Positions 1-64,000 of a stretch of 64,000 nt of DNA are shown piece by piece. The notes under the pieces are model-generated. The model saw only the letters and a program-made list of their open reading frames with translations. It made no database searches and was not told the DNA's origin. The number at the start of each line of letters is the position of its first letter. The stretch's first letter is position 1. The translations under genes were made by a program, and so were the position numbers. This stretch comes from Liolophura sinensis. Taxonomy: Eukaryota; Mollusca; Polyplacophora; Chitonida; Chitonidae. The stretch covers positions 10,294,001 to 10,358,000 of the forward strand of contig NC_088300.1 of NCBI RefSeq assembly GCF_032854445.1. The letters are read 5' to 3'.

Positions 1-203
1 CAGTCTGTATTGCCAGTGTGGTTGGAAATGCCTGGACAATGATCAAATTCAACGTCTGAGAACTCAAAAGTCTGACCAGAGATTTCAGTGTCATAAATCG
101 GAACTTCAAAGTTGTCCACTACAATGTTCAAACTGATACGGCAGTTTGCTACTGTGTAACTAGGATCCACCTCGAAAAAGACATCGTTTTGATACGAATT
201 CCC
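1..203 (-). CDS. Partial open frame of unrecognised protein, runs off left edge
   Basis: On the minus strand one frame stays open from about position 190 to the window edge, over 60 codons without a stop. It reads NSYQNDVFFEVDPSYTVANC near its start, then a stretch with ISLNIVVDNFEV, and later FEFSDVEFDHCPG and an NHT sequon. Two cysteines, several acidic residues and the N-glycosylation sequon hint at a secreted or extracellular domain, but I do not recognise the family. Just upstream the frame is closed by a TAA near 207. Neighbouring frames there also read plausibly (YNVGIRIK), so a small indel or a nearby acceptor is possible. The rest of the gene would lie left of the window, downstream of SPTLC2 on the same strand. 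Confidence 0.4.
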
Positions 204-770
204 ACGTTATACAGGGCCAGCCAGACTTGGGTTGACCATCTATGTTGTCACCCACTGAGATGTGCTAGGTGGTACTTGGTTAAAAGAAGCAGTGTTTGTG
301 TACGCAAATTCCCTAGTTTTCGTTTATTGTTAAGTAAAATATTGTTTAAAACAATGGTACTTTGTAAACAAAGGAAAAATTGTTAGATTATTCTCTTCCA
401 ATAATGGACAATGGAAATACAGACATCTGATAACCAAGCCACTGTGTTGGTCCTTAGGCATCTGTTATTATGCAAGAATAATTTGCTTCAACTAGCATTC
501 AACACTGTCTACTGGCTGACGAGTAGGCTTAATGATGGGACAACAGTGAGAGATTCCGACAGCATGGGGAGGAGTGAAGTGGGGAGGGGAGTAGAATATG
601 TACTATGAATGTATGGCTTTCAATTTAATGTAAAAACAAAAAAACCAAAAAATTAACTAAACAAAGTTGTACTCCAACTAGTATTTTCCACTGTTAATGC
701 TACATGTACAACCCTGCACCGTAATCCACATCGTAATACCACAAAGCTTAACCCTGCACCAAAATGTGCA
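204..770. other. Intergenic stretch, nothing recognised
   Basis: AT-rich sequence between the left-edge open frame and a degenerate tandem array. Short open frames here have no codon bias or family resemblance that I can see. Confidence 0.5.
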
Positions 771-1260
771 CCATCAAACCATAAAGCTATGATAAACTTA
801 TTGCACTATAGTCTTGAACTGTTTTGCAATGATGCCTTCCTGCAAAAAGATTTAAAAAACTGCATAACCATCATAAAGCTATAATGTATAAGACAACTAT
901 TGCACTTTAAAGATCTTAACACTTCCCATGATGCCTATCTGATGTCAAACAGCTACATGTATGATACAACAACTATTGCACCTGAAGATTCTTAACATTT
1001 TTCCCATGATGCATTCCTGATGTTTTCAAAATGTCATTAAGCTACATATGCGATACAATAACTATTGGAACTTTAAATTCTTCACACTTTTCCACGCTGC
1101 CTTTCTAATGTTCTCCAAAACTTACCACCATTACGTCATAAAGCTCTGACACAACTATTGCACCTTAACGCTATCAACTTTTTCTAATAATGCCTTCCTG
1201 ATATCCTGAAAAACTTTGTGATCATGTTGTAAAGTTATACCACAATTACTGCACCCCAAA
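770..1260. repeat. Degenerate tandem array, unit about 70-100 bp
   Basis: About six diverged copies of a unit containing 'aaagctat..gatacaac', 'actattgcac', 'cttaacacttttcc' and 'atgatgccttcctgat'. Copies begin near 782, 878, 944, 1038, 1140 and 1230. Divergence is high, so this is an old array. It lies downstream of SPTLC2. Confidence 0.7.
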
Positions 1261-2180
1261 GTAATCTATCCTTTCCCCTCCTTTTTTGTTTCTGTTTTGA
1301 AAAATGATCAAAGCATTATCTTAAAGTTATCATTCTTTGAATTCAAAAGCCACTTTTTTAACCTATCATTTAACTAAAAAAAAGTCAACAGATGTTGACT
1401 GGCCAAGTGGAGAAAGCACATCAGTAAAAACACGGAATAACTGTGCTTTGAAAAGCGAAGTATTACGAAATACCGAATTGAGAATCTTGTACACCCATAA
1501 AGCAGCACCGATCAGCTGCCTGACAAAGTCGTCACAATATTTCCATGTTCTAAATGCTGTAGTTACTCATATAATGCCACCACTGACTAGTTAAAAATAA
1601 GGTCGTGTGCATATATTGCTATGACCCTATGTGTCTACGCACATACCTGACTAAATTTAGACCTTTTTAATGCATCATAAAATGTGTATAATAGACTAAG
1701 TTGGGGAGTATTGTTGAAAATGAGAGTGAATTTGCTTATGTTGATTAAAATACAACATGGTATTTGGCTAAGAACAGAGTTCTTCATTCTTAATCTGGCA
1801 TCTTACAATAAACATACATGTATTATGCACAAAAATAAAAGCCCTAAATGAAAAATGACTGTATTTGACATTCAATAATGTGTGCCATGAGCCAGGACCA
1901 GGCTCTCTTTGGCTTATCTGACTTAACTACAAAACATGTACAAAGAAACAACAGCTAGCTTAGCTATGATTAACCTTTTGATTTTCGAGGTCAAATCTGA
2001 AGTACAATGTTAAAAAAGTTTACAATGTGGGATAAGACAATCTTTAAATTTTGTAAGCGGGTTGCAGTTCCTTTCCTTTGCAGTATTGAAAATCTGAAAC
2101 AGAACACAATGCGGGATTATTCCACAGAGACAGAGTAAAATTAGCTGTTTCACATTAGTAAAATTAAAGTTCACAGTAAA
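1261..2180. other. SPTLC2 downstream region, no gene seen
   Basis: Non-coding AT-rich DNA downstream of the SPTLC2 stop. It may include 3' UTR, but I see no convincing minus-strand poly(A) signal near the stop codon to mark a transcript end. Confidence 0.4.
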
Positions 2181-2510
2181 GGATAAAGTACAGTAGACTG
2201 TATAATAATGACAAAGTACCATAGATGGTACAGTAATGATAAATTATAGTAAACTTCAAATCAATCACAAATTACAATAGGCTGTAATCACAAAGCACAG
2301 TAGGCTGTACAGTAATGACAAAGTACAGTTCACAAAACATTAATGACAAGGAATAGTACACTGTACATTAATGACAAAGCAAAGTGCAGTAATGATGAAG
2401 TACAGTACACTCTGCAGTATGACAGTAGACTGCGCAGTATGACGAAGAACTGTACACTGAACTGAAATGGTAAGGGACAGTACATTGTGCAGTAATGACA
2501 AAGTGCAGTT
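2180..2510. repeat. Minisatellite, about 30-bp units
   Basis: Repeated motifs 'gtacagtaatgacaaag' and 'cagtagactg' recur roughly every 25-40 bp with much variation. The array abuts the next array, which contains copies of the SPTLC2 terminal coding segment. The short open frames here are by-products of the repeat. Confidence 0.75.
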
Positions 2511-2826
2511 TCTACACTTAACTAGTTTAACATCTACATCTACACTCACCATACATGTATATGCTGAACAGAACGGTGATCTAACCATTGTCCTCACTGA
2601 AGTCTGTACACTTAATCAATTAAACATCTACACTTACCATATATACTGGACAGAATAGTGATCTAATCATCTACACTCACCATACATGCATATACTGGAC
2701 AGAACATTGACTTAATCATCGTCCTCACTGAAATCTGTACACTTAACCAGTTTAACATTTATACTCACCATATGTGTTGGACAGAACAGTGATCTATTCA
2801 TCATCTTCACTGAAGTCTGTACACTT
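2510..2826 (-). repeat. Tandem repeat containing copies of the SPTLC2 C-terminal coding segment
   Basis: The last 33 bases of SPTLC2 coding sequence plus about 80 bp of downstream sequence are repeated. The minus-strand copies are: true exon end 2794-2826 ([10 protein letters not shown], stop TAG), copy at 2712-2744 ([10 protein letters not shown], stop TAA) and copy at 2581-2613 ([10 protein letters not shown], stop TAG). Partial copies without the coding part lie near 2640-2690 and 2510-2545. Between copies the minus strand has a GGTGAGT donor-like site, and each downstream copy is preceded by a TTAAG. The coding phase and a stop codon survive in every complete copy. Confidence 0.85.
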
Positions 2827-2883
2827 CCTTGAAGATAGCTTGAGCCGCAAACGAGTGCCCACTTCCTCAATAATTGTCAATGC
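2794..2883 (-). CDS. SPTLC2: SPTLC2 exon 12 (terminal, stop codon)
   Basis: Ninety bases, phase 0 in: [15 protein letters not shown], then the tail [13 protein letters not shown] and stop TAG at 2796-2794. Acceptor is TTGTTCAG. The start matches the ALKEIDEVG region of animal SPTLC2. The tail is shorter than the human one. Its last eleven codons, stop included, are the source of, or a member of, the adjoining tandem repeat. Confidence 0.93.
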   Translation of the reverse strand, partial: ALTIIEEVGTRLRLKLSSRKCTDFSEDDE

Positions 2884-5800
2884 CTGAACAAAAAAAAATG
2901 ACTTCACAATACTTTAAGATTTACTACACTTTTAACTTGACCAATTCGACTCACATATAACTTGGCCAGTACAGCCCTCTGAATTGATGGTACTGTAAGT
3001 CTTCAACCTTTTCGCATGTTTGCAAGGTGATTATTTATGTCCTGAAGACTTATCAAACCAATGGCCAATTCAACTAATTTAGTTTTGTTTCCAAAAATCA
3101 AAAATAAAAATATGCATAAATTATGCATACATGAAAAGGTTGAGGAATAAGGGTATTCGGGTAATAATATGGATAATTAATTACCAAGCTGGGTGAAAAC
3201 CTGAATGACTTGGCTAGAAAAAGTCTCACTTTGATGGACATAGATTAAAAACAGGTCACCACAAGGACATTTCACGGTCAGCCTACATGTATCTGAATAT
3301 CAGCATGAATTTTACATATTGTAAATCTTCAACATTTTCAACCATTAAAACAATTTTTACGTGGAATTTATGCATACAATTATATGTTGGTGTGAAATTC
3401 TGGCTGCTGTATTAAAGTGGTTCACCCAGGTACTTGTCACCCATGAAGACTGACCTTGTCTAGTGTTTCCTTGGTGTGGGAGGCTGACAGACAGAATCGC
3501 ACTCTGGATTCAATGATGGGAGTGGCGGGAAACCCAACAACAACAACACCAAGGCCACGCTCCAAAGCCATCCGACCAAAAGCCCTGAGAAGGTGAAATG
3601 GTTTTTAAGGTGACATAGATTGCAGACATTACACACATATCTGGCAATTGCTCATACAGGACTTACATTAAATGCCTATGAATAACAACCTTGAATATAA
3701 CATGCCATCTGAGAAAATACCTAGGATTCCTTCTAAGCATGGAGGCTTCCTATTAATATGACTGCTTTAACATTTGAATTCCATAAAGGGAATTACAACA
3801 GTGAGGGACTAGAGAGCAGTATTGCAATGGAGTGACAGATGCATGTTCACTAAGACAATATGACACGTCTATCTGGCAAATGCTTTCTAACTTACCCTAC
3901 TTTTGAAGGTAAAAACAGCAGTAAAGGCACGACTGGCGAGTCTTTGTTGCCATAGATGATAAAGCCCATCTCCTGAAGACGTCTCCTCATGTAACGAGCG
4001 TTCCACCTCAGCTGTGCAATGCGTCTCTGGCCTAACAAGCAGAACAATGGCTAAGACGTCATTACGACTCTTCTTTGTCACATCTTCTACACCTTTTGTG
4101 GATATCACCAAGAAATATGACCTATGTCCACAGTGTCATGATGCCTCCAGCTCAGATTACATGTAATCTAATGTAAAAACTAGAAAATGTTAAACTTTTG
4201 TGTATAGTCTCTTAGAATTCAATTTTTACCAGATTTTACACATTTTCTGGACTTTTTTTTTATTGGGTTTAGTGTTATTTTATATTTATTTCATATGTCA
4301 GGTTTCTCAGTGGAGGAAACAGGGGTGCTCAAAGTAAACCATCGACTTTCACCAGGTAGCTGATAAACCTATTTGACTTGCTGGTGTCAAAGCCGTGAGC
4401 TGGATTTGAACAAGCGGCTTCACTGGTCAAGGGTCTGATAATCACAGCCAGCCAGTTCTATCACCATCTGAGTCATTGAGGCACCGTGACTGGAGTGTTA
4501 CTCTGTGAGCAGCTTGGACCTACCCAACACATCACAATACTGTAATTCAACTGTTTTTCATGTTTGGAAGGTGTTTTTTTTTTTCAAGCATATTCTGAAG
4601 GTATTATTTTGTGTAGGCTGATAACATTATACTTGTGCAAAGCCATGAAACTGGTCAATCCAACCAGTGTAGTTTTGTCTCCAAACTCAATTAAAAATGT
4701 GCATAAATTACACTGAAAGTTGTTCTTCCATAGGCAAAAAGGCTGAGGAATTAGGGTAATTATGAAAAGGTCTTGTCTAAAGTGAGGCCATCTACAAACC
4801 ACGGGCCGGTTTCATGAAGCGCATTTAGTTTTAAGCAGATCTTGGTTAAGTGCACTTGCTAGATACTGACTGACATAACTAGGTATGCTGTAGAGGTTTT
4901 ATAATACAGAGATGAGAGCTGACCTTCATCAGAGCCATCTTCACCCATGATGATCTTCATAGAGCTGATGATCTGCTGGGCGACGGGTGCTGGCATGACA
5001 GAGGAGTAGATGGAGCTGTGTGAGTAAACTCTCAGGTAGTTGATCAGCTTCTGAGAGAGGAAACAAAAGATATGTATCAACAACGTGTCATTGACCACAC
5101 TCAGGGGGAAAACACAAAAGTCAGTTTCTATGGGAATGATGGTTTTCAGGGAAAACATTGCTGACATTGCCCCTCAGGTTAATGATGCCCATATCCTATA
5201 AATTAGGACATCAAAATGGTCATCTTTTTAAAAAAATCAGAACCACATATATATAAACTGGACAAGAGTCAAAAATCTGTCTCCAGTCTAACTCATTTGA
5301 ACCAGGCTGATGAGCAACATCAACATAAGCTAGAAATGCATCAATCATTTTTTATCGTTTACATGAATATAAGTTTGGTAAAATATCAGGACAACAGTAT
5401 TCAAACATTATAAGCAAACACTAATGAATTGAGAATTATATAGGACAACCATACATCAAGAAAGTCCTGAATCTACGAGTCTAAAGATTTGGCCCCAAAT
5501 GTGAAAACTGACCTTTGTACCCCCAATGTAGCCACCAGCAGCACCAAAACTCTTGGTCAATGTCCCCATAAGGATGTCCACATCGTTTGGGTCCACTCCA
5601 AAGTAGTCCACGACACCTCTGCCTCGCAGACCAATCGCCCCGATACTGTGAGCCTCATCCAAGTACAGGTATGCTCTGTACTTCTTCTTCAGCCGTATTA
5701 CCTCATCCAGGCGCACAATGGAACCTTCCATACTGAGGAAATCACCAAGTACAAAGGGTGAATTACTCAAAGGTTGTCACACATACACAAAGCATATCAA

Positions 5801-8800
5801 CACTTATCCTGCATCAGACAAAATACTTCACCTTTCATCGGACAATAACGGTCACCTGGGGTACAGATATATGCTCGAATTCTGCAGACGACTTCAAATG
5901 TGTCTGATGAGTAGGTTATCTCCCTCTGTTGTCTTCCAACAATGGTCATATCCTTGAAGCGATTCACCTACACACTGGTCTTCTGCATTGTATAGAGGGG
6001 TCTTTGCAGGGCAAACTCATTACATGGTGACTCAGTGATAGGATACGCAAATATGTGGTGTCAGTAATCCTCATATTGGGCTCCCCTGACGCCTCGCCCA
6101 ACATGAGAATTATTGACATCTTATATTTGCATATCCTATCACTGATTCACCATGTAACTAATATTAGACTGACATATTGTTGCATGTCACTGAGAAGGTC
6201 TAACAGAAAAGTTCATGATTTACAGGCTGTCACACACACACAAGGGATATCAACACTTACAGATGGCCACTACTGCTACATGTCATAGAGAAGGTCTAAG
6301 AGAACAGCTCATGATTTACAGGCTGTCACACACACATACAAGACATATCAACACTTACAGATGGCCACTACTGCTGCATGTCACAGGGAAGGTTTCAGAG
6401 AACAGCTCATGATTTACAGGCTATCACAAACACACAAGGGATATCAACACTTACAGATGGCCACTACTGCTGCATGTCATTGACAAGGTCTAAGAGAACA
6501 GCTCAGGATTTACAGGCTGTCACACACACACACAAGACATATCAACACTTACAGAGAGCCACTACTGCTGCATGTCACTGAGAAGGTCTCAGAGAACAGC
6601 TCATGATTTACAGGCTATCACAAACACACAAGGGATATCAACACTTACAGATGGCCACTACTGCTGCATGTCATAGAGAAGGTCTCAGAGAACAGCTCAT
6701 GACTTACAGGCTGTCACACACACACACAAGACATATCAACACTTACAGATGGCAACTACTGCTGCATGTCATAGAGAAGGTCTCAGACAACAGCTCATGA
6801 TTTACAGGCTGTCACACACACACAAGACATATCAACACTTACAGAGAGCCACTACTGCTGCATGTCACTGAGAAGGTCTGAGAGAACAGCTCATGATTTA
6901 CAGGCTATCACAAACACACAAGGGATATCAACACTTACAGATGGCCACTACTGCTGCATGTCACAGGGAAGGTCTCAGAGAACAGCTCATGACTTACAGG
7001 CTGTCACACACACACACAAGGCATATCAACACTTACACATGGCCACTACTGCTGCATGTCACAGAGAAGGTCTCAGACAACAGCTCATGATTTACAGGCT
7101 GTCACACACACATACAAGACGTATCAACACTTACAGATGGCCACTACTGCTGCATGTCACAGAGAAGGTTTCAGAGAACAGCTCAGGATTTACAGGCTGT
7201 CACACACACATACAAGGCATATCAACACTTACAGATGGCCACTACTGCTGCATGTCACAGGGAAGGTCTCAGAGAACAGCTCATGATTTACAGGCTGTCA
7301 TACAGAGACAAACACACACACACAAGGCATATCAACACTTACAGATGGCCACTACTGCTGCATGGCATGGAGAAGGTCTCAGAGAACAGCTCACCATTTA
7401 AAGGCTGTCACACACACATACAAGGCATATCAACACTTACACATGGCCACTACTGCTACATGACACAGAGAAGGTATCAGAACAGCTCATGATTTACAGG
7501 CTGTCACACACACACATACAAGGCATATCAACACTTACACATGGCCACTACTGCTGCACGTCACTGAGAAGGTCTCAGAGAACATCTCATGATTTACAGG
7601 CTGTCACACACACACACACAAGGCATATCAACACTTACAGACAGCCACTACTGCTGCATGTCACTGACAAGGTCTCAGAGAACAGCTCATGATTTACAGG
7701 CTGTCACACACACACACACAAGGCATATCAACACTTACAGATGGCCACTACTGCTGCATGTCACTGAGAAGGTCTCAGAGAACAGCTCATGATTTACAGA
7801 CTGTCACACACTCATACAAGGCATATCAACACTTACAGACAGCCACTACTGCTGCATGTCATAGAGAAGGTCTCAGAGAACAGTTCATGATTTACAGGCT
7901 GTCACACACACACATACAAGGCATATCAACACTTACACATGGCCAATACTGCTACATGACACAGAGAAGGTATCAGAGAACAGCTCATGATTTACAGGCT
8001 GTCACACACACACATACAAGGCATATCAACACTTACAGATGGCCACTACTGCTGCATGTCACTGAGAAGGTCTCAGAGAACAGCTCATGATTTACAGACT
8101 GTCACACACTCATACAAGGCATATCAACACTTACAGACAGCCACTACTGCTGCATGTCATAGAGAAGGTCTCAGAGAACAGTTCATGATTTACAGGCTGT
8201 CACACACACACATACAAGGCATATCAACACTTACACATGGCCAATACTGCTACATGACACAGGGAAGGTCTCAGAGAACAGCTCATGATTTACAGGCTGT
8301 CACACATCCACACACACACACACACACGGCATACTAACACTTACAGACTAACACTACTGCTGCATGTCACAAAGAAGGTCTTAAAGAAAAGCTTTTCATC
8401 TGAAGTCATTTTAAAACCCACTTAAAAGAAAACTAAACATCAAATCACAATGTATCATCTACAAGTACATGTATTGTATTTTACAGGAACAACATGATCT
8501 CTCAGATGGTTTTTGGCCAATATTACTATCTTCATCTGAATTTACTGGATTTACTTGAAACAGGGTCATAAATGATGCATTAGAGCGGACAAGGGACAGA
8601 AGTATAGTGCAGCATCCATGTTGTAGTGTGTTGAAATGTTACCACATTGTCACAATGCAGTCATGCAGTTGTAATTTACTTATTTTCTGCTCTACGGAAG
8701 TCTGACAACTTCTGTGTGTACCTTTGTTCAATGAACTGGTAATTAACTGACTAACCTCCCTATAACACTGCACCACTAACATTTTGCCTCACAAACATGT

Positions 8801-11800
8801 CACCATGCAAATTCTGCCGTCAATATGCATTTCTTTTCCCATAGTTAGTATCAGAGGAATGGTGAATTCTTTTTGATGTCAAGATAGCTGCTGTAATCAG
8901 AGTGCATCATTTCAGACATAATTTTGCACCAGGCATGTGTGGTATCTGTTATAATCAGGGATTAATCCACATCAAAGCCAGGGCAAAAGAGGTAAGCTGT
9001 ACATCACTGAGGAGTCCTGCATTATTCAGGGGATTATGACAATACCTTGGTAGTGAGATGGGGGGTGGGGCATGACAACACGACAATATGGTCACGGTGA
9101 CATTAACCCCTCCCCCAGTATTGTGTCATGCTGGCATCAAAAAGGACATGGATGAATGAATGTGAATAGCATTTATACTCCCTGAACAAGTGATGACAGA
9201 TAATTATCTAAATTTGAGTGGTTGCTCTTCTATGATGTTCAAATAGGACAAGTGGCAGCAGAAAGCTGTCTGCTGTGACTGTGGTTATCTACTCTGTCAG
9301 CAGGGATTCTTACAGGATTTACCAACAAGCTGTCCAAACAGGAAGGGGCCACTAATGGGACACTCGTTAAACTCCCTCCCTGATGTACTATGATTAGGAC
9401 TTTCTGTGTCTCTCACTGAGGGCCATCATTGTCATCATGGGTCAGGCGATTCTGACTAGATGGTTCAATCACAAAATTACATAGAGAGTACCTTAAAGAG
9501 ACTTTCCCTAAAGGGTATTTTGTTTAAAATGCACAAAATAATTGCACAAATAGATAAATATTTGGCAAATCTATATTTTATAACTGAAGGTAACACACAA
9601 GGATTGCTGCCAAGGCCACTTGCCAGACCAATTTTTCAGAGACTGTGGAACATATGTTTTACATGTAGATGTGCTCTTCACAGAGCTGGTTGATGATGAG
9701 TTTTCAAAAGGAGTCCTGTCCTTTCGCGTTTATTTTATCCAAGTAACGCAGAAATACGAGAGGGTCAGTTTACAGGAAGCCTGTCTGTCTCAGCCCATGT
9801 AAAGCAGAGATGTTGTGTGTCCTAAACCACCCAGCCCTCATCACATGAGTAAAACATTTAAAGTACTATTCAAATCAATAATCAAACAAAAAAATGTAAA
9901 TTGTTTAAATTCTACCCATGCTTACCTGTAAACTCCCTCAACAACAATGATAATTTTCTTCCATGGCCGTTTTGTTCTTGGTTGGCCCTTTACAATGGCT
10001 TCCCGCAAGCGTTTTTCTAGCATTGCCATGTCTGGTAAACACAACAGTGCGTACAATTATTCCAATGAATGCTTGAGCAAAATTAAGAAACAAACAACTG
10101 CAAATTCAGATAATACATATACTCCAATGTACACAATCCATGTGCATGCTATGGGCATTATTTTTATATACGAAATTCTTATATGAAAAAATGTATTTAA
10201 CTGCCATACGAAAGTGTAGGGGGAGTTGTGTTCTTCGTTATTTGAATATCACAGACATGAATCCTTCTTCAAAGGGCAATAACTGTGAAAGTATTACAAT
10301 GCTAAGTCTTCTAGTATGTGTATATGAACATCCACACAAAGTCCCCAAATCCACTGTGAAATTTGGAGAAAAAACATCAAATGATAGGTTCACAACATGT
10401 AAGTACTAACAGATTTGAAAGGGAAATAACTCTGGAAATAGCTACTCTGGCGAAATGCCAACTTCACACTTTAAATCTACATGTAGTCCCAAGAGATGAA
10501 ATGAAACTGTATAAAAAAACTGTACAAGGAAATTTTCAAAAGAGTTGATTAAAGACAGATAGATATGTTGATAATTGCATTCAACCTATACAATCGGGCC
10601 ATAATTAAATTGATGTTACGCCAAGCCATACTAATTCATTCACAATTAAATGATTTTGGTATTTTGTATGTATGTTTACTTCGGGTTTTGCATCATACTG
10701 AACGATTTTTCAGTCACATCACGATGGGGAATGTTTAGGTGTGTGTACATCTACTGTGTATTCTTGTGACAGACATCATAGTGACACCAGTTCAACCAGT
10801 CTTGTTTCCCTGCTGAAATCTCTCAGTGCTGAGTGCCAAGCCAGGCAGCAACAAGTATCATTTTTCAGGTCCTTGATATGACCTGGCCCCGGTTTGATCC
10901 CGTATCTGTGAACTACGAGGCGGAATCTTACACCATAAGGCCACCAAAACGGTCTATGGCATTATGATAGGTGAAAATGTTGATGAATGGGGTAAAGTAA
11001 CTTTTCCATGAATTATGACCCAATTCTACCTAGACATAGTAAGGAGCTTAGATACTTACTATTGTGTTTAAAAACTCTGATGGTTGCCCCCGACAACCTG
11101 GAGCCAAGGACAAGGGAGGTGTGATTGAGCTCATCACTCAAGATGAGGCAGCCCTGAGACAGAAAACAACATGCAATATGGATGTAAACGACTCCTTATC
11201 AAATTCGTGGAAAATAAGCACTTTTTATTTCTTTGTTGGTGAATACAATTGTGTCACCAGCACACCACAAATACATTGAACGTGTGGAACCAATATCTGG
11301 GACATCTGGTTGACCTACATGTACAGTATATGTATCTGCAACAATGATTACAAGGAGTCTTGAGTGACAGTTTCTAAAATGATCAGCCCTATGGTTGAAT
11401 ATTACCTGCTTGCATTGTATTATATTGATGTGCATATCGCAGAAAAGTCTAGTGTAATGCAGATCTTTATTCAATCAGTATGGATTATGGTTGGTCATAC
11501 ATGCATCTTGAGTGACAATTCTGAAAAGGTTGGATATTTGGAAAACGGTCAGCCCTAAGACTGAATATTTACCTGCTTATATTGCATTATTGTCACATCT
11601 GTTACAGAAAAATGTACAGAGTACCATAATTCCTCAACCTTTTCGCATATGAAAGAGTAACGTTCAGTATAATTTATGCCGTTTTTCATTTGATTTTGGA
11701 GACAAAACTACATTGGATTGGCCAGTTGCAAGAATTCACAAAAATTATGATTTCATCAGTTAACACAGAATAATCCCTTCAGGATAAACACCTTGCAAAC

Positions 11801-14800
11801 ATGTGAAATGGTTGAAGAATTACAGTAATGAAGGCTTTCAAAATCAGTATTGACCATGATTAATTACGTCTTCTCGAGTGATAATTCAGAAAACGCTCTA
11901 CCCTAAGGTTGAATATTTACCTGCTTACACTGCATTATCATCATACATATTGCAGAAAAGGTAAGAGTAATGCAGGTTTCTAAATCAATACTGATTATGT
12001 CTTCTATGTCACATATGTCTTCTTCAATGACAATATTACCTGATTAGAGTGTAGACTAATGCAAGTTTTTAACCCATATCAACAGATTACCTTTTGAGCA
12101 ATGCAGGGGATGTTCATGGAGTTGGTAGCAAAACCCATGGGGAAGGTGATGGCATCCTCCACGCCCAGGAATTTGGCCACCTGCTGATCCAGGTGCCTGT
12201 GAATTTCCTGATGACCTGTTAATAAACAGAAACATCCCAGTCAATGTCAGTCTCCAATGTCACAAGTAATCTGTCGCTGTTGTGATAACCTGGTCATGGG
12301 ACACAAACCTCAAGGCCAACAGTAGAGCCCTCATTCTGGCAGTACCACATGGATAATGCAATGAAATTGTTTTGTTTTGTCAATGTGAACTCTTTTGTTC
12401 TTTCCTTTATTATGTCACAATTACACATGCACTGCAATGTCACAGAAGAAAATGATGGGATCTACTTCGATTTGAACCATGTCAGCATGTTACATATACT
12501 TTACTTAATCATCTCCTTTGTTATAAAACAAAACCCAGCTCTTGGCGACTTCCACCACTCCCACGCCCAGCTCGTATGTAATTTTACGGACGTCTTCCTT
12601 GCAGGGCCCATCTTTCTTGCAAATCCTAAGTAATTATATGATCCTAGGTTGATGGCCTCGATCTCACTGCTGTTAGCCTGCAAGTGATCGATTGAGTGAT
12701 TGATTTTATGCCGTCACTTGTTAACAGGAAAGCAAACAATTCAAATTATAAATTTACTACTCAATTTGCAAGTGATACTTGTAAATACTCTACTTCAGAA
12801 ACAGTGCAGCTTTTTACCAGTGACACATCTGGTTTTACTCCAGCCGATTCATCCACCTTTAGGGCCCAGTTAGTAGTATCTTTCAGTGAAGTTTGATTAA
12901 TTTATCAGGAAAACTTAAGTGTTGGCATCAAAAGTATCATTTTATGGATGTTACATTATTTACTCTGAAAGTGCATTTCAACCGGCCTTTAGCTGATATA
13001 CAGTAAATGCAATGTATACATGTATGACAACATACAAGGCATAAGTAATCCACATATGTTGAAAATGTGGCAAAACTGTTAACAAGTCATGGAAGTGTAA
13101 ACAAGACATGGAAGCAGCCAGTTTTGTCATGAAGTAATGGATGATAGGGCTGAACTCTCTTACTGTGATGACAATAACAGAGGTTTGACCTACTTGCTCA
13201 AATCAGAAAGCCGCCACCTTTAGCTGTGGGTAGATGACTGTAAATGGAGAACTATTCATCTAACTGGTCTGAAAGATTGCCCCTGATATCAGCTTCAACA
13301 TGTCAGTTTTGGTGTCTTTAGATTGACAAGGAGAGTTATGTTTTGTTCCTGTTCTTATTACTTATTTTTATTATTGTATGAAGTCATAATCATACCATGG
13401 AATTTTTTCACCAGGTAATCACCCTGCTATACTAACTTTGGTGAAAAAATATGTAAAATTATTATACGTGTAACCATGACTTTTCAGTAACAAATTGCTC
13501 TGTTGCATGACAGTTCCTAGGCAGGGCAATTCGTTGGCTCCTTTTTGGGGTTGATATTTTATGGTAATTTAAATTACACCATTCAGTATTTCAGCCATAC
13601 CATTCCTCATGCTATGACTTGATACCTGTGGTACTCACTTGAAATTCCAACATAGTCATCAGTTTTTCTTTCCAAAACTTTTATTTGAGCACCTGCAGCA
13701 CTTTGCAACAGGCCTATTCCAGCAGTCCCTGAATTCGGCGATATACATTCCGTGTGTAAAAACTCTCCCAGCTTTGATACAAAGGAACAAAACCCTAAAA
13801 AACAACAATAACAAAACAGTAAAAAAATACTGTTTCATATGTAACAACTAAAAAGACTCCAACACACCAAATGTATATTGTGTATCAATAAAACATCCCA
13901 ATATTAATATCAAGGTCAAGGTTTATGATATTGTATAACAGAGATGAAGCATTTCAAAGTGAAAACATGCTCATGTACTGAGGAAATCAGATGCAATGAT
14001 GCTCTCAGTTTTAAAGAGCTACTTTAGTGTTAAGACGCAAGTTTTAAAGTGACATTAGATGACCATTGTGTTTCTGGTTTCTCTAATATGGGCATATTTA
14101 CATTATTGCATAAGAATTCCACATCGTTATGCAGTTGTATATACAGGTCTGTTTCCATAGGCCATGTAGAATAACTAAGGTTACACTTTGTGTTGTATTT
14201 TCTGTTAAGTATATACACAGCACATACACATACAAGGCCTATAATTAAGTAGTCAGATGAATTAATGACAACCAGGACAAAGTAGATGTAGCATATCATC
14301 TACCGCCAATCAGGCTTCAAGCTGGCTGTAGGCAAAAATGTTGTCATAAAATCTGATTTACCTATATTACATGACATCTCTCAAAATTTTAAAATATAGA
14401 TGGTTGGCTAAATACTTATAAACTTTACACATACATGCTCATCTACAGGATACTATGTAAACGATGATCAAGAGAACTATGCTAAAACTGCTGATTTTTT
14501 ATACCACTACCTATATTCTTCAACTTCTCAACCTTTGTACAATTATTTTCACTTTATTCTAGGTGTCAAAATAATGTGGTGTATCACAATAAACTTGATA
14601 TTTTCATGGAAGTTGACATATCTGGTACATAAGCAAATTTATCCCCTGCATAAAATTTTAGCCAAACCCTTTCACCAAACCGTAAAAAATATCACCAGTC
14701 ATACAGTGGTAAAAAAAAATGTACATTTAGTGACAATGGCCAACAGCAGCTGGAATTCTGGTTGATGTGCTGTTACAAATGACACTTTGTACTGGATTTA

Positions 14801-14912
14801 CCAGCTGTGACTTCACACCAACACACTGTTTGATTCAATATTACATCACAAATGTAAACTGACTTCTTCTCACTGGTGTTGAGGATGGCTTTTCTTTCTC
14901 TCTCTCTCTCTC

Positions 14913-14950
<38 letters not shown>

Positions 14951-17900
14951 CATGCGTGTGTGCGTATGTATATATATATATATACACACACACATGGCAT
15001 AAAAGCAAATATATATTTTTACATGTACAGAATATATGTACAGCACTGCACAGCACCTGACATTTTAACCCCATAAACAATCATGAATCCAGGACAGCAC
15101 AACCAAAGTTACTTACTACTGATAGAGAAAAAGTTACCTGAAATGACAGAGTAAGGTGAGGTTCAAAGGCCAGTGTCCTATTTGAGAGTCTTAACAGCTA
15201 CCATATAACCTACAGCTGTACTGCACACCTCTCACATCTAACTTATCCACAAGTAGCCTATTTTTATATTTACAGCAAAAATAAATCTACTCTAGATAGG
15301 TCATCTAAAGTTCTGTACTGGCCAAATCCAGAAAAGAATTTTGTTGTTTAAAAACATTACCAGTGCAAGTTTCCATATTCTTTCATAAACCTTGCTTCTG
15401 TATGTAATACTGGCACAAGACTCAGATAAAAGGGAGCCCATTGATAACCACTGATGAAGCCATATGATCAGATTCGACTCCCACCAATACTGGGCACCAT
15501 CACCATGTGCAAATGTCAATTTCATATAATGCATAATACACATAAAACATCGCTGAGTTAAATATACCACAAAAACCCTCACAGGCATGTCACATCATAA
15601 ATACATACTGTAGGCATGCATTAAACTAGTGTTTTAAAAATCAAAATGAAGAAAATCAAGCTTTTGAAAATTTTGCTGGGTTGGGAAGGTGGATTGTCGC
15701 ATTTATCCCTGACGTACTGTTGCTCTGAAGGAAGATGTCAAGATTATATTTCGTGAACAAAATGTATCTGCTGGTTTCCTGGACTGACATTGTATTGAGT
15801 GTATTTAACATGTGCACACATATAAAAACATACTGAACCGAAAATACACAACCCACAAAAATGTTGAGCTAATAAAAAGTTTCCCTCTCGGAGTATGCTG
15901 GCTAATCTATCATTACAGCTGCTTAATTATTTGTCAAAGCACAATGGAAATATACACTAAACACTTACATACTGGCTCTGCCTCAGCTGTAGTGTGGGAG
16001 CTTTCTACACAATTCATGCAGCATACACACAGTGTGTCAGCATATCAATGCACCAACATACTTAAAATGGAAAGGGCATTAAACTCATGAACCTTGTTAC
16101 GATGACAAAATAAACAGACATAAATATGCAAATTATGTTCTCACCTGGCTTAATTCTCGGCTTGATGAAATATGATGTTGTTTGTAGAGGCCCAGAAACT
16201 CTCGAATATGACCAACAATAATTAAAATCCCATAGCTAATGTAGGTATAAACAGCCATAAAAAGTGGGGTTTCTTCAAAATACTCCTGAAACTTTGGTGA
16301 TATCTAAAAATAAAGAAAAAAGAAAAATTATTTCATAACTTAACTTGTCTAACTTTATATCATGCCCATAACAACTGCAGAATTATTTTTATTGCTGAGT
16401 TGGCAAAACATTTTTTCCAGCAAATGTTTTAAAAAAATCTAAAAATCTAACTTTAAATCAAAATCTAAAGCCAAGGTTAAACAATGATTTTAATTTCTGC
16501 TTCTCTACACATTTTATAACAGAACGTGGAAACCAAGATTAACATGCGTTAATTCACAACTGAACAACATTTCCAGGAAGTAAAAGTATTTACTTATTTA
16601 TTTGATTGGTGATTTACGCCGTACTCAAGAATATTTCACAATACAACGGCAGCCAGCATTATGGTGTGGCCCCCCAGAGCCTGGGTGAAACCCACGACCA
16701 TCTGCAGGTTGCTGGGAGACATTCCCATGTACGCCAGGAGAGGAAGTCAGCATGATCTGAATTTCAACTCACAGTGACTGCACTAGTGGGAGGCTCCTGA
16801 GTCATTGCACCATGCTGGCGCGATGGCCGCAGAGGCCCTCGCAAGTAAAATCATGTTCCCATCTTTGATTTTCTTTTTGCTGAGCTGGTTCAGCCTGAAG
16901 AACAACATCTTCGGCCAATTTGATTGGCTGAAAGCTTTGAGAGATGAAATGGAAAACCTCAAAACCTATCTCTCAATATCAAATTTCTTCAATATTCACC
17001 TTCCTCAAGGCTGCTCTCATATAAGGTTTGGCAAAATTTTGTTTGACCAAGGATGGCCCCATATTTGTCCTCAAAGTAACGTTGGAGCATGCTCAATTTA
17101 TAAATCTTATGCAGCTGCCATGGCAGTTTGTCATGGCGTTCAATAGTTGCGAAATGTAACTCTTGGTATTGACCAACACGAGGTTGGTCGAATAACAGGG
17201 AGATTTTTTAAAATTTATTTTGTGAATTTGTGCGGTTGTCATGGATCGTCTTTAGTGCAGTGAGACTCTGAACAGGCTAGTTGATTATGGGGACCACTCG
17301 GTTGACACTGATTTACGCAAGGAAAGATTTAATGCACATGTGAAGATGCGGAAAATGTGGCTTACCATCAATCCGACACATTAGAAGCAGTTATTCCCCG
17401 TAACTCCCCAACACTTTGTGTCAATCGATACTGAGAGGTACATTCCGCAGCCAGGTGCTCCAGACAAATTACCAATAAAATACATTTCCATGACACTTAT
17501 ATTCCTTACATTTTCCTTTGTCAATTTACTGCAAGCACAATGTTGATCAGTTATTTCATAGGCACAAGATTCTTGAGTAATGCTCAAAGCCACCTGCTGT
17601 ACAGACAGCCTCAACACAATTCACAAAGGCAGCAAAATGCATCATATTTTTAAACGGTGTGCGCTTTGAGGTTGGTTTGAGGCGAACTGGGTGAACAACA
17701 CATTTCTAAACCTAACGTCAGCGCAATCTCAGACTAGTTCCTCATAATTGAGGCTCTATGATATATGTATGGATGCTCAAAATTACTGACAGTCTAACAA
17801 CACAAACCAGTACTGACACCTTTTCATTTTCTTCCTACAGCAAATAACTATTACAAATATATTTATTTTCTTATTTGATTGGTGTTTTACGCCATATTCA

Positions 17901-18659
17901 AGAACATTTCACTTGCACAACGGCAGCCAGCATTATGGTCGGAGGAAACCAGGCAGAGCCCAGGGGAAACCCAAGACCATCCACAGGTTGCTGGAAGATC
18001 TTCACACATAGGACCGGAATTATAAATACATGTATTGTCTAAGTGAGGTTTATACCACAGTATTAGCTTTAAAAACGAAATGTGAGTCCCGTCACAGCAG
18101 TAGGCCTATAAACAAATTCATATCACCATGATCCAACAAAGATAAGTTACATCCACCAAAGCTACAACATAATCTGATAGTAATTGCTAATTCTGGGTGG
18201 GTGTAACGAAAACAGAAGGGCGTGAAGTTTGCTAGAGGTTTTGCGCACTTCCAGGACTGTCGGAATAAAGAATGTGTTAAATGTTTGCCCGCCTTCGATT
18301 CGATAAAGCTGGTGCTGAAGATATTCTCTCTAAGACTTCCATCATTTATGTTTAAATGTACGCTATTACACCGGCATAACGAGAACGATAAAAAAGAGAA
18401 CAAGCAAACTTCACATGACGTTTCGAGCCGAGTTTCAAACAGAGTGAGTGACTAAATGGAATCGTTCAATTTTTCACAGAGAAAACACAAATGACAAGGC
18501 ACCCACTCTGTTCTCATCGTCAGATACCGGACTAAATATTAAAGCTCACTCCTACTCTACCTGTTTGTGCCCATTGTCGGTTTTCCCCAGCCCGTTAACA
18601 TGACCGTTCTCCGGCATCTTTCCGCCACTCGGCTTTCCTAGCCCACAAGCGGGGGCCAT
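2794..18659 (-). CDS. SPTLC2: Serine palmitoyltransferase subunit 2, whole gene (12 coding exons)
   Basis: Catalytic, PLP-carrying subunit of serine palmitoyltransferase, the ER enzyme that condenses L-serine with palmitoyl-CoA to 3-ketosphinganine, the first step of sphingolipid synthesis. Exons in order (minus strand): 18659-18561, 16303-16145, 13794-13639, 12677-12535, 12215-12091, 11153-11060, 10031-9926, 5732-5513, 5050-4924, 4031-3896, 3584-3455, 2883-2794. All junctions are GT/AG and the phases agree. Coding sum is 1585 nt, one base off a multiple of three because exons 3 and 4 contain frame slips; about 528 residues are expected without them. Visible family marks: [34 protein letters not shown] (PLP lysine), GFPATP. 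It is SPTLC2 rather than SPTLC1 because the PLP lysine motif is present. Confidence 0.95.
2884..3454 (-). other. SPTLC2 intron 11
   Basis: Non-coding. It contains a MITE-like element at 2990-3155 and is otherwise unremarkable. Confidence 0.8.
2990..3155. mobile_element. MITE-like element, copy 1
   Basis: Left end TACTGTAAGTCTTCAACC and right end GGTTGAGGAATAAGGGTA are imperfect inverted repeats of each other. The interior holds 'caatggccaattcaac' and 'gttttgtttccaaaa', shared with the copies at 4538, 11622, 34230 and 49918. The short length, inverted ends and lack of coding capacity fit a non-autonomous DNA transposon. Confidence 0.65.
3455..3584 (-). CDS. SPTLC2: SPTLC2 exon 11
   Basis: 130 nt, phase 1 in and 0 out. 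It encodes [20 protein letters not shown], then [19 protein letters not shown] and ETLDK. This is the C-terminal subdomain of the alpha-oxoamine synthase fold. The VGFPATP...R.R.CLSA.HT block is highly conserved in SPT2 proteins, with the arginine expected to help hold the substrate carboxylate. Frame fully intact. Confidence 0.95.
3896..4031 (-). CDS. SPTLC2: SPTLC2 exon 10
   Basis: 136 nt, phase 1 in and 1 out. It encodes [19 protein letters not shown], then [20 protein letters not shown] and FLPSKVG. The match to animal SPTLC2 ([16 protein letters not shown]) is very close. Frame intact, splice sites canonical. Confidence 0.95.
4255..4492 (-). mobile_element. Diverged tRNA-derived SINE copy
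   Basis: T-rich left end, then 'tattgggtttagtgtt', 'tggaggaaac', 'accatcgac', 'gtgagctggatttgaac' and 'gagtcattgaggcaccgtgac'. These follow the order of the clearer SINE copies at 16588 and 23933 but with heavy divergence. The tRNA-like head would be at the right end. Confidence 0.45.
4538..4758. mobile_element. MITE-like element, copy 2
   Basis: Begins TACTGTAATTCAACTG and ends GGCTGAGGAATTAGGGTA, inverted versions of one another. The middle shares 'tagttttgtctccaaa' and 'tgcataaattacactgaaag' with other copies. Its end is about 165 bp from exon 9. Confidence 0.65.
4924..5050 (-). CDS. SPTLC2: SPTLC2 exon 9
   Basis: 127 nt, phase 0 in and 1 out. It encodes [20 protein letters not shown], then [19 protein letters not shown] and SDE plus a split Gly. 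The acceptor reads CTCAG followed by AAG, a NAGNAG pair that could drop one lysine. Frame intact. Confidence 0.95.
5051..5512 (-). other. SPTLC2 intron 8
   Basis: Non-coding, AT-rich. I see no repeat or regulatory element that I can support. Confidence 0.8.
5513..5732 (-). CDS. SPTLC2: SPTLC2 exon 8 (PLP lysine exon)
   Basis: 220 nt, phase 2 in (completes Ser) and 0 out. It encodes [19 protein letters not shown], then [37 protein letters not shown] and [18 protein letters not shown]. In this family DEAH supplies the Asp and His that contact PLP, and the lysine of TLTKSFGA forms the Schiff base. This is the strongest evidence for an active catalytic subunit. Confidence 0.97.
6020..6157. repeat. 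Long inverted repeat (foldback element)
   Basis: Two arms of about 60 bases face each other across a ~14-base loop around 'tcccctgacgcctc'. The left arm starts TTACATGGTGACTCAGTGAT and the right arm ends with the complement of nearly the same sequence. Only about ten mismatches are seen along the arms. It has no coding capacity. It could be a small foldback or MITE insertion, and the transcript would form a strong hairpin. Confidence 0.85.
6180..8390. repeat. Minisatellite, about 22 copies of a ~100-bp unit
   Basis: Unit landmarks in order: 'gcatgtcactgagaaggtct', 'cagagaacagctcatgattt', 'acaggctgtcacacacac', 'aaggcatatcaacactta', 'cagatggccactactgct'. The 'gatttacaggctgtc' landmark occurs near 6218, 6313, 6410, 6506, 6606, 6702, 6798, 6895, 6991, 7090, 7187, 7287, 7396, 7491, 7590, 7691, 7792, 7888, 7990, 8090, 8187 and 8289. 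Unit length varies mainly through the internal CA run. Higher-order repeats of three units are visible (about 291 bp at 6550/6841 and 298 bp at 7799/8097). The long open frames across the array arise from the stop-poor unit and are not genes. Confidence 0.95.
9926..10031 (-). CDS. SPTLC2: SPTLC2 exon 7
   Basis: 106 nt, phase 1 in and 2 out. It encodes the split Asn, then [20 protein letters not shown] and [14 protein letters not shown]. This matches the [21 protein letters not shown] region of animal SPTLC2. Frame intact. Confidence 0.94.
10032..11059 (-). other. SPTLC2 intron 6
   Basis: Non-coding. A probable second SINE-type repeat lies at 10740-10955. Confidence 0.75.
10740..10955 (-). 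mobile_element. Possible second tRNA-related SINE family
   Basis: Contains 'gctgagtgccaagccaggca', 'gcaacaagtatcattttt', 'cggtttgatcccgtatctgt', 'gaactacgaggcggaatctt' and 'acaccataaggccacc'. The right half on the minus strand resembles a tRNA head with a box-B-like GGGATCAAACC. I recall similar sequence as dispersed in molluscan genomes, but that is memory and not a search. Confidence 0.5.
11060..11153 (-). CDS. SPTLC2: SPTLC2 exon 6
   Basis: 94 nt, phase 0 in and 1 out. It encodes [18 protein letters not shown], then [13 protein letters not shown]. The SDELNH motif provides the active-site histidine that stacks on the PLP ring in this enzyme family. Frame intact. Confidence 0.96.
11154..12090 (-). 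other. SPTLC2 intron 5
   Basis: Non-coding. Holds MITE-like copy 3 (11622-11827). Around 11370-11580 and 11850-12030 a phrase like 'gaatatt(t)acctgctta.attgcattat' recurs three times, a diverged local duplication. Confidence 0.75.
11622..11827. mobile_element. MITE-like element, copy 3
   Basis: Begins TACCATAATTCCTCAACC and ends GGTTGAAGAATTACAGTA, an inverted pair. The interior 'ttttggagacaaaactacat' and 'ttggccagttgcaa' is the reverse orientation of copies 1 and 2 and matches copy 5 at 49918. This is the best-preserved pair of terminal inverted repeats in the window. Confidence 0.75.
12091..12215 (-). CDS. SPTLC2: SPTLC2 exon 5
   Basis: 125 nt, phase 1 in (completes Gly) and 0 out. It encodes [20 protein letters not shown], then [20 protein letters not shown] and QK. 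The [11 protein letters not shown] block is nearly invariant in animal SPTLC2. Frame intact. Confidence 0.96.
12216..12534 (-). other. SPTLC2 intron 4
   Basis: Short non-coding intron, with nothing further seen. Confidence 0.8.
12535..12677 (-). CDS. SPTLC2: SPTLC2 exon 4, with frame slips
   Basis: 143 nt between canonical acceptor (CTTGCAG) and donor (GTTTTG). Homology runs through three frames: [20 protein letters not shown], then [19 protein letters not shown], then SRQELG. Single missing bases near 12669-12677, 12609-12620 and 12549-12560 would restore one frame, and three such losses keep the phase with exon 5. GSYNYLGFA and SRQELG are hallmarks of SPTLC2, so the exon is real; only its frame is damaged in this sequence. 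Confidence 0.85.
12678..13638 (-). other. SPTLC2 intron 3
   Basis: Non-coding AT-rich intron between the two damaged exons. No repeat family is recognised with confidence. Confidence 0.75.
13639..13794 (-). CDS. SPTLC2: SPTLC2 exon 3, with frame slips
   Basis: 156 nt, acceptor TTTTAG and donor GTGAGT. Reading starts in phase as [20 protein letters not shown], then RDCWNRPVA in the next frame, then [14 protein letters not shown] in a third, and WNFK requires one more change. The slips lie near 13729-13733 (+1), 13702-13706 (+1) and 13648-13655 (-1). Read straight through, the first frame meets a TAG after LLE. YTRN.Y.RIRD.WNRP is a conserved SPTLC2 block, so the assignment is firm although the frame is not. 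Confidence 0.85.
13795..16144 (-). other. SPTLC2 intron 2
   Basis: Non-coding, 2.35 kb. It includes the CT/TA/CA simple-sequence tract at 14893-14997. No exon-like frame is supported. Confidence 0.75.
14893..14997. repeat. Compound CT / TA / CA microsatellite
   Basis: A CT run, then two TA runs separated by 'catgcgtgtgtgcgtatg', then a CA run. The TA parts are self-complementary and may extrude. The small open frames in this tract on both strands are low-complexity artefacts. Confidence 0.9.
16145..16303 (-). CDS. SPTLC2: SPTLC2 exon 2 (membrane segment)
   Basis: 159 nt, phase 0 to 0. It encodes [19 protein letters not shown], then [20 protein letters not shown] and [14 protein letters not shown]. 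The FEETP motif and the following hydrophobic stretch (about [16 protein letters not shown]) correspond to the single N-terminal transmembrane helix that anchors SPTLC2 in the ER. Frame intact. Confidence 0.94.
16588..16843 (-). mobile_element. tRNA-derived SINE
   Basis: The TTATTTATTTG tail at left, then 'gccgtactcaagaatatttc', 'cagccagcattatgg', 'aaacccacgaccatctgcag', 'gttgctgg', 'ggaggctcctgagtcattg' and a damaged tRNA-like head at right ('gatggccgcagaggccc'). Inserted on the minus strand. Nearly full length. Confidence 0.85.
17861..18010 (-). mobile_element. tRNA-derived SINE, head-truncated
   Basis: Same tail and body as the copy at 16588 ('ttgattggtgttttacgcca', 'cagccagcattatgg', 'gagcccaggggaaaccc', 'ccacaggttgctgg') but it stops before the tRNA-like head, as right-side truncation of a minus-strand insertion would give. 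Confidence 0.85.
18561..18659 (-). CDS. SPTLC2: SPTLC2 exon 1 (start codon)
   Basis: 99 nt, 33 codons, phase 0 out. It begins [19 protein letters not shown] and continues [15 protein letters not shown] second in-frame ATG lies at codon 15. The first ATG is chosen because it is the most upstream in frame and sits in AAGATGGC, a good start context that also resembles a YY1 site. Low complexity and no hydrophobicity suggest a disordered cytosolic leader before the membrane helix of exon 2. Confidence 0.85.
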
Positions 18660-19153
18660 CTTGTTGTGTTGATGCCGAGTAGAATTCCCTCGTATAAGCC
18701 GTGATTTCATTGGTTTGTCCTATCCTCAGGTCCAATCGGAACTGGTCTACCGTTTGTTCATGAGCACGTGCACCAGCGGTGAGGGGTTCTAGAGTATCTT
18801 TCTCGAATGGAGAAACAATAAATCTTTCATAGTTGAAACCTTTCGAACATCATACCTTGTATCTGGAAAGAATATGTCATCCGTTTTCAGAAAAGGTTTA
18901 TTTGATCTGTATTGCTGGGTCTGAATACTCAACAAAGCAAAACGCCCGTGCGCCCCTCCCCTTCCTACAGTTAAACTGCATCATTTTCATAGCAACCGAC
19001 TGCGCATGCTACACTGATTACGTCACATGTCAGCCAGGAACGGCCATTTATTTGTGCAGTGCGCAGAACAGTAGAAGAAGATCATTTAATTCGGAGAAAA
19101 AAGCTTGCTAATTGGTGTCAGTTTTCAGTGTAGACCATAATCTTTGGGTAAAA
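18660..19153. promoter_or_regulatory. Probable bidirectional promoter of SPTLC2 and the reticulon
   Basis: Only 494 bp separate the divergent start codons. Visible sites: CCAAT at 18732-18736, the same on the opposite strand at 18709-18713, an E-box CACGTG at 18765-18770, an NRF1-like TGCGCATGC at 19001-19009, a CRE-like TACGTCAC at 19019-19026, and AAGATGGC over the SPTLC2 start. No clear TATA box is placed for either gene. The segment is less AT-rich than its surroundings, as expected of a housekeeping promoter. Transcription starts themselves cannot be read from the sequence. Confidence 0.7.
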
Positions 19154-19672
19154 ATGAGTAACATGGGGGATTTATACCCTTCGTCGACTCAGCCGGAGAG
19201 TAACAGTTATAGCAACGAAGATTTCGAGAAGGTTGACCCAGGCGATCTCGACCAGCAACCCGCCGAATCAGAGAGAGATCAACTTTCGGACCAAGTGCCG
19301 ACATCCACTGCTTTCTCCGGCGAAGAAGCCGAGGAAGATCGCTACGGTACTTCAGAAGCTACCCCAAATCTCGTTAGTTTTGGTGATGAACCGGTGTTAG
19401 AGGAACCTCAGTCCACCACCCCCTCTGCTCCTGAAGTAGGCGACTTCCCAAGTTTGGGCCAATACTCTGAGCCCGAACCCGAAGCTGAAGCGATCTCTCA
19501 CAACCCCTTTTCAGATCCAATCTCCTCAACAACAACAACAACTCCAATGCTTATGGCCTGGGAGAAGACGACAGGGATATTTTACAGCCAGAACCAATAT
19601 CTAATCTCCTAACAGAATCAACAGAAAGTAAAGAGTGGGAAGGGAAATCAGAAGGCTTGGCCATATCTGGAG
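19154..19672 (+). CDS. RTN: Reticulon exon 1, long isoform (one frame slip)
   Basis: It starts [20 protein letters not shown]. The ATG at 19154 is taken rather than the upstream in-frame ATG at 19112 because of context (AAAATGAG). The product is acidic and rich in Ser, Glu and Pro, with no domain, as is usual for reticulon N-termini. After NPFSDPISS the frame runs to a stop at 19610-19612. From the AAC run at 19528-19542, however, the next frame reads [19 protein letters not shown], then [18 protein letters not shown] and EGLAISG, to a donor at 19673 with the right phase. One base is therefore missing near 19522-19530, in or beside the triplet run. Confidence 0.8.
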
Positions 19673-22600
19673 GTAGGCAGCCACACAAATTTGGCTGCTA
19701 CTGCTTTTGCAAGCTCTGTGTCTTTCTAGATATTTTATAGCTTTTTAAATTACACACATATTGATACATTTACTATATCAGGCCTTGTCATTCAGTGCCT
19801 GGTGTTCACTCTGGCTACATCCAGCCATTCATAACAGCTTTTTAAATTTTCTGAATGACATAATCCATATGCCGAACTCCATTGGAGCAAAATTGAGCTG
19901 ATTTTAATCAACAAGGGCACACTGCATGAAAGCTTTTGTACAAGGTCTTCAATTGTGATTATTTTATCTATGCTGATTGGATCAGAGTTCTGCTGTCAGT
20001 CTTGTGCAACTGCATATGGATACACCTTGATAAGGTAGAAAAGCACTGCTAATATTGTGATGTACAGTGGCAATGTACATCTACTTTTTTGATTCTAAGG
20101 AAACAATTATCTGTGTATGTGTTCACCAAGACGCAATTCTAAGGTGTATGTTTCATTTTTTATTTTTATAGAATTTTCTGCATTATGAAATCCTAAAGAG
20201 TTTAGTTACTTTAAACATTAGGAAAGTAATGAAGATTTATATTGGAACTAATCCTTCAAAAATGAAGTTTAATCTGATGAATAAATTTGTCAGGCATAGC
20301 TGGGGGTAAGTTCCAAAATCAAAACATCCCTAGTATGATGCAAAAACCTTATCATAAAGAGTAAAAAAAAAAGAGAAAAAAAAACTTTTGTTTCTTCAGA
20401 CTGAGTATACACTTGTCCAAGGTACCATGCATGTTTTTGTTCCATTTCGGTTATACTTACTATTGTCAATCTCTAAATCAAGCGTGGTCAAAGAAATGAT
20501 TTCAGTCCATTTTTATGGAATAAGTGAAATTCACTGAGAAAACTGCCATTGATAAAACTCTTGTTCAGCTGTTGGGGATTCAAGCAAATCCCCATCTGTA
20601 GTAATCTTTGGTGATTTTACTAACTTAACGTGATGTTCAATTTCAATCAAGCACAGTCTGTATAATTGAAAACTTGCTAATGCAACAATTTAAAAGCTGT
20701 CATAACAATATCAATATCTTTTTTTATAGTCTTATGGCAGATGGGGTTGAAAAAATAAAGATGAAAATCCTACTTGTCAGATCACCCTAAGGTGAAATTT
20801 TCAAATGAAATGGATAATAAATAGCACATGTAAAGGCACATTTCTGTTAATCCAAATCAGCAGAGCTCTGGTTCCTTGCAGTACTGACCAGCTTGTTCAA
20901 TGCCACAAGCTTCACCTAATTTATATAGGCTTTAATTTGTCAAGCATACAAAGTTCATTGATTTAAGGTTTAGTTGCGCCCTTCATTCTATTCATTAGGA
21001 TTGCTTTCAGAGGTAACATTTGTCGGTCAAAAAGTATTCATTTATTTGCATACATATATTTGCAGTGTCACGCCTGCCTCATCTTCTGATTTGATTAGTG
21101 TGCTGTAAACTGGCTACTTTTCCTCCCACAATACAGATATTAGGCCTTGTTTTGAGAGAGTAGGTCCCCTGCAGCCATTGACATGTCCTCTAGGGTTATC
21201 CTATTGAGAGACTCCATTGCCATCTCTCAGCTTACTACTTCAAGGGCAGAGTGATCTGTTTGTCTTTGGCCTGCTTTTGAAGATGTTTTCACGTTTGCTG
21301 TGTGATTATGATTGATTCCCTTGTGTTTTAGCTTGTAGTTACTTCGATTTCAAGCACCAGTTACCAAAGATCAGCGTCAAAACCATAATGAGGGGCAGTT
21401 TAAATATCACTATCTCAACATAAAAGAATCTGGACATTGTTTTTCTGACTTTCTCAACTTGGCATTTTGCTCATAACATCAATTTTGCTTATAGCATCAA
21501 TTTATTTTGAATACTAAAGAAATACTAAATTATTTTGAAGTATTAACACTTGTGTCATGATGCAAAAATAAGAACCTGTATCATCCCTTTATGGCATACC
21601 AGATATCTGGCTGGGGGTAAGCCTGGTTAAAGCACTTAGACATTTTGTAGACACTGTTCCCTATGGTACAGCTGAGCCATGTGGTCAGCCTGACCTTATG
21701 TACATTACAGTAGGTGGTGCTTGAAGTCCATCTCCATGGTATCAGGTCACACACATCTTTGCTTTTTACTGTTCTCTTGGTGCTCCCGTCAGAGTGTTTG
21801 TCTGCTTTATTTATTCCCGTTCATTTGGCTGTCTTGTAGACATTATAATTAAACTTCAGAATACGTTGGGTGAGTGATACATGTATTCCCGCTCTATAAC
21901 TCATTTACTTATGATCTTTTGGTGCTAATTCATAAATTGTCTTCTTGACATAATGCTGATTCACATTAAATATATTAAGTGACTTTATGTAAAAACTGAC
22001 TCACAATATTAACAATATCTTAATGCACGGCTTTAGCTTGTTCTCTGACAAACAACAATTACTTCGCAGTATACATTTTTGAGGAGAAATAAATTTGATA
22101 TTTGTCTTTTAGACTAATCTGTAGTCATTAAGTATGGTTGCATAAATAAAGTTATATCCAAATTATTGTACAAGAGGTTTCCTGTGTTATATGAGACATG
22201 TATATTCAAGCAGATTCAGTGGTGGTTCAAATCCATTATTCACCATGCACTGCTGAGTTCCCCCTTTCATCACACACTCTGAACTCTGAACAGAGTTACG
22301 TATAATGAGTACAACTAAAAATGTGTTTGTAATTCATCCATGTAGTTTGTACTAATTAGAATGTGCTTCAGTTGTTAGATGTATTTCAGATTTTGCGTTT
22401 TCGTTGTGTCGGTTTTAGTTCTATCTTACATTTTACATTACCATACTAATAAAACTTTATCTTAAAACATTTGTTGTTGAAGTTAATTTCAAGTTGTTCA
22501 GTACAATATTAAGCCACTAAGTGTGTGTAAAGTTGTACATAAATGTAAATATATTTATGTTGAAGAATATGTAATATCTAGGTAATGTTATATGAACATA

Positions 22601-25600
22601 ATTTTATATTTTTAATTTTTAAATGTTCCTATATTCAACTCTAGTGGATGAATAAGTAGTTTGTTTGGTAAATTTGGTGGGAAATATTTCAGTGTGCTTA
22701 AAAATTAAAAGGAAATTTCAGGTGACTGTGTTAAAAGTGAGTTAAGCTTTTAGTCTCCGAAACTTCCTAACCTTGATGTTGCTGGATAACATTAGACCGT
22801 CTACCTTCTGGTTGTTGTATAGAAGTTAATTATACCTTCCTTACGCTGGTTGTTTTAGGTTCATGGATGAAAAATGTTGACCCAAGAGGTGAGTACCCTT
22901 AAAAATTTGTGAAAGTTTGTTAATATCTGTTATATGTGTATTTACACGTGTGTCAATTAATTTGCCTGTACTGTTATTAGTGTTTAATTCTCCACCTTTT
23001 GTACCTGTAGGTTATAACATGCATATTGTGCGGTGTGTTATAATGATGTTTGCTCAGTGTTTTACACATACAGGTACAACATCATGATGTACTACATCAT
23101 TAGGTACAGTGTATGGCATGGTACAGCATTTACATGTTTCGGGATGATAAGGGAGACTAAGTGTTGTGGTAATAACTAGTCGTTATGGAATGGTTGGTAC
23201 GTTGTGATTTTATACATAGTGCAACCTCTATGAAAATCACACAAATTTATGTATTAAGTGCAGAAACAGTTTGTCTGTCTTCATACAAATTAGCTCATTG
23301 CAAGATTTCATCAAAAGTTTTCCCTTCATGTGATAAGGATGAAAAGAAGAAAACTAAGATATTTTCAGACATTCTGTTTGTGAGCAGATACAGAGCCTTC
23401 TGAGTTTTATTCTGGACCCGCTTGTATGAAACCCCTTTAATGTTACGAGCACGTAACTACCAATACAACCAGCACTGTAGGCATTACGTCGCCATGACCG
23501 TTACATGCTCATAACGTTAAGAAGACTTTGTTCAAGCAGGCCCAGGACTTTTATACTGTTGGCCGTACGTGGGAAGGTCTGCCAGCAACCTGCGGATGGT
23601 CGTGGGTTTCCCTTGGGCTGTGCCCGGTTTCCACCCACCTTAATGCTGGCCGCCGTCCTGTAAGTGAAATATTCTTGAGTACGGCGTAAAACACCAATCA
23701 AATAAATAAAATAAATTTATGCTGTTCATACACTAATGCTTTGTAGGTGCACACTGTATGAGGTATTTGCTCTAATAGAACTGCAGAAGTACCCATCCAA
23801 TATCTATTGGTCATTTGCATTCCTGGGATCTGCCATAATATTTACACTGCTGTATATTTTTGTTTGACATCAGATACAAGTTAGGCAGTTTTGGATGTCA
23901 TCTGCATTATAATACAAAGGCAGTGCTTCTTGTATTTATTTATTTATTTGATCAGTGTTTTACGCCATACTCAAGAATATTTCACTTATACGACAGTGGC
24001 CAGCATTATGGTGGGAGGAAACCAGGCAGAGCCGGGTTGAAACCACAACCATTCGCAGGTTGCTGGCAGACCTTCCCACGTACTAACGGAAAGGAAATCA
24101 GCATGATGTTGACTTGAACTCACAGTGACAGCATTGGTGAGAGGCTCCTGGGTCATTACGCTGCGCTAGGGGGCTAACCAACTGAGCCACAGAGGCCCCC
24201 CGCGCTTGTTGTACTAAAATTTTGAAGAATGCCAGTGCAACCTGTAACTCATAGATTTGGGTAATTCAGGTGCCTGTACATGATACTGTTTATGGGGATA
24301 TTGCTACCAGGTACATGTATGTAGTTTATTCTACACCTATGAAATTATAATAGATTATGTTATTGATGGTTGTTGTTGTTTTTGAGTAGAGTCTTCCCTG
24401 TGTTTTTTCGACACTACACAATGTGTATGTCACTCTTCTGTAATATTACAGGCATTAATGGAAGAAATAAAAAAAGAAAGCTGTAATGCAAAGTGCATAC
24501 ACAAGTAAAAAAGTGAGTACATTGCGTCACAAGGACATCACCATGATTTTGTAACCTTATAACTTCGTTACCCATAATAAACACTTAGTGTAGACAATGT
24601 AGGGCTGTAAAGAGAGCTGTCACCACAGGGTTTCTATGATCACTACAAAATAGCTATTGCAGTTGGCTGTTGAATGCGAAGTCTGTACATGTTTGTAACA
24701 TTCAAACAGTCAGTAATGTACTAAAGTTAATTGTATTGTAAATTTATGAGCAATCTGAGGATTATTACAGCTAGAACTATTGCTGTGCTGGTTGGATACA
24801 TGTAAGGGCAAAGGTATAGAAATGCAGGAATTGGAGAACTACATGTATGTGTGATTGTTGCACAAATTTGTGAAAGTTCAATGCATCATATCTGTATGTA
24901 TGCCCAATTTGTTGGTCCCATGTCTATACATGATGGAATTGGAAGGCAGTTGCTTTGTCTGAAAGTGCATTATGAGCTTATACACCCATATACATTTATT
25001 TATTTATTTATTTGATCAGTGTTTTTTGCCCTACGCAAGAATGTTTCACTTTTATGACGGCAGCCAACATTATGGTGGGAGGAAACCCACAACCATCTGC
25101 AGGTTGCTGGAAGACCTTCCCACATGCTGCTGGAGAGGAAGCCAGCATTAGCTGGACTTGAACTCGCATCGACATATTCATTCGAGGACAGGGTTTATCA
25201 TGTGGAACCCAAACAGAAGAGAATCATACTTGTAGTTAGTGTCAGGTTTTGCAAATATCAACACTTGTTTTGCACAATGACTCCATCTATACTCCTAGTT
25301 AAAGGCTTTCTCTCTTCAAGATTTCTGAATTGAACAGCTGATTGAGACAATTCTAAAGGAAATGAGATGATCTGTTTGACCATGAAACTTGGTGCTTGTT
25401 GCTTGCTGTATAACCCATGAATCTATGTTCTCTGTCTGAAATCAGTGTATCTACATCTCTGGACTTTCTACCACTATCAGTTCCTCTCAGACCTGATGTA
25501 TACGGCAATCTGCAGTTTAACAAGTGACTGTCTTTGAATTGACACAAGTGTTGCTGTCGTAGCAGGTCATGATCATTTTACTATCCTTTCTGCCTCTCCG

Positions 25601-28600
25601 TGCAGCTTGCTATTTTTAGACTGTCTCTGATTTAATTGGCATCATCGGGTAGTTATGTCCATTAGCAGATCTACCAACCCTAGATAATTGCCATCAATAT
25701 TTGTAACTCTATTCCACATACCTGCATGAGAATTCAGTTGAGGTTGCTTCTGGTGTCATGGAAACTCATTTTCACAGGATTGTTTCTGTGGCCGTGTCAT
25801 GTTAGTGAGGGTCTTGAAAGAGGGGATAATACCTAAAATTAATCCTGTGATAAGTTGCACATTATGAAATAGGATTTATACATAATAGAGTAAGGTTCTT
25901 TACATAGACGAATAATAAAACCTGTAGGTTAGTTCTGATGCTTGACATTGGCTTGAGCTCTATATGTGCTGTCACAGTTTTTAATGCATTTTTTATGGCA
26001 GCTGACTTCGCACCCACACTTTATATGGGAGTGGTAATTCCAATACCAAACATTTTTTTAAACGTGTGTAAGGTACAGTTCTTTAAGTCAGTGTAAGTTT
26101 GATACAAGATCTTGATATAATAGTTTCAAAAAAGTTGTTTTCAAAGATATATCTGCATGCCATGTACATGTACCTATTCAACCATTTATGTGGTGGTACG
26201 GTTGATTTTTGCTGATTCATTGAATTGTTTATGGATGTGAATCACACCCCTTCACTCACCTCCCACCCCTTCCACTCACCCTGTTTGTTACCTTTTCCGA
26301 GCTGTTCAGCAATGTCAAATAGATACGCAGATGCAGTGTGATGTTAGTTAAATGTTGGTCACCTTTTGTATGTGTATATGGTTATAAAATAAAGCTGTAA
26401 CTGTGGATCTATAAATTATGCAATTCCTGTTCAAACATCATGCATGATGCACATTTATGCAATCACCGGTTGATAGCTTTGATGAGAATAGTGCATCACA
26501 TGAGACGGGTATTGATTGTTTAATGTGGATTACGAAACAAGTGATGTGAACTTGATTAACAGAGTCTGGCTTCCTCCTAGTGATGTCCTCTGTATACAGT
26601 TCTGTCAGGCAGATGAGGTTTGCTGTGTGGTGTTACGCTGTCTGGGAGATCTGGACCTTATGTACTCTGTGTGCTTTTGTACACTGTGTGTATGTTGTAG
26701 CTCCTTACCTGTTCAGACGCCAGACTGAATACAACTTATGCATTTATTTTATAAAGAATAAATTTAGGAAAGGAATTCACCTTTGTATTTTGCAGTAAAC
26801 ATACATGTACACATGCACAGTGCTTTGCATTTATGAAAGTAAAATGTTTTGGTCAAAAGATAAGAATGGTAAGTGTATCATTCCAGGAGTGAGTGCCTTG
26901 GGATAATGTGTTCCAATAAACATTAGACTCATGTCAGTGCTTGGATTGGCACAATCGTACAGTACATTTTGTTTGACCTGAACTATATGTTTTGAGTTAG
27001 TTTGGCATGATGAGGATTAATTTGGGATATCATATCCAGGAAGACTTAAAATTGTCTCCTTTGTAACCAACATAAAACAAAGAGTATATCGCCACCTGCA
27101 GTCTTAAGTTAAAATCTCACAAATGTAACCAACATTCTGATATATTGGCTAACTCATGGTGAGTTCCATACCCTGTGGAGACATCGTGATTCTGTACAAT
27201 AACCAAGTGGTGTGGAAAATTTTTTTTGCATAGCATCACTTAATGGCACAAAAATTAACATTTGTAGTAGATGTAGTGAGCAAACAATGGTCTCTATGAA
27301 GCCTGTACACCAGGGATACTCAGGAAACGTGGTCTCATGCTGGGTTTGGCACAATGGTATAAATGATTATTTATTTATAAGGGCACTGCATTCATGGGAT
27401 ACAGATCTTTCAAAAATGGTACCAGTGCACAGATGCGCGAATTTCTCCCTGTTCACATTGTCAGACCTGCAGTTCCACTTTTAGCTTTATAAAAGGCTCA
27501 TATCTGATTCATAATCTGTGGATAAATGGAGGCATCTGTGAGAGAACCTGGACACTTCAACCATGTACACTTTCGTAGTGAAATTGTTATTTATTTACAT
27601 TTAATGTTGATCAGAATAGGCCAATAGTGTATTGGCCACAGTACATTGGCTGGGGGAGTGTAATTGCTGTTGAGTTGTTGATAATAGATTCATCGCCTGG
27701 TCAGTATGGCACTTACTTCCGCTTTACTGGGATGGAAATTAATCATGTTCAGCACTGCTACTGTTCCGCTGTGCATTCACATCTAGGTCATCTAGACTGT
27801 ATAATGCACCAGTGTGTATTTTAGGTTTGCTGGCAAATTCTACCAAAAAGGTAAACTGAAGTTCACTGAACTGCCTCTTGAATGAAGCTAAGATTTATAT
27901 GTTTAGATACACTTATTTTTGTGTATTCTAGTCTCTGGCTGGAGCTCATAAGATTTAGAGGTTGTGTACGGAACAAACACTGCATTGTTATGATACATCT
28001 AAAGCCGACATGATAACAAAGTAAGGTTATTTACAACCTGTTATCCCTGCATGCGATTAATAAAACTGCATCCTTGCAGTCATGAAATGGCAGCGGTGTG
28101 CTGAATATTTATAACCAGTAATTTATCATTGAGCAAGAACTCTAGCCGTTGTATAATACCTACATTTTGTAATGTACCTGTTCTCAATGTATATTAAATT
28201 AAGATTTCCCCAAATTACAAACCACTAACTAAATCTACATTGCTCAAATGTATGTTAGTAATGGACATTTAGAACACAAACATGTGGAAAATATAGTGTA
28301 CTTATCATTGGCTCTCATATTTCACGCAGCTACTCGTATCATCAGGTTGTAAATTCTTTTTTTATGATCTGAGTTTTTGTTTTTCATAAGTAATTGTAGA
28401 TAATGCTGAAACTAGCTATTAAACGGCAGTTTGGGGTTACAACTGATTAACATAAGATTGTGAATGGTGATAAGCCAAGAAACTTAGAAAAGGGTGCACA
28501 CTCAGTGCTGGACCTAAGCAATAATCCAACTCTACAACATTGTATATTTAAACTGATTGATAAATGGCTAGAGATGTAAACAGGAAATCCTGATGGACAC

Positions 28601-31600
28601 AACCTGATGGCTTGGCTTACTAGAGCATGGAAAGCCACTCTGCTCCTGCTTGTAAAACCCAATGCATTATGTAAAACTGAAGTCTTAACTGTTTCAAGAA
28701 ACAATTTTTCTGTCCAACCAGTATTGTAGTGTACATGCTATGTTGCAGTAAGTGAATACTTGGTAAATGTATGTAATATGGAGTAGTGTTTATCCACTGC
28801 CAATTAACTGGATTCAGTGCCTGCCATCCATGCAGTCCACACCTGCAGGACTGGCCATTAAGTAGCAATCAATGTTGTACAAGGTGATGCATGCACAAGA
28901 TGATGCATGCACAAGATGATGCATGCACAGGTAGCCTTTGTGGCCTACTGCATTGCACATGTATGTGTTACATTACATACACGAAGATATCCTAGCAGGG
29001 GTAAAGCTTACACTTCACCACACACCTTATGTCATAGATCTCTTGCCCATGGATGGATGTCTTTGTGCAAGGCTGTGTGAACTTATACATAAAACAGGGG
29101 CTGTGTTTATGGTGGATACAAGCTCTAAACAAAGGTGTGGCTGTCGGCATGGTAACCTCCAATGAAGGACTAACCTTGAGAGGTATGAGTCACAGTCAGT
29201 CAAGGAGCTGAATGTTTGTGTTCAGGTCAACAACCACCTGGCTGTACCCTGTATTATACTGTCAATATGACCAGTGGGTGATCATGCAGGCCTGTCTCAT
29301 GCCCCAGCCAGCCAGCTAGCTGTTAATTATTGTCTTACCCCAGATGCATGCCACTCACTAAAGGCCAGCGGTTGTAGTGCATATTTAGGAGTGTGCATAC
29401 ATAGAGAACTGATCACAGCACTGCGTACTGAAGCTGCAGTATTCACTGTGGGTAGTGCTGCATGATGCAGTGTTAAGGTGTTGATTTTATCAGTACAAAG
29501 AGCACCATCATTGAAAGTTGGGTTGCACTTCACTTGTCATTAGTAGGAATCGTCTGTTGCATTTTTGCTACAAATGTTATTCATAATATATTATGAACAG
29601 CACTGCAGCACTATGAACAGATATGTGTGCAGTATTATAGACACCACCGTTTGCAATACTGGCAACTTGGGCATCGTGCACACAAGCATTTACGCAATTG
29701 CATTACATCTACATGACTACATCTAAATGTGCAGCGTCATTTTCATTGTTCAACCAGAATCGTACAGAACAACCCTTCTGATGCATAGTTTAGGCGTGCA
29801 GTAATTGCAGCAACACATACAGGATATTGTATCCATTTGCAGTTTGTGCGTCGTGGACATACATGCGCTGTCAGCTGGAATGATAGATGAAGTCTGTAAT
29901 ATTCCCTGTGTACTGGTGTCAGTCAAGAATACCTGACCACATGCTGTGTGTGAGGCCCTCCCATGAAACAGCTCACTCACTCAGTACATACCCACATCAG
30001 TACTGTCATCTGTAACCATCAAGTGTGGTCCATGGTAGACTTGGGGAATTCTAAAGACATACATCTGGTCGAATGATCATCTAAACGTGTTATTAATATT
30101 CTAGTGTTGCATGTATGTAACCCTGAAATGCCTGCAATGGCTGCCATGCACCTTGATAGAGCCTATGGGATAACAAGAGACATTCCAACAACAGGAGCAC
30201 TAATCTGGCTGCCTCTCATTCCTCAGTCAGCCTGCATGTTGCCAGGCTTCTGATTTCAGCAACAAGTATGTTAGGAAAAGGTTCCGATCTTAGCCTTTTA
30301 GATTTAGACTGTACTTGTATATTGGATGAAGCATCAAATTTCTACAAGAATAACAGTTCCATGCTGTGTTCAGACTGAACTGATTTCAGTTTCATCCAAA
30401 GGTTGACATTTTTAAGTGATTAAAAAATAAGGAATTCAGCTCATTGCCTTTCTTGACTAATTCAGCAGTCTCAGAGCAGAATGTGTTCCTGATGCCTGGT
30501 TTTGTTAAGGATTTTCAGATGAGAATTGCTGTGTTGGTATAAAGGTACGACACATATAGATTCTTGTGCCGTTGAGCAAGTTTAGTGCTCAGCAAGTCTG
30601 TGTCAGACACTGAGCTAGGCTGCTACATAAATGTATACTCCCAGGATGGGAATTCCTGCCGAGGGAGGGTGGTGTTTCTGATGTGGGATTATCTAGGCTG
30701 TTGCTTCTCCCCGAGCTGTCCCAGTGTTCTCTCTTGCGTCAGGCACGGCCGCCTCCTGCTGCTGACTACATATTGATTTTCACAACCAACTGATGGAGAC
30801 TCACAAACCAAAGAGTGATGAATTACCTGTCCCTAACATGTCTACTACCTTTGTTTTTGCCATTGTTTGGTGTGCCTGTAAATGTGATGTAATTTCTATT
30901 AATGGGAACTCAGAATCTAGATACATGGAGATGGAAATGTGCACACACATTCATTAATTATTTAGACAAATTACTCAGAAAGTTTAGTCACATAGCTGCT
31001 GTCTGGGAGGCACCAGTGTTATCGTGGTAGCTAGGGAGATAAATCAATGTGTAATGAATGGTATTGATTTTCATCCAGTATGGATTCAGTTCCAGATCTG
31101 ATGGCTGATAACAGATGATGTGTACTTTTGATCTTGCTCACATGATTGTACTGCCACATACACATTATTTCCTCGCTGAACTGAAACAGTATCACTTAAT
31201 ACCTACAAGTGCTATGATCAAGTAAGCCGCAAACTTGTTCTCTGTGTAGTTCTAAAAATGCTACCTTCTTAGGTGTCAGAGGAACTCTAGTATAGGGATT
31301 TCTACCTGCTACGGCGGATGTGGAAACTATGGCTGCCTATGACAAAAAACCTCAATTTGCCATGTGCTGTTGTTAAGGTGTCAGAGGAACTGTAGTGTAC
31401 AAGGAATAGTGATTACCTGCCCACACCTGCATTAGGAATTATGATTACCTTGGATGAAAAAATGGTCTCAACATTTCGGCTTTGTATTTGTGGAATACTT
31501 TGAAACATTGTTTCCTTAGCCAAATGCGCTGCCATTCACTAATTACACACCAGGAAAAGTGTTTCGTTACAGGTGTGATACTTCATATAAGATAAAGATC

Positions 31601-34600
31601 TATAGAGAACTAAGCTCTTTACAACTTTTGTATGACTTTTCACTTGTTAATGTTTGATGTTCTCGCCATTATGGGAATTAAAAGAGAGTCTGTCCTTCAT
31701 ATCACCATTTTTTTTACAGAGTTGCAGTGTTGAAAGTGTGGTCAACGAATGGGTTGGATGGTACCCATCTGATTTGGCAACTCACTGGTTTGGCATTTGT
31801 TATAAATTAAGGATCTTTAAATGGGTGCTGTGCAGTCAGTTCAGGGATACTTCAGTTTGTGGCTGGGCATAGTGTTTCACCTAAAGATCTGTTTCCTGTG
31901 TAGCGGGGAAGTGCTTGTAAACAACAGCAGCAGGCTGGAGTAGCATCATCTTACTTACTTACTGTTTCATGCTGAAGCCCAAGGTAATAAAGATTGTTTT
32001 AAGAGCTGGCTTTTAACAACATATTAGAATTTAGCAAGCCTGGGTATATTGGTGTAATTTCATAACTGTATAAGAACAAGATTTGAAGTGAAGAGTCTGG
32101 TAAGTGATGAAGCAAACTATTTGCATACAGAATTAAATTGTATGAGATTTTGATTGTCCAAGTTATGTATCACCTCCTACATGTCATGATGTGTACTTGT
32201 ACGTTGTGAAGGAGTTGAAGGTGGTTCAGGGGTAAGGTTGATCTATGTGATTCCCACCCATGAAGCAGATGAGATCAGTTGAACATGTGATGAAAGTTTG
32301 ATAGTTAGTTGCCAAAGATGGCTGCTTTACTTAGCACACTTCTGTTTCTCCCATAGATCTGTAAAAAACTGGCTGACAATTGTTTTAAGTGGAAAAATTC
32401 TTAGAATGGCAAAGAAATAAATAATAAGGCTACTGTGTACTGTTCATGAGTCTGTCCAACATTTCAAGTACATGTAGCTGTCCCACTCAATCTGTATTTC
32501 ATGTCTGCAAAACAATTTAAAAGCTTCATCACCCATCTTCACCAGTTTCGTTTGAAAGCTTCCATAGCTGGGTTGCGAAAAGTGATTAGGTTTTTTTTTT
32601 AACCTTTCTTTCCTTTAAAACTAAGATCGACGATGCCTTGTATGGGATTTTCACTTTCCGTTGTCCCCATTGCCATCAGTTCATCAGCTGACAGAATTAT
32701 CAGCTTATCCCCTTATTGTGACAAAGTCCGTGACTAGAAACATTCCTCTTTGTAGGTTCCTTTATAAAGTACCATTTTACACAGCTTTGTAAACACATGG
32801 ATACTTGGATATGTGTGTACCCTGTACCTGCTAACAAATGATCTACACTGGAGGTGAAGTTGTCATTCTGTTTGTCAATACTGCCTTGTCATTATGCATC
32901 TTAATATTATATACACCATGTATATCTTAACTATTAATTAAAAAAAGCACATAAAATGAGAATATGAGATTAATGTTTATGTATATTTTACATGTATGAA
33001 GCTGTAATGAGAACTTGTACATCTGTGTATACAAGTGTAAAGGAGCAGGACCCGTGTCAGGCTGCTGCTGGCTTGCTGTTAACATCTATGTACGGTTACA
33101 TAAACAAATAGCTGTGTAATTTACTTGCACATTTATGCATTCTACATGTACGTGTAGGTCAATGATACTGCTGAAAATGCCCACGTGTTATTTAGTAGGA
33201 GTCCACTTTTACTTCATGTAAATATGCATAGTGATTTATAAATGGGCTTATGTTTGAATTTCTGGTTAAGTGTTCGGTCTGATAATGTCTTGTTACATGT
33301 TGTCTGCTTCATTTTTTAAGTGAACTGTTCATGCATGACTTGATCTCCTAAATAGTACACATTTAAAAGTATTCGACAAAATTCCTCGTCATGCCTATAT
33401 TTTCATTTTATAAAGAGGAGCTATGTCATTTTCCTCCCACCATATTGCTGGCTGCCATCGTATAAATGAAACAAAAAGATATATATATAGTCAATCCAGG
33501 TGTCGGCCAAAATGGACCTTCCATGTTAATAATCACAAGGTCAGGTCCCAAAACAGCACTTAACACAAAACACCGAAGTACTTCTTTACCGAAGTAAAGA
33601 GAATGTACGAAGTATGAAATTAAGGTGGATTTAGCATAGGGATGAAGTCAATAGTTTTCAATGATGATGGAAAGATGCAAGGAATGCTTACAGTGTAAGT
33701 GCATGTAAAATAAAAACATGCTGTTCGGTTGAAAGAATTTATGCCTGTAAGGGTTCTGTTAAAACAGGGTGTAATGTCGATCAGGAAGTATTACATTTAC
33801 TGGTAATCACTTTGCATTGTTTAGGATGTCCATGCAGTTGCCTTGGTTCAACTCTAGTCTGGAGACACACCTGTACTGTTCACACTTCCCAGGCCTTGTC
33901 ATCTCATGAATCAGCCTGCAAACACATTCATATTTTGCTCAGTGTTATCTCTCCATGGACCTCACAGAATGTTTCTAGGGCAGGCCATTGACCTGTGTAT
34001 AACCTAGGCTGTACTCATTTCCCTGTTAGGTTTATGCATGTACTAGGCAAGCCAGTATGAGGATATACTTGTATATGTAGCAAGGTAGTGACATTGGTCA
34101 TATCATAACGCTATAGAGCCTGCCATTGAAGGATTACATGAACGATCATTTGAAGCCATATATTAAAGTAACGTTTCTAAACCAGCCTGCATTAGTAGCC
34201 CCAACTATATATACCATATACTAGCATTCTAGTTTTGTCGGCAAAATCAAACTAAAAGGTGCATAAGTCACATTGAAAGTTGCTCTTGCACATGCTAAAA
34301 GATTGAGGAGTTAGCACATGTATATTAGACCAACTTCTGATCATGAAATGCTAAACAGAAGCATTGCTGCTTTTGAACTGTCAGAAACAAATACTGCAGG
34401 TAATGAAGTTAGGCCTTAGACTGGCTGTTTACAATTTCTGTGAAATTTAAGGATTAGCAACTTTACAGTGTAACGCCTGCCTTTATTCAGAGTATTCAGC
34501 CTTTGTGAACTGCCATGGTCTTGGCTGGCTTTCCAGATCTGTTAATACCTATATGAGTGGATAACTTGTTGGAAATTTATGGTTATGATATGTGAAGTGT

Positions 34601-37600
34601 TGCATTTTTATTATGACCATATTTCATTGCTGGCTTCAGGGTAAAACTGCTCAGTCAGTCTTACGCTTTATTTGTGGATAGAGTAACGGTTATGGTTTTC
34701 TGACTGTACATGTGCTTTTGCTACTGTTTATTGGTTCTGGCATATGTGGTGGTCAGTCTTAATATTAGGGCAGTCTGCATGCAGCATAGTGGTTTTTGAA
34801 AGTAACCCTGCTGTTTGTGTCTGTTGACATTATAATTTATGATGTTAGTTTTGTCTGCAGTCAGCTGGTTAGGTACATGTGTATCTTTATAGGGTCTACT
34901 ACAAGTTATAAGTGGCCACTAATCTGTGAGATATTGATGAAGATGAAAACACAGCAGTGCCTGCTCAAATCTAATCTTCCTGTTTCCTGTCTTCCATCGC
35001 AGGGAGTAACTTCAGTTCTGGGCTGGCTTTGTTCAGCCATTGTCATGGTAGCGGCCTTGTCAATACTGTAACTATAGCAACTCCTATGACAAGATGTCTC
35101 TCTGATGCTGTGTTTGATGGCCTTCCCTTTTTCAGTTGATTTTTTATCTGGTTTTTCTCTAAGCGATTCTGCTGAGGCCGTTGAAAGTATGCAAAGCCTT
35201 AAAAGCCCTATGAACATTAAATGTTCATAGCAGCAGGAATCTGTCCAGTGCTAAAATTGCTTTTTGACTTACCACCTTACCAAACCTGTGCCTGTATTTG
35301 TTGGGAGGAAAACACTTGTACATGTACTTTACATGTAGCCATGCACAGCTGCTGAGAATTTGGAGAAGATTGTTCCATCTAAATGGATACATTTACATGT
35401 ACATAACTTCTTTCAGGAAGATACTGGATTCCAAAGATTCTTTTTGAGGTTTTTTTTTGGTTTTTTTACATGTAGATCTACTGTTCAGAATGAGTGGAAG
35501 GGCATTTGAATAGTAAAGTGAAAGTAATGAGCACCACTCTGTAGAACAATCATGTGGACATGTCTATACGTTTATTGTAGGAGGAAACTGGGATCATGTA
35601 CATTTGAATTTAGTTACAGCAGTGATGCATATTTTTGTATACACCTTGTTACACTTGTACAGTATGTGCATATATGCTAATTAAATACTCATACCTGTCT
35701 GGTACAGCTAGCTTTGTATGGTCTGCTTCAGGTGCTCTGACTTTGAGTGATAATTTCTCAGAGACGCATGGTATAGTATGGGGCAGTGCATACACAGATA
35801 AAGTACTAATGCACAGCAATATCATAAAGGTCACTTGATGTAATGAAGTCATATTTTTCTCTATGTAAAAGTGCTGTGTTCAGGACATTGCTTTATAAAG
35901 GTATCTGTTTTCGAAATACCTTTCTGTTATGTGCATTTGTTTGTATATTTAAACTGAAAGTGAGCTGCACAAGGCTTTGTCCTTAGTTAACTGTTAAAGG
36001 TTTTGTTTGTTGCACATGTGAGCTTTTGTCTAGCAGCCCAGGGCTGGTGTGGTGTCCAGGTGTCTGAGTAGATTCTGTAGACAGTAGGCCTGTCACAGGG
36101 ACTCCAGGTGGCTTCATATGGAAAGTTGAAGGGGCACGTGTATCTCTCTTCTGTAAAATATATATTGTAAAATATCATTTGGGAATTGAAAATACTCTGT
36201 AATTTAACTTGGTGTGAATGCAATAAGAAGTGGTTTGTAAAGCAAAATTAAGTTGTTAGAGATATCAGTTTTGATGTTATACACTTATACATGTATCATT
36301 TAGCATATTGTTGACACATGTGCTGTTAATCATGCAAGGACAACAGGATATACCTAAAATTTTACAATTAACAAAGTACTAACCAAGATCTTCCGCCCAT
36401 CAGAACCAGGGGAGACAATTCCAGTGTGGGATGATGATCGAGACCAACTCCCTGTCATTGAAGAGTCGCCAGCAACACAATTGAGCAGTGAACCTGGCGA
36501 GGCGGCCATGCCTGGCCAAGGGGGACAACCCAGTTGCTCGCTGTGCTCCACCATGTGTAAGTCCTCATGGCTGCTCATGCTTCCTGCGCTTACAAGGCCC
36601 TCTGGGTTCATCATTTGCCTGTATGCTACTTGTGTGCACTAGATTACAAAGGGGTGTTGTAGATTTGCTGTATCATGCTACTGAGGTGACTTTGATATGC
36701 TGGATCGTGCTACTGAGGTGCCTTAGATTTGCTGGATGGTGTAAACGGGGCTTGTATCCTAGAACTCAGTACTCCAGAAGGTTATGCTCACCCCATTGTT
36801 ATGTCTGTGGCCAACCAACTTCTGCTACATGCACACACTGTCAAACTCAACATTTTTCTCTTCCCATATATTTCCATGATGATTTTGTCTAACCTCATGC
36901 ACCTGTTTCTCAGATAGTCTTCAGAGCTTGTTACTCTCCATATGTCATACATGTATGCAGTTTATTTCATCATATCCTGGTCTTGCTTCATGTAGTTGCA
37001 TTTCTTGATACATGTGTAAAGTTCAGTTCAGCTTAGAGCATAGTTTCCCACCTTATTATTTCATTTTAGATGGTAAAATCATAATGCGTATGCAGTTTTC
37101 ATTCTGCTTGTGTTTTTAGCAAGGGAATCTTTCCAGTTTTCCAGAATATGAATTCATCTGCCAAGCATGCTGTCTTTTTGGTTATCAGAGATTTTGTTTG
37201 TCCGGTGTGTTGTGTAGTACAATCAGATGTAGACTTCTAGATCTAAAGTATGTCCACATACAGAATTATGCAGCTGTGTCTCTGTGTCTAGTAGTCTGCA
37301 TGTAACTGTACACAGCCAGTAGATTGTGTGTATTGTGTATTATACCTTTTATGTTCATCTAAATGCAAATTTATTTCACCTTCTTTTTTCTGGATCAGCT
37401 AGCACCATGTTGCATCATCATCTTTATCATCTCTGTCTTGCTCCATGTTATTTATGATATCTCGGCCAATGTGTAAACAAATACATGCACTGCTTTTGCT
37501 GTAAAGCTCAGCTTTTACACTTACTTTGGTAGATGGCAAGCATTTTAAAATTAGTTTTAGGAGATAGTAATCCAGTGGTTCGTGGAATAGGGAGTTGTGT

Positions 37601-40600
37601 GATGGGATGTTGGCCATATTTTTAGTATAAATGCAATTTATTATTAATACATTTATGATAATGTATTAGAAACAGCATTTAGTACAATTGCATGTCTGTT
37701 GAAGCTTGCTTCCCAAACTTCGATATAAATTTTAATGTAGGTTGCACGTTCTTGGTATTGGTACAGCAGCATGATGGGTCTGGATATTTTTCTTTCTCGA
37801 TTTTTAGATTCTGTTTTTTGTTATTGCATTTTTTCTATGTTTATTGACAAGTGAAATACCAGTATTTAACACATAAATTGGTCGACAAAATCACAGACAG
37901 AAACTGCACACGAGATCAAAATGTATTTGAAGAGAAGAAAGCCCTGAGGGACTTAGATGTTAATTATTTAAAGATGATGGAAATAGGGACATTTGTTCTT
38001 GAGATGTAACAAGGAAGTGAGTTAAGATAAAAGTAAAGTGACAATCTTCCCAAAATTAATTCAGTTGTTATTGGTTGGAATGTGATGTTTGTTCTGGGGA
38101 TTTAAGTTAATAGACTTTAGTCGATCAGTTCATTTGTTCCATAGCCAAGTGCCAGAGAGTTCAAAAAAAAAGGTTTATGTCTACATTGAAGAGACTGACC
38201 CTGGTTAATAATAATAATAAAATAGAAGTGTTTAGTTCTGCGGCTCTTGTTGTGTACCTTATATGAGTTAATCCTGCATAAGAATTGGTAAGTATTATGG
38301 AATACTTTGCATGGAAACTAATGGACTTGTATATGACCAGGATTTCACTGCGATAACAACTTTTGTAATATTTGTCTGACCTAGTTTTATAGTACGGGGT
38401 TAAAGTGCTAGTGTGTGTTTTTAATAAGTAAGGGTTGAATTAAGTTACAGATCATAACAACCTTATTTGTGACATGTCAGTTTATATACATTAGATAGTG
38501 GGGCAGATTCAAGCGCCTTATCTTTTATCTGCAAAAATATTAAATATCAATAAATAACAATAAAATAATTTCTGGCTGTTGATAAAAGGCAAAATTTGTG
38601 GAATCTCTATCCACAGTTTGGTCAAATGTTACTCCAGTAACAGTGGGCCATTGGTCCTGCTGCTGTTTTAATGATAAATTATGCTTATCAGAGATATGGA
38701 TCTTGTGTATTTGTAAACAAATGTACATATAACATATACATGTATGTGCATGTAAATCTAATTGAATTGCTGTGATTAATTTGTAAATTTACATCTACTA
38801 TACTGAGTGAAATGTAGTTTGAGTATTAATGTTCATACATGTACATGTAGTGATTATTAAGCCTGTTTGGATGTACATTGTGTTTGTACCAGATCTGAGT
38901 GTGTGTAGCTATTACTACATGTAGATCTAGCTGCAGCATGTGTGCTTTGAGTTTGTAGAAGCCTGCTGCCATTAAGTGCTGGGTACAATCCCTCACCACA
39001 CTTCTCGGTGCCCTGTCCTCCCTAACTGTCCTAATTAAGTGCATGTATGTGTATTAGGCGGATAACCATGTGCCCTAACGACAATTGACTCCTTGCTGTA
39101 TGACAATGCACACCGTACACTGTAGTTATCATGTCAGTCATGGGCTTGTGTTGAAGGCATCCTAGACCACAGAATTAACACTGACCTTTAGATATGGAGC
39201 ATGAGGGTTTGGTAATGTTGCTTCAGTTGTGCCTCTGCTGCCTCATGTACATGGTAGGGTAGCAGATAGTAGCTGGTGATGTGGGCTGAGGTTTGGTAGA
39301 GTATGCCGAGCTATGGATTACATAATAACATTTATAATATTCAAAGTTGTACAAGCCCGTGGTATGTAAAATTACTTCTCAAAACTTTTTAGTGTGCGGT
39401 GATGAAGGGGGTTGGAGAGCCCTTACAGCAAGGGCATGGAATTTGGTTCACCATGCAAGCTTGGTTTCTGTTATCCCTTAGGTGCATCCAAGTGAGTTAG
39501 TGTCAGTTGTAGCGTGACAAGCCCTATAGTTGTGGGATGGTACAAAATACATAAAGCTAATCTACATATACATACATCTTCCATTTATAGCACAATCAAG
39601 CCATTCATCTAAAGTGCTGAGTGTTTTCGCTGCTGTTTGGGGGGTGCATGAAGGTCATTTAGCAGACACAACCATTGAACTTTGTCCCCTTTGGTGGGAT
39701 GGGTAGAGCTGACTGTATTGATCTCTGGGGGATTAGAACTGTTGATGAGCTCCGTTACACAGCTTAGGTGCTCTACCCAATTGACACAACATCCGTCATC
39801 TGGAAGGATTATCTCCCCTGTTTGTTCATTATAGCAGCTACGAGTATAACATGATTTATGAATAATTATGAGAATTTGGTCAGTTTTAAAACACGTTGCT
39901 CGTGTATCAAATCAGTATGTACTTGGTTAAGCAATGGGCATACTGGCATACAACTGCATGGATTGACTTTGATTACCCCTGTGGACATGTGAATATATAT
40001 GTATTATTTCCAGTAATACTATTGAAAGGAAGTCTGTTGAATCGTATACAGAGCTAGATTGTTGAAGATCTTTCATTCTGGCTTTTACTTAGGAACTACA
40101 ATCACCTGTACATGTTATTTTGAAGTGGTAAGAGAATTGTAGACACTTCCCAGCATGCTGGCAAATGCATCTTCTCCTGCTATGGATGTTCCTCTTGACT
40201 CCACTGGCTGTTGTAGGTGTAAAGTTGAGGAAGCTATAGGCTCAGTGATCTGAGTAAGATGAAAGCCATAGTTTATGAACTCCACTGCTAAGGACACCGT
40301 TACTTTTCTGCATGAAATAAATGCCAGGGGCCACTTTCACAAAGTGATCATAAGCCTATGTTGACACCCACTAGCACAAAGGGATTATAAGCTATGACTG
40401 TTGTAATTTACAATGAGAAATTAAGATCTGGTCGACCTTGTCATTAAGATTTACAATCTCCCCAAAATTAAGCCTTAAGACTGTTCGTTAGTACATGTCG
40501 ACTCGGTTAGCAAAGACGTACAGCATAATTATTTCCAAAGATGTTAAGAGCATTTTTCACACGTTGTTGCTGTTGCTAGCTGCTAAATCATTATGATGTA

Positions 40601-43600
40601 GAAATCAAGAAAAGTTATCGACAGGTACATTGTCCGTTTACACAGGCCAACTTAAAGTACGAGTTAAATTTGGCCCACAATCACATTTGTGACTTTAAAA
40701 GTTTACTCTCGCTGTACATTTCCTTTATGCAAGTAGCACAACATATTTTTATAACCAATTGTAAACTTATTTGTAGGGTCTACACTTGATTGTAGTTACC
40801 ACTTTGTGCAAGTGGGCAAAAAGTGATGCCTGGGTAGTTTTATCCAGTCTCAAGATAAAAACTATCCCATTAGAATGATAACCCTAACCCTGTTCAGCGT
40901 GTGAATTACGTGGCCTCAGCATTCACATTTCACCTGTAGCCTGTGCAGCAGGTGCCGTCCCATTGCATGGAGGTAGAGGTACAAATAGGATTGTTAACCT
41001 GTTTAGTATTACATACAGTGGTAAGTCTTGGCTGGAGCAGATTACATGCTCTCCCATTGTTACATGGGTAATTGGTTGTCCTCCAGTACAATGTACATGC
41101 ATAGAAAAGGGGGAGGGGCGGTGAAATACACTGTTTTGAGTTTTTAAATAACACACTTATACACACACTTGCAAATTTGTGGTTCAGTCCAATCCAAACC
41201 TAGGTTAATGCCCCTGCTACTGACGCATGTCCGTGAGAATAGAACAGTGTGTGGTGTCCTGAACTTCTGACATGCCTGATTATCTCCCTTGCACCACTGG
41301 TATATTTCTTTATATATAGGAGCGAGGGAGTTCCAGATTTTTAACTAGAATGTAGAAAATTTTAATAGCAGTATTTTGTTCTGATGTTGTGTATGATTAC
41401 TTCTAGTAATATCAATCTCACTAATCTAGTATGTACAAAATGTGTGTACACACTGCTACATTTACAGGCTATTTTAGTTTGAACATGAATTGCTCAGAAC
41501 TGCATTAAGTCAGGACAAAAGAAATAAGATGTTGTTTTCTCTGTTCTGTATGTGCTATGCCTGTGACATGAGCACTGTGAATCGAAACTATAAATTTAAC
41601 TTCAGGTGTTTTGCTTAACACAACTTTCTGATTTGATCAGGCATTTTCTGTGCTGGCCAGATAAATCAATACTGCCTAGTGTACCTTTTATTGAACGTTT
41701 AGGTTATCTTTTCTGTGGGAACTGCGTTATATCGCAAGACTGTGATCACAGCTTAACTGTGAGTTATCACAACACCTGCATAGCTTATTATTCAAATACC
41801 ATTGGAGAGCTATGAACCTTGATGTCTTCCCGCCAAAATGACCTGCTTTGTGTGGGTGAGATGAGAACCTGTTTAAACTGAAGAAAGACAATTTGAAGGC
41901 TGGCTGTACAGGTCATGTATTCAAGGCTGTATATATAGGTATACTGTATGTGTGAGAGCTATTTATAGCCTGGTGTTGTTACACTCCCAGTTTTTACAGG
42001 CCACGTGAAAGTTAGCTGGCTTAGCAGCCGTGGGTTGTCCTGTGGTGTATGATCAGCCGTGGGATAGAATCTGGAGACAGCAGCTAGGTGGATGTCCTGT
42101 CTCATTCATGTAGTTGGGATGTTCTACTGACAGCATTGGAGTGGATTGTAAAGTGTTTCTGTTGAGGAAGTTACCAGAGGTCTGTGGAGAATCGCTGTAA
42201 ACATATGGTTATGAACTCAATAGCATGTCTCTGTACTGAGGTGTCCTTAAGCACAGCTGTTGATAATCTTCAGAGTGAACAGTGAAGTCACAGTACCCTG
42301 CAGATGTTTTTATACTGCTTGCTGTAGGCCTTTTACCAAACCAGTTTGTTGTTTTCCTCCTTGTCATTGGCTTCCTGCTGCAGCTGTGTGAAGCATGTCC
42401 TACGAAGCAGACAGTTCGGATTTTGTCCTCCCAAGGGACTCAAAAGAGGATGCACCCAAATCCCCAACCAGTACCCTGGATGCTGGATCATCCATGTGTA
42501 CTCCAGGTGGGTCAAACTCATGTGGCAGTTTTGTATTTACACCTGCCCATGTAGCACAGGTGAGGGGAGAATGAATATCCGTAGAACCTGTAAACTTGGT
42601 GTGTACGTGCGTATACACAGTTATACATTCAGAGCTGTATGTACCATATTTACATGTACATGCAGCTGTACATCTGCTTAATAAAGTCCATGCATCCTGC
42701 TACAGTGCTGTATGTATTTTATATATCAGTATATACCTATGGCTAACCTTATTACATTGACTTTTGTATATGTAATGTAACCAGGGAGATGTGGACAAAT
42801 TGCGTCTTTCTTCTTACCTATGTGTGGCACCTGTACATGTAGACTTATTGCCAACTGCATTGCAAATTAGAGCACTATACATGTAAGTTTTTCTGAAGAT
42901 TCATAATTACTTGTGTTACAGCATTATGATAGATGAAAGTAGCTCATAAGGGGCATGTGTGCCACTCTTCCAGTGGCTCTAGGTGTGGGTGGAAAAAGAT
43001 ATACATGTAAGTGCATGTTGTAGTATGTATATGCAAGTGTGTGATTGTTATACATACGTGACCATACATTCTTGTGTAATGGACGAATATACATGTTGAA
43101 TTTGGCATACTGTATGTGAAGGTTGTGATTTGCATGCATTCCTGTTGTAATGGGTGTACCTACATTGTGTTGTAATGGGCATACGTGCATGTTGTAATGG
43201 GCCTACGTGCACGTTGTAATGGAGATATGTGAATGTTGTAATGGGCATGCATTTCTGTTGTAATGGGTGTACATACATGTACATTGTGTTGTAATGGGAG
43301 GACATTCATATTGTAATGGAGATATGTGAATGTTGTAATGGGCATGCATTCCTGTTGTAATGGGTGTACATACATTGTGTTGTGAGGGGCGGATCTTCAT
43401 ATTGTAATGGAGAAATGTGAATGCTGTAATGGGAATGCATTCCTGCTGTAATGGGTGTACATACATTGTGTTGTAATGGGCGGACATTCATATTGTAATG
43501 GGCATATGTGCATGTTGTAATGGAGATATGTGAATGTTGTACTGGAGATATATGAATGTTGTAATGGGGGTGCATTCCTGTTGTAATAGGTGTACATGCA

Positions 43601-46600
43601 TTGTGTTGTACTGTGCGGATATTCACTATTGTAATGGACATAGGTGCATATTGTAAAGGAGATATGTTGTAATGGGCATGCATTCCTGTTTTAATGAGCA
43701 AACATTCTTGTATTGGGTACAGATGCTCGTTCTAATGGGCATAGACTCTCGTTAAGTGTGTACATTCTTGCTGTAATAGCTGTACATGCATGTGCATGCA
43801 GGTAAATGTAATTATGGCAATACACTGTTACAAAAGGATCACATTTATGTTACAAAATTTTGTTTGTTTTGTTTTGATGGCAGTTCATCAGTGTATTATC
43901 ATTTTTGTTTTCGCATAATGTACGTGCACAAATGTGGATATTCACACAGCGTAGGTTATCTTATGGGTGGAGACCGTTTGTCTATTTTGCCATTACCGTG
44001 TGGCATATGTATCTATGGACACAGTATTGATTGTAAATGCTATGGCAGTTTTCAAATCTTTACCCATTTATTGCCAGGTAATGTTTATGCTGTACATGTA
44101 CATTTGATTCAGGTCTTGGTTGTGGTAAATGATGATATCCCTTGCCTTTATTTGAGCACACTGTCCTCTCACAGTTGCTGGCTCACCATGTTGTACCTGT
44201 AGGAAGTCACCCGATTATGCTGAATGGCTTTGTGTAAACAACAGATGTTTCATTATCTATTCTCTGCATTTATGTGGTCCTATACACCCTTGTATTCTGT
44301 GCATGATTGGATATCATCAGGTTTTTATACCATGGTCTCCTCTCCATCTATACTGTCCTACTGTTGTTAACATATTTAGTAATAATCAGTAATACATTTT
44401 TTTCGGTAGCCAAGGTTATTATAATGAAAGTGGCAAAAAATTTGCAAAGTTTAACATTCCTACAATAACATTGAATTCAGATAGGATTAGTGCACAGAAC
44501 CAGGACATATACAGGTCTCTTTTCATAATGTTTAACAGCACCCAGTTAGAGCTGATGAAGAAAACACCCAAAATAATGCTATTAATAAGGCCCAAATTAC
44601 AAAGCTTTTGTAGAAGAAGATGGGTAAATAAAATAGTAATTAAGAAGCTGAGCTAGGGCTGTAAATGGTATAAAAAATTTACATTAGTGAGCATTATGTT
44701 CAGTGGAAGTTGTTGAAACCTACATGCACTGTTAGTGCAGCCTAGCACTGAGTGTATCATCTGCATTAATGTCTACATAAGCCATAGGCAGATTGTGGTT
44801 TGGAACATACATGTACTGTTAGTGCAGCCTAGCACTGAGTGTATCATCTGCATTAATGTCTACATAAGCCATAGGCAGATTGCGGTTTGGAACATACATG
44901 TAAACCAGTAAATATGATTTATTTGTTCAGATGTGGAGTATAAAATGAGTCATTGAGATGTGGGTGTATAGGCCCCTTAAGCATCCCTTGTACAGTGTAC
45001 ATGAATCTCCAGAGATTCTATCTGCATGCACATGACCATTAGACTCTGCTAAATGCACATATATCTACATCTGTTTACACACTACATGCACCTGTAGATC
45101 TTAATACAGGGGAATTTTCAAAACTGAAAACATCCTGTATTGAAATTCCTGGCACTTGTACAGCGTGATATACATGTACATGTTTATATGTAGCATTGTC
45201 ATGAATGCAGGGCTGATAATATTGAGCAAATTCTGATTTTTTCGTCAGGAGCTTTTAGGAGTAAAATTCAAACGTCCTGATTTGTATTGGTATTTGGTGG
45301 AGTGAATTGCATGAATTGCCCAGCCTACTGTCATCACAATAATTTACTGTTTCCTGGCAATACCTGTACCAACGAAAGTAACAAACTGCATTTTATACTG
45401 ATACTGAACATGTACAAACAAGGCAGAATGAGTTACAGAACTTCAGGAAATTCTTCTACAGACTTTATACTAGCAAAGACAGTAAAGAAGTTCTATCTTT
45501 AAGATTTAATCGAGTTGATTGGCATTTTATGCTGCCCTTTAGAATATTTGAGTTGTAATTCAGGGGCCAAGGCGGACAAGGAGTTGTGTGAGGCACGTAC
45601 AGATATATATACTTCATTACATCTAGAAAATTTTTCACTCTACATTCTTATGGTTAAAATAATGTTGTGTGACTCCATCCACTGGACTGTCTTAAGTTAT
45701 GCCATCTTTAAATCGTTAGTTTGCATAAATGATATCAAAGTTTGTATGCATGATTAAATTTAATATTGTACTGCTGATATCAGCGTAATGTTATAGCTGT
45801 TAAGCAGGGAGCAGTGTGTAAACACAGCTGTTAATCTGCCTTCTTACTTGTGCATGCACACTACTCCTCATGTATGTGGTGATGGGAGCCATGACCAGAG
45901 AACCTGATATGTTCATGCACCCCAGGCTTAGGGGTATAGGATGATCATTAACACAACTCCTTATAAAAGCCTGGAGGGACAGGTTTCTGCTGGGTCACGC
46001 CTGTTCACCTCTGAAATTACAGAAACCCTAGCCTTGTAAAAACCTGTTAAAAGCTTAATCACAGGGCCTTTGTAGAAGACATTATATGTACATGTAGTTT
46101 GAACCTGAGAGATTGCTTCAAGTCTTACATTGTGTGAATAAAATGCAAAGATATTTTATTAAATTCTGTTATTTTAAATAATGCATATGCACATGTCTGA
46201 TGGAATGTGTATGATGTATTATATAGGACTAGTGTTAACCTGTGTGTTGTTGTCAGATGTTGGAAGTCCCAAGTAATCTGTCATTCACACATGATGCCTT
46301 ACTGTGTTCTGTACAGACAGAAACCTGTTCAGAATAAGAATAGCCATAACCATCAATGTGTGTGGTGATAATTATAGGTATGTAAACACCTGTAATTCTT
46401 ATTGTTGTCATGTAATTAAGTCTCTTGCTTTTACTAATGACAGTCTCAGTTGTATAAACAAACTTTAATGGCAGTGTTATAATAAGCTCTGCCTGTTTCT
46501 AAAATGGTCTTGTAGATATTGTAGTAAGCAGTAATACCATAATAATGAACAATCTTTGTTCTCTCAAATTGCCATGTGCCAGTTGTATAGAACAGAGCAC

Positions 46601-49600
46601 ATGTTTACCTAAGATAAATGTTGTTTGTTACCTGCTTCTCATCCCTGTTATTCCCCACCACAATTTTTTGTTACGCCTGTGCTTGTCTCCCCTTCTGGTT
46701 GTCTTACCTGTGATTTTCCATCATGTATTGTGACACCTGTGCTTGTTTCCCCTCTAAATGTCTTACCTGTGATTTACCACTCATGTATTGTTACACCTGT
46801 GCTTGTCTCCCCTTCTGGTTGTCTTACCTGTGATTTTCCATCATGTATTGTTACAGCTATGCTTGTCTCCGATTCTGATGGTTTTACCTGTAATTAGCCA
46901 CCTTCATGTATTGATATCTGCAGTGTATGTGCTTGTCTCCATTCTGCAGTATTGGACCTGGTGTACTGGCAAGATGTCAAGAAGACAGGTGTGGTGTTTG
47001 GCTCGATGATGTTCCTGCTGCTTTCGCTGGCCTTCTTCTCGGTCCTCAGCGTGGTCGCTTACCTGTCGTTGGCCACCCTCACCATCACACTTAGCTTCCG
47101 TGTCTACAAGAATGTCCTACAGGCCGTGCAGAAAACTGGAGATCAGCATCCGTTTAAGTAAGTTTTTCCTGTTAGAGATTACCAACATGCACATGTAAGG
47201 GTCCTTTAATTTTGCCTAGTAAGCATGCCCAATGATGTTGACATATTAACTACATGTATGTGATAATTTTTAGAACTCTGCCTAGAGGCACACATGTGAG
47301 TTGTACAGTAGATACAACACATGAAGCTTTAAATCAGTTGTATTAAAATTGTGTAATATACAAGCAGTTCTTGAGAGATTCTGGACTCAATGAAAGTAGT
47401 TGTAAGGAATCTGCGTGACCTGCACATTACAGAATTGTTATGGTCTTGACAGGATTTACATGTAGCCTAGATACACTGTACATGGGTGAATTCTGGCACA
47501 TTTGTGCAGGACACATCTAACACATGATCAACACAAGCATGTGTTTTATACAATCAAAGGTTCCTCTCAAATGGCTGTTCTCAGCACTGTTACCATATAG
47601 CTTTCTTGCTGTCTTGCTGGTACACGTGTCAAGATAATTGATCCATAAATTTTCCTATGGCTTACAACCCCAAATTCTTCAATGTTCAGTGAGCAAAGTA
47701 AGAACTGAAAGAAAAAATACTTAGGTAATTTGTATCAAAGATATTTCCCGTGGTGTAATATGTATTAAAACTCTGGTTTTATTAGGGGTTTTGTTTCTAC
47801 GTTATGTGTTGTGCAGTCCCCAAAAATGTGACTTACCCCATGATGTACATGTGCAACCACACACTGTTTGATGTGTGACTTGACTCTCAACAACAACAAC
47901 AACACACCCCCACCCCCCACCCATTGCCTCACGCTTCTACAAACTTTTAGATGTATGAGTTGAGTACACCACATCCCCCAAAGACACAGGTGATGTACAC
48001 ACACCATTACAAACTGTTATATCTATGAGATGTATTATGTTCCTTGTTAAGGGGTGCTGAATGGAGGACTGATCATTTGTAAGTTTACCAAGTGTTGATG
48101 CATTGTTTATGTTTTTCTCTGAGCAATTTTTATTTCTTTTTTAATTTATTTAACATTGACTTGCATTTAAATGCTTGATTTTCATTTAAAGGTTTATCAT
48201 TCAACAGTTCACTATTTTGATTAGCACAAGTACATTGAAGATTGAATTTTCATTTCATGATAATGAGATGTAGTACAGCTGAACAAAAACTCTTAAAAAT
48301 AAAATGTGTGGAATCATAATTGCTGGCTTTTTTCAGTTAATTTCTTTGAATTATGGCATGAGCCCTATATATTATGCTGAGTGAGTATGTGGTGTTCTTC
48401 TTCAGGATTATCTTTGAAATCGTTCAAATCAGCTCAAGTGAAAAGTTGTCCTTGTTTACATTCTTGGAAAGATCCCTGAAATGCCAAATGTACTTTTGTG
48501 TGATTGTAGACAGTACCTGGACATGGACATTAACCTGCCAGAAGAGAAGGTTCAGCTGGCTGTAGAGAACATCGTCAAGCATGTGAACAACACCAGCCGA
48601 GAGGTCAGACGGCTCTTCCTCGTCGAGGATCTCGTAGATTCCATCAAGGTTAGTCATTATATCCCCACGTGAACAATGTAGACCAGGTCAGACAGCTTTT
48701 CCTCGTCGAGCATCTCCTAGATTCCACCAAGGTTAGTCATTATATCCCCACGTGAACAGTGTAGACCAGGTCAGACAGCTTTTCCTCGTCGAGCATCTCC
48801 TAGATTCCACCAAGGTTAGTCATTATATCCCCACGTGAACATTGTAGACCAGGTCAGACAGCTTTTCCTCGTCGAGCATCTCCTAGATTCCACCAAGGTT
48901 AGTCATTATATCCCCACGTGAACAGTGTAGACCAGGTCAGACAGCTTTTCCTCATCGAGCATCTCATAGATTCCACCAAGGTTAGTCATTATACTCTCGT
49001 GAACAACACGACCAGGAGGTCAAATGGCTCTTCCTCATTGAGGATCTCGCATATTCTATCGCTATATCCTCCCGTGAACAGTGTAGGCCAGGAGGTCAGA
49101 GCTTTCCTCGTTGAGGATCTCGTAGATTCCGTCAAGGTTAGTCATTATATCCCCACGTGAACAATGTAGACCAGGAGGCCAGACGGCTCTTCCTCATTGA
49201 GGATCTTGTAGATTCCATCAAGGTTAGTCATTATATCCCCATATCAACAGTGTAGACCAGGAGGTCAGACAGCTTTTCCTCATTGAGGATCTCGTAGATT
49301 CCATCAAGGTTAGTCATTATACCCTCGTGAACAATACCAGCCCAGGAGTTGGGCAGCTCTTCCTCATTGTGAATCTCTTAGATTCTGTCAAGGTTTGTCA
49401 TTATATCTGCCTGAAGAGCCAAGTCAGTGTACCTACGTTGCAGTCTTCAAGGACAAGGTATTCACTAAATTGGTAGTAATTAAATTCTACATTGTATATA
49501 TAGTGAAATACAAATTTAGAGAACATGTAAAACACTGATGGTGGTGAAGTCCATGTGGGGCAAAATCATGCCGTGTGATGCTATGGATCCTGACTTAAAC

Positions 49601-51152
49601 AATAGAACAATTGTTGACATGTTTGTATGTTTCAGTTTGGATTGTTCCTGTGGGTTTTGACATACATTGGAGCCTGGTTTAATGGAATGACCATCATCAT
49701 CCTAGGTAAGAAGTGCGTGTGGAAGCAGCACTGTAGATATTGGCACGATACTGCTACAGAGAGGACGCTGTGACAGCACTGATTTGTGGGTGAAAGTCAT
49801 CAGGTTGTTTAAGAACAAGTCCACTTAGGTGTTGCCTAAATGGAACACCTATGAGAAGGATATATCACATTGCCCACATCACTATCCTTCAGGCAATAGA
49901 TAAAGTATTAAGGTTACATGACTTATTCAGGTATTTGAAAGTGTAACTTTTGTACATTTTATGTTTGATTTTAGAGACAAATCTACATTGGTTGAATTGG
50001 CCAATTTCAGGACTGCAAAAATATAATTCAAATCAATCTACACAGTATAATGCCTTGAGAATACGCTTGAATAAACATGTTGCAAACATGTAAAAAGGTT
50101 AAAGAATAACAGTAGTAGACATTTCTGATTTTTTCTATATTGAAAAATCAGTTTGGCCAAGCATTACAGGGCTTGCCTTTGCAATTGATAGCTGGCTGTT
50201 GAGATGAGCTGTTTGATGGATATTTTTGTTTTTCAGGAGTTGTTACCATTTTCACATTACCCAAGTTCTATGAAACATACAAGGTAAGAATCAATATTCA
50301 CAACTCATTCATGGGTCTTCAGTGACCGAGGTGGTTAGCGTGCCAGCACGGCGCAACAACTGACGAGTCAATCTAGTCGCTCTGAGGTCAAATCAAGCTC
50401 ATGCTGGGTTCTTCTCCAGCTGTATGTTGGAAAGTCTGGCAACATCCTGCAGATGATCATGACTTTCCCCTGGACTCTGCCCACTTTCCTCCCACCATAA
50501 GGTTGAAGGGTATAATTCATGTAGTAACTAATATTAGTATATTTGCCCCCAAAGTAGACTAAAAAGTGCTTTTGTAGAGAGACATAAAGATCATAAGATA
50601 TTACTTCTGGTTCTGAAACTGAAGTGTTAGCGGTGGGATATCAGCCTACCTTCCAACTAAACCTTACTATTAAACCCAAATACAGTATTTCATGGTTAGA
50701 TGCAATTTTACAGAAAGCTTTGATGTGAGGAGATTTCTCCTAAACTTTACTACATAGTTCTCTACTAGCTCCGTGATGACAAACATTGAAACACCAGTGC
50801 AGCTATTATTTTTTATTCTTTTTCAGACTCAGATTGACAACTACCTGCATCTGGCCAGGACAAACATTAACAAGGTCTTAACTCAGTAAGTTGACATTCT
50901 GCTACGCTTTCTTGATATCCGTACATGTCTTCCCAGTGAATATTAATGGGAATATTTCTCATGACACACTGCGTTCCAAAACGTACGAAATATGAAACTT
51001 TCCTGTGTTAAACATTGTAAGCCAACACATCAGATGTTCTTTGTAACACTGGCCTCTATCATTCATTATGTACTGAATACAAGGATTTGTTCTATTTCAG
51101 AATTAAATCAAAGATCCCTTTCCCTAAGAAGAAGGATGTAAAGAAAGAGTAA
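19154..51152 (+). CDS. RTN: Reticulon, whole gene (long and short isoform routes)
   Basis: Reticulons insert two long hydrophobic hairpins into the ER membrane and stabilise tubules and sheet edges. Exons: 19154-19672, 22859-22888, 36404-36556 (long N-terminus), 42395-42506 (alternative first exon), and the shared homology domain 46950-47157, 48510-48648, 49636-49705, 50237-50283, 50827-50885, 51101-51152. Every exon before 46950 ends in phase 1, so each can join the domain exon. The short form totals 687 nt (228 residues). The long form would be about 425 residues once a one-base slip in exon 1 is allowed for. The domain carries [13 protein letters not shown], two hydrophobic stretches and the [14 protein letters not shown] region. 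Invertebrates usually have one RTN gene; I cannot assign a vertebrate number. Confidence 0.94.
19673..22858 (+). other. Reticulon intron 1
   Basis: Non-coding, AT-rich, 3.2 kb. No repeat family or exon is recognised. Confidence 0.75.
22859..22888 (+). CDS. RTN: Reticulon micro-exon 2
   Basis: Thirty bases between TTGTTTTAG and GTGAGT, phase 1 to 1. It encodes [10 protein letters not shown] plus a split codon. It joins exon 1 as ...[12 protein letters not shown]. Skipping it keeps the frame. The support is the phase agreement and good splice sites. There is no strong homology, so some doubt remains. Confidence 0.6.
23561..23718 (+). mobile_element. tRNA-derived SINE, opposite orientation
   Basis: Reads as the reverse complement of the copies at 16588 and 23933: 'ggccgtacgtgggaaggtct', 'gccagcaacctgcggatggt', 'cgtgggtttcccttgggct', 'taatgctggccgccgtcc', ending 'caccaatcaaataaataaa'. 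The tRNA-like head is missing on the left, consistent with 5' truncation. Confidence 0.88.
23933..24201 (-). mobile_element. tRNA-derived SINE, full length
   Basis: The most complete copy. TATTTATTTATTTG tail at left, body with 'ccagcattatggtggg' and 'gcaggttgctggcagacc', tRNA-like head at right. On the minus strand the head has box A TGGCTCAGTTGG and a box-B-like GAGTTCAAGTC, the internal RNA polymerase III promoter. It faces the copy at 23561 across about 215 bp. Confidence 0.92.
24994..25180 (-). mobile_element. tRNA-derived SINE, head-truncated
   Basis: (ATTT)n tail at left, then 'ttgatcagtgtttt', 'gacggcagccaacattatgg', 'accatctgcaggttgctgg' and 'gctggacttgaactcgcatc'. The body has an internal deletion between the 'gggaggaaaccc' and 'acaacc' parts, and the tRNA head is lost beyond 25180. 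Confidence 0.88.
28883..28930. repeat. Short tandem triplicate
   Basis: Three copies of a 17-base unit 'gatgatgcatgcacaa' in a row, containing the palindrome TGCATGCA. Confidence 0.85.
33429..33470 (+). mobile_element. SINE scrap
   Basis: 'ttcctcccaccatattgctg' followed by 'gctgccatcgtataa' matches the reverse-oriented SINE body over some 40 bases. Short and old. Confidence 0.5.
34230..34314. mobile_element. MITE-like element, partial copy 4
   Basis: Shares 'tagttttgtcggcaaaatca', 'tgcataagtcacattgaaag' and the right end 'gattgaggagtta' with copies 1 and 2. The left half is absent or too diverged. Confidence 0.55.
36404..36556 (+). CDS. RTN: Reticulon exon 3, long isoform
   Basis: 153 nt, acceptor GCCCATCAG, donor GTAAGT, phase 1 in and 1 out. 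It encodes [18 protein letters not shown], then [18 protein letters not shown] and [15 protein letters not shown]. Acidic, proline-rich linker sequence, with a CSLC pair near the end. It joins micro-exon 2 (…VDPRE) and the domain exon (…STMLLDLVYW) in frame, and skipping it also keeps the frame. No domain is recognised. Confidence 0.72.
36557..42394 (+). other. Reticulon intron 3
   Basis: 5.8 kb of non-coding AT-rich DNA without a recognised repeat family. The right part must hold the promoter of the alternative first exon at 42395, but no core element can be singled out with confidence. Confidence 0.7.
42395..42506 (+). CDS. RTN: Reticulon alternative first exon (short isoform)
   Basis: 112 nt from ATG to donor GTGGGT, phase 1 out. 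It encodes [20 protein letters not shown], then [17 protein letters not shown]. Spliced to 46950 it gives ...MCTPVLDLVYW, a 228-residue protein, the usual size of a C-type reticulon. Upstream 'ctgctgcag' could be an acceptor for a 5' UTR exon. Read-through in the phase of the other exons hits TGA, so this is a first coding exon and not an internal one. Confidence 0.82.
43040..43770. repeat. Minisatellite, ~24-30-bp TTGTAATGGG units
   Basis: The core 'gttgtaatggg' recurs about every 24-30 bp with variable inserts such as 'catgcattcct', 'tgtacatacattgt' and 'cggacattcat'. A higher-order unit of four to five cores repeats (near 43245, 43343, 43434, 43567). Several long minus-strand open frames of 'HYN' repeats come from this and are not genes. 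Confidence 0.93.
44721..44900. repeat. Recent 87-bp tandem duplication
   Basis: Two adjacent copies of 87 bases starting 'tacatg(c/t)actgttagtgc' and ending 'ggtttggaacatacatg' differ at about two positions. The near identity points to a very recent event or allelic merging. Confidence 0.92.
46650..46949 (+). repeat. 60-bp tandem array ending in the domain-exon splice acceptor
   Basis: Units of almost exactly 60 bp with landmarks 'tgcttgtctccccttctgg', 'ttgtcttacctgtgatttt' and 'catgtattgttacacctg', near 46680, 46740, 46800, 46860 and a partial one at 46928. The partial last unit, 'gtgcttgtctccattctgcag', is the polypyrimidine tract and AG of the exon at 46950. Other units carry the pyrimidine tract but not the AG at the matching spot. 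Confidence 0.88.
46950..47157 (+). CDS. RTN: Reticulon homology domain exon 1 (first hairpin)
   Basis: 208 nt, phase 1 in and 2 out. It encodes [20 protein letters not shown], then [37 protein letters not shown] and [12 protein letters not shown](L/V)YWRD.K.TG followed by a hydrophobic stretch of about 35 residues is the signature start of all reticulons. Coding GC is clearly higher than in the flanking introns. Confidence 0.97.
47158..48509 (+). other. Reticulon intron between domain exons 1 and 2
   Basis: Non-coding. A short AAC run followed by a C-rich tract lies at 47887-47921. Nothing else is recognised. Confidence 0.75.
48510..48648 (+). CDS. RTN: Reticulon homology domain exon 2 (loop)
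   Basis: 139 nt, phase 2 in and 0 out. It encodes [19 protein letters not shown], then [20 protein letters not shown] and EDLVDSIK. This is the hydrophilic 66-residue-type loop between the two hairpins (cf. Nogo-66 in vertebrate RTN4). The last ~65 bases and the donor are the source of the tandem array that follows. Confidence 0.97.
48649..49410 (+). repeat. Tandem array of exon end plus splice donor (9 extra copies, ~83 bp)
   Basis: After the true donor at 48649, nine more copies of 'exon end + donor + 38-bp spacer' follow at about 83-bp spacing. Copy donors lie at 48732, 48815, 48898, 48981 and then about 49137, 49222, 49307 and 49392; the fifth copy (about 49019-49094) lost its donor. Copies 1-3 are almost identical and copies 4-9 more diverged. 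In copies 1-4 and 6-8 the exon part stays open in the original phase: [15 protein letters not shown] in copies 1-3, [15 protein letters not shown] in 4, [14 protein letters not shown] in 6, [15 protein letters not shown] in 7, [15 protein letters not shown] in 8. Each is preceded by 'ccag' or 'ccaggag', so each looks like a 42-45-nt mini-exon. The spacer contains an in-frame TGA. Confidence 0.93.
49411..49635 (+). other. Remainder of the intron after the donor array
   Basis: Plain intron sequence leading to the acceptor 'tatgtttcag' before 49636. Confidence 0.7.
49636..49705 (+). CDS. RTN: Reticulon homology domain exon 3 (second hairpin)
   Basis: 70 nt, phase 0 in and 1 out. It encodes [19 protein letters not shown], then IIIL and a split Gly. 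First half of the second hydrophobic hairpin; the W..TY.GA.FNG.T pattern is typical of the family. Confidence 0.96.
49918..50113. mobile_element. MITE-like element, copy 5
   Basis: Same orientation as copy 3: 'gattttagagacaaatctac', 'gaattggccaatttcagga' and the right end 'gcaaacatgtaaaaaggtta' then 'aagaataacagta'. The left inverted end is weak. Located between domain exons 3 and 4. Confidence 0.6.
50237..50283 (+). CDS. RTN: Reticulon homology domain exon 4
   Basis: 47 nt, phase 1 in and 0 out. It encodes [16 protein letters not shown]. End of the second hairpin; F(T/S).P..YE.Y.. is strongly conserved in reticulons. Confidence 0.97.
50284..50826 (+). other. Reticulon intron between domain exons 4 and 5
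   Basis: Contains a SINE copy (50311-50505) that begins only 28 bp after the donor. The rest is unremarkable. Confidence 0.8.
50311..50505 (+). mobile_element. tRNA-derived SINE, plus orientation
   Basis: The tRNA-like head comes first on the plus strand ('cagtgaccgaggtggttagc', 'gtgccagcacggcgcaa', 'gaggtcaaatcaagctcatg'), then the body in reverse order compared with the copy at 16588 ('gcaacatcctgcagatgat', 'ctttcctcccaccataa'). The tail end is missing. Confidence 0.85.
50827..50885 (+). CDS. RTN: Reticulon homology domain exon 5
   Basis: 59 nt, phase 0 in and 2 out. It encodes [19 protein letters not shown] and a split Gln. The QID.Y..LA...I part is the amphipathic helix region that follows the second hairpin. 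Confidence 0.97.
51101..51152 (+). CDS. RTN: Reticulon last exon
   Basis: 52 nt ending TAA. It encodes [21 protein letters not shown]....K is the family C-terminus. The lysine-rich end has lysines at -2 and -3 and so resembles, but does not strictly match, the dilysine ER-retrieval signal. Confidence 0.97.
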
Positions 51153-53115
51153 ATTGCTATTTGTGAGCCAAGCGTATGATGTATAATGTAATGAGATGCC
51201 AGTCAGGTTTGCTTTAAACAAACAGTAGCATGAGGTTGCCATAAACTTTATACTCATGGAAAGATTGTTATTTTAGTGTGGTGAAGCCACGATTAGTATC
51301 TTCATAAAACCCAGACAATAGTAGAACATTACACCTACCTGTATTACCATCACACTGTTAAATCACATTAGTTTTGCTGGTTTCACTTTGCCAGAACAGA
51401 AAGTTTCACTGGATTGTCAGCTTCCCTGCACTGCTTAAGCCAAGCATTTTATTGATGTGAAACATTTTGCTGTGAATCTAGCTCTGTTGTTCCTGTAATG
51501 CCTGCAGATGGAGATGTGGAGCGGTAGTGCATGGTATCCCGCTGGGCGGTGATTGGGTTAGTGTGGTCTGGTTGGTGGTATATTTGAGGAGAATTTCAAC
51601 AGGATGGGATTCTCATGGTCTCCCAGTTGTAGACTCATGACTACATAGCAAAGCTTTCTATGAGTATATAGTTTACTCTGGCTGGTATCTTGACAGACAG
51701 ATTGAACTGTCTGAACTCTTTGTCCACTTTGTATCACTGTCACTTTTTTATGCCTTCCCTGTGCTTCAACATGGAGTATGAGTTATCTGCCCTTTGATTG
51801 CTTGACCTTGTATGTGGTGTATAGGGTTTAAGATGAGGGCTGTCGTTGCCGACATTGATTACATGTATTATCCAAGGTAGAATTATGGGACAGTAAGGCT
51901 GGTTGTCCAGGTATGAAGACAAGACAGTGTTGTGTACAGCTCTGAGGTGTTGAGAAGTTTGTGTTGGTGATGGCTTAAACTTGAGTTTGTTTTCTTTTAA
52001 GAAGTGTATTTATAACAGAGAAAATATGGTTGGATGTAATGATTAACATCTTGTAGTGTGACTCACAAACTGATCTCATATTTGATGTTCAATGTGGCTT
52101 AGGGGCACGTTAAGATTGATATATTTAACTGTTAGATGTTTCACATACATAATAGTTGCCTCCCCCATTTAGCAGTTTCAATCAAAGTTGACCAGTTTTG
52201 CTCTGTGTTAAAATTGCCTCGTACTTGCCCAAGATCATTGGCTCCCTTTTGCTAGGTGAGGTTTTTTGAGCACGGGCATACCCAGCAGACAGAAAAGGTA
52301 GGGAGATTGTTTTCCTCCATTGCAAGCACAAGTTAGAAATTTTGTTAAATATTGTGTTAAATATGTTGAAAAATGAAATAAATCTGTGGAAGTAGCATGT
52401 CATAGATAATTTGAGATGCATATTGTACAGTGACATATAAGGCCATGTATGAAACAAAGTTTAGTTGTTTGAAGGCCAATAACCTCATTTGCCTATTGTT
52501 TATGAATAAATTTGACATTCTAAGCAATGTTTTACTCAGAATTTTACTGATTTTTTTCTTTGTTGTAATGTTAAATCTGTGAAACTTCTTTCTGTATAAA
52601 TATTAAGAACATGGCTTCTCAAATGTATTTTTTGAAAAATTCGTGCTCCTCATTAAGACACTTGTGCCATATATTGGTGTTCCCTCCCAGAATAGAAAAA
52701 AATATTGCAGGTCACTTTGGTCTTTACTAGTACTTTCTTTCTGTAAAGTTTGAGCTTCCATTTTTATTGTTACATGATAAATAATCTGAGTAGCATTTGT
52801 ATTATATGCATCTATGAGGTAGTATTGTAGGACCCAATATGAATTTTAAATCCGGATTACACAGAAGTTCCAAATTAATCTCAGTTCTCCATCCAAATTA
52901 AGTTTTGTACTGCAGTTAGCAAAGTTGTTAGGTATTAAAATGTGCCATGGTTTTCATATCTAAGAAATTCTTGCATACATGTATAACCAAGCTGTTTTAG
53001 ACTGTGCTAAATATATGTATATCTAACTTTTTGGAGTTATGAAGATTCATATTTGTATTATAAGCTCATCCTAAATGTGACACTTTGTCAGGCCTCTGTA
53101 GTTTAAAAATAAACA
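51153..53115 (+). other. Reticulon 3' UTR (probable)
   Basis: AT-rich, no coding frame. AATAAA signals at 52377-52382, 52505-52510 and 53108-53113 offer three possible ends. A fourth lies farther off at 54193-54198. The transcript end cannot be fixed from sequence alone. Confidence 0.6.
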
Positions 53116-54478
53116 TATAATCCATGTAAAATATTGCCCTGTAATCTACTCTGTTATGTGCGGAGTTTGTCCATTGACAGTGATGTATAGTTGTAAAGTG
53201 GCATTTGCATGAATATTCACTTGGCAAGTTAATGGCCAAAACACATCCATATAATCTACTCTTACTGTAGTGCTGTGTTAACTGATCAGTCTTTCATAGA
53301 CAGCGTAGGTGCAAATTGTTCATTCTTGTACATCCTTATGTTTCATTTATGCAAATTGCAAAAGTAAGATTGCCTGTGGCTGTTTAAGTCAGCTTTATTG
53401 GTATGTAAGCTGTATTTGAATTAACCATACCTGCAGATATAAAATAACTCAAATTGTTTAATCTTGCGGCAAGTCCTGAAAACAGACGAGTGCTTCTTGT
53501 TCATACAACATTAGAGAAAAGAGTTATTGGTAGTTGATTAGTCAACTCCTAATTAAGGCTTTAGTCATTTCAGCAGAGCTTTTAGAGGGACTGTTAGTCG
53601 GTGGAACAACATGACGCACATGTATCCATGGAAGTATGATTGAGCAGAAAGGTTTGTGAGGAGGCCGGCTCAAAAGTACAGATGTATTTACGTGGGAGGA
53701 GATTAATAAGAACATCAGGAATTAACTGGGAGACTTCCATTGATGGTATTGTGTGCGTAGGTTGAAGTGAAAATTTGCACAAGAAAGACAAAACTAAGTC
53801 CATATTGTCAGTGTTGTTGTTGTTGTTGTGTAAGACAGAGGTTTCCAAGCTCAAACTCTTCGTTTCTGTCAGTCTCTTACTGTAGAGACAACACATACAT
53901 TCATATTCTTACTTGGTAAACCCACATTAAACTACCGCTACTTTGAGAAGATTATCAGACGAAAATTGCAAATGATGTTCTAAAAAGTCTCTGCGTAATG
54001 CTAGTGCTCTGTTGTGCAATCCTTTGATATATTAAGATATATATATATATGCGTGGTCTTCTACCAAATCAGTGCTGTGTTAACACTTATTATATAAGAC
54101 TGCATCTTTTTGGCTCAGCCCATTTAGTCACAAAGTCGTGGATTGTACACATTTGGTCTGATACTCTGTGGTAAATGATACATGTGAAATTTAATAAAAG
54201 TTGAAAAAGATACTGTCTTTTTTTTTGTTTGTTTTGGATGCTGTATGTATGGTTTCTCAAACCTTGGCCTGAGTGAGCACTTGCAGGACAGCAGAGATGC
54301 ATCATACTGTGCTTGTTACAGAAGGCCGTGAGTTTGTAGGGCAGTTGGCATCAACTGTTCACAGAGATGACCCGGCTCCATCTATTCATCAAATAACTGG
54401 TAAGGTCAACAAAAACATGAAGGAATATTTGTGTTTTTGTCAGATGGTTATTGATGTTTTTATTGCACTACTAATCCA
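53116..54478. other. Convergent intergenic region, left part
   Basis: Non-coding. Holds a GTT run at 53813-53828 and a short TA run at about 54035-54050. No gene is recognised. Confidence 0.6.
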
Positions 54479-54585
54479 GCTCATGCTGGCTTTCTCTCTG
54501 GTCAAACATTCCCCGGTTTTCTCCGACCTTAATGCATGAATAATCAGTCAGGGCGTAAAACACCAATCCAATAAAATAAATATTT
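54479..54585 (+). mobile_element. SINE fragment with internal deletion
   Basis: Starts 'gctcatgctggctttctctc' (middle of the SINE), passes through 'ccccggttttctccgacctt' and ends 'gggcgtaaaacaccaatcca' plus an A-rich tail. Much of the body between these parts is lost. Confidence 0.75.
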
Positions 54586-54954
54586 GACTGCTAAGTGTTA
54601 TAATTTATACAGTAGATCAGTCACACCTCTAACAGCGGTTAAGCCTCGTTTTGCCTACTTCTAGAATTTAATTAGAAAATGTGGGTAGGCGCAAGGAGAT
54701 TTGGTCTGCATTTCTTAATCCGTGAACAATAGGGGCATTATGGATTACCCAGCAGGGAACTCCCCTCAAAGTACATGGCGAGTCTCCATGTTAAAATAAA
54801 TTTAAAGCTGTTGTAAGATTAACACACGAATACAACGTACACTGGTAAACTTTTTAGCTATAAAATTTTTAAGTAACATTACAAGTAACATAATATACGC
54901 ATACTAGCCAAGGTGCATGACTCTGGAGGGGGGAAGCACGGTTGGCAAGCTCCA

Positions 54955-55490
54955 CAGCATCACTTTTCTCTGTCGCCATACCTCCTCTTCAGTTGTCCTA
55001 AGAACTCATCCAAGTTTCTGTACTTTCTTCTCTTGGGTCGCTGCCTTGCTCCATTTGATACCTGAGCCATCTTTACTTTGCTTACGGCCTGTTCCCATTG
55101 TAACAATCTGATGAATTCATACAGGTTCAGGTGCGTTTTACCCACTAAATTTTTCATTTGATGCCATCCCTCTACATTATTTGTTGTTTTTGGCCCGGTT
55201 GTGTTGTAGTGGTTCCACACTTCTTTATGCCAGACTCCTTCAGTCCAGGTTAATGTCGCGTAGTCCATGATGCCCGTCACTTGTTGTGTGGTGCTTCAGA
55301 CACGGCCTTAGTCTGAACATCCTCAACACATTCAGGTGGTACTAGAGCTAAGGCGACTGCTCGGTGAACAACAGCTTTAATGTCCAGTGCATCACGGTAT
55401 AGTTGCATACCAAACATTGCTCATCCGATGTTGGAAACGCTTCATTTCGATGACACTGCTGAAAAGTCACGTAATAAATGATGAAAGATC
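54955..55490 (-). pseudogene. MULE transposase remnant
   Basis: A minus-strand frame at 55280-54960 reads YATLTWTEGVWHKEVWNHYN, then TTGPKTTNNVEGWHQMKNL, NLYEFIRLLQWEQAVSKVK and RPKRRKYRNLDEFLGQLKRR. That is the C-terminal part of the MULE-type transposase proteins common in invertebrates (TW.EG.WH...WN......RTNN..EGWH). Upstream, 55430-55275 reads QLYRDALDIKAVVHRAVAL then ALVPPECVEDVQTKAVSE in another frame, joined across a stop. Frame breaks and the missing N-terminus mark it as dead. Confidence 0.8.
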
Positions 55491-57339
55491 ACTGCTCACC
55501 AGATGCACCCCACCCTTCTTGGTTATCTACCTGAGCGCACACTGGGTGGCCTCCCCATGACATCAGAATTGGAAATAGGCGAAACGAGATTTTTTGATGA
55601 ATAAAAGGAGGGGGGAGGGGGGTCTCATTGCAGAGGAAGAACAAAACAAGTATCTTACAGCATCACAGATGAAAATGTTATTTTTTTGTGAATATATTTT
55701 TGTATCAAGCACTCCCTTCAACCACTGGTTCTACAAACTTGGAACCCACCCAAAGAGGACTTGATGTACAATGTTTATATTAGTCCACTGATACCTGCTT
55801 TAGTCTGTCAGACTGAGAACATCTTTTACATGTACTTAGATGTTGAGAGACCAAGGGACTCACAGTTCACAATAAGAGGATGAAACGACATTCTAAATAC
55901 ATAGTTACTTAACTTGTTCATTACAACACTGGCCATTACTGGAGGTCCTATTGATTCTTGACTTGGATTTAACAATATTCTGTCCTATCACGATGGTGTC
56001 TCCATGTAACAGATCTATTTCACTGAGCATTCCACATACACACCACTCCACTTATTGACAGCATTCTGACACATGGCTGACAGTAGGCCTGATCGACCTA
56101 CCCTTACGCCATACCAGACAGATCTAAGATCAGCACTTGTAGTTTTCAGGATGTTTGACCTTGATCATGTAGTAGAGGGTCAAGAAAACTATCACTCATA
56201 CAGACAACAAAAATGGAAATTTTTTTATAACAGCTTTTGTATATTTGTAATAAATAGCAAGGCAATTGTGGTAGATTCATACATGAACAAAGTAACAACA
56301 TCTGCACAATGCTGAACAACATCCTTCACAAAGCTATAAGATGTACCTATGCCAACAAAAACTGCTTTTATTTTAAATCCTTGTTCTGAATCTGATGAGT
56401 GTTGACATAAATACAGGTTACATCCAGACTTGCTTGGTTTTCTATTACATAGCAACCCATAACTTCACATTAGGGGCTATATCTTTGATAATATAATTCG
56501 GCTCACAAGATTTATTTATGTACATACAGATAGTTTTAACAAAACCATTTTCAGCAGTAACAAGCTTTTAAAAGTAGCTGGACCAAGCACTGCCCTAAGA
56601 GTCAGTTTGTGACAAAGCACTAAGCATATGCGCCACTAATATCTGTTAAGTTCTACACCTGAATGGGCCACAATTAGCTCGAACGTGTAAATGAAACAGT
56701 ATTTACTGCTATGACTAGTGATTTACACTTTCTGGGTATAGCACAAAACTTAGTGATAAAAACTGGCTGAGTCCACTCCGAGTTTAGAACCAGCCTCTTT
56801 TGAATCCAGCAACTAACTGCTGCGGTCAACTGTGAAGACCCTTCAACCAACAGACCGCCCATAAAATTGGAGGTAGTTAACAAACAGCCTATGATACTCT
56901 TACATTACTATTCTCATTGGTGGATGTTTGTTTAGAAAGTTGTTTCGTTCACAGTTTGGGATTGACACGTCGGTATGTTTGAACAGATGAGAACTGAGTG
57001 AAGTGATAAATACCACTGAAGAGTTGCATCATTGGCCTTCATGTAGGTTCAACACCCGGCCTGAACATGGATTAATTTGCACCCTCTTTTTTTCGTTCCT
57101 CAGTACATATGAATATAGCTAATCAGTTAAATCAGGTGAGCTATTAAATACTAAAATAAGTACTTCAGTACATCAGTCACAGTTATTATATGTCATCAAG
57201 TACATCTATCAAGGACATGTACAGAGTGTAGCACCTGCATATGGACCACATGCAGACAAATATGATCGTAATAAGCAACACTATTTTTATATAAAGCTTC
57301 CATTCACGTGAGTAGGTTTACAGTTAAATGAATCTATCA
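55491..57339. other. Convergent intergenic region, right part
   Basis: AT-rich sequence between the transposase remnant and the RALGAPB 3' end. Short open frames show no family resemblance. A G-rich tract 'ggaggggggaggggggtc' lies at about 55607-55624. Confidence 0.6.
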
Positions 57340-57591
57340 CTATTAAACCAGATGTTTATTTATAGATTTGTAAGTAATATTGCACAATGTTCACAATCTA
57401 AACAATAGTTACCTCTTATACAAGAAGTCGGCAATTTGAAACCTCGTAAATGGTAACAGTAAACCTGCACGTGAAAAGCTCATGCTTGGGCGAGATGTGA
57501 AGTTACTGATGAGAGATGAGAGTGGTGTGGGAGGGTGGAAGTGGGGACTGGTAATATGTACAGTGTAAACACAGTGCACATGTAGGCCGAA
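57340..57591 (-). other. RALGAPB 3' UTR (probable)
   Basis: Downstream of the stop codon on the minus strand. The poly(A) signal AATAAA is present as TTTATT at 57355-57360, some 230 bases past the stop. Confidence 0.55.
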
Positions 57592-57709
57592 TTATACAGA
57601 TACATCTTGAAACAAAGCTGTGTAAAACTCTGGCTCTGTCACGTTACTCCGGTACTTCTTCACAATTTCTTGGATCTTCAATTTCCGCCTCACATGTGGT
57701 GGTTGATAT
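57592..57709 (-). CDS. RALGAPB: RALGAPB terminal exon
   Basis: 118 nt, phase 2 in. It encodes [19 protein letters not shown], then [19 protein letters not shown] and stop TAA (57594-57592). PPHVRRK...I..IV.KYR....EPEFYT.LF is the family's C-terminal signature. The tail after QDV is shorter than in vertebrates. Confidence 0.9.
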
Positions 57710-60700
57710 CTGGAAAAAAATAAGATGTTAACGAAATATCACTGGTTACCAGGGTTACTTAGAGCCTTAAAGATCACAGAAATCTTTTCTTCTCAATATC
57801 AATGTTTTGATCCTGATTTAGCCTATCACGGCATGTTTGTTTCACTGATGCTTGCATACTTGTTTGTGTAACTACAGTAAATACAATATAGTACATAACA
57901 ATTCAAATAAATTTATTTTCCGAAAATAAAAAAAAATACCCCCCCCCCTTCAAAAAAAATAAGTTAACATGGGGGCTCCTAAACTCTAACAATGGGCAGG
58001 AGAAGAAATGGACAAATAACTCCACGTGTGCTATATTTTGTAATCTATGAAGGTTCTCATAATTCAAAGAAACAACAAATATCTATAGATGAAGGAAAGG
58101 TCTGGATTATGTCCACGGAAGATGAAGGGGAAACTACTTACAGTTCACTCTCAAGTGTTTTTCTCCGGCAGATATTGATGGCTGTCTGCCGGACCAGTGT
58201 CCCTAAGCTCCTCCTACTGACCACCATACCACTGACCAGCGGGATGGCCATAGACATCCTGGACAACATGATCAAGACATTTAAACATGTACGTCATTGT
58301 CTCGCTTACATTTTCCTGTGAACTAATTATTGTTTGCTCTGTACCACAGTAATTAAGTCCATTATTTTTAAATCTCCCTTTTTTCAGCTACTGTATACTA
58401 TAAAATATCACATACTGAACTATATAAATCAAATGTACATTTTTAAAAAGTATACACTGTATATTCACAATAAACCTATGTTTTATATACATGTTTATCA
58501 ATATACATAAGATCAACGACTCTGCAAGAATATGTCAAATGTAGACAGTGCTGGTATGGTGGCGTGAAATCATATTGATGTGCCACGGAGTGCAGTGTCA
58601 TAAACCCCGATGTGATTTATATGCCTCTTATAGGAGCGGCCTGCAGCTCTGACAAGTGTACGTCAACATTTAACCCACCCGATCAGCCAATGGCAATCAA
58701 GAATCACAAATGATATACTGTTAATAGCCACATGTAACTACTGATATTTTATTTGATTGTTGTCCATTAAACAAGAAATCAGATTGCCAGGGTAAACCAC
58801 CGACCTTTGGGAAGTTAGAGACAAACGTTTTCTGAAACGCAAGTAACAAAGTAGTCTTCAATGAATGTTGGACAGTGCTCCAAAGTTGCAGAAATTTCTG
58901 CAAACAACACCTAGCAACTGAAAGTCTAGCACAATAACGTGGTCACACCCCAGATGCTACATTTACTACAGTTTATGGAACACACTCACACATGACAGCA
59001 CTTACTTTGTTGTGTGGCCTTGTAGCTGAAGTCTGAACAGACCATTCTGTAAAGCGTGTATAAACAAGATGAACAGGTCCTTTTCTCTGTAAGTGACCAT
59101 ACCACCTGAGGTCCCCTGCTGGTCAAGTCCTGTACTCGTCACTCCTACCAGGTCAGCTGAGCAACAACAACAACAATGACAATGACCAGATCAGCTCAGC
59201 AGCAACAACAACAAGAATCTTCAGGTCAGGTCAGGTCAGCTCAGCAACAACAGCAGCAAACAAGTAGCTTGCCTTTGGCACCAATTAGGATTCAAATAAA
59301 GGCTTGCTTTCTTGGTTTATTTAATTGGAGCTTTATGCCATACTGGTATTCAAGAGTGTTTTATTTATACGATGGTGGCCAGCATAATATGGTATGAGGA
59401 AACCGATGAAACCCCCCAGATTAAACTCACGACCATCTGCTTGTTGCTGACAGGACTTCCATCATATGAGAGGAAAGGAATCCAGCATGAGCTAAACAGT
59501 GACCACATTTGTGAGCGAAGAAATATGCGGTGATTTCTTAATCGTTACGAGTAACTGTATGGTTTACATACAAATGGTTTGTATATGTAACTACAGTATA
59601 CTTAAAGAGCTACTTTAATGTCAAGACTTGTATGTCCTAGAAGCAAGGTTAAATGACAAGGATCAAGGTAGTCGGAATTCCTTTCTTAAATTGTAATAAA
59701 ATGCATCGTATTACAGCCGTTGTGGTGAGTTTTGGGAGAATAATACGGAAACAAAAGTTTTCTGTTGTTTCCAATTATGCCTGATGTGACCTAATGCTAA
59801 AACACTTGACATCACCCATCACTGACATATAGCCACAAATGACAATGTACTTGCAAACATGCCTTACATCTTTCCAGCATAACTGCTTTAACTCGATGTC
59901 ATATCTGTCAGATTCATCGTCACATAAGGAATATCATCACATCACACATCAGGAAAAATTTTGCGGAAACTGTCAAGGATTTGTTTTTGCAGACTCTTCA
60001 CTTACAGAGGTTAAATATTTTTATTCATCGTAAATTTTTCTAAACCGCGGTCCCAGCTATATTCCATGTGGTATCCTTAATCTCAGTCTAATGTTACAGC
60101 CTGGCCTCTCTTGGGACTGATGTGGCACTTCAAATAACACTTTTCCACACAATGAATCTTGCATGTTTACAGTGGAAAAGGCCACCAATTGTTCTGAGAA
60201 ATGGGCAGTAGTAGTGAGCTTTTTGGCTCTTGTTTCAGACCCTGTGCAAACCTGTATGTACCACAACTCGGTTACTATGGCCGTAATCAGGTCTTAACAA
60301 AGCAAGAATAAAATCACTACTCACATGAAGTACATGTGACAATTCAAAGACGGTTTAAGAAAGGAGTATATAGGTTACAGTGGACAGCCTACAGACATAA
60401 TGGTGGACACAATTTCTCCATGCCTTATCAGTATCCAAAAGTAAGCTACTCTCTTGGTGCCCCTTAATAATTCAAAGCAACTGTAAGTAGGCTACTTCAT
60501 CAGCTCTACCACTGACAATAGTATATAAACTACAATACTATTACACAGTGTGCTGCAGATCCAATAACTACGGCGACATCTTAGTTAGTATGTGAAATTT
60601 GCTGAAAAGCTTGTTGACTAAATTTATCAACCCTCTGTAAATGAGGTTTATAAATCCATCAATCACAGAAAGAGCCAAGTACCTGCTGGGAAGGTCTCGT

Positions 60701-63596
60701 AGTCTTCAAAGCTCTCCAGCCACACCACAAAGACTTTAGTGTCCGGGCCAGTCAGTTGGCTGAAGTTCCGGCCTGTTTTTCTGAGCCTGACCGAGGCGCT
60801 ATCGGTCAGCAGGGGTCCAGGTCCCGGAGGCTTGTCCATGTCTAGAGAGAGGAAGCGCGGCTTCATCAGGGTTGCCTCGGGGGCAGGTGTCTTACGGGCT
60901 GTCGCTGGGGACTTGTCTGAAAAAAGGATGCAATGCGAGGGTAGGGTGGGATATTAGAAGCAACATGTACTCATGCATATTTGATAAACTTGTGGAAGGT
61001 TAACACAACCTGTTAATGGCGACAGCTTTGTCAATGACTGACTGAATGACTCACTGTAATGTTTGAGGGTACTGGAAGCTTTTCACTTAAGTGATATATA
61101 GAGCCCATTTTCACCCAACTTTTTCAGTTCAGTTTATAAGTTAAGTCAGTAGTTCCTTGCATAAGTCTGCCATAAAGTGCACCTAGAACAAACTTCAAGT
61201 TTAAATTAAAATTCAAGTAGAAAAAAAGTCAACTTTAAAGCCAGAACTTGATTTGAACCTGACCTCAGTGATAACATGTAAAAACAATCACAATATATAA
61301 CACTAATCTAACAGAAATCCATTAAAATACTTCAGCTTGTTAAAATGAGTAAGGTAAACAGTAGGCTATGCTATTATCTCAACCTTCGGGCTCCTAAAAA
61401 CCAAACTTTTAAATGTATTGTTTGCCTTGAAATAAATACACTTTTCCGAGATGATTATTGAGAATTCATTTAAATGTGTTTATGTGATTGGTGTTTAATG
61501 CCATACATGGGAAATTTTCACTTTAAATATACAAAGACAGTCGTTACTTTCACAGTACTTTCACTAATATTTATACCTATATGATTCATGTGTAAAATGA
61601 TATACAAGGGCTATATATTTTGGCTATCAAGAAATCAAATGGATTTAGGAGTTATCTTTCCTAACCGATTTAATGACTGATGGAGTGACAGAGAGATATG
61701 GTAATAAAAGTTGTGTGTGAAGGAAGGAGTGATTCTACTGGATGATGTCATTATCCAAGGTTTGCTTGCTATGAATCCTAAACATACTCAGGACTCCTCA
61801 AGAAATCTGATGGGGTAATTTCTGAGAATGCTGAAATATTTAGAGGCTTTTTTGGACACTTCATGAATAGCCCGTTCTGTTAAAGACAACAAACACTGTA
61901 TACATGTACAAAAGCAGATATCAATACAACATTTACGACAAGTACATGTATAGCCAATTATTCAAAAGAAATGGACATGCCTCACTCTGTATATTACATG
62001 CTGTAAAATGTGCACATGCAGCAGACAAACAGCCAGGCTTTAACAAAGATACACGCATGCATATAACATGCTGCTACATGTAAACAAGCACCTGACACCT
62101 TGGCAATCCTACAGCTGACAAAAGGGAAGCTTTACTTCATCTGCTAAACATTTACCTGGTATGATTGTGGCACCTAGGGCCAACAAATCACCATTATCAT
62201 GTTATCAATAGTGCAGACTGTACACATTATATCTGAGTCTAGAGTTCATACCACTATTTATCCGGTCAGAATTGTGAAACAAGTGTTTGTTAGGATTAAC
62301 TCCAATTTTCAGTCCCAACTATTACAACAGTTTCTGCAATCAATCACTGCGTCAGTTTGGTCTTTCACAAATTACTTATGTCAGAGAAACCATATATTAA
62401 TAGTTAGCTTTTAACCTGTTAAATGCTACTGTCAATCTATTACTTACTAAATACAGACTTGCAGTAACCTACAATTTCTTTTTAGAGCAATAATAGGCGA
62501 AATCTATTAAATACACTTGTCACAGGAAGCAGTCACGTCACTTGTCCCAACAACCAGCCATGTCACTTTTCCCAAAAAAACAGCCATGTCACTTGTCCTG
62601 ATGACCAGCCTTGTCACTGGTACCAAAAAACAGCCACGCCACTTGTCCCAAGGAACAGCCACGCCACTTGTCCAAAGGAACAGCCACGTCACTTGTCCTG
62701 ACAACCTGTCACATCATTTGTTCTAACACAAAGAGAGGACTTAACTACAACAAAGTAAAGTTGAAAATATAACGCTAATACTGATTCATTGTACAAAATA
62801 ACTTTCCATGAAATTTACAACAAATTTAGCAGCATCAATTCCAATATGAAAAAGTTTCATCTGGTCAAATTATAAGCTGGCATTCTCTACCAGAAACGAG
62901 CCTACATTTGTTTGTGGGGGTGCACTAAACTACAGAAGGTAAATCATTCCAAGCATGTGTTAATGATTTGTGTTCATAAAACATACCGCTGATTTAAAGC
63001 ACATCCTGCCCAAGTTAATGTGAGATTTCACATTTACAACACCTAGGAGTGGCAAACCATATCCAAGCACTAAGCTTGTTTCTTATTGAATGTGTACCGG
63101 TATTAATACACTGTAAAAACAGCCTATGTTTAGCCCTAATGTTAGCAAGCTAGCCCTGATAAACTGTCCCCATGACCCGGCCTATGGTTAGGAGTGAGTC
63201 TGTCCTTATGGCCACCCCATGCAGATGTACAAAGACAAATCAGGATACCTTTGTGACCCTTTTTACCGCCAGTAAGCCAGCTGACCCTGCCAATATGAGG
63301 GGCGCTGCCGCGACGACCAAACCACAGATGTTTTCCTGCAGATTCTAACAGTGGAGCAGAACCGACCAATGACAATGGAGCCGCCTGATCACGTGACCCG
63401 GCAGGCCTGATGAAGGTGTTTTTGCTAGCTCGTGGAGGAGGCAAGACTTCCTCGGGTTCAATGAATGGGTCACCTGACACGTGGTCAAGGTTGTCCACAC
63501 TGCCAAACATGGCTGTACTGGACACCACGAGGGGGCCCTTAATGTCAGTGTCAACGTCATATTTATCAGACAAGCTTGAAACAGACGTGGAAACAG
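57592..63596 (-). CDS. RALGAPB: Ral GTPase-activating protein subunit beta, C-terminal five exons
   Basis: The beta subunit pairs with a RALGAPA alpha subunit to form the GAP that switches off RalA and RalB; beta is needed for activity but is not the catalytic chain. Exons in order: 63596-63249, 60916-60683, 59156-59006, 58258-58142, 57709-57592. Phases agree at all four junctions and give 321 residues plus the stop. The C-terminus ([64 protein letters not shown]) is what I recall of the RapGAP-like end of RALGAPB. The 5' part lies beyond the right edge. No frame damage is seen. Confidence 0.87.
57710..58141 (-). other. RALGAPB last intron
   Basis: Non-coding. A C run and A-rich tract lie at about 57925-57960. 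The plus-strand open frame across 57992-58321 is an antisense shadow of the next exon. Confidence 0.75.
58142..58258 (-). CDS. RALGAPB: RALGAPB exon, core of the RapGAP-like domain
   Basis: 117 nt, phase 2 in and 2 out. It encodes [20 protein letters not shown], then [18 protein letters not shown]. Matches the DGM(V/I)VSRR.LG.LVRQT.IN.CRRK block. Acceptor TTGTCCAG, donor GTAAGT. Confidence 0.92.
58259..59005 (-). other. RALGAPB intron
   Basis: Non-coding, with no repeat recognised. Confidence 0.75.
59006..59156 (-). CDS. RALGAPB: RALGAPB exon, start of the RapGAP-like strand region
   Basis: 151 nt, phase 1 in and 2 out. It encodes [19 protein letters not shown], then [18 protein letters not shown] and [16 protein letters not shown](I/V)H.L..GL.R...QG is typical of the family. 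The acceptor region is copied twice just upstream (see 59157-59260). Confidence 0.9.
59157..59260 (-). repeat. Tandem copies of a RALGAPB splice acceptor
   Basis: On the minus strand the true acceptor is a GTT run then GCTCAG before CTGACCTGG. Two further copies lie upstream: a GTT/GCT run then GCTGAG before CTGATCTGG (junction near 59194) and another before CTGACCTGACC (near 59240). On the plus strand these read 'ggtcagctgagcaacaaca', 'gatcagctcagcagcaaca' and 'ggtcagctcagcaacaaca'. Copied segments include the start of the coding exon. Confidence 0.8.
59261..60682 (-). other. RALGAPB intron, main part
   Basis: Contains one SINE (59314-59504). The rest is ordinary non-coding sequence. Confidence 0.75.
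59314..59504 (-). mobile_element. tRNA-derived SINE, diverged
   Basis: 'tttatttaattggagcttta' tail side, 'ggtggccagcataatatgg', 'cgaccatctgcttgttgctg' and 'ggaatccagcatgagctaaa'. Same order as other copies, more diverged, head missing at right. Confidence 0.8.
60683..60916 (-). CDS. RALGAPB: RALGAPB exon with TGRN / VVWLES region
   Basis: 234 nt, phase 1 in and 1 out. It encodes [19 protein letters not shown], then [39 protein letters not shown] and [19 protein letters not shown]. The first half is a basic, proline-rich linker. From RLRKTGRN onward it is the ordered start of the C-terminal GAP-like domain. GC is higher than in the surrounding introns. Confidence 0.88.
61478..61552 (-). mobile_element. 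SINE scrap (tail end)
   Basis: 'gtgattggtgtttaatgcca' then 'aattttcactttaaatatac' follows the SINE tail and first body segment. The rest is absent. Confidence 0.5.
62510..62725. repeat. Minisatellite, ~27-30-bp GTCACTTGTCC units
   Basis: About eight copies of 'cagccatgtcacttgtcc' plus a variable A-rich filler. Unit starts are visible near 62517, 62534, 62562, 62582, 62610, 62632, 62658 and 62684. Open frames on both strands through it are artefacts. Confidence 0.9.
63249..63596 (-). CDS. RALGAPB: RALGAPB exon, linker region
   Basis: 348 nt, phase 1 in and 1 out. It encodes [20 protein letters not shown], then [39 protein letters not shown], and later [19 protein letters not shown] and KKGHK. 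Mostly disordered Ser/Pro-rich linker; RRGS is a possible basophilic kinase site. Acceptor CACTCTAG, donor GTATCC. The phase fits the next exon (…[12 protein letters not shown]). Confidence 0.85.
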
Positions 63597-64000
63597 CTAG
63601 AGTGAAACAAAGAAAACAACATAAGGTATCTGAAACTCGTCTGATACTTGCATACTAATGCCACTTCAGCACAATGACTGAACAGTATCAAACCAATTTC
63701 AGACAAAATGAAAGAAAACAAGGCTTATCAAGGTGCATGAAATAAAGCATACAATGGCACACTAACACAACGACTTTATGTAAGCCTGCAATTTGAATAT
63801 GCTACAAGCAACGGTCTTTGATACTTGCACAGTAATAAGCAAATTACATCAAACCATATAGCATCAAGGACACTGACAACACCAACAAACACATGATTTA
63901 CATAGATGCACTTAATGAAATTTCTGGGCTATAAACAAAACCATTTGTACTTGGAAGATATTTCCAGATGTAAGGAAAATGAGCTTACAATTTGCCAATA
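63597..64000 (-). other. RALGAPB intron at right edge
   Basis: Non-coding to the end of the window. The upstream exons of RALGAPB lie outside. Confidence 0.7.

Follow-up and report, generated by a model that had tools for sequence, protein, structure and literature searches.

The end of a reticulon exon, together with its splice donor, is repeated nine more times in the intron that follows, forming a minisatellite whose unit spans the exon–intron boundary. Very probably this is a mirage-type array that stays intronic, with the native donor mainly used and the copies drifting neutrally. The name 'mirage' was coined in amphioxus for tandem repeats lying over exon–intron boundaries (excerpts of PMC3087553 and PMC3902484), and we write 'mirage-type' here because the present array departs from those in its taxon and not in its build. 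Arrays of this kind offer natural tests of donor choice by the spliceosome where many identical donors are present, and they bear on the proposal that boundary repeats seed new introns.

The reticulon gene and its exons

The window, a stretch of 64,000 nucleotides, lies on contig C6 of a 609-Mb assembly. The gene at 46950-50283 is a reticulon, with a reticulon homology domain that scores above the PF02453 cut-off: a conceptual join of four exons reached 142.2 bits (cut-off 31.8) over positions 1-147 of the 157 in the profile, the first residue of the protein query being read across the acceptor, and a profile search of the exon 1 region matched PF02453 positions 1-64 at 46949-47134. The exons and the parts of the array are as follows.

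46950..47157, plus strand: reticulon-domain exon 1 (first hairpin), donor AA|GTAAGT; splice sites read from sequence
48510..48648, plus strand: reticulon-domain exon 2, native donor AAG|GTTAGT at 48648|48649; part of the join that scores against PF02453
48583..48668, plus strand: native unit c0, 66 nt at the end of exon 2 and 20 nt at the start of its intron
48669..48998, plus strand: copies c1-c4 (83, 83, 83 and 81 bp), the youngest block; AG, 15 open codons, AAG|GTTAGT
48670..48672, plus strand: spacer TGA, reached after VSHYIPT if the native donor is skipped; read from sequence
48999..49073, plus strand: copy c5 (75 bp), decayed and without its donor
49074..49326, plus strand: copies c6-c8 (83, 87 and 83 bp); AG, 14-15 open codons, AAG|GTTAGT
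49327..49411, plus strand: copy c9, the most diverged donor-bearing copy, donor GTTTGT
49636..49705, plus strand: reticulon-domain exon 3, preceded by the acceptor TATGTTTCAG
50237..50283, plus strand: reticulon-domain exon 4, its peptide following a split G codon

Two further features of the window may concern this gene. A separate tandem array (60-bp unit, 3.8 copies, 46668-46895) ends about 55 bp upstream of exon 1. Far upstream, a Met-started open frame at 19154-19612, acidic, rich in Ser/Thr and without a Pfam match, could be an N-terminal exon of the reticulon.

Anatomy of the array

TRF reports an 83-bp unit in 9.7 copies at 48602-49407 (score 889), in keeping with the initial annotation, which had the end of exon 2 and its donor repeated nine more times. 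The nine extra copies follow the native donor at a spacing of 75-87 bp and reach about 49411. Each unit corresponds to the final 66 nt of exon 2 and the initial 20 nt of its intron, with starts at 48583 (the native exon end), 48669, 48752, 48835, 48918, 48999, 49074, 49157, 49244 and 49327; the exon end is indeed copied, as had been claimed, but the unit extends some 20 nt further upstream in the exon than was proposed. A DNA search of the genome, which skips very common words, matched the array nowhere else.

The initial annotation had also described seven copies with an AG, an in-phase frame of 14 or 15 codons and an intact donor, and all seven were recovered: in c1-c4, c6, c7 and c8 an in-phase AG precedes 14-15 open codons and the native AAG|GTTAGT follows unchanged, with intron starts at 48732, 48815, 48898 and 48981 in the first four and at 49137, 49223 and 49309 in the other three, the frame of c6 carrying a 3-nt deletion. 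From donor to next AG, neighbouring copies lie 38 nt apart, the intron length given previously, and read-through past the native donor runs through VSHYIPT into the TGA at 48670-48672, again as described. In c5 the donor and the end of the copied 45-mer are deleted, and c9 has no in-phase AG ahead of its 15 codons and one inside them, at 49356.

Relationships among the copies

Turnover is recent in copies c1-c4. Any two of the first three are separated by a single difference in 83 positions, which agrees with the earlier view that they are almost identical and that the array is still being homogenised, and the exon part of c4 is close to theirs (60-61 of 63 identical). The intron end of c4 is like that of c8 (17 of 18) and the c4/c5 junction is similar to the c8/c9 junction, as expected from the duplication of a block of several units. 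At the distal end, c9 has an identity of 68-70% with the other copies in its exon part, and of 77% with the native exon. A tree-based count places three replacements in the copied peptide, D to H, V to L and I to T, in the ancestor of c1-c4; as these four share a recent ancestor, they are not four independent cases of a kept frame.

We suggest that an 86-bp segment across the exon 2/intron boundary was tandemly duplicated and seeded the minisatellite, which would then have expanded and been partly re-homogenised via slippage or unequal exchange. The extra copies all fall within the intron. The native donor, alone in linking the open upstream exon straight to exon 3 with no stop in between, most likely dominates and yields nearly all functional mRNA. 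Splicing is presumed normal, and occasional transcripts from a downstream donor would carry the TGA and are expected to be degraded. Signs of decay are present among the copies: the lost donor of c5, the changed donor of c9 and the frame deletion of c6.

A second array and a survey of other loci

At least one other array in the genome is built like that of the reticulon gene. At a locus on C11 (L073, near 29213460) the end of a Ral exon and its donor, CTGCAGAACTTAG|GTGAGT, occur five times at 34-35 bp spacing, the donor reading GTGAAT in one of the five; the best match of the translation is Ral-A, over 70 of 70 residues, where the donor interrupts the 70th codon and the first intron base was used to complete it.

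L073:1699-1873: Ral boundary-spanning minisatellite, five 34-35 bp units over exon end and donor

This case emerged from a survey of 74 out of 78 loci, 72 of them non-reticulon, that left out the haemocyanin (L017-L018) and mitochondrial (L019-L020) loci. The 72 were the best-scoring 14 of 25 globin, 30 of 138 kinase and 28 of 150 Ras-family matches, some of them related. A TRF array of period at least 12 touched the domain match in 5/72 loci, and one, L073, was a clear donor-spanning case; 1/72 is a rough figure that refers to domain hits rather than annotated exons, many of the kinase hits being long single frames. At L040, L057 and L064 the TRF arrays that touch the match span 29-46 bases, with about two copies each. 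A ~30-bp-unit minisatellite at L066:1902-2183 appears to cross the end of a Ras-family coding frame, and an intronic 29/87-bp array at L072:1691-2483, excluded from the boundary-spanning count as intronic, abuts the acceptor of an exon whose gene, of the Ras family, runs on the minus strand of the locus. The L066 array lies within 150 bases of the match, and so do arrays in L006, L012 and L074, which apparently copy no exon edge.

Do the copies take part in splicing?

The initial annotation read the kept open frames as a sign of mini-exons, that is, of single copies spliced in as in-frame exons that would add 14-15 residues to the reticulon's inter-hairpin loop. The in-phase AG, open frame and donor of 7/9 copies are what such exons would need, but the open frames are expected by chance, since of the 135 single-base changes that the native 45-mer can undergo only 3 give a stop; in simulations on the seven full-length 45-mers (c1-c4, c7, c8 and c9, with c5 and c6 left out), a random copy at the observed divergence stayed open with a chance of 0.78-0.92. 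Nor did the copied 45-mers show an excess of synonymous change, the lack of which the initial annotation had named among the signs against its reading: parsimony on the copy tree gave 6/22 synonymous changes against a neutral expectation of 24% (one-sided P = 0.46), so that no peptide constraint was detected on them, in a count of little power given its small numbers and a weakly supported tree (0.75-0.92, one node 0). That count leaves c5 out of the tree, skips the gap codons of c6 and excludes changes on the native exon tip (1 synonymous, 2 other). Pairwise dN/dS among the copies ranged from 0.21 to 1.62 where computable, and those below 0.6 all come from pairs that include c7, c9 or the native exon. 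The putative acceptors look poor as well. The AG of the copies derives from the exon's own GAGAGGTC and has no pyrimidine tract, with 33-44% pyrimidines in the 18 bases before the copy frames vs 61% at the native acceptor, and in c1-c4 a further AG (GTAG) lies five bases upstream. Between neighbouring copies the introns would be 38 nt only; splicing of non-adjacent copies would give a longer intron, yet would still rely on an apparently poor acceptor. We therefore disfavour the mini-exon reading, which on these sequence features appears highly improbable.

The copied donors deserve separate consideration, as a row of identical donors could in principle compete. In this reading the copies would act as decoys for U1, some transcripts would include the spacer TGA and be degraded, and copy number would tune reticulon output. 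The exact native donor is kept in 7/9 copies. On the tree, a single change falls in the first 13 intron bases where 5.8 would be expected (P = 0.012), less variation than in the 45-mer, for a 13-base limit that was set post hoc, after the alignment had been seen. Against this, the donor hexamer GTTAGT alone is not significantly conserved (P = 0.17), nor are all 20 intron bases (P = 0.47). Column-wise Fisher tests, run on four sets of copies, reached P = 0.046 twice, 0.051 once and 0.18 once over the 13 bases; over the 20 bases P was 0.25-0.57. Together these values may be taken as a hint of selection on the copied donors, not as a case for it. Any downstream donor used from the native exon brings in the TGA at 48670-48672, at least 59 nt before the new junction, and every read-through from that exon meets it. 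Nonsense-mediated decay follows a distance rule between a stop and the downstream junction, so mRNA made with a downstream donor is predicted to decay. Also weighing against decoys are the loss of the donor in c5 and its alteration in c9, and the amphioxus arrays, whose copied splice signals are described, in excerpts, as leaving regular splicing undisturbed (PMC3087553, PMC3902484). On balance we consider donor decoys unlikely. More speculative still is that the variable-number donor array is a rheostat, in which extra donors would divert U1 into the stop-containing extension and the length of the array would set reticulon output; this we hold to be quite improbable. If it were true, array length, able to differ between individuals or cells, would govern reticulon output, and with the Ral array there would be a class of length-tuned genes in this mollusc.

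Finally, the assembler could have inflated or misordered the number of repeats, tandem arrays being prone to error and the mitochondrial genome of the same assembly seeming concatemeric. The copies, however, differ at many positions and their relationships are ordered, the array occupies less than 1 kb inside a contig that spans 82 Mb or more (a match lies at C6:82167648), and the Ral array is an independent second case in the genome. An assembly artefact thus seems extremely unlikely.

Comparison with known boundary-spanning repeats

In the portions of PMC3087553 and PMC3902484 that describe them, amphioxus mirages have units of 10-160 bp and occur in Adh3 and globin genes, with further cases in TnC and PGBD5; AG/GT signals are copied in many, not all, repeats, inner units are homogenised while the ends of the cluster are left out, globin haplotypes vary in copy number, Adh3 is somatically unstable, and splicing is reported as normal in Adh3, the globins and TnC. 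The reticulon array is like these, as far as those portions go, in that its unit spans the boundary and falls within 10-160 bp, splice signals are copied (7/9), and inner copies evolve in concert (c1-c3) beside a diverged end copy (c9). It differs in that its host is a mollusc rather than a cephalochordate and the gene is a reticulon. Excerpts of PMC2206037, on amphioxus huntingtin, contained no boundary-spanning case.

Excerpts of PMC2812944 report that novel introns can arise from tandem repeats at boundaries in human duplicated genes. With these internal repeats of human paralogs the reticulon array shares its place at a boundary, where such repeats can alter splicing; the human cases, as excerpted, concern recent segmental duplications with transcript-supported novel introns, whereas here we have a single gene in genomic sequence (PMC2812944). 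Intron gain via tandem genomic duplication over AG/GT sites is also discussed in PMC3087553. As in that process, the stretch duplicated in the reticulon gene holds potential splice sites; unlike it, the copies fall in an existing intron and no new intron is seen. Potato RdRp is said to be a case of intron gain by tandem genomic duplication (PMC4974935). Our literature search found no earlier report of such arrays in molluscs or in reticulon, which leaves absence from print unproven. Boundary-spanning minisatellites, which the literature we found describes for amphioxus and some human duplicated genes, now have two cases in one mollusc genome.

Other features of the window and genome

Elsewhere in the window, a 98-bp unit is repeated 21.6 times at 6181-8306, and an aminotransferase-class frame on the minus strand (5456-5776, PF00155 match) lies some 400 bp away. 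On contig C8, eight matches to PF14830 (haemocyanin domain) in a row mark an eight-unit molluscan-type haemocyanin gene, one unit of which has haemocyanins, KLH1 included, as its best PDB matches; this haemocyanin family marks molluscs, so the host genome is a mollusc's. An amphioxus origin was considered and set aside on the strength of this cluster; a PF01353 (GFP) search found nothing, an uninformative result because no control gave a signal. C99 carries COX1 seven times, about 15.5 kb apart, and C632 carries it once, with TGA inside the frame as in a mitochondrial code, and the mitochondrial genome seems to have been assembled as a concatemer. A cluster of globin exons at C6:69353344-69458344 holds 8 of the 25 globin matches listed genome-wide.
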